Source: a virus
Reading direction: 5' to 3' (one strand)
IMG/VR virus record: IMGVR_UViG_3300042559_001106
Coordinates: 1-48,135 of that record
Length of the DNA stretch: 48,135 bases
Shown here: piece by piece, positions 1-48,135 of the stretch
Position numbering within the stretch: the stretch's first letter is position 1
Layout: the number at the start of each line of letters is the position of its first letter
The notes under the pieces: model-generated
The model's input: only the letters and a program-made list of their open reading frames with translations
Database searches by the model: none
Told to the model about the DNA's origin: nothing
Program-made: the position numbers and the translations under genes

Positions 1-96
1 AGTCTGCGCCCCCGCACGACGGTAATTCGCCGGCAGGGACCCGCGTCGAATTCACACACCGGCTTAGGCGTCGGCAAGCCCCGCCGGGAATTCAAC

Positions 97-194
97 CCCC
101 GCACCACGCCACCCCGCACCACGTCACCCCGCACCACGTCACCCCGCACCACGCCACCCCGCACTACGCCACCCCGCACCACGCCACCCCGCAC
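97..194. repeat. 15-bp tandem repeat, about six copies
   Basis: Six head-to-tail copies of the 15-mer CCCCGCACCACGCCA run from 97 to 186, and a degenerate seventh starts at 187. Variation is limited to a C/T in the second half (ACGTCA in two copies) and one CACTACG copy. No convincing gene covers the array. It lies just downstream of the minus-strand terminators at 339-406, so it is probably untranscribed. The rest of 1-432 holds only those two terminators. The role is unknown; a protein-binding site or slippage-prone filler are both possible. Confidence 0.85.
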
Positions 195-330
195 CCCTGC
201 ACCAGGCACCCCCGCCACCCCAGGCCCACCAGACGCGCCCACACGCCCCGCGCGCACGCTAGACCGCTACCCCAGCCCCGGCCACGCTCCCGGCGCCCCT
301 CTCCGGCCGTCCTGCGCGGTTGTAGCCCCA

Positions 331-360
331 AAAGCAAAAGCCCCGCACGGTGGCGGGGCT
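331..360 (-). terminator. Rho-independent terminator, distal of a tandem pair
   Basis: On the minus strand a perfect 8-bp GC-rich stem (AGCCCCGC/GCGGGGCT, 339-360) with a 6-nt loop is followed by a T-rich tail. It is the second of two hairpins after the left operon and probably backs up the one at 384-406. Confidence 0.8.
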
Positions 361-374
361 GGCATGGGCTAGGG

Positions 375-406
375 CCAAACAGAAAGCCCCGCACGGGGCG
401 GGGCTT
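375..406 (-). terminator. Rho-independent terminator, proximal of a tandem pair
   Basis: On the minus strand a perfect 9-bp stem (AAGCCCCGC/GCGGGGCTT, 384-406) with a 5-nt loop is followed by TTTCTGTTT. It begins 27 nt after the stop of the last left-operon gene. The two hairpins share the same stem sequence, so one may have arisen by duplication. Confidence 0.85.
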
Positions 407-432
407 CATGGGCTAGGGGTGGGGCCGGGGTG

Positions 433-609
433 CTAGTCGTCGGCGCCCTGCGGCGGGCCTGCGGCGATGCCCGCGAGGTTCAGCATCACGAAAGCGGAGG
501 CGGCCAGTGCGATCAAGTCGTCCAGGCTGAACCCGTCCGCCAGCACACGGGCGAGCACTAGCAGGAAAGGCAGACCGGCAACAATAGCGAAGATCAAGGC
601 CCGGTTCAT
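433..609 (-). CDS. Small membrane protein (58 aa)
   Basis: This is the last gene of the left operon. The start at 609 is chosen because AAGGTGGGTGG, a strong Shine-Dalgarno (SD), precedes it and the ATGA overlaps the stop of the upstream gene. The protein has two hydrophobic segments (about residues 3-21 and 33-51) separated by a short acidic stretch (DGFSLDD), so it is predicted to be an inner-membrane protein with two helices. I do not recognise the family. A small early membrane protein acting on the host is plausible, but this is inference from topology and position. Confidence 0.7.
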   Translation of the reverse strand: MNRALIFAIVAGLPFLLVLARVLADGFSLDDLIALAASAFVMLNLAGIAAGPPQGADD

Positions 610-830
610 TCCACCCACCTTGCAGCGTAGCCGCTGCAGTCCACCGTAACAGACCGGCACCCGTAGCGCGGCCGGGTCTTCATTCCCTTGCGCCATACAA
701 CGGCCGACCGATCCGGCATGACGCCTAGCACGTCACCGCGCCACAATTCCAGCAAGAAGGGATCACCGGCCGGCGTTGTGGTGTGAAGTGTTGTCTTGCG
801 CATGACGCGCGAAAGAGTCACGGCGTTCAT
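606..830 (-). CDS. Hypothetical protein (74 aa)
   Basis: The gene overlaps the next one by ATGA and starts just after the stop of the 834-1457 gene. It has no membrane segment. The protein is basic, with several aromatic and tryptophan residues (LWRGDV, VVWRKG, CSGYAARWVE), and is probably a small soluble beta-rich protein. I do not recognise it. A GGGGAG lies about 12 nt before the start, a long spacing, so translation may rely on coupling to the upstream gene. Confidence 0.6.
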   Translation of the reverse strand: MNAVTLSRVMRKTTLHTTTPAGDPFLLELWRGDVLGVMPDRSAVVWRKGMKTRPRYGCRSVTVDCSGYAARWVE

Positions 831-833
831 TAA

Positions 834-1457
834 TTAGGCAAGCTCCCCATCTTCCGTGAATTCGCATCCATTGGCGTCGGCGTTGTCGCTTAATTGTTCG
901 TCGGCCATGCAGTAGAGATATTCCTTTTCGAGCTCGCCATAGATGGCAGACGCGAACGACGTACAGAGCGCGTCGCATTCGTCGTCGATGTTGAAGGGGA
1001 ATTCTCGGGGCTCGCATTCCTCAGGCCCGGTCCATTCGCAGTCGGCGCGCACGTCCATGCTTCGCTGGTGGTAGTAGCGCCCGCGATGCTTCGCGCGCGC
1101 CCGCACTCGCCAGCCTTCCGCAATGCGGCCGGCAAGCTGGCGAGCCTCAAGAATTGCGGCACGGTACGGTTCCGGTAAAGCATCGGCCGGAATGTCCATG
1201 TCCACATTGTCGGCATTCCAGGCACCCTCAAAACAAGCGCCGTCACCCTGAGACCAAAAACCGGTAAACATGACTTGTTCAATCTCGAATCCAGCAAGCT
1301 TTGCGCATTCAATAGCGTCAACTTTCGTGATGCCTTCGTGCCAAAAGCCGTCCGACGTGGCTAAGCGTTGCAGCGTTTCGCGCGCTCTTTCTTTCGCCCG
1401 ACCCTCCAACTCATCGAAGGTGAAGAGGGTGACAGTTTTCTCAATCGTGCGCGGCAT
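834..1457 (-). CDS. Conserved phage protein with GFWSQGDGACFEG motif (207 aa)
   Basis: The start at 1457 follows GAGGAT at good spacing, inside a leader shared with the 2159-2944 gene. The protein opens with a helical region (FDELEGRAKERARETLQ), followed by the diagnostic GFWSQGDGACFEG and the later KHRGRYYH. This arrangement is typical of a phage and prophage family often labelled 'antitoxin of toxin-antitoxin stability system'. I know of no experimental support for that label, and no toxin partner is visible beside it, so the function should be treated as unknown. Confidence 0.8.
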   Translation of the reverse strand: MPRTIEKTVTLFTFDELEGRAKERARETLQRLATSDGFWHEGITKVDAIECAKLAGFEIEQVMFTGFWSQGDGACFEGAWNADNVDMDIPADALPEPYRAAILEARQLAGRIAEGWRVRARAKHRGRYYHQRSMDVRADCEWTGPEECEPREFPFNIDDECDALCTSFASAIYGELEKEYLYCMADEQLSDNADANGCEFTEDGELA

Positions 1458-1488
1458 AGTTGCATCCTCAATTGTTGGTTGATTTTCA
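1455..1488 (-). promoter_or_regulatory. Conserved leader element, copy B
   Basis: On the minus strand the upstream gene's TGA stop is followed by TCAACCAACA, a short spacer, GAGGAT (SD), CAAC and the ATG at 1457. The same arrangement precedes the 2159-2944 gene (2942-2976). TCAACCAA, GAGGAT and CAAC are identical in both copies and at nearly the same spacing. It may bind a regulator or simply be a shared strong ribosome-binding site. Confidence 0.6.
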
Positions 1489-1683
1489 GCGGTAGTAACG
1501 CAATTCGTCGTCCGGCGCCTTAAACCATCGCTTAGCGATTCGCGTCCCTTTAAAGCAGCATTCCGAGACTTCAAAGTCTCTGTAATGCGTCGCGCCGTAG
1601 CCGCGCCGCACTTCCGACGCGGTGGGCTGGCGATGGTAGGTGACGCGTTCAACGTCATCGCGAAGCGGCAGGCGGCCGTTCAT
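1486..1683 (-). CDS. Hypothetical protein (65 aa)
   Basis: The gene is coupled by ATGA to the end of the 1680-2159 gene. The short soluble protein is rich in Arg and Tyr (VTYHRQPTASEVRRGYG, WFKAPDDELRYYR) with one CC pair. There is no signal peptide or membrane segment. I do not recognise it. Its reality rests on position in the operon and on stop/start overlap with its neighbours. Confidence 0.6.
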   Translation of the reverse strand: MNGRLPLRDDVERVTYHRQPTASEVRRGYGATHYRDFEVSECCFKGTRIAKRWFKAPDDELRYYR

Positions 1684-2159
1684 GGCAGACGCTCCCCGTC
1701 GCGCGCTTCAATCCAGAACGCGCCGCCCGACTGCCACGACGTGGCGACGTAATCGAACGAGTGCTTACCGTCGTCAATCCGATAGATAGGCCAAACGCCA
1801 TGCGTGTAACCGCTGCGGCAGTCGAGGTGAAACCCGACAAGTCGCGCACTAAGGCGCCGCCCTTGGTCGCGCAATACGCCAAGGTCTCGCGCGCCGAATT
1901 GCTGCGCGTGTTTCGTGTTTCGCCGGCTGCCGTCTTTCTTGAACGCGATCGAGCGAAGCCACGCGATGCCCTTGGCGCGCTGTGATTCACTCACGGAAGG
2001 GTGATGCTTCTCGACCGCGTGAACGACATCCCACGCGGCATGATTAGAGCCCGCGTTAAAGAGCGCTTTCAGCCGCTTGCGCATGAAGCGGATGATTGCT
2101 TCGTCAAGCGTACCGGAGTCGATGCGGGCCAGTGTTGTTCTGTTCCAGTTCGTTTTCAT
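1680..2159 (-). CDS. Hypothetical protein (159 aa)
   Basis: The start codon overlaps the stop of the upstream 2159-2944 gene, which fits translational coupling. The N-terminal half is helical and basic (IIRFMRKRLKALFNAG, KGIAWLRSIAFKK). The C-terminal half is probably beta-rich (GVWPIYRIDDGKHSFDYV, GGAFWIEARDGERLP). I see no catalytic motif and do not recognise the family. Confidence 0.65.
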   Translation of the reverse strand: MKTNWNRTTLARIDSGTLDEAIIRFMRKRLKALFNAGSNHAAWDVVHAVEKHHPSVSESQRAKGIAWLRSIAFKKDGSRRNTKHAQQFGARDLGVLRDQGRRLSARLVGFHLDCRSGYTHGVWPIYRIDDGKHSFDYVATSWQSGGAFWIEARDGERLP

Positions 2160-2944
2160 TACATGCCCTCAAAAAGTTCGCGTAGCTCGCCCATTCGCTT
2201 TTCGCCGAACGCGGCGCGGAGTTTCAAGCCGGTTTCAAGGCAAGCGCGATACGTCGCCTCCGCGCTCCGGCTGTCTTTGTCGTATCCGGTTTCATCGGCC
2301 CAATCCTCAAAAGTTGCGCAGTCAATCGCGGCGCCGTCAGAAATAAGGCACGCGAGAACATCCGCAACGCTAGGCGCTTCGATCTTGTTTGCGTCTAGCG
2401 TAGTCATGCACGCGGATTCGCCACCCCATAGGCGGCGGCTGCTGATTTTTCCGGTTTCGCACTCGAAGGCAATACGCTTTCGCGTGGCGTATTCGTCGCG
2501 CTTGCCGTGGTTAAACAGCGTCGGGGATTTGTAGGCGGGACAGTGTCCGCTTCCCTGCATGTAATCGGTAGTCAACACTTCACGGCCGCGCAGCAGCAGG
2601 CGAACGCACCAGTTCAGCGACGGGTTTTTCTCGCCAGCGTTGCGCGACTTCGAGAACGGCACGAACGTGCATTCGAGCGTGACACCGAGAGCGGCGAGGA
2701 TGAACGCGCGATCATCGCGCAGTGGATCGAAGCGCGAACCCTCGCCGGGCATTGGTTCACCGTAGGCCGGCGCGAATTCGTACTGTAGCGCGCAGAGCGC
2801 GCCGTCTTTCACGAGTCGGTCGGTGTACGTGTTCCACGACTCACGCAACGCGGCGAGGTCGTTACCGTGAATCTCAAGCGGCGAGCCCGTGCCGCCGCCC
2901 GACTTCCAATCGGTGAAGGCTTGGGAGAGGTTGATTCTTTCCAT
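2159..2944 (-). CDS. Conserved phage protein of unknown function (261 aa)
   Basis: This is the largest gene of the left operon. The start at 2944 has GAGGAT upstream inside the shared leader element. The C-terminal part, with NWCVRLLLRGREVLTTDYM, GSGHCPAY and FEDWADETGYDKDSRSAEA, follows a pattern I have seen in hypothetical proteins of many tailed phages. A conserved acidic segment (VLACLISDGAAIDCATFEDW) precedes it. I know of no assigned function. The carboxy terminus is helical. Confidence 0.75.
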   Translation of the reverse strand: MERINLSQAFTDWKSGGGTGSPLEIHGNDLAALRESWNTYTDRLVKDGALCALQYEFAPAYGEPMPGEGSRFDPLRDDRAFILAALGVTLECTFVPFSKSRNAGEKNPSLNWCVRLLLRGREVLTTDYMQGSGHCPAYKSPTLFNHGKRDEYATRKRIAFECETGKISSRRLWGGESACMTTLDANKIEAPSVADVLACLISDGAAIDCATFEDWADETGYDKDSRSAEATYRACLETGLKLRAAFGEKRMGELRELFEGM

Positions 2945-2976
2945 GTGTTGAATCCTCGGCTATTGGTTGAGTGTCA
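2942..2976 (-). promoter_or_regulatory. Conserved leader element, copy A
   Basis: On the minus strand the TGA of the 2974-3201 gene is followed by TCAACCAATA, a spacer, GAGGAT and CAAC before ATG at 2944. It is the counterpart of the element at 1455-1488. Both spacers carry the SD needed by the next gene, so at least the GAGGAT part is functional. Confidence 0.6.
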
Positions 2977-3201
2977 GGCGTAGTAGCTGCACACGGCAGC
3001 GAAGAAAAACCCGGCGACGAAACAGACGCATCCGCATATCAGCAAATCTTCGCGCACGTTCGCGCGTTCACGTTCCGCGCGGGCTTCACTGTCCAGCCTA
3101 TCGGCAAGGGCCAGCGCATCGGCCCTTTCTTGCGGGCAGGCGACGCAATCCGCGAGCTGGCGCCAGTACGCCGCGCAAGCGGTCTTATCCTTGGCGGTCA
3201 T
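2974..3201 (-). CDS. Small C-tail-anchored membrane protein (75 aa)
   Basis: The N-terminal ~50 residues are helical and charged (RADALALADRLDSEARAERER), and one hydrophobic segment lies at the very C-terminus (about residues 52-72, ending CSYYA). This topology suggests a tail-anchored inner-membrane protein with a cytoplasmic coiled region. It carries five cysteines. The ATG overlaps the stop of the upstream gene (ATGA). No family is recognised. Confidence 0.65.
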   Translation of the reverse strand: MTAKDKTACAAYWRQLADCVACPQERADALALADRLDSEARAERERANVREDLLICGCVCFVAGFFFAAVCSYYA

Positions 3202-3398
3202 GGCTGTGCCTCACGGATAACCCAGCCAACAACGGCGCCGCTTTCGTCGGTGAGGTCGAATGCGTCACACGCCCCCAGGCGGTCACATTCAGCAGGATCG
3301 AAGCCAAAGCGTGCAGCCATGTCGGCGACATCGGCCGCCCGGAAAAACACCGGCCGTGAAGCGTCACGCCAGCGGATCGAATAGTCGTACGTGCGCAT
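3198..3398 (-). CDS. Hypothetical protein (66 aa)
   Basis: A longer frame exists upstream, but the start at 3398 (MRTYDYSIRWRDA) is preferred because it overlaps the stop of the 30-aa gene before it as TAATG and gives a compact protein. It contains VFFRAADVADMAARFG and LTDESGAVVGWVIREAQ, which look like an alpha/beta fold. Unknown function. Confidence 0.6.
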   Translation of the reverse strand: MRTYDYSIRWRDASRPVFFRAADVADMAARFGFDPAECDRLGACDAFDLTDESGAVVGWVIREAQP

Positions 3399-3490
3399 TA
3401 GGCGATGCCGGCCGCGTTCAAGGCCCGCACGATGGGGCGCGACAACATCCAGCCAGCGGCGGCGCAAAGGGCCAAAATTGCGAGGGTCAT
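3398..3490 (-). CDS. Very small membrane peptide (30 aa)
   Basis: The start at 3490 has GGAG eight nucleotides upstream, and the TAA overlaps the next ATG (TAATG). The product, starting MTLAILALCAAAGWMLSRP, has one hydrophobic helix and a short basic tail. Size, SD and coupling on both sides make it credible as a small single-pass protein. No family recognised. Confidence 0.5.
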   Translation of the reverse strand: MTLAILALCAAAGWMLSRPIVRALNAAGIA

Positions 3491-3552
3491 GGGTGCGGCT
3501 CCGGTAGTGGCGGGGCGGATTGCCCGGCCGATGGGTGAAGATTAAATGCCAT
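3487..3552 (-). CDS. Possible 21-aa leader peptide
   Basis: A 21-codon frame (MAFNLHPSAGQSAPPLPEPHP) ends in ATGA with the start of the 30-aa gene, the same coupling used throughout this operon. It is proline-rich, has no obvious SD, and its start codon lies inside a palindrome at 3547-3567. It could be a leader peptide or chance. Confidence 0.3.
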   Translation of the reverse strand: MAFNLHPSAGQSAPPLPEPHP

Positions 3553-3567
3553 GCGCCGAACATGGCA
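3547..3567. promoter_or_regulatory. Perfect 7-bp inverted repeat (possible operator)
   Basis: TGCCATG and CATGGCA flank a 7-nt spacer. It sits at the head of the left operon, over the start of the putative leader peptide, where a repressor site or an RNA hairpin covering a start codon would act. No protein is assigned to it. Confidence 0.4.
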
Positions 3568-3817
3568 AGCCCCCTAGAAGCGATCAATTCAGCGAATGTT
3601 CAGAAATGCGACGCGCGGCACATTTCCAGGCCAGCGCCTACCGGGCGCCGCATTCTAGGTAACGCGGCCCGCGCCTAGACGATCCGCGCGGCTGCGCGCG
3701 GGTACGTATAGGGGTGCCCAGCTCAAATCTCAGTCTCACGCGAGACGGATACGCCCTCGCAGTGGCCGGTCGACCTGGCCGGCAGGGCTCGCCCTGAAAA
3801 CGGCGCGCGATACCGGC

Positions 3818-4068
3818 GTACTTCAAACGACGCGGTACTTCCACATAGCGGCCCGTTCCAAATTTTTCGCGGACTTTCGTACTTCGGAAACCTCGCTGAA
3901 CCTTCCTCGTTCGTACTTCGGCAAGTCAGCCGGGTCTTGGGAAATTCGGCCTTACTCGCAGACCTTTGCCGGATCGTTTCAACGGCGGGCGTACTTGGTC
4001 GGTGCTGCCGGGTCTTCGCGAATTCGCCGGTACTCGGAGATGTGCGCCGGGTCTAAATTTCTGAACGC
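3818..4068. repeat. Iteron-like repeat array, 39-bp period
   Basis: Four units start at 3913, 3952, 3991 and 4030, exactly 39 bp apart. Each begins GTACTYGG (TTACTCGC in the second unit) and carries GCCGGGTCT (GCCGGATCG in the second) exactly 16 nt after the unit start. More degenerate GTACTT units lie at 3818, 3835 and 3879 at irregular spacing. The two conserved blocks, about 1.5 helical turns apart, suggest a repeated protein-binding site such as replication iterons or an operator array. It lies in the only large non-coding region of the window. Confidence 0.7.
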
Positions 4069-4092
4069 AACATAAACAGGCCAAGCCACCCG

Positions 4093-4130
4093 CGTTGACA
4101 GCCGTAGAACATGGCGTCAGAGTTCAACGC
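4093..4130 (+). promoter_or_regulatory. Candidate early promoter with flanking inverted repeat
   Basis: A perfect minus-35 TTGACA (4095-4100) is followed 17 bp later by a poor minus-10 (CAGAGT, three matches). GCGTTGA (4093-4099) and TCAACGC (4124-4130) form a perfect inverted repeat around the spacer. It points to the plus-strand block beginning at 4203. The weak minus-10 would need an activator, or the true promoter may be elsewhere. Confidence 0.35.
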
Positions 4131-4202
4131 CACAGGCCGGCACTGACTGAAAACACCAAGTCGGCAGGCCGACCAACCAAATCAAGGCAGGATCAAACCG
4201 AC

Positions 4203-4511
4203 ATGACCGAAGAAACGACCAACACGATGCTGCGGGGAACTCGCCAAGGCAGCATCGCCGACCGACTGGCGGGACTGGCTCAAGGCGAAAACGTGACCTT
4301 GAGCGTGCCTCACGGTGCCGCAGCGGACAGCTTCGACGCTTGGGTGATCGCCACCAAGAAGCGGATGCACGCCAACATTGCCCCGACCATCGCCCGAGTT
4401 CGTGACCGGCACCCTTCTCGTACTTTCGAGACCGAAACTGGCGTGATGGTTTCCAGTCAGAACCGCGCTCATGTGGTGATGGTGATTACCCGCCTTGCAG
4501 ACCTCGCGTAA
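4203..4511 (+). CDS. Hypothetical early protein (102 aa)
   Basis: This is the first gene of the rightward block. The frame opens further upstream, but the start at 4203 (MTEETTNTMLRG) has AGGA about ten bases before it. The protein is basic, with helical segments and a C-terminal half rich in Arg and Thr (IARVRDRHPSRTFETETG, ending VVMVITRLADLA). It has no membrane segment or catalytic motif. Position suggests an immediate-early protein, perhaps DNA-binding, but this is only inference. Confidence 0.6.
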   Translation: MTEETTNTMLRGTRQGSIADRLAGLAQGENVTLSVPHGAAADSFDAWVIATKKRMHANIAPTIARVRDRHPSRTFETETGVMVSSQNRAHVVMVITRLADLA

Positions 4512-4520
4512 GCGGACGCT

Positions 4521-4547
4521 CCAAAATGTTTCGCTAAACGGTTTTGG
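4521..4547. other. Hairpin CCAAAA...TTTTGG before the HNH gene
   Basis: CCAAAA (4521-4526) and TTTTGG (4542-4547) enclose an inner GTTT/AAAC stem, forming a hairpin in the gap between the 4203 gene and the HNH gene. AAAATGTTTCG followed by AAACG recurs at about 6284-6302 inside another gene. It may be a weak terminator or a relic of the homing-gene insertion. Confidence 0.4.
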
Positions 4548-4577
4548 CATTTTGAAATCGTGAACCACCCTCCCCGA

Positions 4578-5297
4578 ATGAAAACCATCCCGCTGCCCCC
4601 GATCGAGACTCTTCGCCGAATCTTCGAGGTTCGCGAAGACGGCGTGCTTGTGTACCGCGAAGCCCGCCACCCGTACTTCAAACCGGGCGACGTGGCCGGT
4701 TCGCAAGTCCGCGAAGGCTATGTGTATGTCAGGCTCGGAGGTGTCCGTTACGGGGTGCACCGAATCGTCTTCGCGATCGCAAACGGTCGCGAACCGGAAG
4801 GCGCGATTGACCACACCAACGGCGACCCATCAGACAACCGTCCGCGCAATCTCCGCGAAGCCACAAGCGCGCAGAACAGCCACAACCGGAGCGCGAAAGC
4901 AGGGCGCTCTTTGCCGAAAGGCGTGTCGATGCACAAACGAACTGGCTCTTATCAAGTTCAGATCAGCGTAGGCAGGACATCCAAACACCTCGGCTACTTC
5001 AAAGACATCGAGCAAGCCCAACTGGCTTACGCCACCGCAGCAGAACGCTTCCACGGTGACTTCGCGCGAACGACAGAAAACCACCCCAAGGCAAACAACA
5101 TCGAAGCAGGCCGCAAAACAAAACTGGCGAGCGTGGATGGCCGAGACTACCTGTTCAAAGACCTGGCAGAGATGCTCGGCATGAAGCAGAACACCGTGTG
5201 GGCGCGCTACAAGGTGCTGCAAACTCGCGGCGAAGTGACGATGGCTGATCTGTCTCGCGCTCGCTACCAGCACACCCCGAAATCAACCAACGCTTGA
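4578..5297 (+). CDS. HNH homing endonuclease with AP2 DNA-binding domain (239 aa)
   Basis: This is a site-specific DNA nuclease of the free-standing homing type. The HNH domain lies in the first half: YGVHRIVF, then IDHTNGDPSDNRPRNLRE and NSHNR carry the metal- and DNA-contacting His and Asn residues. An AP2-type domain follows (KGVSMHKRTGSYQVQI, LGYFKDIEQAQLAYATAA). The C-terminal part (YLFKDLAEMLGMKQNTVWAR) resembles a NUMOD-type helix-turn-helix. A GTG at 4560 is an alternative start; neither has a clear SD. It sits alone between small genes, as mobile endonuclease genes do in phages. Confidence 0.9.
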   Translation: MKTIPLPPIETLRRIFEVREDGVLVYREARHPYFKPGDVAGSQVREGYVYVRLGGVRYGVHRIVFAIANGREPEGAIDHTNGDPSDNRPRNLREATSAQNSHNRSAKAGRSLPKGVSMHKRTGSYQVQISVGRTSKHLGYFKDIEQAQLAYATAAERFHGDFARTTENHPKANNIEAGRKTKLASVDGRDYLFKDLAEMLGMKQNTVWARYKVLQTRGEVTMADLSRARYQHTPKSTNA

Positions 5298-5308
5298 GAG
5301 AACAACCA

Positions 5309-5641
5309 ATGACCGACCAATTCCTCACCGTCGAAGAAGCCCTGCGCGGCTGGCTCAACGGCGAAACGCTCCAGTCTCGCGAAAAGGGCCTTACTGGCAG
5401 CGTCAACTGGCACGATTACGTGCCGGCCAGCAAAGCGGTGTGTTTGCGTATCGACACGCAGAAGGCCGACTACCGCTTCAAGCCGAAGCAGCGTTGGGCT
5501 TGGGTGATCGTCAGCAAGGCTGACGGCTTCCCGAGCACCGTCTTCCCGAGCACCGTCTTCCCGACAAAGCCAGAAGCCGATGGCTACTGCGCGCGCAACA
5601 GTTGGGCGCAAGCCGTCCGCATGGTGGAGCAGCCCGAATGA
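5309..5641 (+). CDS. Hypothetical protein, WLNG/YRFKPK family, paralogue 1 (110 aa)
   Basis: The start at 5309 (MTDQFLTVEEAL) gives the best N-terminus; the frame also opens 15 bases earlier. It shares the layout of the next gene: an N-terminal WLNGETLQ helix, a central beta region ending YRFKPKQRWAWV, and a variable tail. The tail carries two copies of the 15-bp unit ending in CCGTCTTC, giving PSTVFPSTVF. The family recalls short phage proteins with an amino-terminal helix and a YRFKPK strand; no function is known to me. Confidence 0.7.
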   Translation: MTDQFLTVEEALRGWLNGETLQSREKGLTGSVNWHDYVPASKAVCLRIDTQKADYRFKPKQRWAWVIVSKADGFPSTVFPSTVFPTKPEADGYCARNSWAQAVRMVEQPE

Positions 5642-5973
5642 GCCAGCCCACCCTCAAAGAGATCATCGTCGCTTGGCTCAACGGTGCGGAAGTGCAGCGT
5701 CGACGCATCCACGCCATCGCGCCCGATCCGAAGTGGGTCGACATGGAGCCGTTCAAGGACGGCGTGTATTTCAGCCCAGCCAGCTTCGAGTACCGCTTCA
5801 AGCCGAAGCCGCGCTACTTCTACGCGCTGCCGACCGGCACGCACGATGTTGGCGGCGAATCGCCGGTTGAGGTCGTTTGGCTGTACGAGTATTTCACCGA
5901 CGCCGTGGCCGACAAGCAGCAGTACGGGATCGAAGGCGAGATCATCCACGTCCGCGAGGTACTGCCCGAATGA
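5638..5973 (+). CDS. Hypothetical protein, WLNG/YRFKPK family, paralogue 2 (111 aa)
   Basis: The start overlaps the stop of its paralogue (ATGA). WLNGAEVQ near the N-terminus and FEYRFKPKPRYFYAL in the middle match the preceding protein, so the pair probably arose by tandem duplication. The C-terminal half (VEVVWLYEYFTDAVADKQQ) is unique to this copy. Unknown function. Confidence 0.7.
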   Translation: MSQPTLKEIIVAWLNGAEVQRRRIHAIAPDPKWVDMEPFKDGVYFSPASFEYRFKPKPRYFYALPTGTHDVGGESPVEVVWLYEYFTDAVADKQQYGIEGEIIHVREVLPE

Positions 5974-6062
5974 TCGGCCTCAACCCGATCTACCAGCGAG
6001 CGATCGAGGTGTTCTTCTCGATCATCGTGTCGAGGTTCAAAGCCTGGAGGAACCGCAAGTGA
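5970..6062 (+). CDS. Very small basic peptide (30 aa)
   Basis: It is linked on both sides by overlap: ATGA with the preceding gene, and its TGA overlaps the GTG of the next. The product begins MIGLNPIYQRAIEV, contains one amphipathic or membrane-associating helix (AIEVFFSIIVSRF) and ends AWRNRK. No homology is recognised; reality rests on coupling. Confidence 0.5.
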   Translation: MIGLNPIYQRAIEVFFSIIVSRFKAWRNRK

Positions 6063-6337
6063 TCGTCACCCGCGACACCATCCCGCCGTTCGCCACCACC
6101 GACCCGTCGCAACAGCACCACGACGAACGCCTCCTGGAGTACCACACCAACCTCCAGGAGCACATCGAGCAGCGCATCGCCCGCGGTGACGCCCCTTACA
6201 AGGTCGTCGCAGATCACGAGCTTCGCAAGATCGAAGGCCAGCGCATCAAGGAGGAATGGATGCGCCGGTTCTACAACGCCGAAAATGTTTCGGCCAAACG
6301 ATTCCTCGATCGAATTTCCGCTACCACCCTCCGTTGA
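6059..6337 (+). CDS. Hypothetical helical protein (92 aa, GTG start)
   Basis: GTG at 6059 has a near-perfect SD (GGAGGA) six bases upstream. The protein is strongly helical and charged (HHDERLLEYHTNLQEHIEQR, KIEGQRIKEEWMRRFYNA). It is soluble and without recognised motifs. The segment encoding NAENVSAKRF contains the AAAATGTTTCG sequence also found at 4523. Confidence 0.65.
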   Translation: MIVTRDTIPPFATTDPSQQHHDERLLEYHTNLQEHIEQRIARGDAPYKVVADHELRKIEGQRIKEEWMRRFYNAENVSAKRFLDRISATTLR

Positions 6338-6351
6338 AAGGACAACTGCAC

Positions 6352-6606
6352 ATGAGCTTCCTCAATCGCGGCCCCCGCGGCACCCTCGGCCTCACCGCTC
6401 TCGCTACGCTGCTCGGCCTCGCCGGCAAGCACATCAACCCCGACAGCGGCGACATCGGCGAATCCCGCGAGCCGAGCCTCGCCGGCCTGAACCGCTACCG
6501 CCCACACCAGTCGACGCGCGAGTGCGCGCGCCGCATCGGCGGCGAACGCTGGCGTTTCGTGAAGATGGCCGATCGCGCACGCCGCGGCCTGCCGGCGGAG
6601 GTCTGA
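6352..6606 (+). CDS. Hypothetical protein (84 aa)
   Basis: The start at 6352 has AAAGGA nine bases upstream; the longer frame before it overlaps the preceding gene. A hydrophobic stretch (TLGLTALATLLGLAG, about residues 10-24) is followed by an Arg-rich tail (RECARRIGGERWRFVKM). It may be a short membrane-associated protein. No family recognised. Confidence 0.6.
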   Translation: MSFLNRGPRGTLGLTALATLLGLAGKHINPDSGDIGESREPSLAGLNRYRPHQSTRECARRIGGERWRFVKMADRARRGLPAEV

Positions 6607-6609
6607 CCG

Positions 6610-6930
6610 ATGCGCGCCCTCATCCTGGCCGCACTGGCGGCCTTCTCAGCCCCGCCGGCCGACGCCGCGGCCTTCTACCACACCACCGGCGCGCACTTCG
6701 CCTGCGAGCGCCGCAACGACATGGAGACCTTGTTCGCTCTCGCCGACGACCAAGCCAAGTTCCGCGAGACCATCGCGCGGCTCCACCGCACCGGGTTCTG
6801 CGTGCGGCTGGAAGAGGGCACGCCGGCGGTGCTGCACCAGGTCGACGGCATCTACATCGAGGTGCAGATCAGCGCCGACCCGCGGCCCCTGTGGGCGCTG
6901 CGGAACGCGATCGACTGGAGCGCCCGATGA
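6610..6930 (+). CDS. Putative secreted protein with signal peptide (106 aa)
   Basis: The N-terminus has a classic signal sequence: MRALILAALAAFSAPP with an ADAAA cleavage region near residue 20. The mature part has two cysteines (FACERR, GFCVRL) that could form a disulphide, and a compact alpha/beta pattern. A periplasmic location is predicted, which is unusual for an early phage gene and suggests action on the host envelope. Unknown function. It starts 4 nt after the upstream stop. Confidence 0.65.
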   Translation: MRALILAALAAFSAPPADAAAFYHTTGAHFACERRNDMETLFALADDQAKFRETIARLHRTGFCVRLEEGTPAVLHQVDGIYIEVQISADPRPLWALRNAIDWSAR

Positions 6931-7127
6931 GCCCCCCGCAGAAGCCCGACCGCATCGACTTCACACTGCTGCTCGCCCGCACCGACCTAGCGCACACCCC
7001 GTCTTACGCCGATCGGCTCGCCGTTGACCGGAAAGACTTGGCGGACATCCTCGCCTACGTCGAGTGGCTGGAAAACGAGTACGAAAACGCGATGCGCGAA
7101 CTACAGGCCGAAAAAGACGGTCGGTAA
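6927..7127 (+). CDS. Hypothetical helical protein (66 aa)
   Basis: The ATG at 6927 overlaps the preceding stop (ATGA). The small acidic protein has a long C-terminal helix (LADILAYVEWLENEYENAMR) that looks like a coiled coil. Unknown function. Confidence 0.6.
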   Translation: MSPPQKPDRIDFTLLLARTDLAHTPSYADRLAVDRKDLADILAYVEWLENEYENAMRELQAEKDGR

Positions 7128-7156
7128 TTCACGTCGCATTCACGATACAACAATTA

Positions 7157-7186
7157 GTGTCGTCAACACCAACCAGTTGACGGCAC
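7157..7186. promoter_or_regulatory. 11-bp inverted repeat just upstream of a start codon
   Basis: GTGTCGTCAAC and GTTGACGGCAC pair at 10 of 11 positions around an 8-nt spacer, in the only gap (7128-7190) in this part of the block. The ATG at 7191 lies 4 nt after the second arm and no SD is visible. As DNA it could be an operator; as RNA it would place a hairpin against the start codon. Confidence 0.55.
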
Positions 7187-7190
7187 TACA

Positions 7191-7400
7191 ATGAACCACA
7201 TCAAAGAAGTCAGACAAATCGCCGAGTCCGTGGGACTGACGGTTATCTCGGTCGAGCAGAACGGCCACATCAAGATGGTCTGTGAGACGGTTGAAGGTCG
7301 GCGCTTCGCCTACTTCACCAGCTACAGCCCCGGCGACAACCGGGCCAACAAGAATCTGCGCGCCGATCTGCGGCGCTATGCGATGGGGGTAAAGAAGTGA
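7191..7400 (+). CDS. Small basic protein, faintly HicA-like (69 aa)
   Basis: The pattern of an N-terminal helix (IKEVRQIAESVGL), three strands (TVISVEQNGHIKMVCET, RRFAYFTSY) and a C-terminal KNLRADLRRYA helix recalls the small dsRBD-like fold of HicA proteins. The catalytic GxxH of HicA is at best replaced by QNGHIK, and no HicB partner follows. It is preceded by an inverted repeat and lacks an SD. The resemblance is weak and function unknown. Confidence 0.6.
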   Translation: MNHIKEVRQIAESVGLTVISVEQNGHIKMVCETVEGRRFAYFTSYSPGDNRANKNLRADLRRYAMGVKK

Positions 7401-7717
7401 GCAACGAACCCGTGATCGGAAAGATCGACGAGTTGAAGTTCGTCGAAGCCACCGACTACTCGCCGGGGCCTGTGACGCTCGAAGAGTTCAACGCCATGGA
7501 GACCAAGCTCTACAACGCGCTGATCGCCTTCCGTTACAAAGGGGCGACCGCCAACGCGATCGTCCTCTCGAATCGCCAGTGGTGCGCGCTTCGGAAGTTC
7601 AGCGGGCGTGAGCACATCTACCCGACCGGGAACCCCAACTTCCGCGGCGTCAAGATCATCGTCGACGGCCGCGGCGACCACCCCAACACGCCGCTCGTCG
7701 GCCTCATCGAGTTCTGA
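7397..7717 (+). CDS. Hypothetical protein (106 aa, GTG start)
   Basis: GTG at 7397 overlaps the preceding TGA. The protein carries EEFNAMETKLYNALIAF, then a beta-rich region with NAIVLSNRQWCALRKF and GVKIIVDG. I see no membrane segment. The last part (RGVKIIVDGRGDHPNTPLVG) resembles small phage capsid-associated folds, but nothing is certain. Confidence 0.6.
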   Translation: MSNEPVIGKIDELKFVEATDYSPGPVTLEEFNAMETKLYNALIAFRYKGATANAIVLSNRQWCALRKFSGREHIYPTGNPNFRGVKIIVDGRGDHPNTPLVGLIEF

Positions 7718-7719
7718 CC

Positions 7720-8142
7720 ATGACTAACAACCTCCCGACCAAGCTGCGCGACTACGCCCACGAGTGCCGCAAGATCGCCGGCGCTCTCGCGATCCCCGAG
7801 GACGCGCCCGGCATCGCGCTGATCCGCGAAGCCGCCGACGAGATCGAGCGCCTGCAAAAGCGTTGCGGCCCGGTGAAGGACTTCGAGCCGAGCCTAAACG
7901 GGCTTTGCACGACGCTCACCGGCCCTGACGGCATCGTGCGTGCCTACCAGGCGTACAGCAGCAAGCTCGGCCCCGAGATCACCGTGATCGCGGAGGCCAC
8001 AAAGCCGGACGGCGAGGTGCAAGCGAAGGTATACGGCTTCATCGACCTCTACTCCGCGCAGTGCCACATCAGCGGCATGAGCCAATCGCTCGCGCTGCTT
8101 CTCAACGCCCCCATGCCCGTCGTTAAGGACACCGAATCGTGA
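7720..8142 (+). CDS. Hypothetical protein with Ead/Ea22-type N-terminal helix (140 aa)
   Basis: It starts 3 nt after the previous stop. The N-terminal helix (LRDYAHECRKIAGAL, then IREAADEIERLQ) is a pattern common in short phage accessory proteins of the Ead/Ea22 kind. The rest is alpha/beta (EITVIAEATKPDGEVQAKVY). Unknown function. Confidence 0.6.
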   Translation: MTNNLPTKLRDYAHECRKIAGALAIPEDAPGIALIREAADEIERLQKRCGPVKDFEPSLNGLCTTLTGPDGIVRAYQAYSSKLGPEITVIAEATKPDGEVQAKVYGFIDLYSAQCHISGMSQSLALLLNAPMPVVKDTES

Positions 8143-8342
8143 TCCACTCCGAGACCTTCATCAAGCTCGCCGACCTCATCAAGCCAGGCCGCGAGCACAA
8201 CCCTTCCATCTCCAACGAACTGCACCTCGGCTCCAAGGCTGCGGCGAAACTGGAAACGGCGATTCGCGAGACCCTGGAAGCCAACATCGCGGAGTGGCTG
8301 CACAGCGTCGTGTTCCGCCGGAAGTGGAGGGACAAGCGATGA
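8139..8342 (+). CDS. Hypothetical protein (67 aa, GTG start)
   Basis: GTG at 8139 overlaps the previous TGA (GTGA). The short helical, basic protein ends FRRKWRDKR. It has no membrane segment. Not recognised. Confidence 0.55.
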   Translation: MIHSETFIKLADLIKPGREHNPSISNELHLGSKAAAKLETAIRETLEANIAEWLHSVVFRRKWRDKR

Positions 8343-8536
8343 GCGTCTGGACTGCTTTGTTCTTGACCGTCGCCAGCGTGTCCCGCATGGGCTTCCTCGC
8401 CAGTTTAGGAATCGAAATCGCGTTGAACAGTTACCGCTGGGAGGCCATCACTTTGCGCATCAGGCTCATCTGCTTCTTCACACTGATTTTCTCGCCGCTG
8501 CTGCTTCTCCCCGTCATCTGGAGCAAGGTCTCGTGA
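8339..8536 (+). CDS. Small membrane protein (65 aa)
   Basis: The ATG at 8339 overlaps the preceding stop. Two hydrophobic segments (about residues 4-27 and 42-62, including ICFFTLIFSPLLLLPVIW) predict two transmembrane helices. Unknown function. Confidence 0.6.
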   Translation: MSVWTALFLTVASVSRMGFLASLGIEIALNSYRWEAITLRIRLICFFTLIFSPLLLLPVIWSKVS

Positions 8537-8748
8537 GCACCGACAACCTCGAACCGATCCGGCGCGTGTTCCGTATCGCCGGCCTGTACAACCTCGCCGC
8601 CGATGATCTGCTGTGCGAGCAGCTGGCGGCGGCGGCGGTGCAGCCGCAGCCGTACCACTGGGACGGCGTAAACCCGCCCGCGCCGATTGCCCCGCAGCCG
8701 CAGGCCCCAGTCGGCACGTTCGTTCGCAGTGGAGACCATGTGCCGTGA
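8533..8748 (+). CDS. Pro/Gln-rich hypothetical protein (71 aa, GTG start)
   Basis: GTG overlaps the preceding TGA. An N-terminal helical part (NLEPIRRVFRIAGLYNLAADD) leads into a disordered Pro/Gln stretch (VQPQPY, PPAPIAPQPQAPVG). The N-terminal part may be a folded interaction module. Not recognised. Confidence 0.55.
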   Translation: MSTDNLEPIRRVFRIAGLYNLAADDLLCEQLAAAAVQPQPYHWDGVNPPAPIAPQPQAPVGTFVRSGDHVP

Positions 8749-9203
8749 GGCCGTACCGCCTCTGGACAACGCGCGAGGTGCAGCAAATCCGAACGCTGGG
8801 GCGCCACATGGAAGCGAAGGAGATCGCGAAGAAGATCGGGCGCAGCGTTAAGGCCGTTGGCTCGATGTGCGAGCGCCACGGAATCAAGCTACGCGAACTG
8901 CGCGCGTGGACGGAGGAAGAGGGCGAGGTGCTGCGCCAGAACGGAAGCAAGCTGACGTGCGCTAGGATCGGCAAGCTGGTGAAGCGATCGGCTCGCGCCG
9001 TCGCAGAGCGAGCCAAGGAACTCGGTATCGATTTGCAGAAGCGCGGACACCGGCACCACAGTGCTACGCACCCGCTCCGAGTGCGAAAGAAGTACGCCAA
9101 GCTGCGGGCAAGCGGCATGGCGCAAGCCACCGCGGCAAGGGCGGTAGGCGTCCACCAGGCAACCGCTCGCCGGTGGGAACCCAAGAAGAGCGGAACCAAC
9201 TGA
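8745..9203 (+). CDS. Putative DNA-binding regulator with three HTH units (152 aa)
   Basis: GTG at 8745 overlaps the preceding TGA. Two successive Myb/SANT-like units are visible: WTTREVQQIRTLGRHMEAKE with IAKKIGRSVKAVGSMCERHG, then WTEEEGEVLRQNGSKLTCAR with IGKLVKRSARAVAERAKELG. A third HTH of the resolvase/transposase-recognition kind follows (KLRASGMAQATAARAVGVHQ, ATARRW). The protein is very basic. Such tandem HTH proteins bind DNA, so it is the strongest candidate in the window for a transcription or origin regulator, possibly of the 3818-4068 repeats. That link is inference. Confidence 0.8.
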   Translation: MRPYRLWTTREVQQIRTLGRHMEAKEIAKKIGRSVKAVGSMCERHGIKLRELRAWTEEEGEVLRQNGSKLTCARIGKLVKRSARAVAERAKELGIDLQKRGHRHHSATHPLRVRKKYAKLRASGMAQATAARAVGVHQATARRWEPKKSGTN

Positions 9204-9214
9204 CGAGAGACGAC

Positions 9215-9547
9215 ATGGCTACCGAAAAGAAGAGCAAGAGCAACGTGGTGAAGATGTACCGCATCAACACCAACGACGAGATCACCGCCATCAACACCTA
9301 CGGCGAGTTCGAGCACTACGGCGAGAAGCGCGTCTGGACGAAAAAGGACAGGCACATCGACTACCCGCGCCGTTACTCTGAACCGGCGCGCAACCTGTTC
9401 AAGACGCCGAAGGCTGCGATCAAGTCGCTCGATCGCCGCTACACCCGGATCATCGACCGCCACGACAAGATCGCCGCCGACTTGACCGCGCGGCGCAACG
9501 ACAAGATCGCCAGTGCCGAGGCGAAGTTTGGTGTCAATTACCCCTGA
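9215..9547 (+). CDS. Basic hypothetical protein (110 aa)
   Basis: The start at 9215 (MATEKKSKSNVVKMYR) is preferred over an upstream GTG because the latter overlaps the previous gene. The protein is rich in Lys and Arg (WTKKDRHIDYPRRYSE, KAAIKSLDRRYTRIIDRHD) and helical at the C-terminus. It could bind nucleic acid. Not recognised. Confidence 0.6.
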   Translation: MATEKKSKSNVVKMYRINTNDEITAINTYGEFEHYGEKRVWTKKDRHIDYPRRYSEPARNLFKTPKAAIKSLDRRYTRIIDRHDKIAADLTARRNDKIASAEAKFGVNYP

Positions 9548-9549
9548 CC

Positions 9550-9789
9550 ATGCCGGCCAAGACCTACCCGTTCGAGGGGGCTGAGTATTCAGCCCCCGAA
9601 GTTCACAAGATGATGCCGGCCTACAGCGTCACCGCGATTCGGCACTACCTCGAAGCCGGCGCCGCCAGCAAGGCCGACATCCATCGCATCGCGCAACAGC
9701 GGCAACTCAACAGCAAGGCACAGGCGAAGAAGAACGCGATCGCCGGCGGCCTCAACAACAGCAGTTTCTTCATAAAGAAGGGGAAGTGA
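9550..9789 (+). CDS. Hypothetical protein, HTH-like (79 aa)
   Basis: It begins 3 nt after the previous stop. YSAPEVHKMMPAYSVTAIRH and YLEAGAASKADIHRIA are compatible with a helix-turn-helix of the NUMOD or homeodomain-like type. The basic tail (NSKAQAKKNAIAGG, FFIKKGK) fits DNA binding. Evidence is by pattern only. Confidence 0.55.
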   Translation: MPAKTYPFEGAEYSAPEVHKMMPAYSVTAIRHYLEAGAASKADIHRIAQQRQLNSKAQAKKNAIAGGLNNSSFFIKKGK

Positions 9790-9790
9790 G

Positions 9791-9937
9791 ATGACCGGTA
9801 CGTTTGCGCTTGCGTTGATCGCGGCGCTTGTTGTTCTCGGAACGTGCGCCGGCTACGCGCTCGGGCACCGCGACGGCATCACCACCGGCCGCGAGGCCGG
9901 CTATCGCGAGGGCTACTTGCGGGGTGCGCGCAAGTGA
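9791..9937 (+). CDS. Small membrane protein with glycine-repeat tail (48 aa)
   Basis: ATG at 9791 lies 1 nt after the preceding stop. A single hydrophobic segment (TFALALIAALVVLGTCAGYA) is followed by a repetitive charged tail (GHRDGITTGREAGYREGYLR) with glycine every three or four residues. The TGA overlaps the next GTG. Short phage proteins with a membrane anchor and a GREAGYxEGY tail are common; function unknown. Confidence 0.6.
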   Translation: MTGTFALALIAALVVLGTCAGYALGHRDGITTGREAGYREGYLRGARK

Positions 9938-10098
9938 ACCACACCGAATACTTCGTCGCACTGGCGGTCTCTGCCGCCATCTTCGATCTCAAGGAGATCA
10001 GCGGCGCCGCCGCCGCCGCGTTCATCCACATCGCACTCACGGCGATGCTGGCCGTCTGCGGGCTCAACGCCGTGCGCAAGGAGCGCCGCAATGACTGA
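9934..10098 (+). CDS. Small membrane protein (54 aa, GTG start)
   Basis: GTG at 9934 overlaps the previous stop, and the end overlaps the dCMP deaminase start by 8 nt. Two hydrophobic stretches (YFVALAVSAAIFDL and AAAAAFIHIALTAMLAVCGL) suggest one or two membrane helices. The tail is basic (VRKERRND). Not recognised. Confidence 0.55.
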   Translation: MNHTEYFVALAVSAAIFDLKEISGAAAAAFIHIALTAMLAVCGLNAVRKERRND

Positions 10099-10552
10099 CA
10101 ACCTCCGCTGGCACGCCTACTTCTTCGATCTCTGCATGGCGAACGCCGCCATGTCGAAAGACCCGTCGACCAAGGTCGGTGCCGTGATCGTGCGACCCGA
10201 TCGCACCGTGGTGTCGCTCGGATTCAATGGCTTTCCGCGCGGCTGCGACGACGACGAGCGCCTGTACGCCGACCGCGAAACCAAGTACAGCCGCATCTTG
10301 CACGCCGAGGTCAACGCGATCCTCACCGCGAAAGAGCCGCTGCACGGCTGCTCGCTCTACGTCTACCCCATGCCGCCCTGCGACCGCTGCGCAGCCATCA
10401 TCGTCCAAGCCGGCATCAAGCACGTCTATGCACCGGCGCCGGGCGAGCGGTGGCTCAAGGCGTGCGAGGCCGGTCGCAAGTTGATGCTGGAGGCTATGGT
10501 CTACAGCACATGGTTTCCGACTTCGGGGGTGCCGACCAATGCTGCCGGCTGA
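10091..10552 (+). CDS. dCMP deaminase (cytidine/deoxycytidylate deaminase family, 153 aa)
   Basis: It converts dCMP to dUMP, feeding the thymidylate pathway. The zinc-binding signature is complete: HAEVNAI (residues 71-77, His71 ligand, Glu73 catalytic) and PCDRC (96-100, two Cys ligands). DPSTKVGAVIV (residues 24-34) and the GFNGFPRG loop are typical of the ComEB/dCMP deaminase group. Length matches the family. A dNMP kinase lies 1.4 kb downstream in the same block, so the two probably adjust dNTP supply. No thymidylate synthase is visible in the window. Confidence 0.92.
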   Translation: MTDNLRWHAYFFDLCMANAAMSKDPSTKVGAVIVRPDRTVVSLGFNGFPRGCDDDERLYADRETKYSRILHAEVNAILTAKEPLHGCSLYVYPMPPCDRCAAIIVQAGIKHVYAPAPGERWLKACEAGRKLMLEAMVYSTWFPTSGVPTNAAG

Positions 10553-10877
10553 GATCGTTCTCCTGATCCTTACGGCAGGCGTCCTTGCTCTTGTCGTTCT
10601 TTTTGTCTTTGTGGCGTGGCGCATCCGTAAAACACCACTAGGGGGTGTTGTCCGCACGAGCAACTATTCATCTGCGTACCAAAACGCTCTCAAACACAAC
10701 ACCCACATGTGGCGTCTAGGAGTGCCGACTTCGAGGGTGGTTCGCGTACCCCAAGAAGTTTGGGACGAACTCATCAAGCTCCCGAAGAAAAACGGTGGGT
10801 GGAGTCTTCGGCAACTGCGGCGCGCGATTCAACGGGCTAGGAAGAAAAAGTCAGAGGTGCGTGATGCCGCCGATTGA
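10539..10877 (+). CDS. Membrane-anchored basic protein (112 aa)
   Basis: The gene overlaps the deaminase end by 14 nt. A long N-terminal hydrophobic segment (residues 5-28, IVLLILTAGVLALVVLFVFV) is followed by a cytoplasmic basic domain (PQEVWDELIKLPKKNGGWSL, RRAIQRARKKKSE). Base composition looks less GC-rich than its neighbours, which could mean recent acquisition. Not recognised. Confidence 0.6.
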   Translation: MLPAEIVLLILTAGVLALVVLFVFVAWRIRKTPLGGVVRTSNYSSAYQNALKHNTHMWRLGVPTSRVVRVPQEVWDELIKLPKKNGGWSLRQLRRAIQRARKKKSEVRDAAD

Positions 10878-10983
10878 AGTCATCGTGTTTTTGATCGTAA
10901 TTGGGGGCGGCGGGACAATCGCTTGGGGTCTTTCGATCTGGTACATGGTCAAGTCGCTGGAGGCGCGCGATGACAACGACTAA
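10864..10983 (+). CDS. Very small membrane protein (39 aa)
   Basis: The ATG at 10864 lies inside the end of the preceding gene and its end overlaps the next. One transmembrane helix (EVIVFLIVIGGGGTIAWGLS) is followed by SIWYMVKSLEARDDND. Small size and overlap make it credible but not certain. Confidence 0.5.
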   Translation: MPPIEVIVFLIVIGGGGTIAWGLSIWYMVKSLEARDDND

Positions 10984-11176
10984 TCCGCGAGACGACATCC
11001 TCGGGGCGATCCGCAAGAAAGGCGCGTTCGTCTTCAACTACCACTCCCCCAAACAGCGCCGCGACTACGCGAAGCCGATCCGCGAGTTGCTCGCGGAGAA
11101 GGTGATCTCGGAAGTCCGCGAGGCTCCGAACCGCTGGCTCTACACGCAGGGTGAAGTGTGGAACCGTCGCGCCTGA
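10970..11176 (+). CDS. Small winged-helix-like protein (68 aa)
   Basis: ATG at 10970 overlaps the previous gene. DDILGAIRKKGAFVFNY, YAKPIRELLAEKVI and EVREAPNRWLYTQGE give a helix-helix-beta hairpin order like a minimal winged helix. A role in DNA binding is possible. Evidence is pattern only. Confidence 0.55.
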   Translation: MTTTNPRDDILGAIRKKGAFVFNYHSPKQRRDYAKPIRELLAEKVISEVREAPNRWLYTQGEVWNRRA

Positions 11177-11418
11177 TCGCCGAACTCGATGACGAAGCCG
11201 ATACCTTCGGGGCGATCTCCGAGACCACCTGGCGGAAGCACCGGCACACCCTCCGCTACAAGATCGCGCAGGCCGCCAGGCTCCACGCGGCCCTGTCCAA
11301 GCTCACGAAGATGGTGAGCCACTACACGTACAGCCGCGAGAATCGGGAGGCGCTTGCGGAAGCGAACAAGGTGCTGTCAGAGTATCAACCAGCAGTGGAG
11401 CCCGCGACCGATGAGTGA
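11158..11418 (+). CDS. Hypothetical helical protein (86 aa, GTG start)
   Basis: GTG at 11158 overlaps the previous gene by 19 nt. The protein is mostly helical (LRYKIAQAARLHAALSKLTK, NREALAEANKVLSEYQ) and soluble. Not recognised. Confidence 0.55.
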   Translation: MEPSRLIAELDDEADTFGAISETTWRKHRHTLRYKIAQAARLHAALSKLTKMVSHYTYSRENREALAEANKVLSEYQPAVEPATDE

Positions 11419-11602
11419 GTCTAACCGTCTCGTACACCAAGTCCGCCAGAAGGCCAAGGAACTCACCGGCGAAGGCTCGTGTTCCTGGTGCTTCCGCAAG
11501 TTCCCGATCGAGAAGCTGACGCTGCGCAAACGGGGCAACGGCCACAAGGCCCACATCTGCCCCACCTGTCTCTCCAACATGAAGCCCAAATCGAAGCCAT
11601 GA
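11411..11602 (+). CDS. Small zinc-ribbon protein (63 aa)
   Basis: Two CxxC knuckles, CSWC (about residues 24-27) and CPTC (about 50-53), are separated by a basic beta region (LTLRKRGNGHKAHI). This is a minimal zinc ribbon likely to contact nucleic acid or protein. The ATG at 11411 overlaps the preceding end, and the gene overlaps the next start. Confidence 0.65.
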   Translation: MSESNRLVHQVRQKAKELTGEGSCSWCFRKFPIEKLTLRKRGNGHKAHICPTCLSNMKPKSKP

Positions 11603-11760
11603 CCGCCGAACCGAAAGAAGAACTGCTGGCCGACGCCGAGCACATCCTCCGCAAGATCAAGGACGACAAGAACCTGTGGGGCGGCCAGGTGGGGTTGAGC
11701 CCGCACCACCGCGACGCGATCAACGACTGGCTGCGCGAGCATCAGAAGGTGGCGCCGTGA
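11599..11760 (+). CDS. Small helical protein (53 aa)
   Basis: The ATG at 11599 overlaps the previous stop (ATGA) and its own TGA overlaps the next GTG. It is acidic and helical (KEELLADAEHILRKIKDD, HHRDAINDWLREHQ). Not recognised. Confidence 0.5.
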   Translation: MTAEPKEELLADAEHILRKIKDDKNLWGGQVGLSPHHRDAINDWLREHQKVAP

Positions 11761-11990
11761 GCCAGAGCCGCCTCGGAAGTTTCATCGAAGCGTGGGCGAA
11801 CATCCTCGTCGGCTTCGGCATCAGCTACGCCGCCAATCTCATCGTCCTGCCGCTGTTCGGCTACGACATCACCGCCGGCGATGCGTTCTGGGTCGGCCTC
11901 GTGTTCACCCTCATCTCGCTGGCGCGCAGCTACGTCATCCGCCGCTGGTTCAACGGCTTTAAGTTCGACAAGGAGAACAAGCCATGCTGA
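11757..11990 (+). CDS. Conserved phage membrane protein (DUF7220-like, 77 aa)
   Basis: GTG at 11757 overlaps the previous TGA. The sequence SRLGSFIEAWANILVGFGIS, then VLPLFGYDITAGDAFWVGL and SLARSYVIRRWFN, is a pattern I associate with a family of small phage membrane proteins (DUF7220, from memory). Two transmembrane helices are predicted. Members are widespread in phages of Gram-negative hosts; no function is known to me. Confidence 0.75.
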   Translation: MSQSRLGSFIEAWANILVGFGISYAANLIVLPLFGYDITAGDAFWVGLVFTLISLARSYVIRRWFNGFKFDKENKPC

Positions 11991-12526
11991 TCGGCCTCAC
12001 CGGTCTCAAGCAGAGCGGCAAGACCACCGCCGGCGACTTCCTCGCGCACAAGTACAAGTTCGAGCACACGTCGTTCGCTGCGCCGATGCGCAAGTTCGCG
12101 ATGGACGTGCTCTGCATGAACGAGGTGCAGTTGGAGTTCATGAAGGAACAGCCGGTGACGTTCCTCGATCGCCAGGTCACGCCCCGCCAGTTCCTCCAGC
12201 GTCTCGGCACCGAGTTCGGCCGCGAGATGATCCACCCCGACCTGTGGGTGCGCGCGTGCCTCATGCGCGTCGACACCAACCGCCGCACCGTCATCAGCGA
12301 TTGCCGCTTCGATAACGAGGCTTACGCGATCCGCGCGATGGGTGGCAAGATCGTGCAGATCACGCGCCGCGGCCAGGTGGCGGGCACCGACACGCACGCC
12401 AGCGAGGCGGGCATCCACCCGGCGCTGATCGACTACACGATCAACAACAACGGTGAGCGCGTCGAGGCGTTCCACGCTGACATCGACGCGCTCATGCGCT
12501 TCCTCTACTCGGGTGAGATCAAGTAG
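11984..12526 (+). CDS. Deoxynucleoside monophosphate kinase (180 aa)
   Basis: It phosphorylates dNMPs to dNDPs with ATP. A P-loop GLKQSGKTT lies at residues 7-15 and a later LID-type Arg region (RRTVISDCRFDNEA, IVQITRRGQ). The overall arrangement, including GREMIHPDLWV, matches phage dNMP kinases of the T4 gp1 kind. It is the last gene of the rightward block, overlaps the previous gene by 7 nt, and is followed by a bidirectional terminator. It probably works with the dCMP deaminase on dNTP supply. Confidence 0.88.
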   Translation: MLIGLTGLKQSGKTTAGDFLAHKYKFEHTSFAAPMRKFAMDVLCMNEVQLEFMKEQPVTFLDRQVTPRQFLQRLGTEFGREMIHPDLWVRACLMRVDTNRRTVISDCRFDNEAYAIRAMGGKIVQITRRGQVAGTDTHASEAGIHPALIDYTINNNGERVEAFHADIDALMRFLYSGEIK

Positions 12527-12567
12527 GATTCACCCACACCCTCCGTCCCGTCTCGGGCCGGACAAGG

Positions 12568-12593
12568 AAACGGCCCCTCGCGGGGCCGTTTTT
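12568..12593. terminator. Bidirectional rho-independent terminator between convergent blocks
   Basis: AAACGGCCCC and GGGGCCGTTT form a 10-bp stem with a TCGC loop, followed on the plus strand by a run of T. The A-rich left side provides a weaker T run for the minus strand. It lies between the stop of the dNMP kinase gene and that of the leftward Rz1 gene, so it can close both units. Confidence 0.9.
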
Positions 12594-12913
12594 CATTCAG
12601 CGGGTTTGCACTCGTGCGCCGCCGGATCACCGCCGGTGGCCCACACGACGAGCCGGTCGATCTGGCACTCGTACCCGTCGATCACCACGTTCAACTCAGC
12701 CGCGTGCATCGGCAGTTCGCCCCACGGGCGCGCGGCCTGGTACGCGGGCCGGGCCTGCTTCGACAGCAGCGCCGCCGGCGGCGTCTCGCGCACCACCTTC
12801 ACCTCCGGCGGCGGGGGCTTGACCTCCCCACGGGAAGAGCAAGAAATCAACAGCGGGAGGGACAGTGCGAAGAGCGCAAGCGAGATCGGCGCCTTCAAGT
12901 TGGTTGAGAGCAT
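12593..12913 (-). CDS. Rz1: o-spanin Rz1-like outer-membrane lipoprotein (106 aa)
   Basis: It has a short signal sequence (LALFALSLPLLISCSSR) with a lipobox Cys, then a proline-rich stretch (VKPPPPEVKVV), the hallmark of Rz1. The gene begins inside the Rz gene in another frame and extends beyond its end. The start at 12913 follows GAGGAAG. With Rz it should bridge inner and outer membranes for the final step of lysis in a Gram-negative host. The tail after residue 50, with two Cys, is longer than in lambda Rz1. Confidence 0.85.
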   Translation of the reverse strand: MLSTNLKAPISLALFALSLPLLISCSSRGEVKPPPPEVKVVRETPPAALLSKQARPAYQAARPWGELPMHAAELNVVIDGYECQIDRLVVWATGGDPAAHECKPAE

Positions 12914-13250
12914 CACGGTACTTCCTCTTCTGGATGTTGAGTGCAGCCTGCGCCGCGGCGAGTTCAGCGTCGCGCTTGGCGACCAGTGCGGCGTCCTTCT
13001 TCGCGCGTTCCTCAGAGTCGGCCAGCATCTTTGCCGCAGCCGCCAGCCTGGCGTCCTTGTCGGCGATGGTCTGGTCGCGCTCGGCGATCACCGCGTTGAG
13101 CGCCACGACTTGAGCCGCATCTTCGCCGGCCTTCTTCGTGAACGCCTGCCACTCTTTGATCTCGCCGTAGACGTAGTAGCCCGTGGCGGCGATGCCGAGC
13201 ATCACCAGAGCTTCGAGCCAGTACCGCTTGAGGAATGCGAGAAAGATCAT
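12696..13250 (-). CDS. Rz: i-spanin Rz-like protein (184 aa)
   Basis: An N-terminal transmembrane helix (ALVMLGIAATGYYVYG) is followed by a long periplasmic coiled coil rich in Ala, Lys and Glu (VIAERDQTIADKDARLAAAA and on to about residue 118). The last 45 residues are Gly/Ala/Arg/Pro-rich and overlap the Rz1 coding frame, so their composition probably reflects that constraint. The ATG overlaps the preceding stop. Type II membrane topology is as expected for an i-spanin. Confidence 0.85.
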   Translation of the reverse strand: MIFLAFLKRYWLEALVMLGIAATGYYVYGEIKEWQAFTKKAGEDAAQVVALNAVIAERDQTIADKDARLAAAAKMLADSEERAKKDAALVAKRDAELAAAQAALNIQKRKYRDALNQLEGADLACALRTVPPAVDFLLFPWGGQAPAAGGEGGARDAAGGAAVEAGPARVPGRAPVGRTADARG

Positions 13251-13576
13251 GCGGCCTCCGTCGTGCCGTCAAAATGTTCGGCCAGAGCGGTATTGCCCTT
13301 GGCCGCGCGCCAGCGCACGCCGGCGCGATCCACGTCCTGCCAGAACGCCGCCTCGCAGTGCTCGCCCTTGTCCAGCGGCCAGAACAGCACTTCGGCGCAG
13401 AACGCCACCACGCACCAGCGCAGAGCCGGTTCGGTGACGAGCCGCGTCATGCGATAGGCCCGGCCCGAGAGCGACTCGTCCGTCATTCCGTTCGCGAAAA
13501 CTGTGTTCACGAACTGCGAAAGCGCATCGCCGGCCCGCTGGAGATAGGGGCGCTTGTCCCAACGATCGTAGTTCAT
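13247..13576 (-). CDS. Conserved lysis-cassette-adjacent protein, SGRAYR type (109 aa)
   Basis: The pattern of an N-terminal amphipathic helix, SLSGRAYRM, a hydrophobic segment (LRWCVVAFCAEVLFWPL) and EHCEAAFWQDV resembles short proteins found beside lysis genes in many Pseudomonas-type phages. One membrane helix is likely. Its TGA overlaps the Rz start (ATGA), so it is co-translated with the spanins. Function is unknown. Confidence 0.65.
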   Translation of the reverse strand: MNYDRWDKRPYLQRAGDALSQFVNTVFANGMTDESLSGRAYRMTRLVTEPALRWCVVAFCAEVLFWPLDKGEHCEAAFWQDVDRAGVRWRAAKGNTALAEHFDGTTEAA

Positions 13577-13833
13577 GCACGCACCTTGTCGTTCAGGTTG
13601 GCGACTTCGCCCGTGACCTTGAACATGAAGGCCATCGGGTAGTCGGGGTTGACGGCGCGGCCGATATACAGGCGCGCGGACTCACACATCTCCGCCAGCG
13701 AGAACAGCGGCTCCAGCCAGTTGGCTCGCGCTTCGACATCCATCGGGTCGGATTCCAAGTTCAGGTACACCGGGCAGAACCAGAACCAGCCCTTGTGCGT
13801 CATGCCGGCAGACGGCTGTTCGAGAAGGCTCAT
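13573..13833 (-). CDS. Hypothetical protein (86 aa)
   Basis: The start at 13833 (MSLLEQPSAGMTHKGW) overlaps the previous stop. Sequence features include GWFWFCPVYLNLE and ARANWLEPLFSLAEMCESAR. It has no membrane segment beyond a short aromatic strand. It lies between tail-fibre-like and lysis genes. Unknown function. Confidence 0.6.
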   Translation of the reverse strand: MSLLEQPSAGMTHKGWFWFCPVYLNLESDPMDVEARANWLEPLFSLAEMCESARLYIGRAVNPDYPMAFMFKVTGEVANLNDKVRA

Positions 13834-14114
13834 CGCTCGATGACCTCGAAGTTGACGGTGCGATCCTGCACGCGGCCGGAGTTGGTGGTGACGCGGCACG
13901 TCACCGCGGCGGTCGGCGCCGTGGCGTTCGACACGCGAACGGCGACGCGACCCTCCGCGCTGAACTGCACCACGGCGTCGCAGTTGGCCGGAATCGCCAT
14001 CGCGTTCGTGATCGTCTCGGTGCCGAGCCAGTCGTTCCAGTCGAAGCGGTAATCCTCGATCGCGTTGGGGTCGAATTTCAGGGTCAACCCGTCGACCCAA
14101 ATCGTGCTCTTCAT
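13830..14114 (-). CDS. Putative virion/fibre accessory protein (94 aa)
   Basis: AIEDYRFDWNDWLGTETIT, followed by an immunoglobulin-like beta pattern (AVRVSNATAPTAAVTCRVTT), matches short proteins common near phage tail-fibre genes, where DYxxDWxxWL(x)xETI begins a beta-sandwich. It is linked by ATGA overlap on both sides. A role in the tail fibre or its decoration is inferred from family pattern and position. Confidence 0.65.
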   Translation of the reverse strand: MKSTIWVDGLTLKFDPNAIEDYRFDWNDWLGTETITNAMAIPANCDAVVQFSAEGRVAVRVSNATAPTAAVTCRVTTNSGRVQDRTVNFEVIER

Positions 14115-14977
14115 GCGCTCTGCTTCCTGATCGTGAACTGGCGGGCTTCATCGCGGACGGTGATCTCCGACTCGGCGCGCACCAGCAGAATGTTCGGCTC
14201 GCCGGGAATGCGAATTTCGCGGCCGACGAACAGGTAGGTGACATCGCCGCCGGCGACGACGGTCGGCGCGGACAGCCGCACCTCGACCAGCGCCACCTCG
14301 GCGAGTCCGCCGGCCTGGCCGCTCGCGGTCGCGAGGATAGACGCCACGGTGATCGTCGGGAGCGCCACCGCCGGCGAGGCCGGCACGCTGCCAGTCGCAA
14401 GGGGCGCTGAGACGACGATCGTGCGCGGCGTGGTGTTGGCCGTCGCACCGGTGCCACCCTCGGCGATCGCCGGCGGCGCCGAGACCGCGACGACCGGCAA
14501 GGCCGCGCTTGCGATCGCCGGCAAGCCGCCCGTGGCTGCGGCGGCCGGCGCGGAGACCGTGACGACGGCCAGGGCGACCGCAGGCGAGCTTCCGGCGCGA
14601 CCGGAGGCGATGGGGGCTGTGACGGTAGCGGTCGCGAGCGCGACGGCCGCAGAGGCGCTGACGCGACCGACGACAGTCGGAGCAGCGACCGTGACGGTCG
14701 CCAGTGCGGCCGAGCCCGTGACAGCAACGCGGCCGGTGGCCGCAGGGGGTGTGACCGTAACCGTTGCGAGGGCTGCGGAGCCGGTGGCGGAGACGCCGCC
14801 AGCGTTGGCCGAGGCGGTCGGCGCAGTGACCGTGACCGCGGGCAGCGCGACGCTGCCGGTTGCATCGGTGTTCGTCGGCCCGAAGAACTCAAGGTTGACG
14901 ACGCCCGACGCAACGCTGCCATCCGTCCAGAGCGCATCGCCGCCGCGCGGATAGCGAGTGTTGTCAGTCGGGTTCAC
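14111..14977 (-). CDS. Repetitive virion protein with ~21-26-residue Ala/Val repeats (288 aa)
   Basis: GTG at 14977 overlaps the preceding stop. After a short N-terminal part (MNPTDNTRYPRGGDALWTDG), about nine imperfect repeats of the form ALxxVTVxAPxAxxxGxxxx run from residue 40 to about 243. Examples are ALATVTVTPPAATGR, ALATVTVAAPTVVGR and ALAVVTVSAPAAAATG. A distinct C-terminal domain (VGREIRIPGEPNILLVRAES) follows. The alternating hydrophobic pattern suggests a beta-solenoid or fibrous rod. It is probably a tail-fibre or surface protein; repeat number may vary between relatives. Confidence 0.75.
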   Translation of the reverse strand: MNPTDNTRYPRGGDALWTDGSVASGVVNLEFFGPTNTDATGSVALPAVTVTAPTASANAGGVSATGSAALATVTVTPPAATGRVAVTGSAALATVTVAAPTVVGRVSASAAVALATATVTAPIASGRAGSSPAVALAVVTVSAPAAAATGGLPAIASAALPVVAVSAPPAIAEGGTGATANTTPRTIVVSAPLATGSVPASPAVALPTITVASILATASGQAGGLAEVALVEVRLSAPTVVAGGDVTYLFVGREIRIPGEPNILLVRAESEITVRDEARQFTIRKQSA

Positions 14978-15816
14978 GGCGTCAGGTGGATAAGGTCGCC
15001 TTCACCACGGATCGCGCCCGTGGAGGTGGCGGAGCAGATCACCATGAACTCCATGCACGCACCGTCCGGGAACTCGGCCAGTCGGCAGCGCACCCAATCG
15101 GCGTCCGTTGCGAGGTTTGCCACGGACATCGGCAGCTTGCCCTTATGGCGGCGCGCGGTGAAGCCGACGTTACCCGCCGTGCCAGTCGAGGCCGACAGGA
15201 TCACGCTGTTGATGCCGCGAATGAACTTCGCCGGCACGGTGTTCGGGATGAACGGCGTCAGCGAGATCGAGCGGCCGATGCGCAGCGCGCCGCCCACAGC
15301 GATGACGTTGAGGTTGCCCGTCGTCCCGTCGCCGTACGTCACGTTGACCGTGGCGTTCGATGCCGTCGCGCCGCCATCCCCGTACACGTCGAGGAACCAC
15401 TCGATGTCGGAGTAGTCCGCCGCGCCGAGCCGTGCAGCAGCAGGCGCGAGCGTCTGCAAGTCGATCGGAAGGTTCGTCGTCTGCGAGGTCGTGATGTTCA
15501 GCACGATGCCGGCTTGGTGTGCGATTCGGTCGCGCACGAGGAACGACATACCGCTGTTGTTCGAGTTCGTGACCGACAGCGCGCCGAGGAACGTGGACTT
15601 CGGCGCGGTCTGGTTGTTGAACGCGACAGCTCCAGTGAGCGCCGTGGTGCAGAGCGCCGCCGTCGTCGGGATCGCGCCCTGTGCAGGCTGGCCCGTCGCG
15701 CGCCACAACGAAAAGAGGCCGCCAGCGACCGCGTTGGCAAGGCTCGCCTTGTCGATGATGAAAGGCGACTTGTCTACCGCTAGGGCGCGGGCGATTGAGG
15801 AGGTGTCGATAGCCAT
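14974..15816 (-). CDS. Putative virion structural protein (280 aa)
   Basis: A mostly beta protein with a hydrophobic N-terminal helix (LANAVAGGLFSLWRATG), repeated short Thr/Asn-rich strands and LEFxD-free cores; examples are ALTGAVAFNNQTAPKSTFLG and NATVNVTYGDGTTGNLNV. It lies between two other probable virion genes and overlaps the repeat protein by ATG/GTGA. A tail-fibre or receptor-facing role is plausible, but no known domain is recognised. Confidence 0.65.
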   Translation of the reverse strand: MAIDTSSIARALAVDKSPFIIDKASLANAVAGGLFSLWRATGQPAQGAIPTTAALCTTALTGAVAFNNQTAPKSTFLGALSVTNSNNSGMSFLVRDRIAHQAGIVLNITTSQTTNLPIDLQTLAPAAARLGAADYSDIEWFLDVYGDGGATASNATVNVTYGDGTTGNLNVIAVGGALRIGRSISLTPFIPNTVPAKFIRGINSVILSASTGTAGNVGFTARRHKGKLPMSVANLATDADWVRCRLAEFPDGACMEFMVICSATSTGAIRGEGDLIHLTP

Positions 15817-15828
15817 GAGCCGACCCCC

Positions 15829-16245
15829 TTAGTTCTGGAAGCGCAGCGGCGAGGTGAAGTTCACCGTGAACGTGCCGTTCGTGCTCGACACGTTGGCGCC
15901 GAAATCGCCGTAGCACACGAGTTCGTCGGCCGTCGCCGCACCGCCGCGCCGCTTGTAGACCACGACGCCGCGCGCCGTGAGCGTCGAGTTCGGCCATGAC
16001 GGGTTCGAGAACGCGATGTCGAGCCGGTCGTTCGGGAGGTCTTTCGTGACGGTCGCCGTAACCGCAGTGCCGCCGGCGGTGTAGCCCGTGCCGGTGACTT
16101 CGTTGGTCACGTCGCTGCGCTTGAGGTGCGTGTCCTTGTTCGCGACGTAGGTCGACGTTACGAGCATGGCGAAAAAGGTGTCGGTGTCGAAGTCGATGGC
16201 GCCCCGCGCCAAGTCTTCGAGAGCACTGTTGTAGACGATGGTCAT
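15829..16245 (-). CDS. Putative virion structural protein (138 aa)
   Basis: The opening MTIVYNSALEDLARGAIDF, then FFAMLVTSTYVANKDTHLKR and TGTGYTAGG, is a pattern I have seen in short phage structural proteins near tail-fibre genes. The remainder is beta-rich (ARGVVVYKRRGG, GTFTVNFTSPLRFQN). A candidate promoter with TAGACA and TATAAC lies 29-57 nt upstream. Confidence 0.7.
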   Translation of the reverse strand: MTIVYNSALEDLARGAIDFDTDTFFAMLVTSTYVANKDTHLKRSDVTNEVTGTGYTAGGTAVTATVTKDLPNDRLDIAFSNPSWPNSTLTARGVVVYKRRGGAATADELVCYGDFGANVSSTNGTFTVNFTSPLRFQN

Positions 16246-16273
16246 GGGGCGGGCCTCGTGGGGTTGCGGCGCT

Positions 16274-16302
16274 GTTATAGGAGCCTGTGGTTGAGGTGTC
16301 TA
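16274..16302 (-). promoter_or_regulatory. Candidate late promoter (TAGACA-17-TATAAC)
   Basis: On the minus strand TAGACA (5/6 match to TTGACA) and TATAAC (5/6 match to TATAAT) are separated by exactly 17 bp. The minus-35 overlaps the stop of the phosphoesterase gene, and the minus-10 is preceded by GGCTCC, as in the candidate at 39737. It faces the 15829-16245 gene. Confidence 0.6.
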
Positions 16303-18384
16303 CTTGCGCTTGGCGCGGAGGAACTTGAGAAATTCGACGCCCAAATCGAAGTCGTGGAAGACTTGGATAAACGCCGCGTCGTTTTTGGCGTGCGGATCGA
16401 CGACGATCATTGCGCCTGGAGAAATCGCCTGATCGCGGAAGCCTTTTTCTCGCGCATAACGGTCGTAGATTTTGTAGCTCGCGACCTGTAGGCAGTGCAT
16501 GATCTTCTTTGTTTCCGGGCACTTGAGCGGCTGGTATCCGGTAGTGTGTTTGTGCCCGCAGACCAGCACGTCGTCGCGAACGCCGAGTTGGGCGGCCTTC
16601 ATGACGGCGTGCGTCGGGTTCCACTGCGAGTTGCCGGCGAAGTCGTGGCGGGCGTTGATGGTGAAAGCCCGGCCCTGCGGCGGCTTGACCTCGATGCGCG
16701 CCTCGCTGGCCTCGTACAGCGTGTTCTGCTCGCGGCTGATCCAGATGAGCGGGTCGCCCGAACCACTCCAGCAGTTGCCGGTGATGTGCGGCTTGCCGTT
16801 CCGGCGAACCATGAAGTTGCCGAAGGGCACCGTGAGACACCACACGCGCTCGTCCGGCTCTTCCTCGCGAACGACCACAGCCCGGTCGAACTCGCAGAAG
16901 GTGGCGCGAGTCAGGTTCAGGCGGTAGTCCTTCTCGCGGGCAACCGACAGGAAAGCCCGCCAGCCGTGCTGGAGCGCGACGATCTGCACCGACTCCAGGA
17001 ACTCCTTCGTGCCGTGGAGAACGGCGCAGTTGCCGTCCTCGACGCCATCCCAGGTTCCGTCGCCGGCGATCAGTCCTTCGAGAAGAACCTCGAACTGGTG
17101 ATCCGTCATGCGGTCGCACCAGAACGGCAGGCGGCCCTTCTCTGGAACCCACCCGAGAAGCTCGCGCGTGGCCTCCGCAGTCAGCCGGAACTCGCGCTGC
17201 GGGAGTGGCGGCTTCTTGAGTTCGCGACCGCAAACGTGCGTGATGTCCCGCTCGCGCACGCTCTCGCGATATTCCAGGCCGCAGGCGTCCAGAAGCTCGC
17301 GGATGCGCGTCGGGTCTTTGCTCTGGTAGATCGAAGCGCGCGACTCGTCCGGGTTGATGTAGCCGTCCGTCAGGAACCAGCCCGCAAGCTCGATCTGTGC
17401 GTCGCTCAGGGTCGTGCCGGTGTTCTGCACGAAGCCCGAGACCGGGATGCGGAAGCGGGCCGGCAGGCTGTCGGCACGGGCGTACTCGTACTTTGGCGCC
17501 CAGATGCGCTTCCAGTCGCGGCGCGAGTGGAGGACGCGGTGCCCCGCGGTGACGCGCATGTCGACTGCGCGGTCAATGCGGATCATCTTCTCGTCGTTCT
17601 CGCGGTCGAACTTCTTGAGGATCGGTTGCCACTCAAGATTTCCGGTCAAACGATTCATGCCGAGTACGAGATCGTCGCCTCGGATTTCCTCGTACTTGAT
17701 CCAGCCGCGCCGGGTGAGCGCCTCGGTTTTCATGTCGAGGCAGTCGTGGTTGCCTCCGATCATGAACATCCACTTGTCGCCGACGAGTCGGACGAACCAC
17801 TCGACCAACTGCCATGCTTCTTTCGCACTCGTTCCCTGCTCGCCATACAGACGAGCCAAACGACCCACCCAATTGTTCGAGGAGTCGCCCAAATTAGCGC
17901 CGTACAAACCTTCCGTCTGGTTTACCGTCTTCGCGTGGTACTCCAGAGCTTCCAAGTCCGTACCGTCATCATCGACGTGTGGGTCTCCGAAGAACCAGAT
18001 CGCGAACGGGCCTTCGATCGGCACACCAATCGGAATCTTGCGCCGGCAGTCCTCAGCCTCCTTCTTGCGCTGGAAGCGGCGCTTCCGCAGCGCCACCAGT
18101 TCCTCCAGCGTGTAGCCGTCGTCGGCCAGCACAGGAACGCTCAGGCGGCGTTCTGCGGCCTTCTGGACGTGCTTCGGCACGATCGCTTCGACCTTGATGC
18201 CGAGGCGCTCACAGGCCCGGCTGCGCCGCCCTTGGAGCACGCGGACGCTGGCGAAGCCGAAGTGCTTCGCCACCTCCGGCAGCGTCTTGCCCTGCTTCAC
18301 GAGCTTCTCGTACTCGGCAAGGAATTTCTTGTCGCGCTCGGTGGCCTCGGCCTTGAGCCGATCCTGGTGCGTCGTCTTCGTCAT
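16300..18384 (-). CDS. Calcineurin-like metallophosphoesterase interrupted by an intein (694 aa precursor, 371 aa spliced)
   Basis: A phosphoesterase with a dinuclear metal site: motif FGDPHVDD (residues 132-139), LGDSSNN (165-171), GGNHD (210-214), NARHDF (577-582) and VCGHKH (608-613). All metal ligands are present. An intein (residues 215-537) interrupts the protein directly after the Asp of GNHD; after splicing GGNHD joins CWSGSGDPLIW. The N-terminal ~115 residues are basic and contain an HTH-like unit (LPEVAKHFGFASVRVLQGRR), so DNA or RNA may be the substrate. It sits between lysis and virion genes. Substrate is unknown. Confidence 0.9.
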   Translation of the reverse strand: MTKTTHQDRLKAEATERDKKFLAEYEKLVKQGKTLPEVAKHFGFASVRVLQGRRSRACERLGIKVEAIVPKHVQKAAERRLSVPVLADDGYTLEELVALRKRRFQRKKEAEDCRRKIPIGVPIEGPFAIWFFGDPHVDDDGTDLEALEYHAKTVNQTEGLYGANLGDSSNNWVGRLARLYGEQGTSAKEAWQLVEWFVRLVGDKWMFMIGGNHDCLDMKTEALTRRGWIKYEEIRGDDLVLGMNRLTGNLEWQPILKKFDRENDEKMIRIDRAVDMRVTAGHRVLHSRRDWKRIWAPKYEYARADSLPARFRIPVSGFVQNTGTTLSDAQIELAGWFLTDGYINPDESRASIYQSKDPTRIRELLDACGLEYRESVRERDITHVCGRELKKPPLPQREFRLTAEATRELLGWVPEKGRLPFWCDRMTDHQFEVLLEGLIAGDGTWDGVEDGNCAVLHGTKEFLESVQIVALQHGWRAFLSVAREKDYRLNLTRATFCEFDRAVVVREEEPDERVWCLTVPFGNFMVRRNGKPHITGNCWSGSGDPLIWISREQNTLYEASEARIEVKPPQGRAFTINARHDFAGNSQWNPTHAVMKAAQLGVRDDVLVCGHKHTTGYQPLKCPETKKIMHCLQVASYKIYDRYAREKGFRDQAISPGAMIVVDPHAKNDAAFIQVFHDFDLGVEFLKFLRAKRK
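16774..17742 (-). mobile_element. Intein with LAGLIDADG endonuclease in the phosphoesterase (323 aa)
   Basis: The element begins at Cys215 (CLDMKTEALTRRGW), has block B VTAGH (TxxH, residues 279-282) and ends HITGN with Cys538 as the +1 residue. It is therefore a class 1-type intein with a Gly in place of the usual penultimate His. Two LAGLIDADG-like motifs, LAGWFLTDG (333-341) and LEGLIAGDG (435-443), predict a homing endonuclease. Boundaries follow from the motifs and from restoring the GNHD region of the host protein. Confidence 0.9.
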
Positions 18385-18390
18385 GGGGTC

Positions 18391-19008
18391 TTAGCGGAGG
18401 TGGGAGAGGGCGCGCTTGAACCGCGCGACGCGATCGGTCTGCCCGTGCAGCCCGCCGTTGATGATGCGGGTGGTCTGCTCGAACTGGCCGGCGTCAGCGA
18501 AGCGGTTGAGGCCGCGGGCGTTCCAGAAGGCGCCGGCGGACAGGGCTGCGTTCTGCGGCAGCGTCAGGAGTTCGGGCTGGCCGACCAGCGGCAGCACCAA
18601 GAGGTGCGCCATCTCGGCGTAGTTCACCTTGCCGGTGACTTGGATCAAGCCTCGGCCGCGGTAGCGCCAGCCTTCGCCACTCTGCTCGTTGCCGTTGCCG
18701 AGGCGGTTCGCGTAGACGCGGGCGCCGATCCACTCCGGCTTGCCGGCGTACTTGGCCGCCATGTCGAGCGAGGGGAAGTGGCGCGGGAAAATCTGCTGGA
18801 GCCGCGCCGGCGTCGTGTAGTTCAGGTTCTCTTCGACGCGCGCCAGGCTCGCGCTCTCGTGGCCGATCTGCGCCAGCCACATCGCGGCGCGCGTGTGCGT
18901 GTTGATCTCGTAGCGCGCGATCGTGGTGTTGATGACGCCGACCCACTCGGCGGCCCGCTGCAACGGGCAGGCCATGATGGCGGCGAGTTGCTCGGGCGAA
19001 AGGATCAT
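18391..19008 (-). CDS. Endolysin, glycoside hydrolase family 19 (205 aa)
   Basis: It degrades peptidoglycan. GHES (residues 49-52) and VEENLNYT hold the expected catalytic Glu pair, and YRGRGLIQVTGKVNY is the conserved GH19 core seen in phage lysozymes. No signal peptide or SAR domain is present, so export depends on a holin. The start overlaps the stop of the holin candidate (ATGA). Length is typical for single-domain GH19 endolysins. Confidence 0.93.
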   Translation of the reverse strand: MILSPEQLAAIMACPLQRAAEWVGVINTTIARYEINTHTRAAMWLAQIGHESASLARVEENLNYTTPARLQQIFPRHFPSLDMAAKYAGKPEWIGARVYANRLGNGNEQSGEGWRYRGRGLIQVTGKVNYAEMAHLLVLPLVGQPELLTLPQNAALSAGAFWNARGLNRFADAGQFEQTTRIINGGLHGQTDRVARFKRALSHLR

Positions 19009-19403
19009 TCGTGGGTATCCTCGGCGGGGACTTCGATCCGGTGGTGCTTCATCACTGCCACGAGAACGGCGATGCGCTGGCGGAGCTTCGAGACCTTTTC
19101 CTCGGCCTCGAACCGCGCGGTGGTCTCTTTGTTGAGCCGCCCTTCGAGGTCAGCCTGGCGCCCTTCGAGGGCGACGATTCGTTCGTTCAAGTGGGCGATC
19201 AATTGCGTCGTACTATCGGCGGCGGCGACCAGCGTGTTCTCTTGCGCGCGGTTCGACCGGCGGTTGAGGAACCAGTCGATCGCTTTCATCACCATCACGC
19301 CACCGAGGACGCTGGCGCCCATCCAAGCCGGCGCGGGGACGGAAGAGATCATCTGGCCGGCGTAGGGGTCGGTCGGAAGCATCAGGGTTTTCCCGAGGGT
19401 CAA
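19005..19403 (-). CDS. Putative holin / lysis membrane protein (132 aa)
   Basis: One transmembrane helix (PAWMGASVLGGVMVMKAIDW) is followed by a long coiled coil (LIAHLNERIVALEGRQADLE and beyond) with a basic tail. The start is uncertain: TTG at 19403 or ATG at 19382 (125 aa). It directly precedes and overlaps the endolysin, the usual place for a holin. A single-helix holin with a cytoplasmic coiled coil is plausible; a lysis regulator is the alternative. A candidate promoter lies just upstream. Confidence 0.65.
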   Translation of the reverse strand: MTLGKTLMLPTDPYAGQMISSVPAPAWMGASVLGGVMVMKAIDWFLNRRSNRAQENTLVAAADSTTQLIAHLNERIVALEGRQADLEGRLNKETTARFEAEEKVSKLRQRIAVLVAVMKHHRIEVPAEDTHE

Positions 19404-19415
19404 CTGGCGGTGGCC

Positions 19416-19444
19416 GTTATAGGGAACGGTTGAGTTTGTGGCAA
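19416..19444 (-). promoter_or_regulatory. Candidate late promoter (TTGCCA-17-TATAAC)
   Basis: TTGCCA (5/6 to TTGACA) and TATAAC are separated by exactly 17 bp on the minus strand, immediately before the holin and endolysin genes. It would let the lysis genes be expressed apart from the tail genes. Confidence 0.65.
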
Positions 19445-19448
19445 CGCA

Positions 19449-22307
19449 TCACACCCGCGGCACGGTAACGTCGATCCGGCGGGACTCCACACCGTCGCGC
19501 ACTGCGGATAGCTCAATTCGCACGCTGTTATTCAAACGCACACCGCTAACGCCGCCATAAAGCCGAAACTCAGCGGCGGACAGGAAGGAGGTTGCTCCGA
19601 TACGCCAATAACGGGCCACTACCGGGGAGAACGCGAAGTAGCGATAATCTCCAGTGTCGTCGACGCCGCTGATAGTGGCGACCGTAGTCCAAGGCCCGGC
19701 CGGATCGTTGGCCCACTGGATCGGCCGGCCGTTCAAGTAGGGGGTGACAACGCCCCAGCCGGGCAAAGAGCCGCCGGCGACCGCTACCGTCTGCACAGAA
19801 ACCGCGCTGCCGAGATCGGCCCTGAGCCACTCGTTACCGCTGGCGTTAGTCGCTGCGCCGGTGCCGGAGTTGCCGTCGCGCATGTTGGTCGAAGTAGCGG
19901 CAAGCCCCGGCCACACGCTCGACTGAGCCCACGTCACGCTGGTGTACTCGCCGGTAGGCAGCAGATTCAGATTCGAGTCGGCCGACTCGGTTGCCCACGC
20001 TTGGCTTGTTCCGGTGAGGCCGGTGAACGTGCGCCGAAGTGTTCCGTTCTCGCCGTAGAGGCGAAGCGTGTAGGTGGTTCCGGCCTCCAGCGCCACGTCG
20101 GCGCCGGTTTGCGAGTAGGGCACGCGGCTTTGGGTGAGGCGATTGCGGTGTGACCACGAAACGGTCAGCGCGCCGGAGATAGACGTAGCGTAGTAGACGT
20201 TGTTGAGCCGAAAGTTGCCGGGCGGGTACGGGCGCGACGCGCGAGCCGTCAGCGCCACGGTCATTGTCGTTGCACTGGCGAGCGGCAGCTTGCTCGCCGT
20301 GCCGAACGGCGTGGCGCGCAGCGCGACGTTGCTGTTGGTCGTGTACGGTACGTTCTGCACCAAGCCGAGGCCGTTGGTGATGAAATACACGACGGCGCCT
20401 ACCGGGTGGCTGAGCGGCTGAGTGTCGTACTGGCCGCGCAGGATGTTGTTGAGCGTGTACGTGTTGTCGAGGTTGTCGGTGATCGTGCGCCAGGCCACGA
20501 TCTCTTCGCCGGCGGCAGAGACGATGCGCGCGAGCGACTCGCCCGCGTCGAACTCTGCTTGGCTCACCGACACCACAGACGACATCGCGATCGGGTTGTT
20601 GAGCGTGACGCCGGCCGTGATGAGTGCCGGGCCGTTGGCGGCCAGTTCAGACACCAGCGTGGCGCTCGGGGTGAAAATCTTGCTGCCGTTCTGCTCGACG
20701 AACGCAGCGCCGCCGGCGGGGTCTTGCCAGATCGTGTACGCGCGCTGCGGGCCGCTGGCCGGCGACCCGCTCACGGCGATGAAGCGCCCCGCCTCGGGCG
20801 AGATCATGCCGAAGGGAATCTCGAAAGCCGACTGGCGCGCGAGCGGAAGGTTGGCCTCGATCGGATTCGTCCAGCCGCTCGAAGGCGGGTCGATGAAGCT
20901 CACGCCCGACACGGAGAAGATGTCTTCGGTGGCGCGGATGCGCAGAACGCCGGTGTCCAGCGTCCCGTAGTCGACCTCGATGACACGCATCGGCAGGGAG
21001 TCGATGCCAAGCTGCGGCCAGCGCAGTTTGAGAACCTTGCCGGGGCGCACGTCGCGCACCGTCAGGTTCACTTCGCAGTCAACACGCGCCAGCGGGGACG
21101 AGACGGTCTTCATCGTGCGTGCAGCCACGCGGTTCGCCGCGGTGGCATTGCTCAGGCCGAGGAACTCGAAGTTGTCCGCGTCGACCTGGCCGCCGCGACT
21201 GGTGATGTTCGCGAGGTTCTGGTGCTGCACCATGCGCTCGGTGAACTTCGCCGCGCGGTCGATGTAGCTGATCTTGACGGTGTTCTTCGTCTCATCCCAC
21301 GAGCCGCGCGTGAACTTGAAGCTGTCGGCCTCGATGTTCGACGGGTTGATCTCGGGGATCGTGTCGATGTCGTAGTCGTCGCGAGCCAGCGCCATCGTGT
21401 GCAGGCCGGTCTCCGGGTCGACGTAGATCACGCCGTCGACGTGACGGAGAATTTCTGCCGAAAGCGATTCGCCAGTGCCCGCGGTGTCGATGAGCATGGA
21501 GATGCCGAGACCCTCCGCGTGCAGCGTGTTCGCGCACGCGACGAAGCTCGGCAGGTCGATCGCGGCTTGCGGGATGCCGGCACCCCAAACCGTGTTGGTG
21601 AGAATCTCGAAGACAGCGCACGCCGGGTTGGCGTCTCCGTTGATGTTCTCGCGCCCGCCGGTGAGGCCGAGCGTGTTCGGAGTGCGGCGAATCGTCCACG
21701 CGACCGGCGGTACGCTGTCGTTGTTGGACAGGTAGCACTTCTCGAACACGGCGTAAGAGATGCCCCGGTACGCCGGGATGCTGGCTTCGCCGAACTGCGT
21801 TGCGAGGTAGGCGTTCTGCGTTTGAGTGAACGTGCCGTTGTAGAACTTGACGGGGCCTTTGACGCCGTTGTTCGGTTCGTCCGAAGAGAAAAGCGAAGTG
21901 GCGTCCATGTTGAAGGAGATAACATTTGCAGTGTTAACCCGGTTCAGCATGAGGACGTTCTTGTCGTCGAACTCCAGCGCGATCAATTCGTCGACGGCGC
22001 CCCACGTCAACGCCAGTTGCATACCCAGCCAATACTGGTAGCCGAGCGTGATGCGATCCGACGAGAAGAGGCCGGTCTTCACCTTCTTGGTGATGGCGCG
22101 AGGCTCGAAGTCACCCCACCAGACGGCGTTCGCACCGGTGACGCGCACGGTGCCGTAGGCAACCGGGATCGGCCGCGTTTCGTCCGCTGTCGGTGTGCGG
22201 TAGTCGCCGAGGCTGGTGGGGCGCGGCGTGTCGAACTTCGGCTTGGGGCGCAGCAGTTCGCCGACAACCGTGAAGGCAAGCGCGAGGAAGAATTGAACCC
22301 AAAACAT
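19449..22307 (-). CDS. Tail tip protein J-like, with C-terminal discoidin-like domain (952 aa)
   Basis: A central tail-tip or host-specificity protein. The N-terminus has a hydrophobic segment (FWVQFFLALAFTVVGELLRP) followed by the gpJ/Phage-tail_3-type regions: PIPVAYGTVRVTGANAVWWG, GGRENINGDANPACAVFEIL and SWDETKNTVKISYIDRAAKF. A fibronectin-like region precedes a C-terminal discoidin-like (F5/8 type C) domain at about residues 790-930, with NASGNEWLRADLGSAVSVQT and ARYWRIGATSFLSAAEFRLY. Such a domain can bind sugars, so it is a candidate receptor-binding region. It follows the 22324-23223 gene and is the last large tail gene. Confidence 0.85.
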   Translation of the reverse strand: MFWVQFFLALAFTVVGELLRPKPKFDTPRPTSLGDYRTPTADETRPIPVAYGTVRVTGANAVWWGDFEPRAITKKVKTGLFSSDRITLGYQYWLGMQLALTWGAVDELIALEFDDKNVLMLNRVNTANVISFNMDATSLFSSDEPNNGVKGPVKFYNGTFTQTQNAYLATQFGEASIPAYRGISYAVFEKCYLSNNDSVPPVAWTIRRTPNTLGLTGGRENINGDANPACAVFEILTNTVWGAGIPQAAIDLPSFVACANTLHAEGLGISMLIDTAGTGESLSAEILRHVDGVIYVDPETGLHTMALARDDYDIDTIPEINPSNIEADSFKFTRGSWDETKNTVKISYIDRAAKFTERMVQHQNLANITSRGGQVDADNFEFLGLSNATAANRVAARTMKTVSSPLARVDCEVNLTVRDVRPGKVLKLRWPQLGIDSLPMRVIEVDYGTLDTGVLRIRATEDIFSVSGVSFIDPPSSGWTNPIEANLPLARQSAFEIPFGMISPEAGRFIAVSGSPASGPQRAYTIWQDPAGGAAFVEQNGSKIFTPSATLVSELAANGPALITAGVTLNNPIAMSSVVSVSQAEFDAGESLARIVSAAGEEIVAWRTITDNLDNTYTLNNILRGQYDTQPLSHPVGAVVYFITNGLGLVQNVPYTTNSNVALRATPFGTASKLPLASATTMTVALTARASRPYPPGNFRLNNVYYATSISGALTVSWSHRNRLTQSRVPYSQTGADVALEAGTTYTLRLYGENGTLRRTFTGLTGTSQAWATESADSNLNLLPTGEYTSVTWAQSSVWPGLAATSTNMRDGNSGTGAATNASGNEWLRADLGSAVSVQTVAVAGGSLPGWGVVTPYLNGRPIQWANDPAGPWTTVATISGVDDTGDYRYFAFSPVVARYWRIGATSFLSAAEFRLYGGVSGVRLNNSVRIELSAVRDGVESRRIDVTVPRV

Positions 22308-22323
22308 TTGTCGGTGCTCTCCG

Positions 22324-23223
22324 TTAGTTTCCGGTGCTCAGGCCAAGCTGGCGGACGATGCGATCCATGTAGCGATTGCTTTCACCCGCGCCAGCGGCTC
22401 CGGTTCCACTGAACGACGTGTTGAACGGGTTTTCTGTCGGCACTCGATTGAAGCCGAGGTAGTTCGGAATGTTGTTGAACTTCGTGCGGCACGTCGCTTC
22501 GGTGCGATCGCAGCCGGCGTAGAAGCGAACCTCCATGCCCGGCTTGTAAGAGGTGAACGGGTAGATCAAGCGAATCTCGTTGGTGGTGTGCGAAACGATG
22601 AATCGCGTCTCCCGCGTGTCCGCCACCTCGGCGTAGCCGTTGGTGTACCAGCCGTTCGACTTCGTGGAGAACTCGTTGTCGCGCACGATGTCCGCGTCGA
22701 CGAACTGCGGGCCGGTCGGGAGGATCGTCTGGAACGCAGTGCGCAGGACGCCGCAGCCCGGCCCGTAGAGCGGCCAGTTGCACAGCGCCTTGTAGCTCTG
22801 CCACGGGACGCTGCGCGTCATGCCCTTGGTGATCGGCTGGCACGACAGAACCGCGCTGCCGTTCTCGAACTCAATCGAGTTCACCGTGCCGATGAAGACC
22901 GGGATGCGCTGCGCCTCGGTGTCGCTGCGGTGGTAGCGCAAGACGGTGAGCAGGATGCGGCGCTCAGGCAAGTAGGCGATGAACTTCTTCGCCAAGGGTT
23001 CATCCGAGGGGATGGTGACGCGCATCTGCCCCTGGCTCTCGGCCGTCGACGACGACAAGCCCGTGCGGGAGATCGGGATGGGCGCGTAGCGCAGAACACC
23101 GTCGATGACCGTGCTGTCGCCGCTCGTGAACGCCCATTGCTCCTGTGCGTCGTCGGAGCGGAAGTAGTAAAGCTCGACAGGAGTACCGTCGAACAGCGAA
23201 GTTTCTTCGGGGGTGAACGGCAT
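22324..23223 (-). CDS. Tail tip/hub protein, BR0599/DUF2163-type (299 aa)
   Basis: The C-terminal part GCDRTEATCRTKFNNIPNYL followed by GFNRVPTENPF is the signature of the phage_BR0599 family found in siphophage tail tips. YGPGCGVLRTAFQ in the middle belongs to the same domain. The N-terminal PFTPEETSLFDGTPVELYYF is typical for the DUF2163-type half. It probably contributes to the baseplate-like tail tip between the distal tail protein and J. Confidence 0.85.
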   Translation of the reverse strand: MPFTPEETSLFDGTPVELYYFRSDDAQEQWAFTSGDSTVIDGVLRYAPIPISRTGLSSSTAESQGQMRVTIPSDEPLAKKFIAYLPERRILLTVLRYHRSDTEAQRIPVFIGTVNSIEFENGSAVLSCQPITKGMTRSVPWQSYKALCNWPLYGPGCGVLRTAFQTILPTGPQFVDADIVRDNEFSTKSNGWYTNGYAEVADTRETRFIVSHTTNEIRLIYPFTSYKPGMEVRFYAGCDRTEATCRTKFNNIPNYLGFNRVPTENPFNTSFSGTGAAGAGESNRYMDRIVRQLGLSTGN

Positions 23224-23250
23224 GGCCGGGCCTCACGTCAGGTGCGGCCC

Positions 23251-23256
23251 GTTATA
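23251..23256 (-). promoter_or_regulatory. TATAAC minus-10-like element
   Basis: TATAAC in the 41-bp gap between the 598-residue-type tail gene and the BR0599-type gene. No good minus-35 is present at 16-18 bp, so this copy is doubtful alone. It belongs to a set of five TATAAC elements on the minus strand, four of them in gaps before genes. Confidence 0.35.
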
Positions 23257-23264
23257 CAAGACGG

Positions 23265-24956
23265 TCAGGTCTTCGTAGCGGTGAACCCGGCCTGCACTTG
23301 GGCGACACCTTCCGCCAGCCAGTTGAAGGTGATCGCGTCCGAGGCGAGACGGAAGAAGCCGAGAAGGCTGATCCGCTTCACGTCGGAAACGGCGAACGCA
23401 ACGCCGACGGAGGAATCAAGCTGCAATTTCGTCGTGCCGTTCGCGTTCGGATTCGCCGCCGTAATTCGGCGACAGATCGTGGTGCCGTTTTTCAACTGGA
23501 TGGCGATGTCGCGGCGCATCGACGCCGCGTTCGAGAACAGGTCGTAGCCATTGCTCTGCACGTCGATGGCGTTGTCATTGATGTTGGCGTCGGCCGCCAG
23601 TGTGAAGTCGACAAAGCCGGTCGGGCAGAAGAACGGCTGCGCGCGCCCCTCACGCCGCTGGAGCCACTGGCGGTACTGGAAGACCTGGCCGTGGTTTCGC
23701 AGCGTCCAGTTGTGCGATTTCGTCGGAGTCGAAAAGCCCGACCGCTGGAGCGTCCGAAATTGGCCGGAACCTTGGTCGATCGTCAGGCGATCGCTCGCCC
23801 ACAACATCTCGATGCCGTCCGCCCAATTCGCGTAGTCGAGGTAGAGTTCCTCGCTGCGGTAGGTGCCGGCCGCCGTGCCCTTGGCGACCGGGTAGATGTT
23901 CGTCGACGGCTCTCCGTCAAAGGCGAGCGAGGTCTGAACGACGCTCTCGGTGAGGCGTTGCGCCTGCACCTCGCTCGCCAGCGACGACACCATCGCCGGG
24001 TAGGCCCGCGAGCCGGCAGGCCAGGCGTTCGTCAGGGGGCTGCGCAGCGTCACGGTGTCGCCGACGATCGAGGTGATCTCGCGCACCTCGTTGACGCCGC
24101 TGTCGCGCCAGAGCGCCAGCAGGCCACCGGCGGCGAAAGTGCGCGAGGCGGTGTTGGCAGTGAGCACCGAGTCGCCCACGGCCGCGTCCGCCAGCAGGCT
24201 CGCCGGCTCCGCCCACAGCGGCACGGCGAACAGGCGCCCCTGCCAGCCGTACAGGAGGTTGTCGAGCCGCTCGACCTCCAGGCCCGTCAGGAGCGCCGTG
24301 TAGGCCAGCCGGCGCCGCGGTACGGCCCGGAGGCTCCGACGCTGCTCCGTGCCGTCCCAAGAGCGCGTGACGGTGCTTCGGAAGGTCAGGGTCTCTTCGA
24401 CGCCGCTCGTCCAGTTCGGGGCGAAGGGCATGAGGATGACGCGACGGCCGGTGATCGGCACGCGGAAGTCTTCGCCGGCGATCGTGAACGTCACCGAGGC
24501 GTCGATCGTCGGCGGGCCGGAGAGGTCGATCGTCAGCCCGTAGGTGATGAACTGGAGTTCGTTGAGCGTCGTCGGCGGGTTGATGCCCGCCGGCTGAACC
24601 AGCGAGATGCCGTCGAAGCCGGCCGTCTGGAGTTGCGTGTACGGCTGCGCGGTCAAGAAAGCGTTCCACACGGAGACGGTTCGGTTCTGCGCCGACACGA
24701 GGTTCCCGAGGTCGATCGTCGTCGGGATGATGTGAACGCGGAAGTACCAGTCGTTGCCGAAGTCGAAGCCGGGGGCGCCGGCGAACGTGCCGAACGTCGG
24801 CTGCACGTTGACGCCAGTGCGCGTGTTGGTCAGCCCCGAAGGTGGGTCGACCAACACCTCGCCGTCGTAGTAGGTGCGCGCTGTGAACAGATTGGCGGTC
24901 GTCAGCGAATCACTGACGATCGCGATGTCCGGGCCGATGTTTCCGACAAAACTCAT
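23265..24956 (-). CDS. Tail virion protein (563 aa)
   Basis: The start at 24956 (MSFVGNIGPDIAIVSDSL) is chosen because the longer frame overlaps the upstream gene. It is a long beta-rich protein with LTFRSTVTRSWDGTEQRRSL, YTALLTGLEVERLDNLLYGW and ELYLDYANWADGIEM, and ends ...VQAGFTATKT. Proteins of this kind occur just before the BR0599-type gene in Nazgul-like siphophages. It probably forms part of the distal tail. The exact role is inferred from position. Confidence 0.75.
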   Translation of the reverse strand: MSFVGNIGPDIAIVSDSLTTANLFTARTYYDGEVLVDPPSGLTNTRTGVNVQPTFGTFAGAPGFDFGNDWYFRVHIIPTTIDLGNLVSAQNRTVSVWNAFLTAQPYTQLQTAGFDGISLVQPAGINPPTTLNELQFITYGLTIDLSGPPTIDASVTFTIAGEDFRVPITGRRVILMPFAPNWTSGVEETLTFRSTVTRSWDGTEQRRSLRAVPRRRLAYTALLTGLEVERLDNLLYGWQGRLFAVPLWAEPASLLADAAVGDSVLTANTASRTFAAGGLLALWRDSGVNEVREITSIVGDTVTLRSPLTNAWPAGSRAYPAMVSSLASEVQAQRLTESVVQTSLAFDGEPSTNIYPVAKGTAAGTYRSEELYLDYANWADGIEMLWASDRLTIDQGSGQFRTLQRSGFSTPTKSHNWTLRNHGQVFQYRQWLQRREGRAQPFFCPTGFVDFTLAADANINDNAIDVQSNGYDLFSNAASMRRDIAIQLKNGTTICRRITAANPNANGTTKLQLDSSVGVAFAVSDVKRISLLGFFRLASDAITFNWLAEGVAQVQAGFTATKT

Positions 24957-24958
24957 GG

Positions 24959-25879
24959 TCAGAGCGTCTTGAGGTAGGCGTAGCCGTAGTTGCCGCTGTA
25001 GGCACCGGTGGTGTCGCCAGGGGGGCGCGCGCCCTGCCGCCACCACGGAAAGACCTTCCAAGTATCCGGGCCGATGCTGAACTCATCACCGGTAGCCCAA
25101 CGCGCGATGTTCACCAGACGGATGCCGGGGACGTATCCGATCTCGGAGAAGAAACCCGACCCGCGCTCAACGCGGAGCTTGATCTGGCGCAGCGGCGTGA
25201 CGCCGCTCCACGAGTTGACTCCGGCGAGGTAGAAGCCTTGCTGGTCGCGATCTGCGGTGACGCCACCGGATACACGGTACGGCGGCGTGAAACCCGTGCT
25301 GCCGCCTTCCATGATCGGTGCGAAGACGTTTGTCGAAGGGGGAACATCGACCCGGATTCCGCCTTCGATACCGTTGGCGTATCCGAACATCGGATGGTGC
25401 GTCGTACTCAAGGGGTTGGCGTCCCAGTTTGAGCCAGTTTGCAGCCAAAGCGCATCGAAGTACGTACCACCAGTCCACGACCCGACTTTCTGAATCATCC
25501 CGAAACAGAAGTGGCGGAAGATCGAATTGCCAGTGTCGAACACGACGTTGACGTAAGCCGTTGGGTTGGTGTCGCCGAACAAGAAAACAGAGGCGAACGG
25601 GCCTGAACCGCAGTTGCTTTCCGCCTCTGCGGCCGACACACCGGGCTGTGCGGTGGCTGCGAGGCTTGTGTTGATGCCCGTCGACGCACGGATTCGGATG
25701 CTGAGTGTGTCGGTGTTGAAGATGTGGACGAAATCGCTCTCCGCGCGCTTGAGCGACACGGTTCGGTTGCCAGAGACGATCGTGTTGCGCTCAACCGTCC
25801 AGCCGAGAGTCGCGGCGAACACCGCTACCTTGTCGATGAGGTCTTCGACACTAGTTGCAGTCGTTTGCTGGTACGCCAT
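24959..25879 (-). CDS. Putative tail virion protein, paralogue of 25883-26806 (306 aa)
   Basis: The protein shares a layout with its neighbour: an N-terminal helical start (TSVEDLIDKVAVFAATLGWT), repeated YxHxFNT/IRIRAS strands, a central FxHFCFGMIQKVG, and a C-terminal WKVFPWWRQG region. The pair likely arose by duplication and divergence. Location between tape measure and tail-tip genes supports a distal tail role. No domain is recognised with confidence. Confidence 0.65.
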   Translation of the reverse strand: MAYQQTTATSVEDLIDKVAVFAATLGWTVERNTIVSGNRTVSLKRAESDFVHIFNTDTLSIRIRASTGINTSLAATAQPGVSAAEAESNCGSGPFASVFLFGDTNPTAYVNVVFDTGNSIFRHFCFGMIQKVGSWTGGTYFDALWLQTGSNWDANPLSTTHHPMFGYANGIEGGIRVDVPPSTNVFAPIMEGGSTGFTPPYRVSGGVTADRDQQGFYLAGVNSWSGVTPLRQIKLRVERGSGFFSEIGYVPGIRLVNIARWATGDEFSIGPDTWKVFPWWRQGARPPGDTTGAYSGNYGYAYLKTL

Positions 25880-25882
25880 CTG

Positions 25883-26806
25883 TCACTCCAGGGCAATCGC
25901 GCAGTAGTCATCCCATTGCGTGCGAAACACGCTAGGGACAACAAGGTAGTTAGTGCCGCCCACAGAGATGATGCTTTCGGCACTGTTGCCGAACCCGCTG
26001 ACGCGGAAAACGCCTTGGAAGCGCGCCATCTGCGCTTCGTAGGGATTTCGCGCGACGATTGACACAGGTTCGAGGTGGTAACTTCCGTCGAGGTTTTCGC
26101 GGATCGGATCGCGGTCGTAGCGGTACGGGTGGGTGAGGACGTTGTTCGGTGTGTACGAATCCGTCGTGCCGCCGATGATATTCTGCTTGTTCTCCACGTT
26201 TCGCCAAATCACGTCAGGGAAGAGAAGCTGCACGGCATCGAGGCCCGGATCGAAAAAACCGGAGTGGTTGGCGTCGACCTGAGAGAAGCGCCAGGTCTCG
26301 TTGCCGCTGCACCCTCCCACGAACAGCGGATACGGCCACAGCGTCGGCAGCACGTAGGGGAGCACGAAGCCGCCGTAGGCGATCTGGTACACCGTCGAAA
26401 CGCGCACGACGATGATGAATCGGCGCGCGTTGCCGATGAACCAGTATTGCATCGGCTGGTTCCACAGGTGCAGATGCGTGAAGCGCGAGCGGTTGATCTG
26501 TGCCGTCAGGGTCGTGAGCGCCGGGTTCCAGATCGTGAGCCCGGTGAGCGCGAGGTTGAACACGTCGTTCGTCGTGTCGATGCGCGGCGTCATGCCGACG
26601 AGAATCTGGTCGGTGCCGCCAGTGCCGGGGCCGCGCACGACGATCCGGTTGCCCGGCGTCACGCTGTCGTTCTCGGCAGTCAGCGCGCCGGTGCTGCCGG
26701 CGATCTGCGTCCAGTTCGCACCGGCGCCGATGCCGGAGATGAGGAAGTCGCGGAGCTTCGTGTAGAAGTCTCCGAAGTTGGTAGCGGTGCCGGTTGCGAA
26801 AGCCAC
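25883..26806 (-). CDS. Putative tail virion protein, paralogue of 24959-25879 (307 aa)
   Basis: It begins NFGDFYTKLRDFLISGIGAG, which aligns with the start of the next protein, and continues with beta-rich segments (RFTHLHLWNQPMQYWFIGNA, FIIVVRVSTVYQIAYGG) and VVPSVFRTQWDDYCAIAL at the end. It starts 17 nt after the tape measure stop. It may form the distal tail ring or a tail-tip adaptor. The assignment comes from gene order. Confidence 0.65.
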   Translation of the reverse strand: MAFATGTATNFGDFYTKLRDFLISGIGAGANWTQIAGSTGALTAENDSVTPGNRIVVRGPGTGGTDQILVGMTPRIDTTNDVFNLALTGLTIWNPALTTLTAQINRSRFTHLHLWNQPMQYWFIGNARRFIIVVRVSTVYQIAYGGFVLPYVLPTLWPYPLFVGGCSGNETWRFSQVDANHSGFFDPGLDAVQLLFPDVIWRNVENKQNIIGGTTDSYTPNNVLTHPYRYDRDPIRENLDGSYHLEPVSIVARNPYEAQMARFQGVFRVSGFGNSAESIISVGGTNYLVVPSVFRTQWDDYCAIALE

Positions 26807-26822
26807 GGTAGGTTGACTCCGG

Positions 26823-29800
26823 TTACGAGGCGAGAACCTGGCGGAAGGCCGCCTTGTTCGCCTGGATGATGTTCATGATGACCTGTCGGCCGGCGTTGCC
26901 CTGCATACCCGCGGCGACGACGGATTCGGCGTCGATGGCGTTGACGATCTGCACGTTGGAGCCGCCCGACGCGCCGCCGTTCATCACGTTGCGAGGATCG
27001 TTCCGCGCCAGAACCTCTTCGCCCGTCTGGAGGATCGCCGGCACTTCGTCGGGCTTGAGGCCGACGATGCCGCCGGAATGATAGCGCGGGGCGTTGGCGA
27101 AGATCGCAGGGTTGACGCGGCGGTACTCGGGGAAGCCCTTGCCGACGATAGCGCCGGTGTGCGCGGTGCCCGCCAGGATGTTGCCGATGCTCTGGAAGAA
27201 GCCGTTGCCGGAGTTTTGCAGGGCGTTGAGAATCGCCTGCTGCAAGATCATCTGTCCGATCTGGATGAGGAAGTCGGCGGCGAAGTTCAGGAAGGCATCG
27301 CGCGCACCCTTGATCGCGTCGCCGAAAGACGAGAAGCCGCGAATCGCATCGGCGATGCCGGTGCCGAGGCTCGACAAAGCCTGCGCTGCGCCTTGGGCGA
27401 AGCTCTCCTTGAGTTCCTGCGCGCGGCGCTGGCCGGCGGTGACGACCGTCTCCGTCTTGAGTTGCAGCGAGTCAAGCTGGAGAAGGATTTCCTCGACGTT
27501 GAACATCTTGCCGAGCGCATCAGCGTTGGCTTCGATGAAGTCGCGGAGCGCCTGGAGGTTGGAGAGAATCTGCGGCTGATACTCCGCGGTGATCCGATCC
27601 GCCGCCTGCTCGGCCTGCTGCTGCGTGATGAGGCCGAGTTCGCGTTCGAGATTGATGCGCTCCAGTTCCGCGTCGCGCTTGGCGATCGTGTTCTGGAGCG
27701 CCTGGTCGAGCTTCTCGTAGGCGGAGCGCGTGTTGTCGATCGCCGTCTTGCGCTGCTCCAGCGCGATGACCTGTTCCTGCTCGCCCTCCAGCGCGGAGAT
27801 GTTGGCGCCGAACTGCGCGGCGAGCGAGGTCTGCCCGAGAGCCGTGGCCTCCTGCTGGAACTTGCGCTGCTCGGCGATCTTCTGCTGGTATTCCAGCTTG
27901 ATGAGTTCGACGCGCGCCTCGGCGGCCGTCGCCTCGTCGTCCGTGAGGCGCTGGAGCGAGTCGCGCAGCGAGCGTTCGCGCTCCTGCTGGCTGGCTTCTT
28001 CGAGTCGCTCGATCTCGCGATTGCGCTGCTCGACGGCGCGCTCGGCGCTCTTGTCGTCTGCGGCGCCGCCGGGGCGGATGACGCCGCGCGACTGGAGGCG
28101 CAAGCCGTCCGCCGCGTCGATGATCGACTGGAGGCGCTGCTGCTCGGCCGGGGAGACAACGCCGTCGACGGCGGTCGCCTCCGCCAGTGCTTTGCGGGCA
28201 GCGGCGACGCGCTCGGTGAACTTGTTGTAGAAGTCGTCGTTCTTGCGAAGCTGCTCGGCGTTCGCCTTGTCGTTGATCTCGGCTTCAAGCGAACGAGTGC
28301 GCTCGATCGCCTCGATGCGCTTGGCGTTCGCACCGTTGAGATCGCGCTGTGCGGCGATACGCGCGTTCTGTTCGCGAACAGCCTGCTCGCTCGCATCTGC
28401 GGCGTCTTTCTCCGAAAGCTCGGCAAGCTCCCGCTGGAGGCGAATCTCTTCCTGCTGCGCGGCGATGCCTTCGCGGCTGGTGTTGCCGAAGCGCGCCACC
28501 GCGCCAGGGTTGTTCCGCAACTGCTCGGCGAGGGACTGCCGGGCAGTTGCCCGCACAATCTCAAGTCGCGCTTCCTTCTCCGCGATCAGCGTCTTGATCT
28601 GCTCGCGACGATTCTTGATGTCGTCAAGCTGCGACTGGTTCAGGTCGCGCAGCGAGCGCAATTCGTCACCGCGCGCCTGCTGCAAGCGCAGCGTCTCTTC
28701 CTTGAGTTCCCTCGTCTTGCGCTCGGCATCGCGCGCACGAATGAACCACTCGAAGAGAACCGTGCTGGCGACGCCGAGGATCAGCGCCAGTGGGCCGAGC
28801 GCAGCGGCGAAGCCGCGGGCCGCTACGGCGGCACCAGTGGTCGCCGTAGCGGCGGTGGTCGCCGCCGCCGCAGTGCCGAGGAACGCGCCGCGCAGCGCCG
28901 TGAAGATCGGCAGCAACGCCAGTGCCGCAGCCGCCAGGCCGCGACCGATCAGCGAGCCGATCAGCAGACGAACGGCGATCAGCAGCGCGTCGATGTTCTG
29001 GATGAGGAACTGCGCCGCCGTCGTGACGAGGCTGAACGCATCGGAGATGCCTCGCGCAAACGCCACGCCCTGCGCGCTCTGGAAGAACTCGGCAAGCTGG
29101 CGGGACAGCAGAGCCAGTTGGTCACCGAAGCCGCTGTCGACGATCGTGACGAGGAAGTCTTCGTAGGCTGTGCGCAAGCGGTTGAGGCTCGCGCGCAGGC
29201 TGTTGGTTGCGTTCGGCAGCGTGTCCTTCGCCGCTGCGGCGATGTCCTCGGCGAAGAACTCGATCGCGGCAGAACTGACGCGCCCGGCCTCCAGCAGCTT
29301 GTTGAGTTCCTCGACGGTGACGCCGATCGACGAGGCGAAGCGAGCGACGGCGCCGGGGAAGCGATCGCCCAACTGGCCGCGCAGTTCTTCCGCCTGCACG
29401 CTGCCCTTCGAGATCGACTGCTCCAGCGCACGGAACGAGCCTTCCACGTCGGCCTGCGACAGCCCGAGGACGGTGAACGCCTCGGTCAACTGCTCGAAGA
29501 TGCGGCGCGTGCGCTCGATCGGCTGGTTCGCGGCAGCGGACGCCGCGGCGAAGCGCGAGTACAGCGTGGCAAGCTGGTTGTACGACTGGCCGAGGCGGTC
29601 GGCGACGCCACGGACAAACTCAAGGTCTTCGCCCGTGCGCTTCACGTCATTGTTGTTCGCGAACAGCAGTCGGTTCTGGATCGACGTGCGTTCGAGGCTG
29701 ACGGTGATCGCCTGCTGCGCGGTGGAGATCGCGGCGAAGAAGCTGCCGTAAGTCGCCACCAGTTCGAGAAGCTGGCCGCGGAGACGCTGGTAGAAGTCCA

Positions 29801-31004
29801 GCGTGGTGCGGCCCTGCCCGGCGACCTTGCGCAGCGCCTCGGCGAGACCGCCCTGGGCCTGTGCGGTTTTGTTCGTGGTGTCCGCCAGCTTGCGCTGCTC
29901 TTCGCGCTGCGCGCGAGCGGCGGCGACCTGATTGGTGCGCGACTCTTGCCCGATCTGCCGGTCGAGCGTCGGGCGCAGAACACCAACGGCCTGATCGAGC
30001 CGCGCCTGCCGCTCGCGGATCAGGCGGTTGCGCTCTTCCTCTTCGCGCTTGCGCTGCGCCGCGGCCTGCTGCTCGATGGCCGCGCGGCGCTGCACCTCGG
30101 CGGTGATCTCGCGCTCGCGCTGCGCCCGCGCAGCCGTCGCAGCGGCGTCGGCATCGGCCTGCCGCGCACGCGCCGGTGCACCGCCGGCGGCCCGGCTGAA
30201 CGAGGTGAAGCCGGTCGTAACCTTGCGCTCCGCGTCACGACGGGCCGTAGCCTCGCGGCGGATCGCGGCAAGCTGGCGGTCGGACTCGGCACGCAGCACC
30301 GCCGTAGCCTGCTCCAGACGGCGCTTGCGCTCTTCCAGAGCGCGGTTGCGCTCTTGGTCAGCCTGCTTGGCCGCAGCGGCGGCCTGCGCCTCCACGGCGG
30401 CGCGGCGCTGCACCTCCGCGGCGATCTGGCGCTCGCGGTCGACACGCTGGTCGAACGTTCGGATGTTCTGTTGGGCGGCGGCAAGCTGCCGTTCGGTCGC
30501 CGCACCGAGCGCGCGGAGGTTGTCGCGGGCTTCGGCGCTGTTGAGGCCAAGCTGGCGCAACTGCGCGGAATACTGCTGCGCCGTCTTGCGGGCCGAAGCC
30601 TGCGCCTTGTCGGCGGCGTCGACCTGGCGCTGGAGCGCCTTGACCTGTCGGTTGTACTTACGAACGCCGACAGTGCCCTTGTCGTTCGCCGCGACGTACT
30701 TCGCCAGTTCCTCGCGCGCCTTGCGAAGCTGCGCGACGGAATCGCGCGCCACCTGACGCTGGTCGTTCAGGCTGTCGTTAAGCTCCGAGAGCTTGTTGAG
30801 CGAGCCGGCGACACGGTTCAGATCGCGGAGTTCGCCCTCCAGGTTGCGAAGCGAACGGCCGGCGGTGCCGGCAGAGCGCGCGAAATCTTGCTGCGACTTC
30901 TCCAGTCGGTCGAGAACCTCCGACACGCGCTGGAGGTCGTTGAGACCTTCGGCGCGTGCGGAGATTCGGAGACCAATGTTGCGATCGTTAGTTGCCATCG
31001 TCAC
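26823..31004 (-). CDS. Tape measure protein (1393 aa)
   Basis: It sets tail length. The N-terminal ~400 residues are long coiled coils rich in Ala, Arg and Gln. A conserved tape-measure segment follows (LRGQLLELVATYGSFFAAIS). Two hydrophobic stretches occur around residues 670-760 (IGRGLAAAALALLPIFTAL, ALGPLALILGVASTVLFEW). Further coiled coils and a C-terminal region with GSSAGSNVQI-like sequence complete it. The GTG at 31004 overlaps the end of the frameshifted chaperone; ATG at 30998 is an alternative. At about 0.15 nm per residue, a known rule for such proteins, the tail would be roughly 200 nm. Confidence 0.95.
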   Translation of the reverse strand: MTMATNDRNIGLRISARAEGLNDLQRVSEVLDRLEKSQQDFARSAGTAGRSLRNLEGELRDLNRVAGSLNKLSELNDSLNDQRQVARDSVAQLRKAREELAKYVAANDKGTVGVRKYNRQVKALQRQVDAADKAQASARKTAQQYSAQLRQLGLNSAEARDNLRALGAATERQLAAAQQNIRTFDQRVDRERQIAAEVQRRAAVEAQAAAAAKQADQERNRALEERKRRLEQATAVLRAESDRQLAAIRREATARRDAERKVTTGFTSFSRAAGGAPARARQADADAAATAARAQREREITAEVQRRAAIEQQAAAQRKREEEERNRLIRERQARLDQAVGVLRPTLDRQIGQESRTNQVAAARAQREEQRKLADTTNKTAQAQGGLAEALRKVAGQGRTTLDFYQRLRGQLLELVATYGSFFAAISTAQQAITVSLERTSIQNRLLFANNNDVKRTGEDLEFVRGVADRLGQSYNQLATLYSRFAAASAAANQPIERTRRIFEQLTEAFTVLGLSQADVEGSFRALEQSISKGSVQAEELRGQLGDRFPGAVARFASSIGVTVEELNKLLEAGRVSSAAIEFFAEDIAAAAKDTLPNATNSLRASLNRLRTAYEDFLVTIVDSGFGDQLALLSRQLAEFFQSAQGVAFARGISDAFSLVTTAAQFLIQNIDALLIAVRLLIGSLIGRGLAAAALALLPIFTALRGAFLGTAAAATTAATATTGAAVAARGFAAALGPLALILGVASTVLFEWFIRARDAERKTRELKEETLRLQQARGDELRSLRDLNQSQLDDIKNRREQIKTLIAEKEARLEIVRATARQSLAEQLRNNPGAVARFGNTSREGIAAQQEEIRLQRELAELSEKDAADASEQAVREQNARIAAQRDLNGANAKRIEAIERTRSLEAEINDKANAEQLRKNDDFYNKFTERVAAARKALAEATAVDGVVSPAEQQRLQSIIDAADGLRLQSRGVIRPGGAADDKSAERAVEQRNREIERLEEASQQERERSLRDSLQRLTDDEATAAEARVELIKLEYQQKIAEQRKFQQEATALGQTSLAAQFGANISALEGEQEQVIALEQRKTAIDNTRSAYEKLDQALQNTIAKRDAELERINLERELGLITQQQAEQAADRITAEYQPQILSNLQALRDFIEANADALGKMFNVEEILLQLDSLQLKTETVVTAGQRRAQELKESFAQGAAQALSSLGTGIADAIRGFSSFGDAIKGARDAFLNFAADFLIQIGQMILQQAILNALQNSGNGFFQSIGNILAGTAHTGAIVGKGFPEYRRVNPAIFANAPRYHSGGIVGLKPDEVPAILQTGEEVLARNDPRNVMNGGASGGSNVQIVNAIDAESVVAAGMQGNAGRQVIMNIIQANKAAFRQVLAS

Positions 31005-31679
31005 TCAGCTTCTTGATGAGTTTGCCGAACGCCTTTCCGCCTTCCTTCGGCGCCATGATGGAGGCCGCGGCGTTCTGGAACAGGATGGCTTGGGTGACGA
31101 ACTCCTGGTGGACTCGCGCCCGAGCAATCTCGACTTCGTGCCAGAGCATACAGATCGGAAGGCGGTTGGGCGCAGGATGGCCCTGCGCCCGCAAGAAGCT
31201 CACATCGCGACGAAGACCCTCAACCCACTTCCACTTAGTTTCTTCGTCGCTTTCACCGCTTAGGTCAACGACTTCGGAGTCATTCGGCCCATCAGCAGCG
31301 TGAGCTTCTCGGCGAACTTTTTTAGTGAATCGGGCTCCGAGAACGTCATCTCGAACACGTAGTAGAAAGCGTCGGTCTGGACAGGAACCGGAAGACGGCG
31401 AACCGTTTCGTGCATTCCCGGCTCGTCAGCCGCGTAGGCGATGATTCGCGCCGCCAGTGCGGGCAGCTTGTCCATGACCGACGCCAGGAAGACGGCGACC
31501 TGGCCGTCGTCCTTCGGATCGGTCACGGTCGACTTGAAGAGGTCGACGGCCTGCTCAACATCGCTCTGCGCGTCGAGAAGTGCCCGGATCACGTCGTCCA
31601 CGCAGAGCGGGCGCACGGTGAAGCTGGAAGACCCGTACTCGATCGTGCGAGTCGGGATGATGATGTCTGCAAGTGCCAT
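30988..31679 (-). CDS. Tail assembly chaperone, -1 frameshift product (gpGT-like, 230 aa)
   Basis: Ribosomes slipping -1 at A AAA AAG (31317-31323) leave the G frame and continue without a stop to 30988, adding about 109 residues after Lys121 (KVRREAHAADGPNDSEVV... to ...KLIKKLSDDGN). The expected join is complement(31317..31679, 30988..31317). The downstream frame has no good start of its own. This G/GT arrangement is general in long-tailed phages; the T part would bind the tube protein. Confidence 0.85.
31260..31679 (-). CDS. Tail assembly chaperone, short form (gpG-like, 139 aa)
   Basis: The zero-frame product ends at 31260. It has an alpha-helical composition (DDVIRALLDAQSDVEQAVDL, VFLASVMDKLPALAARIIAY) like the G-type chaperones that coat the tape measure before tube assembly. 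It lies between tube and tape measure genes, the invariant position. The slippery heptamer lies near the 3' end, at codons for Lys-Lys (DSLKKFAEK). Confidence 0.88.
   Translation of the reverse strand: MALADIIIPTRTIEYGSSSFTVRPLCVDDVIRALLDAQSDVEQAVDLFKSTVTDPKDDGQVAVFLASVMDKLPALAARIIAYAADEPGMHETVRRLPVPVQTDAFYYVFEMTFSEPDSLKKFAEKLTLLMGRMTPKSLT
31317..31323 (-). promoter_or_regulatory. Programmed -1 ribosomal frameshift site A AAA AAG
   Basis: In the zero frame the codons are CTA AAA AAG, giving the canonical slippery heptamer. The -1 frame is open from here to 30988. No striking downstream pseudoknot is seen by eye, though a short GACT/AGTC hairpin lies further on. Frameshift efficiency is not known. 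Confidence 0.9.
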
Positions 31680-31708
31680 GTCTACTCTCGTCAGGGAGTT
31701 TGGAAAGA

Positions 31709-31743
31709 GACGCCCCTCCGGCTTTCAGGGCCTTCGGGGCGTC
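31709..31743 (-). terminator. Hairpin after the tail tube gene (partial terminator or RNA stabiliser)
   Basis: GACGCCCC and GGGGCGTC form an 8-bp stem with a 19-nt loop, followed on the minus strand by TCTTTCC. The T run is weak. Being placed directly after the highly expressed tube gene and before the chaperone gene, it probably reduces read-through or protects the upstream message. Confidence 0.5.
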
Positions 31744-31773
31744 GGTGCCGGCGGAGCTACCGCCAGCGGTTCA

Positions 31774-32550
31774 TCAGGCCGGGCGGCCGTCGAGGTAGAT
31801 GGCTTCGGTGGTGTCGTTCAACTTCTGGATTTCCAGGTTGAACGCCATCGTCAGCCATTCCTCGCCGATGAAGTTCAGTTCACCGGAGGGGGTCAGCGAG
31901 CAGTACGGGATGTAGATGTCGCGCACCGGCCCCTTCGGGTTGCGGGCGACGAAGCGCAGGGCACCGTCGATCGAACCCAGCGACGCCGAGGAGATGCGAT
32001 CGCGCGTGTTGGCCGCCGGGGTGAAGTCGACCAGGATGTTCGCGTTGACCGCGATCGTCGAGGTGGTCGGGATGTAGATGCGGCCGAGCGTCAGGTCGAC
32101 GGTGTAGTCGGTGTTCAGCGTGTAAACCGGCGTGCCGCCGAGGCCGGTCACGGTGACAGCCGACACGCCGCGAACGCCGGTCGGGTTGGCCGCGGTCTGA
32201 CCAAGCTGATACCAGCGGTCGCGCTGGACGCCGTTGATCGCGTAGTCGACCACCGGGGTCGCCGTCTGCGTCACCGTCGCCACCGAACCCTGGACGAACA
32301 GCGAAAGGTTGTCCGAGTTGATGTTGTCGGTCGTGATGGCGCCGGTGCGGTTGATCTGGAGCAACACCGAGTCATCCTTCTGGCGGATGCCCTGCGTCGA
32401 GTCGAAGTGATCCAGCGTCTCCGATTCGATGGAGATGTTGAAAGCCGTCACGTTGCCGATGAAGCGTTCGCCGGTCAGCGTGCGGGTGTTGGGGAGCATC
32501 CGGTCGAAGAAGAGTTCGCCGCGCCCGAGGACGTACTGTTTCTGGGTCAT
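31774..32550 (-). CDS. Major tail tube protein (258 aa)
   Basis: It forms the hexameric rings of the siphovirus tail tube. The N-terminal part (GRGELFFDRMLPNTRTLTGE, FNISIESETLDHFDS, GIRQKDDSVLLQIN) and the C-terminal GELNFIGEEWLTMAFNLEIQ are typical of the tube-fold proteins of this phage type. It sits directly before the tail chaperones. A hairpin follows the stop. Assignment relies on fold-like pattern and gene order. Confidence 0.88.
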   Translation of the reverse strand: MTQKQYVLGRGELFFDRMLPNTRTLTGERFIGNVTAFNISIESETLDHFDSTQGIRQKDDSVLLQINRTGAITTDNINSDNLSLFVQGSVATVTQTATPVVDYAINGVQRDRWYQLGQTAANPTGVRGVSAVTVTGLGGTPVYTLNTDYTVDLTLGRIYIPTTSTIAVNANILVDFTPAANTRDRISSASLGSIDGALRFVARNPKGPVRDIYIPYCSLTPSGELNFIGEEWLTMAFNLEIQKLNDTTEAIYLDGRPA

Positions 32551-32588
32551 GTCGTCACCTGTGGGTAGAGGAAGAAACTGCGAGTTGT

Positions 32589-33101
32589 TTAATCCAGCCG
32601 ACTCGGGTCGTCCAGATGCTCCACCAACTTCACCACCACTCGCAGGTAGAAGAAGGCGGTACTTGAGGTTTCGTCAGCGGGCCGAACCACACCAGGTTCG
32701 CAGACGAAACCTTCGATCACGTCCCCGAGCATATAGTCCGGGTTGCGTTCTTGGGGCGATCCGGGGTCGATGATACGAGACAAACGGCGCTTCACGTCAG
32801 CCATGAGCGCGTGCGCCTTGTCGGTCGGAAAGCGGTCGCCCTCGTCGGTCTCCACCCAGCCCTGCACCAACAGAATCCAATCGTCGCGCTGCTGGAGGCT
32901 TTCGCCGACTTCGAGCGGGTCGCGGTCGGGGTTCAGGTTCTCGATGATGTTGACGCACGGCAGGGGTTCATCGCCGGAGATCACGTTGAGGCCGCGGGTC
33001 ACGCGCCCGGTCAGATCGTGGTCGTAGCCGTTCGCGACGGTGATCTGTTCGAGGAACACCGTCATGAGCTTGAGGATGTGGAGGCGCTTGGAATCAGCCA
33101 T
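32589..33101 (-). CDS. Tail terminator / completion protein (170 aa)
   Basis: The protein has a helical N-terminus (HILKLMTVFLEQITVANGYD), a loop with GLNVISGDEPLPCVNIIENL, and WILLVQGWVETDEGDRFPTD. The DWILLVQGWV strand is typical of gpU-like terminators in this kind of phage. The gene overlaps the upstream stop by one base (33101). Order (Z-like, U-like, tube) matches lambda. Confidence 0.75.
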   Translation of the reverse strand: MADSKRLHILKLMTVFLEQITVANGYDHDLTGRVTRGLNVISGDEPLPCVNIIENLNPDRDPLEVGESLQQRDDWILLVQGWVETDEGDRFPTDKAHALMADVKRRLSRIIDPGSPQERNPDYMLGDVIEGFVCEPGVVRPADETSSTAFFYLRVVVKLVEHLDDPSRLD

Positions 33102-33745
33102 CAGTCAATCAATCCTTGTCGGGCAAGCTGGCGCAGGGCCTCCAGTTCAAGACGGCGACTGACCGCCGGGGCGATCTGGTCGCGGGTCTTGTCGAAAAGC
33201 TGGTCGACGCTGGGGCCGTAGAACAGGTACGCCTGGCTGTTCTTGGTCGGCTTGCCGAACTTCACGAGGCCGCGGGCGCCGCGCTTGCGAAGGCTTCCTT
33301 CGAGCCCCTTCGGCACGCGGATCGCCAGGCCGATGTTGCCGAGGTCTTCCTTGCCTGAGCGCAGGCGCACGAGGAAGCTGCCCGGCAACGCGCGCTCGCC
33401 CTTGTTCGGCTTGAGCCGCACGCGGGCGAGCAGCTGCTGCTTGCCCGCGTCGCCGCGGTTGGTTGCGAAGCGGGCGAGCGAGGTGGCGCGACCGCGGCCG
33501 GTCACGTCGGCCGACAGGCTCGACAGCGTGGCGCGCTTCGTGACCGTGAGACGATCCGTGATGTACTTCGCGGGCAGCGTGGTCTGTTTGCGGATCGCCG
33601 CGTTGCCGAGCGCACGCGCACTGTCGGCGGTCTCGTTCACGGCGATCCGCGCAGCCTCGCGCGTCTTCTCCGGCGACCTTCGGAACGAACGGGCGACCGG
33701 AGCGAAGTTCTCCAGGCCAACGCTGACGATCGCGCGAGCGGCCAT
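33101..33745 (-). CDS. Minor tail protein Z-like / neck protein (214 aa)
   Basis: RKQTTLPAKYITDRLTVTKR and FGKPTKNSQAYLFYGPSVDQ, followed by a helical C-terminus (RRLELEALRQLARQGLID), match the gpZ-like family (Prophage minor tail protein Z). Such proteins join the tail to the head connector. TAATG overlap with the preceding gene supports the start. The N-terminal region is basic and helical. Confidence 0.85.
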   Translation of the reverse strand: MAARAIVSVGLENFAPVARSFRRSPEKTREAARIAVNETADSARALGNAAIRKQTTLPAKYITDRLTVTKRATLSSLSADVTGRGRATSLARFATNRGDAGKQQLLARVRLKPNKGERALPGSFLVRLRSGKEDLGNIGLAIRVPKGLEGSLRKRGARGLVKFGKPTKNSQAYLFYGPSVDQLFDKTRDQIAPAVSRRLELEALRQLARQGLID

Positions 33746-34089
33746 TAGGCGCTCCGGGGGAGCGTCGCCACGTCGCAGCGCGCGTACTCGCCGTCGAGGC
33801 TCGGCTGTACCGTGTCGACACGGTAGCGCCGGCCATCCTCGAACTCGACGACGCTGCGCTTCTCCGGCGAAACCTGGCAGAGTTGGAAGATCACTTGGTT
33901 CACGTCCTCGACCACCTGGGCAAAGCCCTCGCGGTCGAGATCACCGAACTGAGCGATTCGCGTGTGGTGGCGCACTTGCACCGACACAGGCGAAGCGCCC
34001 ACACCCGGAGGGGTGTAGGTAGCCTCAATGGCGAACTGGCGGTGAACCGCCAGTTTCGCCTCTTGCTTCTGGCGGAGCCAGTCGCTCAC
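33745..34089 (-). CDS. Head-tail joining/stopper protein (gpFII-like, 114 aa)
   Basis: GTG at 34089 overlaps the preceding stop (GTGA). The protein has an N-terminal helix and a beta region ending SVVEFEDGRRYRVDTVQPSL and YARCDVATLPRS, a pattern of small connectors with a six-strand barrel. It lies between the small capsid-module gene and Z-like gene, as FII does in lambda. Fold assignment is by analogy. Confidence 0.65.
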   Translation of the reverse strand: MSDWLRQKQEAKLAVHRQFAIEATYTPPGVGASPVSVQVRHHTRIAQFGDLDREGFAQVVEDVNQVIFQLCQVSPEKRSVVEFEDGRRYRVDTVQPSLDGEYARCDVATLPRSA

Positions 34090-34280
34090 AGCTCGTCCTT
34101 TTCCTTGGCCTTCTTCTCGGCCTTGGCCGGCTTCTCGACCGGGACGATCTCGACGATTTCCGCGGCGACCAGCGCCTCCGCTTCCTTCGTGTCGATCACG
34201 CACTCGGCGCCGGTCTCGATGGTGTCGAGGCCGACGACAAGAACGCCCTTGAGCACCTTGATCTTGGTCTTGTCGGACAT
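34086..34280 (-). CDS. Small head-module protein (64 aa)
   Basis: The short protein MSDKTKIKVLKGVLVVGLD followed by an acidic beta region (TGAECVIDTKEAEALVAAEI) and a Lys/Glu-rich tail (KPAKAEKKAKEKDEL) lies just after the capsid gene. Small proteins of this sort are common there in Nazgul-like phages (DUF7210-like, from memory). Its role may be a connector adaptor. Confidence 0.6.
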   Translation of the reverse strand: MSDKTKIKVLKGVLVVGLDTIETGAECVIDTKEAEALVAAEIVEIVPVEKPAKAEKKAKEKDEL

Positions 34281-34306
34281 GGGTTGTTCCTTCTGTCAGG
34301 GAGGGT

Positions 34307-34330
34307 GGCCCGGCGGCGAACCGCCGGGCC
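34307..34330 (-). terminator. Strong 10-bp hairpin with TTCG loop after the capsid gene
   Basis: GGCCCGGCGG and CCGCCGGGCC pair perfectly around a TTCG tetraloop on the minus strand, 8 nt after the capsid stop. No T run follows, so it is more likely an mRNA 3' stabiliser or processing/attenuation structure than a true terminator. Confidence 0.6.
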
Positions 34331-34337
34331 GGTTGGG

Positions 34338-35381
34338 TTACACCAGGACGCGGGCGGTGAGCGAGGCGTTCGGGCGAGCGACGACCGTCAGCGGAGCCGA
34401 CTGCATCATCAGGAACTCGGCGGCCGGGTCGTTCTCGATCCAGTTGCGCGCGAACACTTCGGTGGCCGCGTAGTTGTTGTGCGGATCGAGGATCGCACCG
34501 TAGGCGCGGGTGCCTTCGACGCCGCCCGGCGAGACCATCACGACGTTCTTCGGGTCGAGCAACGGCTGGGCCACGCCGGCGTCGTTGTCGAACAGGTCGT
34601 TGTACGTCCAGATGCGGAACGCGCCGAGGGTGCCGCGCATCGCCCACGGGTTCGCCGGGGCCAGCGGACGCGGCTCGAACACGTCCAGCGAGGCGTTGCC
34701 GCCGCGGAAGTCGTTGTTGAGCGCCTGGCGGACGTTGGTGTCGGCCGCGAAGATGCGCCACGCATCCATGCCCATGATGACTTCGGTCGGCAGGAAGCCC
34801 GACGACTCCGCCACGCGCTCGGCCCACTGCTCCAGCAGCGTGACCGGGTTGATGCCGGCCTGGCCCCACTGGTTGCCGCCCGTCAGCGAGATCGTCTGGT
34901 TGGCCGCACGACCGAAGTCGACGGTGACAGCCGGGTAATCCGGCGACGAGACGGTGATGGTGCCGTTGATGATGGCGTTGGCGGCCATCCACTCCATGCG
35001 GCGCGTGATCATGTCCGAGCCTTCCTGGAGCAGTTCACGGACGATGGCGTCGCGGCGGGCCTGCGGCGACAGCGTGCCGGTGTACGCCTCGCCGGCGAGA
35101 CGCTTGAGCGTGCGGCGCGGGTCGACTACGAACTTCGGCTTGATGTAGGCCGGGGTGAACCGCTTGGTGGTGTAGCCCTGCTGACGCATGACCTTGCCAC
35201 CCACGGTCGGGGCGACGAAGGGCGCGAGGCGGCGGCCACGGTCGAGCACGTCGAAGTCGATGAACTCGCTGTCGAACGTCTGCGCGCGGGGGAAGCACAG
35301 ATCGAGCCAGAAGGTGTTCACCGGCTTGATCGTGCGGATCACACCCATCAGTTCGTGGGTGTCGTAAAGCTGGATGGTCAT
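34338..35381 (-). CDS. Major capsid protein (gpE family, 347 aa)
   Basis: It forms the icosahedral shell (HK97 fold). The N-terminus (LYDTHELMGVIRTIKPVNTF) and the region LDRGRRLAPFVAPTVGG are characteristic of the lambda gpE family. FRIWTYNDLF and VVMVSPGGVEGTRAYGAIL appear at the expected places near the C-terminus. It is preceded by a gpD-like gene and followed by a strong hairpin. Confidence 0.95.
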   Translation of the reverse strand: MTIQLYDTHELMGVIRTIKPVNTFWLDLCFPRAQTFDSEFIDFDVLDRGRRLAPFVAPTVGGKVMRQQGYTTKRFTPAYIKPKFVVDPRRTLKRLAGEAYTGTLSPQARRDAIVRELLQEGSDMITRRMEWMAANAIINGTITVSSPDYPAVTVDFGRAANQTISLTGGNQWGQAGINPVTLLEQWAERVAESSGFLPTEVIMGMDAWRIFAADTNVRQALNNDFRGGNASLDVFEPRPLAPANPWAMRGTLGAFRIWTYNDLFDNDAGVAQPLLDPKNVVMVSPGGVEGTRAYGAILDPHNNYAATEVFARNWIENDPAAEFLMMQSAPLTVVARPNASLTARVLV

Positions 35382-35416
35382 GTGTCTACTCCGGGGTTGT
35401 CGTTGTTGTCAGTGGA

Positions 35417-35803
35417 TCAGCCGGAGTAGCCCGGCTTGCGCATGATGATCGAGCCGTTCACGCCGAAGGCGTTCAGGCGCAGAGCATCGGTGTTGAAGCT
35501 GGAATGCCAGTTCAGCGCGTCGATGTTGAACTCGCCGGCGGTGTAGACCGCCGTGACGGTGTTGGCGACCGCGTTGGTGGCTTCCACGAGGATCGCCACC
35601 GGAACCTGGGAACCGTCCGACGCGCCGGGGTTGCAGAGCGTCAGCAGGCCGGAGGCCGTGATGCGACCGAGCACCGACAGATCGGGAAGGTTCTGGCCGG
35701 CGATCAGGGTGAAGTTGTTGGAGATGAGGTTGGCGTCACCGGCGTAACGCTGGTCGGGCGTGAACGTACCGGCGGCGAGGTTGGACGAAGCGAGAGTGGT
35801 CAT
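35417..35803 (-). CDS. Head decoration protein (gpD family, 128 aa)
   Basis: It stabilises the expanded capsid by binding at three-fold sites. NLPDLSVLGRITASGLLTLC and SDGSQVPVAILVEATNAV follow the lambda gpD pattern. Length and location before the capsid gene match. C-terminal INALNWHSSFN-like sequence also fits the family. Confidence 0.9.
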   Translation of the reverse strand: MTTLASSNLAAGTFTPDQRYAGDANLISNNFTLIAGQNLPDLSVLGRITASGLLTLCNPGASDGSQVPVAILVEATNAVANTVTAVYTAGEFNIDALNWHSSFNTDALRLNAFGVNGSIIMRKPGYSG

Positions 35804-35830
35804 GTTGTTTCTCTCTGGTGGAGGGGAGTG

Positions 35831-36256
35831 TTACTGCGCCAGCTTGCGGCCGGTGGCGAGGGAGTGGTTCAGGTTGATGCGCTTGACCACATCTTCCTTC
35901 TGGCCGGCAGACGCCTCGCCAGCGTCCGGCCCGACTTCGGGGTTGCCGGTCGCCATCGCAGCCGCGAACGCGGCGCCGCTGGCGGCGGGCTTCTTGTCGG
36001 CCTTCGGCGAGACGGCGAGGATCGACTTCGCCGCGTCAACCGCCAGGTCGGTGTTCAACGCGAGGTGGTTGGCGAGGTCAGCGCGACCATCGGCCTCTTC
36101 GCACGACAGGATCGACTTCACGCGGGCGCGCTCGGCGGCCACGGCGTCGACTTCGGGGGCGGCCGGCGCGGCGGCTTCCGGCGCGGCGGCCGGGGCGGCA
36201 GCGGCGGCACCGGCTTCCGGCGTGGCCGGCGTCTCGATCTCGGTGCTCATCTGCAT
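35831..36256 (-). CDS. Nested scaffold protein (Nu3-like, 141 aa, internal start)
   Basis: In the same frame as the protease, ATG codons at 36256 and 36250 are preceded by GAAGGACAAG, a good SD. The resulting protein (MQMSTEIETPATPEAG...) would be the Ala/Pro-rich, helical scaffold alone, the same arrangement as lambda C/Nu3. This internal start is predicted from SD and analogy only. Confidence 0.65.
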   Translation of the reverse strand: MQMSTEIETPATPEAGAAAAAPAAAPEAAAPAAPEVDAVAAERARVKSILSCEEADGRADLANHLALNTDLAVDAAKSILAVSPKADKKPAASGAAFAAAMATGNPEVGPDAGEASAGQKEDVVKRINLNHSLATGRKLAQ

Positions 36257-37144
36257 CTTGTCCTTCTTACGGGGGCCATACGACCCGGAGGTGAACGCCG
36301 CAAACGCCTCTTTCGGCGGGGCCACGGCGTCGATCAGGCCCAACTTCATCGCGTCGCCGGCGTCGTAGGTACGGGCCTCGGTGTCGCGTACTGCCTTCTC
36401 GGCGAGACCACGGTTGCGTGCGACGTTCTGGACGAACACACCATAGGTCTTGTCAATGCGGGCCTGAATAGAGTCCCGCACTTCTTCTGTCAACGGGCGG
36501 TACGGCGACCCGTCAACCTTGTGCTTTCCGGCGTAGATGTGGGTGACGGTGATTCCCGCCTCCTTCAACGCCTTCGAGTAATCGACGTGCATGGTGACGA
36601 CGCCGATCGAACCGGCGCCGCCGGACGGCGTGGCGACGATCGAGTCCGCGGCCGAGGCCACCGCGTAGGCGGCGGAGTAGGCGGCGGTGTTCACCAGGGC
36701 CATGAGCGGCTTCTTGCCGCGCATCTGGTGGATCGTGTCGGAAAGCTCGAACGCGCCAGCGGCTTCGCCGCCGTAGCTGTCCACGTCCATCACGACGCGC
36801 GAGACGGTGGCGTCGTCCATCGCAGTCGCCAGCGCGCCTTCGATGTACTGGTAGCCGGTGACGAAGCCCCACGACGAGTTGAAGCGGTTGATGAGCGTGC
36901 CGTGGACGGGGACGATCGCCGTGTCGCCGACCTGGGCGTAGGGCTTCCGCTCGCTGCGCGGGTCGCCGTAGGCAGCGCAGAACGAGGTGAGGAAGTCTTC
37001 GGTTCCGTCGTCAAGCGCGTTGACGCCGGCGTTGAACGGCGTGTCGAGCATGTGGTGCACGGTCTCGCCGAGCGCGGTAAAGCTCGGCGCCACGAGCATC
37101 GGCTCGGCGGCGATGCGGCCGAGCAAGCCAAGGGCAGGATTCAT
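35831..37144 (-). CDS. Prohead protease, S49 family, with C-terminal scaffold region (437 aa)
   Basis: It processes the head during assembly. The S49/ClpP-like core spans residues ~70-290: VMDVDSYGGEAAGAFELS, NTAAYSAAYAVASAAD (likely catalytic Ser) and KHKVDGSPYRPLTEE (Lys side). The last ~140 residues are an acidic Ala/Pro-rich scaffold domain, as in lambda gpC. ATGA overlaps the portal stop. The nested scaffold gene is annotated separately. Confidence 0.9.
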   Translation of the reverse strand: MNPALGLLGRIAAEPMLVAPSFTALGETVHHMLDTPFNAGVNALDDGTEDFLTSFCAAYGDPRSERKPYAQVGDTAIVPVHGTLINRFNSSWGFVTGYQYIEGALATAMDDATVSRVVMDVDSYGGEAAGAFELSDTIHQMRGKKPLMALVNTAAYSAAYAVASAADSIVATPSGGAGSIGVVTMHVDYSKALKEAGITVTHIYAGKHKVDGSPYRPLTEEVRDSIQARIDKTYGVFVQNVARNRGLAEKAVRDTEARTYDAGDAMKLGLIDAVAPPKEAFAAFTSGSYGPRKKDKMQMSTEIETPATPEAGAAAAAPAAAPEAAAPAAPEVDAVAAERARVKSILSCEEADGRADLANHLALNTDLAVDAAKSILAVSPKADKKPAASGAAFAAAMATGNPEVGPDAGEASAGQKEDVVKRINLNHSLATGRKLAQ

Positions 37145-38763
37145 TCGGTGTCCTCGTTGTTGTTCTGCGGCCCGGCGGCGCCGGCCTGCTGCGCCGCCAG
37201 TTCTTCGGCGGTCGGGATCAGGCCAAGCTCTTCCATCATCTTCTTCTCGCGGGCCTGCTGACGGAGCACGCGGCGCCAGTCGCCACCGATGCGCGCGATT
37301 TCAGCTTCGCGCGTCGTGAGACCGGCCTTGATGCGAAGCTCGGCCGCCTGCGTTTCCTTGTACTCGTCGATCTGGCCGCGGCTCGCACCGATCCAGACGC
37401 ACTTCGTCAGCGCCTCGCGGTTCAGCCCCTCGTAGAAGAACTCAGGGCCGGCGCCGCCGGGGAGCGGGATTTCGCCTTTGTTGATCGCCTCTTCCAGCCA
37501 CAGCGCGTAGATCGCCGTCGCGAAGCGGTCGGCGATCATCTTCTTGATCGACTGCATCGCCTTCCACGTCTCGACCATCGAGGCGCGGGCACTGGAGTAG
37601 TTGGTGTTCGTGTAGTCGCGCGAGAACTGCTCGTAGCTCAGGCCGAGCGCGCTGGCGATGTGGCGCAAGAGGCTCTGCTCGTAGGCGGCGTAGCTGTTGC
37701 CCGGTGCGCCAGGCTGTTTGAAGTTCAGCTTCGTGCCGGGGAAGAGGTGCGGAATCTTCACGCCGTCGATCTGGAGCGCCTTCGAGCCGCCGGTGTAGCC
37801 GGCGATCTGGTCGAGGTAGCGCGTCAGGCCGTTGTCCTCCGGCGAGCCGGCGCCGAGCGCCTCCTGAATCACCTCGGGCGGAAGCTCCGACTCGATCGCG
37901 GCGGCGTAGGTCGCGTTGACCACGGCGCTCTGGAGCACGATCTCCTGGAACTTCTTGGTCATCCGCATCTGCTTGAGCACGGAGACCATGTGCGCGACGC
38001 CGCGCGTCTGCGCAGCGCGGTCGCGCTCGAAGATGTGGATGACCTGGAGGCGGCCCCAATTCTTGCGCGTCAGCACGCGCTTCCACGTCCACGACGGAGC
38101 CGCGGCATCGAGGAACTGCTCGTAGGGGTGCGCCAGCCGGATGTGGTAGGCGATCGGAGCGCCGTACTGGTCGAGTTCGACGCCGCCGCGCAGATAGCGC
38201 GTGTCGGCGAGGCCCTGCGGGTTGCTCAGGCGGTCGGGATCGACCATCTGGATCGCGGTCGAGTACGGCCGGCGCTGCACCGACGACCGCAGCCACTCCG
38301 CGGTTCCGAGGACTTCGCCGTGCATGAAGTGTTGCGCGATGGCGAGACGCACCAGCCCGGTGCCGTTCGACATGCGGCAGGCGTCCGGCCAGCACTCGTC
38401 GCTGTCCCACCACAGATCGAACTTCGATTCGACGATCTTCTGGAACTGCTCGGCCCACGCCTCGTCAGCGCCGAGCGCCTCATAGTCGGGCTGCGCGTTG
38501 AGCACGTACTGGTCGCCGACGATGCTGTCGCGCCGGATGTTCAGCGCGCCCATCACGTACCCGTCGTTGCGGGTCATGTCGCGGTTGCGCGCGTCCATGT
38601 CCAGCTTGTCGCGGGTGATCTCCGCGTCGGCCGACATGATCGGTGCGCGCCAGGCGGCAAGCTCCTGGCCGCGGCGCGAGGCGCCCTCGTAGGCGCCGCT
38701 GTTGGCCTGCGGCTCCAGCGTCTTGCCGTTCTCGTCGCGGATGGTGATGATCGGGTTGGGCAT
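37141..38763 (-). CDS. Portal protein (gpB family, 540 aa)
   Basis: It forms the dodecameric ring for DNA entry. GYVMGALNIRRDSIVGDQYV, HFMHGEVLGTAEWLR, VVNATYAAAIESELP and SALGLSYEQFSRDYTNTNYS (with SSARASMVETW following) match lambda-type portals. Length is typical. It starts 4 nt after the gpW stop and overlaps the protease start by ATGA. Confidence 0.95.
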   Translation of the reverse strand: MPNPIITIRDENGKTLEPQANSGAYEGASRRGQELAAWRAPIMSADAEITRDKLDMDARNRDMTRNDGYVMGALNIRRDSIVGDQYVLNAQPDYEALGADEAWAEQFQKIVESKFDLWWDSDECWPDACRMSNGTGLVRLAIAQHFMHGEVLGTAEWLRSSVQRRPYSTAIQMVDPDRLSNPQGLADTRYLRGGVELDQYGAPIAYHIRLAHPYEQFLDAAAPSWTWKRVLTRKNWGRLQVIHIFERDRAAQTRGVAHMVSVLKQMRMTKKFQEIVLQSAVVNATYAAAIESELPPEVIQEALGAGSPEDNGLTRYLDQIAGYTGGSKALQIDGVKIPHLFPGTKLNFKQPGAPGNSYAAYEQSLLRHIASALGLSYEQFSRDYTNTNYSSARASMVETWKAMQSIKKMIADRFATAIYALWLEEAINKGEIPLPGGAGPEFFYEGLNREALTKCVWIGASRGQIDEYKETQAAELRIKAGLTTREAEIARIGGDWRRVLRQQAREKKMMEELGLIPTAEELAAQQAGAAGPQNNNEDTE

Positions 38764-38766
38764 GGC

Positions 38767-38979
38767 TCAGAACATCGGCGTGAGGGGGCGACGGCGACCG
38801 GTGGTGCTGCCGGCCAGTTGCGCCTCAAGCTCCGCGATATACGCGCGCAGCCGGTCAGCGTTCGCGGAGGTGAATTCAATTCGTTCGCCCGAACTGTCCA
38901 CAATCACCCGTGCTGAACGACCCGTCATCAGGTCGTGGTAGGCCTGTTTTGCGGCGCGAAGTTGTTCGGCAAGAGTCAT
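38767..38979 (-). CDS. Head-tail joining protein gpW-like (70 aa)
   Basis: The pattern LRAAKQAYHDLMTGRSARVI, then EFTSANADRLRAYIAELEAQ, is typical of gpW, the small adaptor that plugs the portal after packaging. The start overlaps the HNH stop (ATGA). In lambda gpW lies directly after terL; here an HNH gene separates them. Confidence 0.92.
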   Translation of the reverse strand: MTLAEQLRAAKQAYHDLMTGRSARVIVDSSGERIEFTSANADRLRAYIAELEAQLAGSTTGRRRPLTPMF

Positions 38980-38981
38980 GC
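38967..38981. repeat. 15-bp repeat at the HNH/gpW junction
   Basis: On the minus strand GCATGACTCTTGCCG spans the start of gpW. It matches 13 of 15 bases of the sequence at 39695-39709 (GCATGACCCTCGCCG), where the terL stop meets the HNH start. The pair brackets the HNH gene and each recreates an ATGA junction. Confidence 0.8.
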
Positions 38982-39707
38982 AGGCATCTCGATCTGGTTG
39001 TGCTTACGACGGTTGGTGGAGCGCGGGATGACTTGAAGATTCCAAGGCACATGCAAGCCGCTCACCGTTGCGCCGCGAAGAGGGACGATGTGGTCGACCT
39101 CGTGCGGAACTCCCGTAGTAGCAGAGACCACTTGGGCGTGAGAATACACATCCCGCATCTCTTTGCGATCCCCTCGCGTCAACCAGTGTGGGGCGGCTCG
39201 ATACTTTGCGGCACGCCGGAGATTAGTTTTCTCGTTGCACTTTTCTTTGTTGTTTGCAGCCCAAACAGAGCCTCGTTTTCGTGCAGCCGCTAAATACGAC
39301 GGGTCGTTCTTCAACTTTGAATGGTATTTAGCTTTGTCGTTTTCCCTGCGCTTTGCTTTGTAGTCTTCCGATTTCCTTAGTTTCGATAGCCTTTCCGCTT
39401 TTGATTTACGAAGACTTTCGTTGGCTGCGTAAGCCTTTCGATTTCGCTCCCTTACGTGCTCGGCGTACTCTGGATCGTTTTTCATCCTGTGGGCGTGGCG
39501 CTCAAGTGCGGCCTTGCGATGTTCTTTCAACATCTCCGGGTCTTTTGCGCGGTTCCGATCACGCAGACAGACCTGACACAAACCGGAGTTTGTGATTCGG
39601 ACAGGATTTGCGTGCCCGTTCCTGCACGGCTTGGAATCGGCGTAGTGCTTCGATCCAAAAAGACGCGCTTCCTTTTTGGAGGAAGGAATGTGGGCGGCGA
39701 GGGTCAT
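38976..39707 (-). CDS. Free-standing HNH endonuclease between terL and gpW (243 aa)
   Basis: The C-terminal HNH motif is clear: HEVDHIVPLRGATVSGLHVP (residues ~205-224) and NLQVIPRSTNRRKHN. The N-terminus has a CxNGH / CQVC zinc-knuckle-like part, and the middle is a long Lys/Arg-rich helix (RKSKAERLSKLRKSEDYKAK). The gene appears less GC-rich and more Lys-rich than its neighbours, a sign of transfer. It is coupled by ATGA on both sides and flanked by 15-bp near-identical repeats. It is probably a homing endonuclease. Confidence 0.9.
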   Translation of the reverse strand: MTLAAHIPSSKKEARLFGSKHYADSKPCRNGHANPVRITNSGLCQVCLRDRNRAKDPEMLKEHRKAALERHAHRMKNDPEYAEHVRERNRKAYAANESLRKSKAERLSKLRKSEDYKAKRRENDKAKYHSKLKNDPSYLAAARKRGSVWAANNKEKCNEKTNLRRAAKYRAAPHWLTRGDRKEMRDVYSHAQVVSATTGVPHEVDHIVPLRGATVSGLHVPWNLQVIPRSTNRRKHNQIEMPA

Positions 39708-39709
39708 GC
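39695..39709. repeat. 15-bp repeat at the terL/HNH junction
   Basis: Partner of 38967-38981 (13/15 identical). Both copies encode M-T-L-A at the start of the following protein, so HNH and gpW share an N-terminal tetrapeptide. Confidence 0.8.
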
Positions 39710-42700
39710 GAGCTTCGCGGCCAGATCGGCGAGCTTGTTATAGGAGCCCTTCTTCGGCTCGGCAACAGGCTTGTTTGCGGGGAAGAAGTGCGCGTTCTTT
39801 TCCGGTAGTTCCGCAAACGACGGCGGAGCTTCCCAATTAATTCGGTCTACCTTCTTGTGGCGCAACACGCCGAGTAAATACGTCGCCAAGTCCCACGCTT
39901 CATTTCGGGCCTTACGCGGATTCTCCCAACCTTTGTCGGTTCGCCTCTCGGCGCACATTTCCTCGTACCAGTTGTCGGGCAACCACACCGGCCACTCCAG
40001 TGAGCCGCCGTCGACGGTCGCGCGCTCGATCATGCCCGCGAGGTCGTCTTTCAGGAGGTTGACGTTGAGCAGCATCACCGGCACGTCGCCGCGCGCCGCG
40101 GCGCTGCGATCCTTCTTCTGTGCGTCGGGGAAGCTGATTCGGACGCGCGGGGCGCCGGCGTTGTTGCCTTCGCCTTTCACGAGGAAGAAGCGCGCGTGCT
40201 CGCCAGAGCCTTCGCGACGCAGCTTGCGGAAGAAGTCGTAGGCGTTGGCGGTCACGCCGTCCTTACCGCCGGAGTCGCAGGCGATGAACGCGATGCCGAG
40301 TTCGCCGCTGCCGTCCGCCAGTGGGTAGCGGCGCTCGATGATCTGCTCGCGCACCAAGTCCCAATCTTCGAGGAACGCGCCGGGCTTCACCCACAGCGCG
40401 TCGCCGTCGTCGTCGCGGCGCTTGGACTTCCTGATCTCGAAGCGGTCGATCACGCACGCCTTGAACGGCTCGCCGGCGCTGCCGGGGCCGACACCGAAGA
40501 CCTGAGCGACCCACTGGTTCTTCTGCACGTCCGCCGTCGCCACGAGGAACCGCACGCCGGCCGGGATTTGCTGCTCGGGCAATTCGGATGCGCGCTGCTT
40601 GAGTTCGTCCGGGCTGCGCAGCGACTCGGAGCCGCGCGGGTAGTACGGCTCGCCTTGATCGGTGTTGACCGTGGACTTGAGCGCCTCCTGCGAGCCCGTG
40701 CGCTCGAACTCCTGCTCGGCCAGTAGGTAGCGGCTCACGAGGTCGCTCCACTTCGCGAACGTGGCCGCCGGCCCCTTCATCCAGAAGCTCGCGATGTCGC
40801 TGCGGATCGCCGTGCCTTCGAGCACGTCGTCGCGCGTGAGCTTCTGGCCGTCCCTGATCCATCGGCCGGCGCGGTTCAGCGTGTGCTTCATGCCGGGGTC
40901 GATCAGCGCGGTGCAGTGCGGGCACATCATCTTCGCGCTCTCGGCGCTCTCCATGATGTCCTTCGAGTCCACCCACTTGATGAGGTTGAAGCTCGGCTCG
41001 AACCACTCGCCGCAGTGCGGGCACTTCCAGTACCAGCGGCGACGGTCGCCGCGGTTGTAGAGCGCGAGGATGCCGGGGCAGGGCGGCGCTTCGTGCGGCG
41101 TGCGGCGCAGCCAGCGGGGGTCTTCGACGGTGTGGCCCGGCGACGACTCGGCGATCGTGCAGGCCGCGGTGCCGAAGGTCGTGGTGCGCTTGCGCGCCAA
41201 GTCGAAGGGCGAGCCTTCGCCGTCCACGTCCATCGGCATACGGTCGTAGTCGGTGAGAATGACGCGGCCCACCGGACGGCCTGAGAGTTCGTTGATCGTC
41301 GGCCACGAGAGCGTGAGAATCATCCCCGACAGGTAGAACTTGTCGAACGTGTTGTCGCTGTCGCCGCCGGGCATCATGCGCTTGCCGACTTCCGCCGAGT
41401 GGCGGTGCAGGCGGTCGATTCGGCGGCGCGAGAAGTCGCGCGCCATCGTCTGCGAGGTCTGGTAGACCAGCATGTCCATCGGATCGCACACGACCGAATA
41501 GACGATCGGGTTCACGATGAGCGCGTCAGTGTTGTGCGTCGGCACCATGCTCCGCGTGCAGAGGAACAAATGATCGGCGTTGTCGACTTGGATGCACCGA
41601 ACGGGAACACTGGCGACCGGCTTGACCGAAACGATCATGCGGCGCTCAGTGTAGGTCGGGCGCGACTTGGCTCGATCCCGCTGCCTAGCGCGCTTGCGCG
41701 CTAGGTTGAACACCGGCGTGTCGGAATAGGCAAAGAACGTGATCGTCTTCGCGGGCTTGCCGTCGACCAAAACGCCTTTGTGCCGTGTCTTAGGCGCCTT
41801 GTCGATGGTGCGGTACTTGAACCCGAGAGAAGCCAACAACTCGCAGATACCGTCTGCTAGTTCTGGCGAGGTCGTCGTGAACGAGCAGGCACCGTTCTTC
41901 CCGCAAGTGCCGTCCGTGTCCATCAAGCCGCGGAGCAACTGCAAACGCTGGCCTTGGCTCGCGCGAAGGTAAGTGGCTGGAATGTGCTTCCGGCCACCCG
42001 ATCCTTTGTGCAGCCCGAGATCGCGCAGGCGATCGCAGAATGCGTTGTGCTGGTCTACGAGAAGAACACCGAGGCGCTTCTCGTCCATCTCTACTTCGAC
42101 AAAATGGCCCTCTGCACGAATGTGATTGGCGGTTTCAAGAACATCGTCGAGAGCGCCGTAGATTCGGCACGTCCGCGAGTGCCCGTCTCCGAGCCAACTA
42201 CCCAAGGTGTAGGGGCCAATCGGAAGTGGAGCCGCAGGCAACTCAATCGGCTTTGTGTTCCGAACGGCGAAGGTGGAGCGGTTTGATTTGCCGAAACGAT
42301 GCTTCGGCTCGATCTCGCCGGTGGTCATCACTTTCGACCAACCGTTCTGCGACTCGACCAGCCACTTGTGGTCGCGATCCGCGATCACTTTGGTGCCGTC
42401 ATCGAACTCGACCTCGAAGCAATCGTGGTCGAGCATCACTTCCGTAGCAAAGACGACGCGGCAAGGCTTCCCGTCCGCACCGATGAGTTCGTCACCAACG
42501 CGAACGTCGCCCATGCTTGTCCAGCCGCTCGGCGTCGGGAGCGGCGTATCGAGCGCCAGTGCCTTGCCGCACTGTGCAGGGCCGACGAAGATCACCGAGT
42601 TGAACTTGCGGTTCGTCATCTCGTCGGCCGGCTCGACCATGTACGGCGTCGTGTCGTTGCGCCACGGGCCAACGTAGGAGCCGGGGTTGTTGACGTAGCG

Positions 42701-42805
42701 GTACTTCTCCGCGGCGTCGCTCACCGACAGGCGCTCCGGCGGACGCAGCACTTCCGCCAGTTCGCAGATCATCTCGCCGAGGCCCTTGTAGCTGCGCTCC
42801 ATCAC
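39704..42805 (-). CDS. terL: Terminase large subunit (GpA family) with intein in Walker A (1033 aa precursor, 689 aa spliced)
   Basis: It packages DNA using ATP and cuts genomic concatemers. Walker A reads GPAQCGK at residues 75-81 and resumes with Thr426 after the intein, giving GPAQCGKT. Walker B-like VILTDYD lies at ~515-521. Two CPHC pairs (595-598, 628-631) are typical of GpA, and a nuclease region follows with AFIACDSGGKDG (839-850). The start is GTG at 42805 or ATG at 42802, both overlapping the terS stop. Without splicing the ATPase site would be broken. Confidence 0.95.
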   Translation of the reverse strand: MMERSYKGLGEMICELAEVLRPPERLSVSDAAEKYRYVNNPGSYVGPWRNDTTPYMVEPADEMTNRKFNSVIFVGPAQCGKALALDTPLPTPSGWTSMGDVRVGDELIGADGKPCRVVFATEVMLDHDCFEVEFDDGTKVIADRDHKWLVESQNGWSKVMTTGEIEPKHRFGKSNRSTFAVRNTKPIELPAAPLPIGPYTLGSWLGDGHSRTCRIYGALDDVLETANHIRAEGHFVEVEMDEKRLGVLLVDQHNAFCDRLRDLGLHKGSGGRKHIPATYLRASQGQRLQLLRGLMDTDGTCGKNGACSFTTTSPELADGICELLASLGFKYRTIDKAPKTRHKGVLVDGKPAKTITFFAYSDTPVFNLARKRARQRDRAKSRPTYTERRMIVSVKPVASVPVRCIQVDNADHLFLCTRSMVPTHNTDALIVNPIVYSVVCDPMDMLVYQTSQTMARDFSRRRIDRLHRHSAEVGKRMMPGGDSDNTFDKFYLSGMILTLSWPTINELSGRPVGRVILTDYDRMPMDVDGEGSPFDLARKRTTTFGTAACTIAESSPGHTVEDPRWLRRTPHEAPPCPGILALYNRGDRRRWYWKCPHCGEWFEPSFNLIKWVDSKDIMESAESAKMMCPHCTALIDPGMKHTLNRAGRWIRDGQKLTRDDVLEGTAIRSDIASFWMKGPAATFAKWSDLVSRYLLAEQEFERTGSQEALKSTVNTDQGEPYYPRGSESLRSPDELKQRASELPEQQIPAGVRFLVATADVQKNQWVAQVFGVGPGSAGEPFKACVIDRFEIRKSKRRDDDGDALWVKPGAFLEDWDLVREQIIERRYPLADGSGELGIAFIACDSGGKDGVTANAYDFFRKLRREGSGEHARFFLVKGEGNNAGAPRVRISFPDAQKKDRSAAARGDVPVMLLNVNLLKDDLAGMIERATVDGGSLEWPVWLPDNWYEEMCAERRTDKGWENPRKARNEAWDLATYLLGVLRHKKVDRINWEAPPSFAELPEKNAHFFPANKPVAEPKKGSYNKLADLAAKLA
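39737..39765 (-). promoter_or_regulatory. Candidate promoter inside the terL 3' end (TTGCCG-17-TATAAC)
   Basis: TTGCCG (4/6) and TATAAC at 17-bp spacing, with GGCTCCTATAACA identical over 13 bases to the candidate at 16274. It lies 29 nt before the HNH start and is within the codons for KKGSYNK, so it could be chance or a promoter for the HNH gene. Confidence 0.45.
41531..42562 (-). mobile_element. Ala1 intein with class 3 (W-C-T) signature and LAGLIDADG domain in TerL (344 aa)
   Basis: The element begins Ala82 (ALALDTPLPTPSGW) rather than Cys, and ends PTHN (422-425) followed by Thr426 as +1. Block B has DHKW (145-148) with His146 and Trp148, block F has PVRCIQVD with Cys404, and Thr423 precedes the terminal His-Asn. 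These Trp, Cys and Thr positions form the W-C-T triplet of class 3 inteins, which use the block F Cys in place of residue 1. LGSWLGDGH (201-209) and LLRGLMDTDG (290-299) are LAGLIDADG motifs, so homing activity is likely. Confidence 0.93.
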
Positions 42806-43431
42806 AGACCTCCGAACGGGTCGTCTTCTTCGGTGCTCTTGTTGAGCGTGGCGCTCGGCGGCCCCTTCTCGAAGATTTCGTCGCGGTCGCCGTCGACCGG
42901 CAGATTCTTGAAGTGCTCGATCACGGCGTCGTGCAGATCGTTGAGCAGGCCGTCCGCCATCGCTTGCACGATCGCGCGCTGCTCGTCGGTGAGGCCGGTC
43001 TGCCGATCCACCGTGTCGGCGAACAGCATCGTCCGCTGCCGCACGACCTTGAACAGATCGGCGACCGCGCGCTGCACCTTGTCAGTGCGCCACAGGTGGC
43101 CGGCGTCGGCCATGAACTTGAGGCGGCCGTTCTGCGCATCCCAAAACTGCTTCTGGATGCCCTGCGGCATGTCTTGGGGGCGCAGCTTCTTGAGGTACGC
43201 CTCCAAGTCGACCTTCGGCTGCACGAGGAACTCGGCGGCTTCGGCGACGTTGTAGAGCGGGTAGCCGTTGCGCTCGCCCACCGGCTTGAGGTCGCGAATC
43301 TTCCGGCGCGCGGTGTCGACCTCCATGCGGAACAGCCGGGAGATCGTGCTCACCGGCAGGCCCTTCATCAGCCAGTCGTAGACTTGCCGGTAGCCGATGT
43401 CCTCGCTGGTCTCGACCGGATCAGCAGCCAC
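42802..43431 (-). CDS. terS: Terminase small subunit (Nu1/DUF1441-like, 209 aa)
   Basis: It recognises the packaging site on DNA and recruits TerL. The N-terminal winged-helix-like part (YRQVYDWLMKGLPVSTISRL, MEVDTARRKIRDLKPVGERN) matches the Nu1/DUF1441 type, with a helical middle (YLKKLRPQDMPQGIQKQFWD). The C-terminal tail is acidic (STEEDDPFGGL), probably the TerL contact. It precedes terL and overlaps it. Confidence 0.88.
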   Translation of the reverse strand: MAADPVETSEDIGYRQVYDWLMKGLPVSTISRLFRMEVDTARRKIRDLKPVGERNGYPLYNVAEAAEFLVQPKVDLEAYLKKLRPQDMPQGIQKQFWDAQNGRLKFMADAGHLWRTDKVQRAVADLFKVVRQRTMLFADTVDRQTGLTDEQRAIVQAMADGLLNDLHDAVIEHFKNLPVDGDRDEIFEKGPPSATLNKSTEEDDPFGGL

Positions 43432-43633
43432 GCAGACGCTCCCGCACGACCTTGTTGACGTGCTCGGCGTCGAGCGCCAGCAGCGTGCGGACGTGGTTCT
43501 CGACGTAGCGCGGGATCGGCCGGTGGCCGCCCTTCATCGCGAGGTAGGAGGTGTACCCGAGGCCCAAGATCAGGGCACACTCGCGGCTTTTTCGGAGCAG
43601 GAAGCTCTCAAGCTGGTGGAGTAGATTGTCCAT
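43421..43633 (-). CDS. Small HTH-type protein at the head of the late operon (70 aa)
   Basis: The start at 43633 (MDNLLHQLESFLLRKSRECA) is chosen over a longer frame that would run through the upstream terminator. LGLGYTSYLAMKGGHRPIPR and YVENHVRTLLALD resemble the HTH of phage Cro-like proteins, with the G-x-R-x-I-P-x-Y-V turn. It is the first gene of the late unit, 8 nt from a TATAAC, and overlaps terS. It may regulate the late operon or act with terS; this is inference. Confidence 0.65.
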   Translation of the reverse strand: MDNLLHQLESFLLRKSRECALILGLGYTSYLAMKGGHRPIPRYVENHVRTLLALDAEHVNKVVRERLRGC

Positions 43634-43640
43634 GTTGGGT

Positions 43641-43646
43641 GTTATA
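43641..43646 (-). promoter_or_regulatory. TATAAC minus-10 before the late operon
   Basis: TATAAC preceded by GTGCCC lies between the helicase terminator and the first late gene. No good minus-35 sits 17 bp upstream (that place is the terminator's T run), so an activator could be required. Transcription starting about 7 nt downstream would produce an almost leaderless mRNA for the gene at 43633. Confidence 0.5.
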
Positions 43647-43663
43647 GGGCACCAAACAGAGAT

Positions 43664-43691
43664 AAAAAAGCCCGCCGGGAACCCGGCGGGC
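43664..43691 (-). terminator. Strong rho-independent terminator closing the replication cassette
   Basis: On the minus strand GCCCGCCGGG and CCCGGCGGGC form a 10-bp perfect stem with a 2-nt loop, followed by six T. It lies 55 nt after the helicase stop and upstream of the late operon, separating the two units. Confidence 0.95.
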
Positions 43692-43746
43692 AACCACCCT
43701 GACGAGGCGGACACCGGCATTGCACCGGCGAGGCCAGAATTGGAGT

Positions 43747-45102
43747 CTAGGCTGTCGCTGTCAACAGGCGGGCTTTAAGTGCAGCCAACAGCGCCTCTTG
43801 GCCGGCGTCTTTGCGGCGCAGCACGGCGTATACGGTTTCGTCGATCGTATTCTTCGCGATCAAGTGGTAGTTCAATACCGGCTTGGTTTGCCCCTGCCGA
43901 TGCAGTCGCGCGCACGCCTGCTGGTATAGCTCTAACGACCAGTTCAGGCCGTACCAGACCATGATCCGGCCGCCGTGCTGAAGGTTCAGGCCGTGGCCGG
44001 CGCTGGCCGGGTGCGCCACGAGGATCGGCACCTTGCCGGCGTTCCACTCGTCGATGACGCCGAGGCCCTCCTTGATCGTGCGCGCCTCGGGGAACGCGGC
44101 GAGGATCGCGTCGCGGTCGCTCTGGAAGTTGTACCAGACCAGCACCGGCTCGTTGGCCTCGGCGATGATCTCGCGCAGAGCGTCGAGCTTCGCGTCGTGC
44201 AGATGATGGACGAGCCTCTCTTCGCCGTAGACGCGGCCGTTGGAGACTTGCATCAGCTTGCCCGCCACCGAGGCCGCGGTGACGGCCTTCACGTCGCCGC
44301 CGTCGAGTTCGACGATGAACTCGCTCTCCATCTCGTCGTAGACGGTGCGCGTTGCGTCGTCCAGTTCGATCTCGATGGTGTTGTCGATCCGATCCGGCAG
44401 CTTGAGGTAGTCCTTCGCCTTCATGGACAACGTGATGTCCTTGACGCGCGAGTGGATCACCTCATCGGCACCCTTCTTGAGCACGAACTTGTAGCCATCG
44501 CGATCAACTTGGCGGAAGAACGCTTCGAGAAAACGAGTCTTCGCTTGGAAGAGACGCTCACCGCCGTCGAGGATGTAGAACTGGCTCCAGAGATCAATGT
44601 AGCTGTTGGGCGCCGGCGTGCCGGTGAGCATCACGACCCGGCGCGCAGCACGCGCCAGCCGGACAGCCGACTTGAACCGCTTCGTGCCGCGGTCTTTGAA
44701 CATGCTCGACTCGTCGAAGACGATCATGTCGAACGGGCTCTTGCGGTTCAGCACCTCTTCGAGCCATGCGATGTTCTCGGCGTTGATCGTGACGATGTGC
44801 GCGCTCTTGTCGTAGATCGCGGAGAGGCGGGCCTTCTGCGGGCCAACGGCCGAACGGATGCGCAGATGTCGGAGGTGCGCCCACTTTTGCACCTCGTCCG
44901 GCCAAGTCTTGCCCGCCACGCGTAGCGGCGCGATGACGAGCACGCGCGACACGTCGAACTCGTCGATCAGGTCAGAGATCGCGGTGAGTGCAGTCGCGGT
45001 CTTGCCGAGGCCGAGATCAAGCCACGGTGCGCAACGCAGCTTCGACTTGATGAAGTCGTAGGCTTCGACTTGGTAGCCGTGGAGGTCTTCGCGCGAGAGC
45101 AT
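43747..45102 (-). CDS. SNF2/DEAD-like superfamily 2 helicase (451 aa)
   Basis: It probably remodels DNA or branched replication intermediates. Walker A LDLGLGKTA (residues 28-36), DES box IVFDESSMFK, motif III-like MLTGTPAPNSY, and motif VI QQACARLHRQGQ are all present in order, as in phage SNF2-type helicases. The start at 45102 overlaps the stop of the nuclease gene. The longer frame upstream is shadow coding. Probably works with the nuclease beside it in recombination or replication. Confidence 0.92.
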   Translation of the reverse strand: MLSREDLHGYQVEAYDFIKSKLRCAPWLDLGLGKTATALTAISDLIDEFDVSRVLVIAPLRVAGKTWPDEVQKWAHLRHLRIRSAVGPQKARLSAIYDKSAHIVTINAENIAWLEEVLNRKSPFDMIVFDESSMFKDRGTKRFKSAVRLARAARRVVMLTGTPAPNSYIDLWSQFYILDGGERLFQAKTRFLEAFFRQVDRDGYKFVLKKGADEVIHSRVKDITLSMKAKDYLKLPDRIDNTIEIELDDATRTVYDEMESEFIVELDGGDVKAVTAASVAGKLMQVSNGRVYGEERLVHHLHDAKLDALREIIAEANEPVLVWYNFQSDRDAILAAFPEARTIKEGLGVIDEWNAGKVPILVAHPASAGHGLNLQHGGRIMVWYGLNWSLELYQQACARLHRQGQTKPVLNYHLIAKNTIDETVYAVLRRKDAGQEALLAALKARLLTATA

Positions 45103-45389
45103 CACAGGCTTGCTCGGTCGATCTCGAAGTCGACGATGGCGATGCCCTTGGTGATCGAGTCGACCACGAACACGCGCAGGCCGTTCTTGCGCATCTCGGC
45201 GTGCTCGTTCTTCTGGAGCTTCGTTGCGTCCTTGCCCTCGGCCTTGAACTCGATGAACCACACGCAGCCGTTGTAGCCGAAGATGCGGTCGGGCACGGCG
45301 CGCGTGCCCGGCGAGGTGAACTTGCGAACCCAGCAGCCCTTCTTCTTTGCGTAGTCGACGACTTTGCTTTCGATCTTTTTCTCAAGCAT
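45102..45389 (-). CDS. VRR-NUC domain nuclease (95 aa)
   Basis: The start at 45389 (MLEKKIESKVVDYAKKKG) has GGGAG upstream. KFTSPGTRAVPDRIFGYNGC and VWFIEFKAEGKDATKLQK show the VRR-NUC PD-(D/E)xK core: PD, then ExK (FIEFKAEG) and QxxxH (QKNEHAEM). Phages encode such stand-alone nucleases beside SNF2 helicases, as here, where the nuclease gene overlaps the helicase. Holliday-junction or flap cleavage is the family activity. Confidence 0.92.
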   Translation of the reverse strand: MLEKKIESKVVDYAKKKGCWVRKFTSPGTRAVPDRIFGYNGCVWFIEFKAEGKDATKLQKNEHAEMRKNGLRVFVVDSITKGIAIVDFEIDRASL

Positions 45390-45549
45390 CGCCGTCTCCC
45401 GAACCATCGCCCCTCGGGAGCCCGAGAGCTTCGCGCTCGTCAGGGTCGAGAGCGATATGCGCCATGCACCCTCGGCAGTCTCCGCCGCAATCGACAGACT
45501 CGGGAACATCCGGCTGGTTGAGCTTTTGACCACACATCTTGCAATTCAT
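45382..45549 (-). CDS. Small zinc-binding protein (55 aa)
   Basis: The start at 45549 (MNCKMCGQKLN) gives a protein with CKMC, CGGDC and CRGC knuckles. It is followed by an acidic helix (DPDEREALGLPRGDG). The gene overlaps the nuclease start by 8 nt and sits just after the polymerase gene. Possibly a replication accessory; unknown function. Confidence 0.6.
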   Translation of the reverse strand: MNCKMCGQKLNQPDVPESVDCGGDCRGCMAHIALDPDEREALGLPRGDGSGDGDA

Positions 45550-45557
45550 TCTTGCTA

Positions 45558-47615
45558 TCACTTCTTGTAGATGAGGGAGACGTGGCCCTCGGCAGCAAGC
45601 GGAAGACCTTCTGCCCAAGAGATAGGTGACGCCATCGCTTCGCACAAGTCGTCGATCGTCAGCTTGCTGTTGTCCGGCACTTCGCACACGATTTCGTCGT
45701 GAACGTGCAGAACGATGTTGAAGCCCATCTTCTTCGCGCGCACGAGGCCGGCGGCCAGCACGTCACGTGCGATGGCTTGCACGAAGTTTTCGGTGAGCTT
45801 GCCGCCGTGCGTGTAGGTGCGGCCCCACTTCTTCGTCAACTGGTTCACGCCCTCGTAGGAGAGCGCAGGCACCTTCTTCTTTTCGACAACGACGGTGCCG
45901 TCCGCCAAGGTCTTCTGGAACTCGCGCGGCACCTCTTCGATGCGCGGGTACAGGTAGTGCAGCACGCGGCCACTCGGCAGCTTCACGCGCATCATGCCCT
46001 TGTCGCCCTTGAAGACTACCGGGCCGACGCGGATCGTGGTGCGGTCGCGCACGCAGTCGAACGCGGCGTCGCGCAGATTGGTCCAGCCCTGAACGACCTC
46101 CGGGTAGGACTCGCGGAACACGCGCACGGCGGCGTGCGCTTCCTCGCGGGTCATCTTGATACCCATTGCCTCGGCGTAACCCCACAGGCCGGTCTTCACG
46201 ATGTCGCCGTTCTCGTTCTCCTTCTCATCGCCGCCGCCGAGCATGTAGCCGCCGCCGAGCACCGCGGGCTTCGAGTTCTGGCGCTTCTTCTTCTGTTTGA
46301 GCACCTTGTACTCGTGCAGCATTTCCTCGTAGGACTGCTTGTACATGCGCGTGCCGAAGTCGAGGTACGGGCAACGGCCTTCGCGGAACACGTCAAGGAT
46401 CGGCTGGCAGTTGAACATCCAGCCGAGAACGCGGTTCTCGATCGCGTTCAAGTCGGCGGCGTAGAACTTGTAGCCGCTCGGCGCGCGGAAGGCCGAACGC
46501 ACCAAGCTCGACACGACGCGCGTGACGTTGCCGAACTCGTCCACAATCGCATCGACCTCGCGGTTGCGAACCATCTCGGTGACGCGCTCTTCCTGCCCTT
46601 CGATGTCGCCGTCCGGGCGCGGGAGGTTCTGAGGCTGCGGATCACGGCCACCCCAGCGGCCGGTGCGGCTCGCGCCGTAGAACTGGAGCATGTTGTAGAT
46701 GCGACCGCCCTGCGTCTTCTCCTTGATCGAGTCGAACTTCGCAGTCGAAGTCTTGGTCGCCAGTGAGCGCATCTTCATCGTCTCGATGATGTGCTCAGGC
46801 ACAACGCCTTCGCGGATCGCGCGCTCGACGGTGGCCTTCCGCAGATCGCCGTAGGGGTAGCCCTCGGCCTGCGCCCACTTGAGGAACGCGCTCTGCGTCT
46901 TCGGGTTGTCGAGGCCGGTGATCTGGCGCAGCTTGCGGATCAGCGCGGCCTTCTCGTTGGCTGCCATCTCAATCGCAGCCTCGACGAGTTGCATGTCGAC
47001 CGGCACGCCGCGCGTGTTGATCTCTTGGTCAAGTTCCCACAGCTTCCACTCGCTCGCCGGCGGGGCGATGCCCTTGAGCTTGCGGTAGATCGTGCGCTCG
47101 GTGTGTACGTCGCGCTCGCAATAGACGCCGAACTTCCCGAAGTCCTCTGGGTGGCTGTTCCAGTCGTTGAAGAGCGACGGGTTATCTTCCGTCACCTTGC
47201 GCGGCATGGAGAACAGGCGGATGAGCCGCTTGCCTTCGGGGTCTTTCAGGTCTTCTAGCGGAAGGCGTAATGCCGCGCCGGCGAGCGCAAGAGCACCCGG
47301 CAGCGAGGCGTAGAGTGCCAGCACCATCGTGTCGCGCCAGCCCTCGGCCTTGAGGCCTAGCGTGTGCTCGGTGATGGCGCGCTCGAAATTGGCGTTCCAA
47401 GCCCACTTCTCGACGCTAGGATCGCGCATGGCGTCACGCAGCATCGGCGGCGCTTTCGGAGACCGATGTGGGAGCCAGAGTTGCACCGGCTCGTCGTCGA
47501 TCGCCCAGCCGGCCATCAGCACGCGCGTGGTCTTGTCGCGTGCGTAGGTGTGCAGCCCGGCGGAGAGCAGATCGACGGCGCTGCGCGTTTCGTAGTCGAG
47601 GTGAAGGCGGGTCAT
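45558..47615 (-). CDS. DNA polymerase family A with 3'-5' exonuclease domain (685 aa)
   Basis: The main replicative polymerase. The N-terminal DEDD exonuclease has LDYETRS (Asp7, Glu9) and WNANFERA near residue 73. The polymerase domain shows motif A YAADLNAIENR (Asp388), a motif B region RQNSKPAVLGGGYMLG (445-460) and motif C LHVHDEI (636-642). ARTGRWGGRDPQPQN-type sequence near 320 (SRTGRWGGRDPQPQNLPR) lines the template site. No 5'-3' nuclease domain is present. Length fits phage PolA forms. Confidence 0.95.
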   Translation of the reverse strand: MTRLHLDYETRSAVDLLSAGLHTYARDKTTRVLMAGWAIDDEPVQLWLPHRSPKAPPMLRDAMRDPSVEKWAWNANFERAITEHTLGLKAEGWRDTMVLALYASLPGALALAGAALRLPLEDLKDPEGKRLIRLFSMPRKVTEDNPSLFNDWNSHPEDFGKFGVYCERDVHTERTIYRKLKGIAPPASEWKLWELDQEINTRGVPVDMQLVEAAIEMAANEKAALIRKLRQITGLDNPKTQSAFLKWAQAEGYPYGDLRKATVERAIREGVVPEHIIETMKMRSLATKTSTAKFDSIKEKTQGGRIYNMLQFYGASRTGRWGGRDPQPQNLPRPDGDIEGQEERVTEMVRNREVDAIVDEFGNVTRVVSSLVRSAFRAPSGYKFYAADLNAIENRVLGWMFNCQPILDVFREGRCPYLDFGTRMYKQSYEEMLHEYKVLKQKKKRQNSKPAVLGGGYMLGGGDEKENENGDIVKTGLWGYAEAMGIKMTREEAHAAVRVFRESYPEVVQGWTNLRDAAFDCVRDRTTIRVGPVVFKGDKGMMRVKLPSGRVLHYLYPRIEEVPREFQKTLADGTVVVEKKKVPALSYEGVNQLTKKWGRTYTHGGKLTENFVQAIARDVLAAGLVRAKKMGFNIVLHVHDEIVCEVPDNSKLTIDDLCEAMASPISWAEGLPLAAEGHVSLIYKK

Positions 47616-47641
47616 CGTCGGATCGTCTTAGCGCGGGAAGG

Positions 47642-47671
47642 AACCGCCGGTGAGCGAGCCCACCGGCGGTT
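47642..47671 (-). terminator. 11-bp hairpin between SSB and polymerase genes
   Basis: AACCGCCGGTG and CACCGGCGGTT pair perfectly around an 8-nt loop, followed by CCTTCCC on the minus strand, so no T run. It may attenuate or stabilise mRNA after the SSB-like gene. Confidence 0.55.
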
Positions 47672-47678
47672 GAGTCGC

Positions 47679-48135
47679 TTACGCGAACGGATCGGGAGCG
47701 CCGTCGCCGGCGTCGTCGAAGCCTTCCACGGTGTCGAACATCTCTTCGGCCGACTGGCGCGTGCGGCCGTTGCCGAGGCGTTCGCCGTCCTTCACAAACT
47801 GGACGCCCAGCAGGTTCGCGTTGATGCGCTTGCCATACTGGTTGTCCTGCGCCCACAGGCGAATGCGGGCGTTGACGACACAGCCGGGGTAGATCACCTC
47901 GTCTTCCTTCGTCAGCGGGCTGCGCTTCTGGTCGACGACGACCGGGCGCGCGTCATCCGACGCGGACAGCACCCAATAGCCTTCGTCCTCGGCGCGGCCG
48001 GTGGTGTCGCCGTCGCGGAAGCAGAGCTTGTCGGCCGGCGGGACGCGCTTGTCCTTGAAGGTCTCGGCGGACATCGCCTTGATCGCGTCGGCGATCTTCT
48101 TGATGAGCGGCGCTTCGGACTTCGCGATCAGGAAC
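47679..48135 (-). CDS. Single-stranded DNA-binding protein (DUF2815-like), 5' end cut
   Basis: The frame is open to the window edge; 151 residues are visible (FLIAKSEAPLIKKIADAIKA ... ). LCFRDGDTTGRAEDEGYWVL, KRSPLTKEDEVIYPGCVVNA and RIRLWAQDNQYGKRINANLL match the DUF2815 (T7 gp2.5-like) OB-fold family. The C-terminal tail is acidic and ends DAGDGAPDPFA, as SSBs do. An internal ATG at 48074 is not the true start. It heads the replication cassette. Confidence 0.88.
   Translation of the reverse strand, partial: FLIAKSEAPLIKKIADAIKAMSAETFKDKRVPPADKLCFRDGDTTGRAEDEGYWVLSASDDARPVVVDQKRSPLTKEDEVIYPGCVVNARIRLWAQDNQYGKRINANLLGVQFVKDGERLGNGRTRQSAEEMFDTVEGFDDAGDGAPDPFA

Follow-up and report, generated by a model that had tools for sequence, protein, structure and literature searches.

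A directional repeat array between divergent gene blocks is a conserved, putative protein-binding element of chi-like phages

The repeat array described here lies in the window, that is, the complete 48,135-bp virus record IMGVR_UViG_3300042559_001106, which is apparently an incomplete genome, with about 10 kb missing as judged from relatives. Comparison with related phages identifies the array as the window's copy of a cis element that, on sequence grounds, is conserved across the chi-like phages (Casjensviridae and relatives). The array very probably works as DNA to which a protein binds in one set orientation. The best explanation that we can offer, held with a little less than even confidence, is that this conserved cis element is bound by a phage protein and belongs to an iteron-type replication origin. 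Phage chi is a classic flagellum-specific phage. The accessible papers on chi and its relatives describe no replication origin and no sites of early control. The family-wide consensus and orientation, the single neighbour gene and the public RNA-seq data of phage JS26, deposited under PRJNA746619 and GSE186673, make both origin function and early control directly testable in laboratory strains of Salmonella or E. coli, and the array provides an annotation landmark for the large gap in more than 100 deposited chi-like genomes.

Its gene content marks the window as part of a chi-like siphophage genome. Its terminase is nearest to those of chi-like siphophages, with about 52% identity over the matched part, and its minus strand carries the DNA polymerase, helicase, terminase, portal, capsid and tail genes in the chi-like order. 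Plus-strand genes form a block between 4203 and about 13.5 kb, and to the left of 3.6 kb there is a short block on the minus strand. Between the two lies the array, in an interval that the initial annotation had rightly described as divergent and gene-free, as it holds no family-supported gene. No close DNA relative of the window was present among the phages searched, nor did the viral contigs searched with its DUF7609 and phrog_4273 proteins include one. The phrog_4273 protein, encoded in the left block (2159-2944, minus strand), is 51% identical to a protein of Xanthomonas phage FoX4, and the gene for its relative in Burkholderia phage AH2 is the first one to the left of the AH2 array. The terminase large subunit (39704-42805, minus strand; 1033 aa) contains extra sequence that splits the ATPase domain, together with a LAGLIDADG_3 match at residues 287-344, and therefore probably carries an intein; Acidovorax phage ACF1 gives a similarly long match across this protein.

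The repeats of the array are real, and chance is excluded as their source. Within 3601-4200, the best four-unit period is 39 bp, with a z of 9.7 and a pairwise identity of 55%, and none of 300 Markov shuffles reached this value (mean z 3.6, maximum 5.9). Only one of 159 window tiles exceeded the periodicity of the array; this tile contains a tandem repeat of 15 bp (97-221), close to the contig's left end, with about 8 copies of CCCCGCACCACGCCA. The initial annotation had described four units at exactly 39-bp spacing, each with a second block 16 nt past the unit start, and both features are found in the units that start at 3913, 3952, 3991 and 4030 (Table 1). Its statement that degenerate GTACTT units extend the array to the left is likewise borne out at 3818, 3835 and 3879, with spacings of 17, 44 and 34 bp from each to the next unit on its right, so that the exact period is limited to the right four units. 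The blocks themselves are less uniform than had been proposed. GTACTYGG is exact in two of the four units, 3991 (GTACTTGG) and 4030 (GTACTCGG), the other two having GTACTTCG (3913) and TTACTCGC (3952), and the second block, GCCGGGTCT, is exact in three, with GCCGGATCG in its place at 3952. A scan of viral contigs for pairs of GTACTTCG returned only chance and coding-repeat matches.

Table 1. Array units and neighbouring features in the window; promoters are predictions, and scores and p values of units refer to the family weight matrix.
Feature	Position	Strand	Observations
Weak unit, GTACTTC only	3818..3842	+	box A present, box B not recognisable; score -7.6, p 7e-4; overlaps next unit
Degenerate unit GTACTTCCACATAGCG-GCCCGTTCC, then AAATTTTT	3835..3866	+	score -3.7, p 2e-4
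Array unit, top match to the family model	3879..3903	+	16.2 bits, p 1.5e-7; rank 1 window-wide
Array unit GTACTTCGGCAAGTCA-GCCGGGTCT	3913..3937	+	11.5 bits; rank 2 window-wide; first of four at 39 bp
Array unit TTACTCGCAGACCTTT-GCCGGATCG	3952..3976	+	8.6 bits; rank 3 window-wide
Array unit GTACTTGGTCGGTGCT-GCCGGGTCT	3991..4015	+	in register with 3913; score -4.5, p 3e-4
Array unit GTACTCGGAGATGTGC-GCCGGGTCT, then AAATTT	4030..4054	+	in register with 3952 and 3991; score -7.1, p 6e-4
DUF7609 / phrog_6647 gene, first gene right of the array	4203..4511	+	PF24582 E 1.6e-9; phrog_6647 E 7e-9
Predicted rightward promoter PR, TTGACA-N17-CAGAGT	4095..4123	+	spacer dyad GCC..GGC; placed as TTGACA-N17-TATTGT in relatives
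Tentative leftward promoter PL, TTGCCA-N18-TAATCT	3539..3568	-	perfect dyad GCCATG..CATGGC; by analogy with relatives

The relatives define the site to which these units belong. In chi-like phages, it is a directional, bipartite sequence of about 25 bp, approximately KTACTTSA-N4-CCTAGCCGGYT, often with an A/T tract after box B, and 3-7 copies are found in the non-coding gap between the divergent early and middle operons. Nearly all of the relatives reached via DUF7609 have 3-6 copies, such as GCTTACTTGAAAAACCTAGCAGGCTGAAAATTTT, ahead of the DUF7609 gene. In a weight matrix constructed from 52 sites of 12 phages, with the window left out, box A (CTTACTTSA) is almost invariant, the link is rich in A, and box B is close to CCTAGCCGGYTG. 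When the whole window was scanned with this matrix, units 3879, 3913 and 3952 were its top three matches, the next one scoring 4.7 bits, and their single-site p values range from 1.5e-7 to 3.8e-6. Units 3835, 3991 and 4030 are weak (2e-4 to 6e-4) and draw support from their register with the other units and their partial likeness to units of relatives, e.g., the similarity of 3835 to the Smarc1/UF_RH7 unit TTACTTCAGAGACCCAGCCCGTTCNNAAAATTTT. Unit 3818 may be a chance match. Box A varies from array to array, with GTACTT in all units of contig L181 and in most of those of JS26 and the window, and TTACTT in most others, and nearly all units of one array agree in this letter. As it also occurs in JS26 and L181, the form seen in the window matches an established state of the site. 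Units are more alike within a genome (0.75) than between genomes (0.65), a difference reached in none of 2000 permutations. Across fifteen complete records, copies of the consensus with zero mismatches occur only inside the array, which sets them apart from promoters and stoperators, both of which are scattered.

The array is present in most of the chi-like phages examined, and the conservation of its blocks, on which the initial annotation had made its reading depend, extends to the same locus and orientation in many relatives. Its carriers include Utah, SEP13, Enc34, Redjac, PatoteraRojo, XAP3, Soft, Kokobel1, BcepNazgul, Smarc1, UF_RH7, MA12, FoX4, JS26 and phiWae15, as well as several IMG/VR contigs, and ten named genera are represented (Chivirus, Enchivirus, Redjacvirus, Zhonglingvirus, Yonseivirus, Kokobelvirus, Nazgulvirus, Newforgelanevirus, Foxquatrovirus and Dunedinvirus). 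Smarc1, UF_RH7, MA12, FoX4, AH2, BcepNazgul and Carli, and Utah with some 140 further chi-like records, were reached via DUF7609. The array is not recognisable in Saba, Carli and ACF1. As Saba and Carli have kept DUF7609, which is absent from ACF1, either the site has diverged in these two phages or the link between DUF7609 and the array is loose. A spacing of 39 bp is not conserved, since units in relatives are 27-168 bp apart. Helical phasing seemed significant when redundant genomes were included and disappeared with one genome per lineage: for 61 spacings from 18 lineages, R was 0.16-0.21 at repeats of 10.0-10.7 bp (p 0.08-0.21), and at 10.5 bp it was 0.19 (p about 0.11). The proposal of iterons or a multi-site operator in a divergent control region has thus been upheld in its conserved blocks, and has lost the 39-bp spacing and the link to a helix-turn-helix protein. 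The latter protein, encoded at 8745-9203, matches phrog_323 (a D5-like regulator) and lies 4.6 kb away, and nothing links it to the array.

In nearly all relatives, the gene adjoining the array encodes a DUF7609 protein of 90-120 aa and is the first gene of one of the two divergent blocks, and the units always point toward this gene and the right operon. Being encoded beside the array, the DUF7609 product is the best-placed candidate for its binder. A PDB search with the DUF7609 profile found no credible solved relative (best E 0.02, unrelated). JS26 has two DUF7609 genes, gp15 (7132-7422), which is next to the array, and gp28 (12636-13031), which is not. The DUF7609 gene of the window is followed immediately on its 3' side by an HNH endonuclease gene (4560-5297, plus strand), which is likely a free-standing mobile gene.

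Strand-specific RNA-seq data of JS26, in which gp14, an open reading frame predicted across the array (6676-6918), has zero reads (PMC8754663), make it very probable that the array acts at the level of DNA. Oriented binding of a protein is likewise very probable because the site is conserved. We propose that one phage-encoded protein would bind each site in the same orientation and that the row of bound proteins would build a nucleoprotein complex. In the slightly favoured role, the array would be that part of the phage replication origin to which the initiator binds (the iterons), and the strands would open in adjacent DNA, aided by transcription from the flanking promoters. An origin is slightly favoured because exact copies of the site are confined to one locus, because the array stays clear of promoters that have dyads of their own, because AT-rich boxes adjoin it in several genera and because it can sit away from the promoters. 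In phiWae15, the four-unit main array is about 3 kb from the divergent point, a distance that an operator bound at a promoter would tolerate poorly; two weak units are found at the divergent point, and the DUF7609 gene is some 6 kb from the main array. Utah, Redjac, PatoteraRojo, XAP3, Soft and Kokobel1 all have the AT-rich box, CTATAWA, upstream of the first unit at a distance of 17-21 bp from box A, exactly 21 bp in several enteric phages; in the genomes checked, it seldom occurs elsewhere.

Comparison with the iteron arrays of RepE, RepA and pi plasmids and of lambda O reveals both the strengths and the weaknesses of the origin reading. Shared with these systems are several directional direct repeats of about 20-25 bp in non-coding DNA beside an early gene and, in several enteric relatives, an AT-rich box adjoining the array. 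The chi-like array differs from them in its irregular, unphased spacing of 27-168 bp, in the missing skew switch, in the window's lack of an AT-rich box, and in the absence of an identified initiator, all of which count against an origin; the product of the neighbour gene, moreover, has only 90-120 aa. Also against an origin are Saba and Carli, which have DUF7609 and no recognisable array, and the weak match of three window units (3835, 3991 and 4030) to the family model. When GC skew was computed, as the initial annotation had recommended, its sign stayed the same across the array of the window, Utah and FoX4, skew being a weak proxy in phages. In the window, FoX4 and BcepNazgul, the DNA next to the array contains no AT-rich element. 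Even with these points against it, an origin remains the slightly favoured role.

The strongest competing explanation, which we rank only slightly behind an origin, is that the array is a multi-site regulatory element. A regulator encoded by the phage, possibly DUF7609 acting on the operon to which it belongs, would occupy the sites and switch both operons, the rightward (middle) one and the leftward (early) one, from upstream of their promoters in the manner of an enhancer or silencer. This explanation is consistent with the location of the array between divergent sigma70-like promoters, with its position next to DUF7609, which in nearly all genomes opens the right operon, and with the direction of every unit toward this operon. 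It also agrees with the transcription of JS26, where RNA-seq data (PMC8754663) class gp01-13, the left block, as early and gp15-45, the right block, as middle. In many relatives, divergent promoters are predicted on both sides of the array, typically with TTGACA-N17-TATTGT next to DUF7609 and a comparable promoter opposite. In the window, PR is predicted and PL tentative, both by analogy: PR has a poor -10, CATGGC occurs at an equal offset from the -35 in both, and a generic promoter scan of 3400-4300 returned no sigma70 promoter and scored the PL dyad as a possible terminator.

The details of these promoters speak against direct control by the array. The sites overlap no predicted core promoter (-35/-10), and the distance from the start of the last unit to the -35 of PR varies between 29 and 108 bp where PR could be called (65 bp in the window) and shows no constant helical phase. 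Moreover, both promoters have their own dyads, which would be a more ordinary operator. Spacer dyads have a mean best score of 4.87, compared with 4.27 in shuffles (maximum 4.68 of 500), and probably serve a different phage regulator as its operator. Within one phage, the dyads between -35 and -10 of the two promoters are often similar in sequence. The main array of phiWae15, being distant from the divergent point, is also difficult to reconcile with a regulatory array. Phage multi-site operators and enhancer arrays resemble the chi-like array in being flanked by divergent promoters where early and middle operons meet, and the chi-like sites differ from them in lying off the core promoters, where the separate dyads are found, and in their variable distance to the promoter.

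Both functions may be combined in an origin whose binder also tunes the flanking promoters, as the Rep proteins of iteron plasmids regulate their own synthesis. Such a dual role would unite the evidence of placement for the origin and for regulation, and adjacency to the first gene of the operon is consistent with autoregulation. It also shares the gaps of both readings, and we consider it quite unlikely. A more specific version, in which the small DUF7609 protein would bind the 25-bp directional sites, start replication and time the change from early to middle expression, as an undescribed class of system in the Casjensviridae with the specificities of site and protein changing together between genera, is likewise doubtful.

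An RNA element in a leader transcript, or chance or low-complexity repeats, either of which could be argued from repetition alone, is very improbable and was rejected, as the array lies upstream of PR and outside the predicted PL transcript and gp14 of JS26 is devoid of reads, and as the periodicity exceeds that of every shuffle and the array is conserved in many genomes. The least probable alternative is a packaging site (cos or pac) or terminase recognition array, rejected despite the repeated protein-binding sites known at packaging sites, because the chi-type cos, whose ends have been mapped (PMC4342425) and which is annotated in Utah, is about 5.6 kb from the Utah array (53185-53400).

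Stoperators were also considered and rejected. Those of mycobacteriophage L5 are short and asymmetric and keep one orientation with respect to transcription, as the chi-like sites do; however, they are scattered over the genome, whereas exact chi-like copies occur at one locus only. A directional array of binding sites is therefore a known kind of element, and the chi-like family of such arrays appears to be undescribed. Within the open-licence literature, the papers on chi, AH2, Enc34, related Salmonella phages and JS26 make no mention of such repeats, and text searches of phage papers for the motif found no description, so that an earlier account may exist elsewhere.

Other repeats are found at or near this locus in individual phages. 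Adjoining the phiWae15 array, at 47030-47130, are four 30-bp direct repeats (TCTAGCACGTCAGTCCCGTGTAACAAC) with a dyad, one copy of which is also present in the Enc34 gap. In AH2, repeats of 29 bp beside DUF7609 share the locus and orientation of the chi-like array, and CTTCNGCGACCTGTCGGGCTGTCGG can be aligned without gaps to units such as CTTCAAAAACCTCGCAGGCTGTCGG. They differ in the loss of box A (TGCCCTTC), in a regular 29-bp period and in not being recognised by the family model. The AH2 repeat looks like a diverged form of the chi-like array.

Follow-up and report, generated by a model that had tools for sequence, protein, structure and literature searches.

The literature examples that we found of an intein targeting the GNHD metal motif are mycobacteriophage recombination directionality factor (RDF) proteins only. 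The intein of gp51, the RDF of the cluster A1 mycobacteriophages as represented by Bethlehem and a putative metallophosphoesterase, belongs to class 1, has a penultimate Gly and splices fast and completely (PMC5050341). Gly, Lys and Ser are known in place of the penultimate His in class 1 phage inteins, and Bethlehem carries the class 3 intein TerL1-c alongside its class 1 RDF intein, class 3 inteins being those with no Cys1 nucleophile (PMC5050341).

Here we describe an intein in a 48,135-nucleotide viral stretch (IMG/VR record IMGVR_UViG_3300042559_001106), referred to as the window. With a probability of about 0.93, we consider the gene that carries it to encode an inteinized phage calcineurin-like phosphoesterase, whose 694-aa precursor would be spliced to a 371-aa enzyme, and the intein to be a homing one; we infer splicing, cutting, homing and phosphoesterase activity from the sequence.

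The RDF inteins of the mycobacteriophages Corvo (L006), LilBib (L016) and Pepe (L019) resemble the window intein in their position right after GNHD, their Cys1, a VWCL block F, a TGN end with penultimate Gly and a LAGLIDADG endonuclease, and they are similar to it over the full length, with 32–33% identity. On the other hand, they have Ser at +1 where the window intein has Cys, BLAST aligned their exteins with that of the window over 17 residues only (E 1.3), which is no useful similarity, and their hosts are mycobacterial. Compared through these three phages, the window intein and the Bethlehem RDF intein very likely belong to the same family, judging by extein type, site and ending. This kind of intein is already known from mycobacteriophages and the window phage is new; what deserves attention is that such inteins are spread over phosphoesterases unrelated to one another, together with the association between residues F:4 and G:6. 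The Bethlehem residue R157, at which mutation kills the endonuclease, could not be used to assess endonuclease activity, as its positional match in the window intein is Ser.

The public records of L016, H70, H49 and other mycobacteriophages label such proteins either as "phosphoesterase + HNH endonuclease" or as "LAGLIDADG endonuclease". The HNH label on these intein-bearing phosphoesterases looks wrong, since the relatives that we read carry LAGLIDADG-type inteins.

Anatomy and predicted fold of the intein

The intein lies in frame at residues 215–537 of the precursor, flanked by Asp214 and Cys538 (Table 1). The original prediction had placed it directly after the GNHD motif, and its ends, coordinates and position proved exact to the base by ORF reading and homologue alignment. 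The class 1 signature that it had named (Cys1 and TxxH) is likewise there, without Trp at B:12, and the class 1 residues C1, T65, H68, N323 and Cys+1 are all present; the penultimate His, usual in class 1 and not obligatory, is replaced by Gly322. Similarity to LAGLIDADG endonucleases, also predicted, was found in both motifs and in an I-DmoI-type fold match. Two such motifs with their acidic residues and a matching fold are what a homing endonuclease is expected to have, and both aspartates (Asp126 and Asp228) are invariant across six same-site relatives. In Pfam and NCBIfam the intein stayed below threshold, with LAGLIDADG_3 reaching E 0.005, and Pfam by itself would have overlooked it.

Table 1. 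Features of the phosphoesterase gene and of the second intein of the genome (window positions; residue numbers within the intein count from Cys1)
Feature	Position	Strand	Evidence or remark
Phosphoesterase ORF, 694 aa	16300..18384	-	single open frame, no frame break
N-extein, residues 1-214	17743..18384	-	motifs GDPH, GD..NN, GGNHD; phrog_7339 match and alignment of intein-free homologues
GGNHD motif, intein directly after its Asp	17743..17757	-	every homologue aligned across this site keeps GNH
Intein, 323 aa, Cys1 to Asn323	16774..17742	-	class 1 signature, LAGLIDADG endonuclease
Block B TAGH (65-68; T65, H68); B:12 is Val70, not Trp	17539..17550	-	sequence; T65, H68 and R69 invariant
LAGLIDADG motif 1 LAGWFLTDG (119-127), Asp126	17362..17388	-	Asp126 invariant (A2 alignment); weak PF14528 match; I-DmoI fold match
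LAGLIDADG motif 2 LLEGLIAGDG (220-229), Asp228	17056..17085	-	Asp228 and Gly229 invariant (A2 alignment)
Block F VWCLTVPFGNFMVRRNG (300-316); F:4 is Cys302; F:13 is Gly, not the usual His	16795..16845	-	sequence, alignment of relatives
Block G KPHITGN (ITGN, 320-323), then Cys+1; penultimate Gly322, terminal Asn323	16774..16794	-	sequence, alignment of relatives
C-extein, residues 538-694, starting Cys+1-Trp; motifs NARHD and GHKH	16303..16773	-	phrog_7339 match, homologue alignment
TerL (gpA-like) intein, 344 aa	41531..42562	-	in Walker A, AQCGK / A...THN / T; WCT signature

The AF2 model of the intein, built with six same-site sequences, reached a pLDDT of 91.3 and a pTM of 0.89. Its top PDB matches were full-length endonuclease-bearing inteins, with TliVMA (7qsu) at Z 23.7 over residues 1–323, followed by PI-PfuI (1dq3, Z 21.6) and PI-SceI (1vde, Z about 21); further down the list, the splicing part matched HINT mini-inteins and residues 110–283 matched I-DmoI. 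Both termini of the model aligned to solved inteins, as in a HINT fold whose ends are brought together. The VMA-type endonuclease inteins share the overall fold over residues 1–323 (Z 20–24), whereas their sequence identity to the window intein is 14–17% and their host proteins are different. By its residues and predicted fold, the 323-aa segment is confirmed as an intein of class 1 with a penultimate Gly and a LAGLIDADG endonuclease, inserted at the GNHD motif of a putative phage phosphoesterase. The intein is real and is probably active, with predicted splicing, nuclease and homing activities.

Intein-free homologues and the predicted spliced enzyme

Intein-free homologues are 37–56% identical to the window extein and continuous across the insertion site. 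In five of them (two from Pseudomonas phages and three from IMG/VR contigs, L001–L003) the alignment gap falls exactly at residues 215–537, and homologues from bacterial genomes (L042–L047, including Cupriavidus, Acidocella and Falsiroseomonas) likewise lack the segment. The empty site reads GGNHD-AWSGAGDPL or GNHD-LWSG, and in all intein-free homologues but one (L046, below) the residue after GNHD is Ala, Leu or Phe. The comparison agrees with the predicted joint GGNHD-CWSGSG, and in none of these homologues is the inserted segment a normal domain of the phosphoesterase. The predicted 371-aa product is also exact by sequence: the joined exteins gave one continuous phrog_7339 match (E 2.8e-48 over 239 residues), while that of the 694-aa precursor was split in two stretches (E 1.8e-43). 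In a contig of Falsiroseomonas tokyonensis (L046), the intein-free homologue already has Cys after GGNHD (GGNHDCWSGAADP) and represents a ready-made empty site.

The spliced extein has the motifs GDPH, GDSSNN, GGNHD, NARHD and GHKH in calcineurin-like order, and they are kept in homologues. Since GDPH, GD..NN and GNHD precede the intein and NARHD and GHKH follow it, the motifs of the metal site would be covalently joined only after splicing, as had been proposed. The extein matched Pfam Metallophos weakly (E 0.029, below the cut-off), a PDB sequence search with it returned no match, and its fold prediction gave a poor model (pLDDT 45). Both the phosphoesterase identity and the metal-site role of GNHD are putative, based on the motif pattern and the weak Pfam match.

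The phrog_7339 proteins of Pseudomonas phages FBPa42 (L004) and IME307 (L005), annotated as "DNA repair exonuclease", are 56% identical to the spliced extein and have no intein, with Ala after GGNHD where the window has its intein. Their genes lie in an early-gene region close to a Q-like antitermination gene, unlike the setting in the window (15829–19403), where the phosphoesterase gene adjoins an endolysin and a phrog_644 protein. A 956-aa open frame (16495–19365, plus strand) runs antisense to the phosphoesterase, the endolysin and the next gene at a G+C content of 64%, and it is probably a high-G+C artefact rather than a gene.

In the mechanism that we propose, the gene would be translated as a single 694-aa precursor, in which the intein would fold into a HINT domain with a nested LAGLIDADG endonuclease. 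Cys1 would attack the Asp214–Cys215 bond, the chain would be transferred to Cys538 (+1), and Asn537 would then cyclise, with Gly replacing the usual penultimate His. Joining of the exteins would yield the 371-aa enzyme and unite the two halves of its metal site, GDPH/GD/GNHD and RHD/GHKH. In inteins generally, Asp at −1 favours N-terminal cleavage, and part of the precursor may for this reason be cleaved and not spliced. The endonuclease would cut intein-free alleles at the GNHD codons, and the intein would be copied in, bringing along the +1 Cys (or Ser); empty alleles were identified in L043, L004 and L046.

Occupation of the GNHD motif in other phages

Searching annotated phages by tblastn, we found relatives of the window intein in 211 records, nearly all of them full-length; those in mycobacteriophage phosphoesterase/RDF genes sit right after GNHD (32–33% identity, as above), and others were found in RNR, portal, ThyX and methylase. 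Further same-site loci were collected with the DNA pattern GNHDC...T(R/S)xG (GNHD, Cys and block A) and an alignment query. Scanning viral_contigs with the window intein or the N-extein singly, which has only close relatives within reach, gave no match. The pattern match L023 was rejected as not being an intein, and L031 is a truncated locus.

The same GNH motif was occupied in the 12 loci analysed, with full-length intein identities from 52% down to 20%, and because homologous inteins sit at the same motif, the insertion is not due to chance. Six of the exteins are related to that of the window (L050, L051, L052, L053, L055 and L057), two are RDF-like proteins (L060 and L072), two belong to a further family (L056 and L076), one is a GNHG variant (L058) and one is an SbcD-like protein (L030). 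For exteins outside the window group, BLAST showed no meaningful similarity to that of the window, yet their inteins were still 20–38% identical to the window's. What is new is that, as read from these sequences, several phosphoesterase families without relation to one another have the GNHD site occupied, in one case by a mini-intein of 159 aa. The motif is a recurrent intein target across such families, as Walker A is for ATPases.

The mini-intein (L076:3001-3477, IMG/VR 3300044960_000205) lies at the GNHD site of a further phosphoesterase family and keeps a piece of LAGLIDADG motif 1 (DQIALAGWVRVD); it is read as a natural endonuclease loss at this site. In another phage, IMG/VR contig 3300037541_000250 (L020/L050), a member of the same extein family (54% identical) has an intein at the same site, with Cys+1, 52% identity to the window intein and an end that reads HFSGN.

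The intein tree places the GNH-site inteins in one group, with the exception of the long-branched L030, and the branch of just these eleven, without L030, had a support of 82/65, which is not firm. Among the window-extein relatives, the extein tree shows carriers scattered among non-carriers, with 6 changes for 7 intein rows. The exteins of L050 and L043 are 76% identical, and L050 has the intein and Cys+1, whereas L043 has no intein and a Leu there. Such scatter and near-pairs are the pattern that would be expected of an element whose homing target is the DNA coding for a conserved motif, and near-pairs that differ in having the intein offer a direct way to test homing. An incongruence between intein and extein for L057, within the main extein family, was suggested by identities (35% vs 49%) and was not retained, as agreement was not rejected by AU testing of the intein tree (p 0.10).

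Penultimate Gly, block F and the class of the two inteins

The TGN end in place of HN, which the original prediction had pointed out as a departure, is present (Gly322) but is not odd, as Gly occupies this position in 25 of the 26 sampled clade relatives and splicing is fast in Bethlehem (PMC5050341). All 26 have Cys at F:4, in a sample partly picked by the VWCL block-F pattern; in clade sets picked without that pattern, every complete member has both F:4 Cys and the penultimate Gly. Among IMG/VR viral inteins with F:13 His (L093–L292), a penultimate Gly was found in 12 of 60 with F:4 Cys vs none of 70 with F:4 Asp among the matches listed (Fisher p 5e-5), these inteins being picked by a block-F pattern, with ends assigned by rule and rows related by descent. 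That the penultimate Gly goes with F:4 Cys in viral inteins is a new observation, to be taken as a lead, and it offers a concrete mutational handle on splicing without the penultimate His. Perhaps, although we find it rather doubtful, the window intein belongs to a widespread phage intein lineage that is a distinct catalytic variant, in which F:4 Cys does the work of the penultimate His and G:6 Gly is tolerated or required, and which is part-specialised for homing into GNHD of unrelated phosphoesterases. A His at G:3 standing in for the penultimate His was dropped as an explanation, since some same-site relatives have Met, Phe or Tyr there.

The block-F Cys could also point to a class 3-like or hybrid splicing route, with Cys302 (F:4) as a nucleophile besides Cys1. 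It would suit this route that each of the 26 examined relatives, a set partly selected for it, has F:4 Cys and that the window intein and some relatives have G:5 Thr, and Tori and Perler in 2011 reportedly described inteins with Cys1 or Ser1 that also carry WCT and splice by the class 3 route. Yet the defining Trp B:12 is absent (Val70 in the window intein, and V, I or M in other same-site inteins), G:5 varies among relatives (T, S, H, C, A) while Cys1 is constant, and Cys is generally the second commonest residue at F:4, after Asp (PMC4031507), all of which makes the route unlikely. Class 3 membership itself was rejected: the window phosphoesterase intein has F:4 Cys and G:5 Thr in common with WCT inteins of class 3 (the second intein of this genome, in TerL, as well as MchDnaB1 and Bethlehem TerL1-c), but unlike them it keeps Cys1 and has no Trp B:12.

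It is even less probable that the intein is degenerate or slow, with residues kept by descent only and little mature phosphoesterase made. Both usual C-terminal helpers, G6 His and F13 His, are missing, and the same-site relative L076 is without an endonuclease, as might be expected of decay; against this, splicing goes to completion in the studied relative that shares this Gly (PMC5050341), and the ORF, the catalytic and LAGLIDADG residues and the extein motifs are all intact. That residues 215–537 are an ordinary inserted domain, which stays in the mature protein, is hardly credible, as the uninterrupted frame and nothing beyond it speaks for this, whereas the HINT and LAGLIDADG fold, the exact absence of the segment from homologues and the occurrence of this element at the corresponding motif of unrelated phosphoesterases, and in RNR, portal, ThyX and methylase, all speak against it. 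A class 1 homing intein is the reading that we prefer.

The second intein of the genome is in TerL, between Lys and Thr of Walker A, and its Ala1, HKW, VRC and PTHN place it in class 3. The prediction that the genome holds two inteins of different mechanistic class, both in active-site motifs, stands, with Ala1 and WCT in Walker A of TerL and the other intein at GNHD. It had also called this combination uncommon; both classes do occur together here, but not uniquely, as they do in two mycobacteriophage records and in Bethlehem (PMC5050341). These two records (G013 and G020) were the ones with full-length relatives of the TerL intein among the 25 contigs with a GNH-site intein, in a search whose reach was relatives of the window TerL intein alone, and the class 3 residues are present in their TerL inteins (L090 and L091). 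Across 533 phage records, relatives of the TerL intein were found in proteins that include terminases, exonucleases, helicases and the DarB-like type.

Follow-up and report, generated by a model that had tools for sequence, protein, structure and literature searches.

The window analysed here is the complete IMG/VR virus record IMGVR_UViG_3300042559_001106, a single metagenomic assembly of 48135 bp. Its minus strand carries, in order, genes for a terS-like protein (DUF1441), the large terminase (terL), an HNH protein, the head-tail adaptor gpW, a lambda-family portal and an S49 protease, and the run from the terS-like gene to the S49 protease gene is a lambda-like packaging and head module. 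The features of concern are as follows.

39704..42805, minus strand: terL, large terminase of the GpA/TerL family, intein-bearing (open reading frame; Pfam GpA_ATPase, E = 3.7e-65, and GpA_nuclease, E = 5.2e-60)
39695..39709, minus strand: terL-side 15-mer GCATGACCCTCGCCG, holding the terL stop, the HNH start and HNH codons 1-4 (MTLA); identical to the sole junction of the empty relative L002
38976..39707, minus strand: HNH endonuclease ORF, 243 aa, GC3 58% (phrog_26577, 8.5e-18; phrog_1035, 8.1e-12; alignment; AlphaFold2 model)
39567..39626, minus strand: zinc-finger-like N-terminal Cys/His motif C28..H32..C44..C47, HNH residues 28-47 (alignment)
38994..39107, minus strand: HNH catalytic region, residues 201-238, PHEVDHIVPLRG...SGLHVPWNLQVIP...N (weak PF01844 match at 201-238; invariant columns; modelled secondary structure)
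38967..38981, minus strand: gpW-side 15-mer GCATGACTCTTGCCG, holding the HNH stop and the gpW start (sequence)
38767..38979, minus strand: gpW, head-tail adaptor, 70 aa (PF02831, 1.2e-17; phrog_75, 6.5e-26)
38857..38979, minus strand: diverged tract, the first 123 nt of gpW (comparison with L002; GC3)

The HNH gene and its neighbours

The HNH gene is free-standing: it lies outside any intron or intein, the terL and gpW ORFs are intact on either side of it, and searches for tRNAs and Rfam families over the whole 48135-bp stretch returned no match. Against Pfam its product gives only PF01844 at an E-value of 0.009, which is below the cut-off; of its two PHROG matches, phrog_1035 is annotated 'endonuclease VII'. 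The protein consists of the N-terminal Cys/His motif, a long helical middle and the C-terminal HNH region, and was modelled by AlphaFold2 with a mean pLDDT of 86 and a pTM of 0.50, the latter value rendering the domain arrangement uncertain. Seven residues (V204, D205, H206, G217, L218, N223 and N232) are invariant in an alignment of 22 sequences and the HNH region is modelled as strands 202-206 and 224-228 and a helix at 229-234; the protein thus displays both the conserved His, Asp/His and Asn and the strand, strand, helix arrangement of the HNH superfamily. Foldseek searches against the PDB place FnCas9, ColE7 and Gme HNH among the top matches, but with E >2 and so without significance, while viral HNH structure models match at 3e-9 to 1e-3. 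Its putative function is assigned from family membership and from the anatomy of the locus.

The terL gene itself is interrupted at the Walker A motif (GPAQCGK / T) by a 344-aa intein with a LAGLIDADG domain (41531-42562, minus strand). This intein has Ala as its first residue, a Trp following the block B His, a Cys within block F and a Thr ahead of the His-Asn pair, a pattern which we take to be that of class 3 inteins. It is absent from the relatives L002 and L005 described below. Divergence is raised in the terL codons on either side of it (61-100) and extends to the +1 residue, which is Thr in the window and Ser in L002.

Empty sites and the source of the HNH start

The original prediction held that the HNH gene is bracketed by 15-mers (39709-39695 and 38981-38967) that match at 13 of 15 bases, that each spans an upstream stop and a downstream start through an ATGA overlap (terL/HNH and HNH/gpW), and that the HNH and gpW proteins both begin MTLA. 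All of this is borne out, with both terL and the HNH gene ending in GCATGA and overlapping the next start by ATGA. A repeat of this kind might arise by chance, as ATGA overlaps are frequent in this phage, the overlap alone fixes 4 of the 15 bases and MTLA is an unremarkable start. However, among ATGA-anchored 15-mer pairs on the minus strand only 4 of 8001, this pair being one of them, reach 13/15, and of 579 same-locus pairs of ATGA junctions at gene overlaps it is the only one to do so. Comparison with an empty site provides a stronger test that is independent of the flanking pair: beyond the shared ATGA, the HNH ORF agrees with the gpW start of L002 at 9 of 9 further bases, for which the chance at this GC is, by a rough estimate, about 1e-5. 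This comparison disfavours coincidence, which we regard as highly improbable.

Close relatives came from a scan of viral contigs in which the final 400 TerL residues served as the query. It had been anticipated that relatives lacking the HNH gene would hold one ancestral copy of the junction, and indeed L002 and L005 each contain exactly one GCATGACnCTnGCCG between terL and gpW. In L002 (98% identical in the TerL fragment) the single copy is GCATGACCCTCGCCG, matching the terL-side copy of the window at 15/15, and terL directly joins gpW as AAGCTCGCATGACCCTCGCCGAACAACTCC; in L005 (85%) the single copy is GCATGACTCTCGCCG and the direct join reads AAGCTCGCATGACTCTCGCCGAACAACTCC. L003 and L004 (71%) likewise lack the HNH gene and read TCCTGATGACGCTCAACG, and the more distant L117 and L132 keep GCATGACCCTG in a junction retained as GCATGACCCTGACCGA, with a gpW starting MTLTE. 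In lambda terL meets gpW directly, and in about 134 of 146 surveyed terL-gpW loci the two genes are at most 140 bp apart. Presence of the HNH gene at this site is polymorphic: IMGVR_UViG_3300042559_001106 has it, L002 and L005 do not. Neither 52 HNH loci nor the 146 terL-gpW loci include another phage in which this HNH gene separates terL from gpW. Other insertions in the same gap include unrelated ORFs which from reading the sequence we name HNH/AP2-like (162 aa; L128, 7182-8034), methyltransferase-like (L013, 7188-8596) and phosphoesterase-like (L115, 7188-8485), so insertions reach this spot repeatedly.

These distributions bear on whether the HNH protein might be a terminase-linked packaging accessory and not a homing enzyme, in the manner of HK97 gp74 or the HNH protein of lactococcal Skunaviruses, whose gene separates terL from the portal gene. 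The gene does adjoin terL in a late operon, and such proteins are treated as packaging components in the literature (PMC10448857 on HK97; PMC12724721 on HrdP). Yet the conservation characteristic of an HK97 gp74-type module is lacking: the gene is missing at 98% and 85% TerL identity as well as from L003 and L004, no other surveyed locus has this family at terL-gpW, where the great majority have nothing, and its relatives also precede DNA polymerase and tape-measure genes. Since near-identical relatives do without it, an essential packaging role is unlikely, and we consider the accessory explanation as a whole decidedly improbable.

The likeness between the HNH ORF and the L002 gpW gene covers nucleotides 1-13 of both and ends there. 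Together with the 15/15 match of the terL-side copy, this shows that nucleotides 1-13 of gpW open the HNH ORF, and the gene apparently takes its start signal from a copy of them. It depends on this ATG, because the next in-frame start codon, a TTG at codon 43, falls inside the Cys/His motif; the HNH homologues that we compared have different N-termini. The terL-side copy is the ancestral one, and the duplication amounts in essence to the initial 13 nt of gpW. The 'GC' that precedes ATGA on the gpW side comes from the HNH gene's own last codon; an HNH relative in another phage (L038) also ends ...IPA, with GCATGAC, before an unrelated gene.

The proposal that the insertion had duplicated the terL-gpW junction is thus supported, with refinements: empty relatives do hold a single copy, what was copied is essentially the 13 nt of gpW, and the event was no simple target-site duplication, because the copy on the gpW side stands at the front of 123 nt that are foreign to this phage lineage. 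A transposition-like event, in which a staggered break of about 13-15 bp at the junction was filled in around the HNH insert, would fit the direct repeats bracketing the insert and the single copy in the empty site. It sits poorly with a gpW-side copy that is no duplicate of the recipient sequence and with the GCATGA at the end of the L038 relative, and when start and stop regions were compared at the other HNH loci, no repeat resembling that of terL/HNH/gpW was found; we judge it quite unlikely. From the ATGA overlaps alone, translation of the HNH gene and gpW is probably coupled to that of terL.

The diverged 5' end of gpW

What is new at this locus is the divergent gpW tract, with a GC3 like that of the HNH gene, beside the insert. 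Over its first 123 nt, gpW differs from L002 at 23 positions, against a background of about 5% on both sides (binomial P 1.5e-8 for 23/123 nt against 4.7%); terL is at this background up to the HNH junction. Codons 1-42 contain 20 synonymous and 1 non-synonymous (K21R) differences (dS about 1.7, dN 0.03), and codons 43-57 are identical. Between L002 and L005 the same 42 codons show 7 synonymous and 9 non-synonymous differences. GC3 is 57% in the tract and 58% in the HNH gene, as against 88% in the L002 copy of the tract, 89% in the terL extein and 92% in the portal gene. GC3 also falls to ~0.6 over the last ~80 terL codons (39704 to about 39943, minus strand), versus ~0.9 in the rest of terL, in the window and L002 alike, and may record an older exchange.

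One way to obtain such a tract is recoding in place, the resident gpW having been selected for synonymous substitutions that prevent cutting, or that limit recombination between the repeats. The ratio of 20:1 in 42 codons would suit this, and gpW is the sole gene with such a stretch: no other run of 42 codons with at least 18 synonymous and at most 1 non-synonymous differences was found in the window or L002 when compared with L002, L003, L004 and L005. The window-L002 pair is also the most extreme of 6786 gpW pairs. Nevertheless, the tract shares the GC3 of the HNH gene, 123 nt exceeds the usual length of a recognition site, and ordinary purifying selection yields 15:2 and 18:3 in other gpW pairs; we therefore hold in-place recoding to be unlikely. 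Since the next pairs in that ranking reach 15:2, 18:3 and 16:3, the tract may have been imported from a diverged donor, with purifying selection acting, and composition favours this origin, even though such a donor does not fully explain the near-pure synonymy, which counts against the homing interpretation. A 17-mer search for the donor in viral contigs hit 4 contigs, within chance for the 17-mer alone, and yielded no donor. As a 123-nt divergent flank confined to the gpW side, the tract is consistent with being the footprint of one-sided co-conversion, of the kind expected next to a free-standing homing endonuclease gene.

We accordingly regard it as probable, though well short of certain, that a free-standing HNH homing endonuclease gene invaded the terL-gpW junction, entering gpW just after codon 4 and taking over its start. 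The anatomy, the empty sites, the source of the HNH start, the one-sidedness of the tract and the absence from near-identical relatives can all be read directly, and from this anatomy and the family we infer cleavage, homing and translational coupling. The recipient would have been a phage like L002, with an empty junction, that suffered a DNA break in the 5' part of gpW, presumably made by this enzyme. The right-hand end would have been repaired by homologous recombination from a donor in which the HNH gene precedes a diverged gpW, copying in the HNH gene together with the donor gpW over its first ~123 nt. On the left, end-joining or microhomology may have linked the recipient DNA, directly behind gpW nt 13, to the coding sequence of the HNH gene. 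The initial 13 nt of the former gpW would thereby have become the HNH start, supplying the start codon and the ATGA overlap with terL, with a second gpW start, again ATGA-overlapped, following the HNH gene. A break with homologous repair on the right and joining on the left would account for the exact left border, the right-side tract, the 13-nt duplication and the borrowed start. The replaced, mostly silent gpW 5' end plausibly protects the phage from the enzyme that it encodes, with the gpW genes of empty competitors still open to attack. Against this homing scenario count the lack of a second phage with the gene at terL-gpW and of a donor in our searches, so that movement by this protein is presumed. 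The missing junction duplication in the Jilinvirus cases described below, and the origin of the window in a single metagenomic assembly, weigh against it as well.

The locus offers a precise snapshot of a free-standing endonuclease gene entering a tight operon without breaking it, in which empty site, filled site and foreign tract are all readable. It suggests that such genes may come to be expressed by appropriating the start of the gene that they displace, and it pinpoints gpW codons 5-42 as the predicted cut region. Should the silent tract be what determines immunity, this can be tested directly with the pair of L002-type and window-type gpW genes.

Related HNH genes and comparison with known systems

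Relatives of this HNH gene occur before the tape-measure genes of the Escherichia phages ep3 and Alux-21 and beside terS/terL in FoX3. That of L038 (4686-5315) is flanked by a probable DUF2815-type gene and a DNA polymerase gene; its product terminates in ...LEIPA, closely resembling the ...IEMPA end of the window protein, and its GCATGAC overlaps the polymerase start. The FoX phages, with the gene at terS-terL, gave no usable empty relative among the matches for a second empty/filled pair. A parallel is found in an unrelated phage pair from Jilinvirus, in which ep3 and the empty ECO1230-10 are near-identical upstream of the HNH gene and diverged at the tape-measure 5' end, with 21/50, 8/50 and 5/50 differences and then near 0. 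The asymmetry is qualified by a second divergent block further downstream in the ep3 tape-measure gene and by divergence immediately upstream of the HNH gene in Alux-21. The first 20 tape-measure codons of Alux-21 and ECO1230-10 differ by 12 synonymous and 0 non-synonymous changes. PT1 and Bas97, which lack the HNH gene, carry nearly the same silent allele as Alux-21, likewise 12 synonymous codons of 20 away from ECO1230-10 (L104 and L105, from 1019; compare L103, from 1629, and L102, from 1019). These alleles are what a homing cycle of sensitive-empty, filled and resistant-empty states would leave. The Jilinvirus HNH loci have no junction duplication, so start capture is special to the window.

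It is a tentative, and on balance doubtful, generalization that this HNH family homes to the 5' end of the downstream gene and spreads along with a silently rewritten copy of it, the carrier being immune and competitors being cut, and that here it also captured the start codon of its target. If true, silent rewriting across the family would be a natural counterpart of recoded-rescue gene drive.

The gene belongs to a known kind of mobile gene, and it is the anatomy of the insertion that is unusual. One survey reports that phage nuclease genes are often found close to terminase genes (PMC10448857). In T4, the genes for free-standing endonucleases are placed between conserved genes and several overlap the upstream ORF, mobE by UAAUGA; their homing co-converts flanks, and intronless homing has been described (PMC2988022). 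Capture of a downstream gene's start by a homing endonuclease is not described in any paper that we found, our coverage of the literature being incomplete. Like the T-even seg and mob genes, such as mobE overlapping nrdA, the window gene lies between conserved genes, is present or absent among relatives, overlaps the upstream stop with its start and adjoins a divergent tract consistent with co-conversion (PMC2988022). It departs from them in that its start and first codons derive from a copy of the start of the gene that follows it, in that the tract lies on one side of the insert only, and in that its homing and cleavage are predicted from sequence. The phrog_1035 match recalls F-CphI and the DHHRN endonuclease VII-type homing endonucleases (PMC6083498). 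The published description gives F-CphI the catalytic motif of T4 Endo VII, whereas the window protein has a classic HNH region (HEVDHIVPL...GLHVPWNLQV...N). With HK97 gp74-type packaging HNH genes it shares a position beside the terminase in a late operon; unlike them, it is not conserved in close relatives, sits between terL and gpW, and has its own relatives beside unrelated genes.

Follow-up and report, generated by a model that had tools for sequence, protein, structure and literature searches.

Class 3 inteins are defined by a Trp at block B position 12 (B:12), a Cys at F:4 and a Thr at G:5, together the WCT set (PMC3196547). Among solved structures, the splicing domain described here is most closely related to the mycobacterial DnaB1 inteins MchDnaB1 and MsmDnaB1 (DnaBi1; PDB 6RIX, 6RIY and 6BS8). 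In the 6RIX structure, H65, W67, C124 and T143 constitute the class 3 active site, and their catalytic roles have been described (PMC7664689). The crystallised proteins are about 140 aa long, lack an endonuclease and reside in the DnaB helicase; related actinobacterial DnaB inteins are placed after the Lys of the P-loop.

In phage terminases, the 'classic' P-loop insertion splits the Walker A motif between its invariant Lys and Thr (K|T) and is exemplified by the mycobacteriophage TerL1-a inteins (PMC5050341). Both the active site and the motor complex have been argued to depend on splicing of TerL1-a, and the terminase inteins of the same survey were confined to TerL1, TerL6 and a TerL-like protein (PMC5050341). 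A literature search on class 3 inteins in the terminase large subunit returned no match, the relevant account being PMC5050341. Class 3 inteins in phages had been published by 2016, as had insertions at K|T in the P-loop of terminases (PMC5050341); the original prediction had likewise called class 3 inteins in phage terminases and helicases known. The gp17 inteins of the Krischviruses ECD7 and Ec_Makalu_002 likewise carry the class 3 WCT set and a LAGLIDADG domain, lie at K|T of the terminase large subunit (TerL) and occur in pairs of intein-plus and intein-minus sister phages.

Here we analyzed a viral record of 48,135 bases in its entirety (the window). With a probability of about 0.95, it encodes a mobile intein of class 3 that harbours a LAGLIDADG homing endonuclease and lies at the Walker A K|T of a GpA-family phage TerL. 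The intein shares Ala1, His65, W67, the block-F Cys, the block-G Thr and the THN end with the mycobacterial DnaB1 inteins and differs from them by its LAGLIDADG domain and its host protein. Like the TerL1-a inteins it interrupts a phage terminase between Lys and Thr; however, TerL1 belongs to a different terminase family, whereas the extein here is of the GpA family (PF05876/PF20454). The Krischvirus host protein is a T4-type gp17 terminase, and intein identity is 39%.

The terL gene and its insert

The terL ORF (39704-42805, minus strand) stays open across 1033 codons. Pfam identified GpA_ATPase (PF05876, E 3.7e-65), GpA_nuclease (PF20454, E 5.2e-60) and LAGLIDADG_3 domains, and PHROGs assigned the ORF to phrog_15, terminase large subunit (E 1.4e-257). 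The presence of both the ATPase and the nuclease domain places the protein in the GpA family, and judged by its sequence the ORF is a GpA-family large terminase split by a 344-aa element. The N-extein (residues 1-81; 42563-42805, minus strand) begins with a GTG start codon, ends in GPAQCGK and shares 90% identity with TerL of two close relatives that lack the intein, L013 and L016. It is followed on the same strand by the intein (residues 82-425; 41531-42562), which runs from A1 to THN, and by the C-extein (residues 426-1033; 39704-41530), which contains the remaining GpA ATPase domain and the GpA nuclease domain.

The insertion point lies between Lys81 and Thr426, at K|T of GxxxxGKT. GPAQCGK (residues 75-81; 42563-42583, minus strand) supplies the first seven Walker A residues, and the eighth, Thr426 (41528-41530, minus strand), lies beyond the intein. 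Relatives with an intein at this site also have Thr at +1. We recomputed K81, A82, H146, W148, C404, T423, H424, N425 and T426 from the ORF, which confirmed the original prediction that Thr426 is both the +1 residue and the Walker A Thr of GPAQCGKT. Every number given there was reproduced as well: the element at 41531-42562, its 344 aa, and a 1033-aa precursor made up of the intein and 689 aa of joined exteins.

The gene lies within a packaging module, between the gene for the terminase small subunit TerS (42802-43431) and that for a lambda-type portal (37141-38763). When the SNF2 helicase, DNA polymerase A and portal proteins of the window were scanned with Pfam, NCBIfam and PHROG, none of them showed signs of a further intein. 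Between terL and the portal we observed a 243-aa ORF (38976-39707, minus strand) with a weak C-terminal match of the HNH or endonuclease VII-like type. Since the region of about 38980-39695 is absent from both L013 and L016, this ORF looks like a further mobile endonuclease, one that stands free beside terL. Divergence between the window and L013 is elevated directly downstream of it.

Class 3 assignment and predicted splicing

The splicing domain matched three solved class 3 inteins, 6RIX, 6RIY and 6BS8, with E values of 2.5e-38 to 6e-35, a similarity that is therefore not due to chance; the best match was MchDnaB1 (6RIX, E 2.5e-38). Intein positions 65, 67, 323 and 342 aligned unambiguously with H65, W67, C124 and T143 of 6RIX. 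The first of these, His146 (intein H65; 42368-42370), is the block B His and corresponds to the catalytic His65 of MchDnaB1. Trp148 (intein W67; 42362-42364) occupies B:12, counted through G-T-K-V-I-A-D-R-D-H-K-W, Cys404 (intein C323; 41594-41596) occupies F:4 and is the predicted first nucleophile, and Thr423 (intein T342; 41537-41539) occupies G:5, all on the minus strand. Residue 1 is A82, so that Cys1 or Ser1 is absent, which is usual but not absolute in class 3. In an alignment of 16 sequences, A1, H65, W67, C323, T342, H343 and N344 were invariant, and in a wider alignment of about 33 rows the WCT set, the His and THN were nearly so, with few exceptions. The column match to 6RIX and about 30 relatives bears out the earlier claim that Ala1, Trp148, Cys404 and Thr423 stand at class 3 positions, with Trp148 inside block B and Cys404 inside block F.

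The nearest sequence relatives of the intein are class 3 inteins, which together with the WCT set supports its class 3 assignment. It is hardly credible that the element is a mislabelled ordinary intein of class 1 or class 2 or some other domain insertion: a first residue that is neither Cys nor Ser would, taken alone, fit class 2 too, but the WCT set is complete and the closest similarity is to proven class 3 inteins. Assignment to class 1 or class 2 was rejected on the basis of WCT and the nearest relatives.

Splicing chemistry and homing activity can be predicted from the intein's family. Cys404, activated by His146 with Thr423 and with Trp148 in support, would attack the Lys81-Ala82 bond and hold the N-extein in thioester linkage until the N-extein passes to Thr426. 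Cyclisation of Asn425 and a subsequent acyl shift would then yield a TerL of 689 aa whose GPAQCGKT loop is restored, and a peptide across the joint would span GPAQCGKTDALIVNPIVY. Given the biochemistry of class 3 and the placement within GxxxxGK|T, we infer both this order of events and that TerL would have to be spliced before it can bind ATP, the unspliced protein being inactive. For a mycobacterial DnaB intein, redox-sensitive splicing has been proposed (PMC6195587). By analogy, splicing of the TerL intein might be conditional, for example redox-sensitive via the block-F Cys, and might gate the onset of DNA packaging, although we consider this improbable.

A degenerate, non-splicing class 3 intein, similar to the Arthrobacter Arth_1007 pseudogene and leaving TerL dead, is very unlikely. 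Such class 3 intein pseudogenes exist (PMC3196547), and one relative, L007, lacks the Cys, Thr and His of the splice set. In the TerL intein, however, no splice residue is lost, block A and THN are intact and the frame is open across 1033 codons, and the position of terL beside TerS and the portal also argues against a dead gene. We conclude from the sequence that the element is a genuine and probably active mobile class 3 intein, for which splicing and homing are predicted.

Endonuclease, empty sites and mobility

The original prediction of a full-length class 3 intein with a LAGLIDADG endonuclease held, as the endonuclease domain is complete and Asp is present at both catalytic positions. 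Motif 1 (YTLGSWLGDG, block C, Asp207; 42182-42211, minus strand) was located by alignment, and motif 2 (LLRGLMDTDGT, block E, Asp298; 41906-41938, minus strand) by alignment and Pfam; their cores, LGSWLGDG and LRGLMDTDG, are intact. The Pfam LAGLIDADG_3 score was modest (30 bits), yet above the cut-off. An AlphaFold2 model of the intein, computed from the 16-row alignment, reached a pLDDT of 91.1 and a pTM of 0.90. Foldseek matched this model best to PI-SceI (E 7e-21), followed by 6rix, 6riy and 6bs8 (E about 1e-11), and further matches were archaeal VMA inteins and I-DmoI. These matches suggest a predicted fold in which an endonuclease is inserted into a splicing domain of the HINT type. The endonuclease would cut intein-free terL alleles, its predicted target being the joined terL site GGCAAG|ACTGAC, and the intein would thereby be copied into them.

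We found relatives of the intein in 537 phage records, 506 of which cover at least 80% of it; all are below 60% identity, and no copy more than 60% identical across the full length was found among them. Additionally, we collected 66 viral terminase loci using the C-extein as a query. The two closest relatives with an intact junction (97% and 88% in the C-extein) lack the intein and have uninterrupted GPAQTGKS and GPAQCGKT motifs, and a clean empty site at the insertion codon is present in L013, L016 and many others. Related inteins occupy exactly the same codon in the GpA-type terminases of L024, L038/L039 and L069, and local sequence context places those of L079 and L080 at the same point. 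L069 carries an intein, whereas its sisters L018 and L049, 97-99% identical, do not. The joined exteins match the terminases of Aeromonas phiWae15, Pectobacterium MA11, BcepNazgul and others in one uninterrupted piece (96-100% of the length, 51-54% identity), so these phages lack the intein. This pattern of presence and absence fits a mobile element.

Another reading is that splicing has been retained while the endonuclease has become inactive, so that the class 3 intein is now inherited and no longer mobile; this is rather unlikely, though the least so of the alternatives. LAGLIDADG domains of inteins often decay, and in two relatives from Dactylosporangium, L086 and L087, the motif has degenerated to DTGG. 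Against this stand the intact motifs of the TerL intein (LGDG and DTDG), the high-confidence predicted fold of its endonuclease domain and the close relatives without an intein, as expected of a mobile element.

In a tree of the inteins, those at the GpA site were not resolved, and L038 grouped with a T4-like TerL intein (97/95). Single descent of the same-site GpA inteins was rejected on this basis, and common descent and exchange between terminase families are equally likely. The relative L007 (3998-5068) has Ser in place of the block-F Cys, has lost the block-G Thr and the block-B His and shows a stop codon directly after the match; from these changes it is probably either a free-standing endonuclease or an intein that has decayed. 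In Actinomadura rupiterrae, L088 (4001-4411) belongs to this intein type but spans 137 aa and lacks the endonuclease; it lies in a DnaB-like P-loop context, and its best segment is 58% identical to the splicing blocks of the window although the host protein differs.

The DNA of the window and L013 is 94% identical overall, compared to 70% within 48 bp on either side of the insertion (L013 1200-1300 against window 41480-41530 and 42563-42610). Within these flanks L013 is equally distant from L016, and this comparison, together with control pairs, identifies L013 as the outlier whatever the intein state. Precisely where homing would take place, L013 thus carries a patch that is foreign or recoded. 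In Krischviruses, the flanks can be identical whether or not the intein is present. A recoded, homing-resistant target in intein-free sister phages was therefore rejected as a general rule.

Relation to other terminase inteins

The terminase of Acidovorax phage ACF1 (MZ547449; L089 460-1512), annotated in the public record simply as terminase large subunit, contains a related intein at the same GPAxxGK|T insertion point, also with WCT. It differs from the TerL intein by an identity of 39%, by Cys1 instead of Ala1 and by LGNG, with Asn for Asp, in the first LAGLIDADG motif. Owing to its Cys1 and intact WCT set, it holds both possible first nucleophiles, which makes it a test case for the relation of class 1 to class 3.

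Since class 3 inteins in phages, like terminase inteins at K|T, were already known, our addition is the GpA host terminase family and not a new system, and general knowledge of inteins is left unchanged. GpA terminases join the families with class 3 inteins at Walker A, with several related inserts at one codon whose carriers include phages and bacterial assemblies. In addition, the locus and its relatives provide a clean set of intein-present and intein-absent alleles for homing studies.
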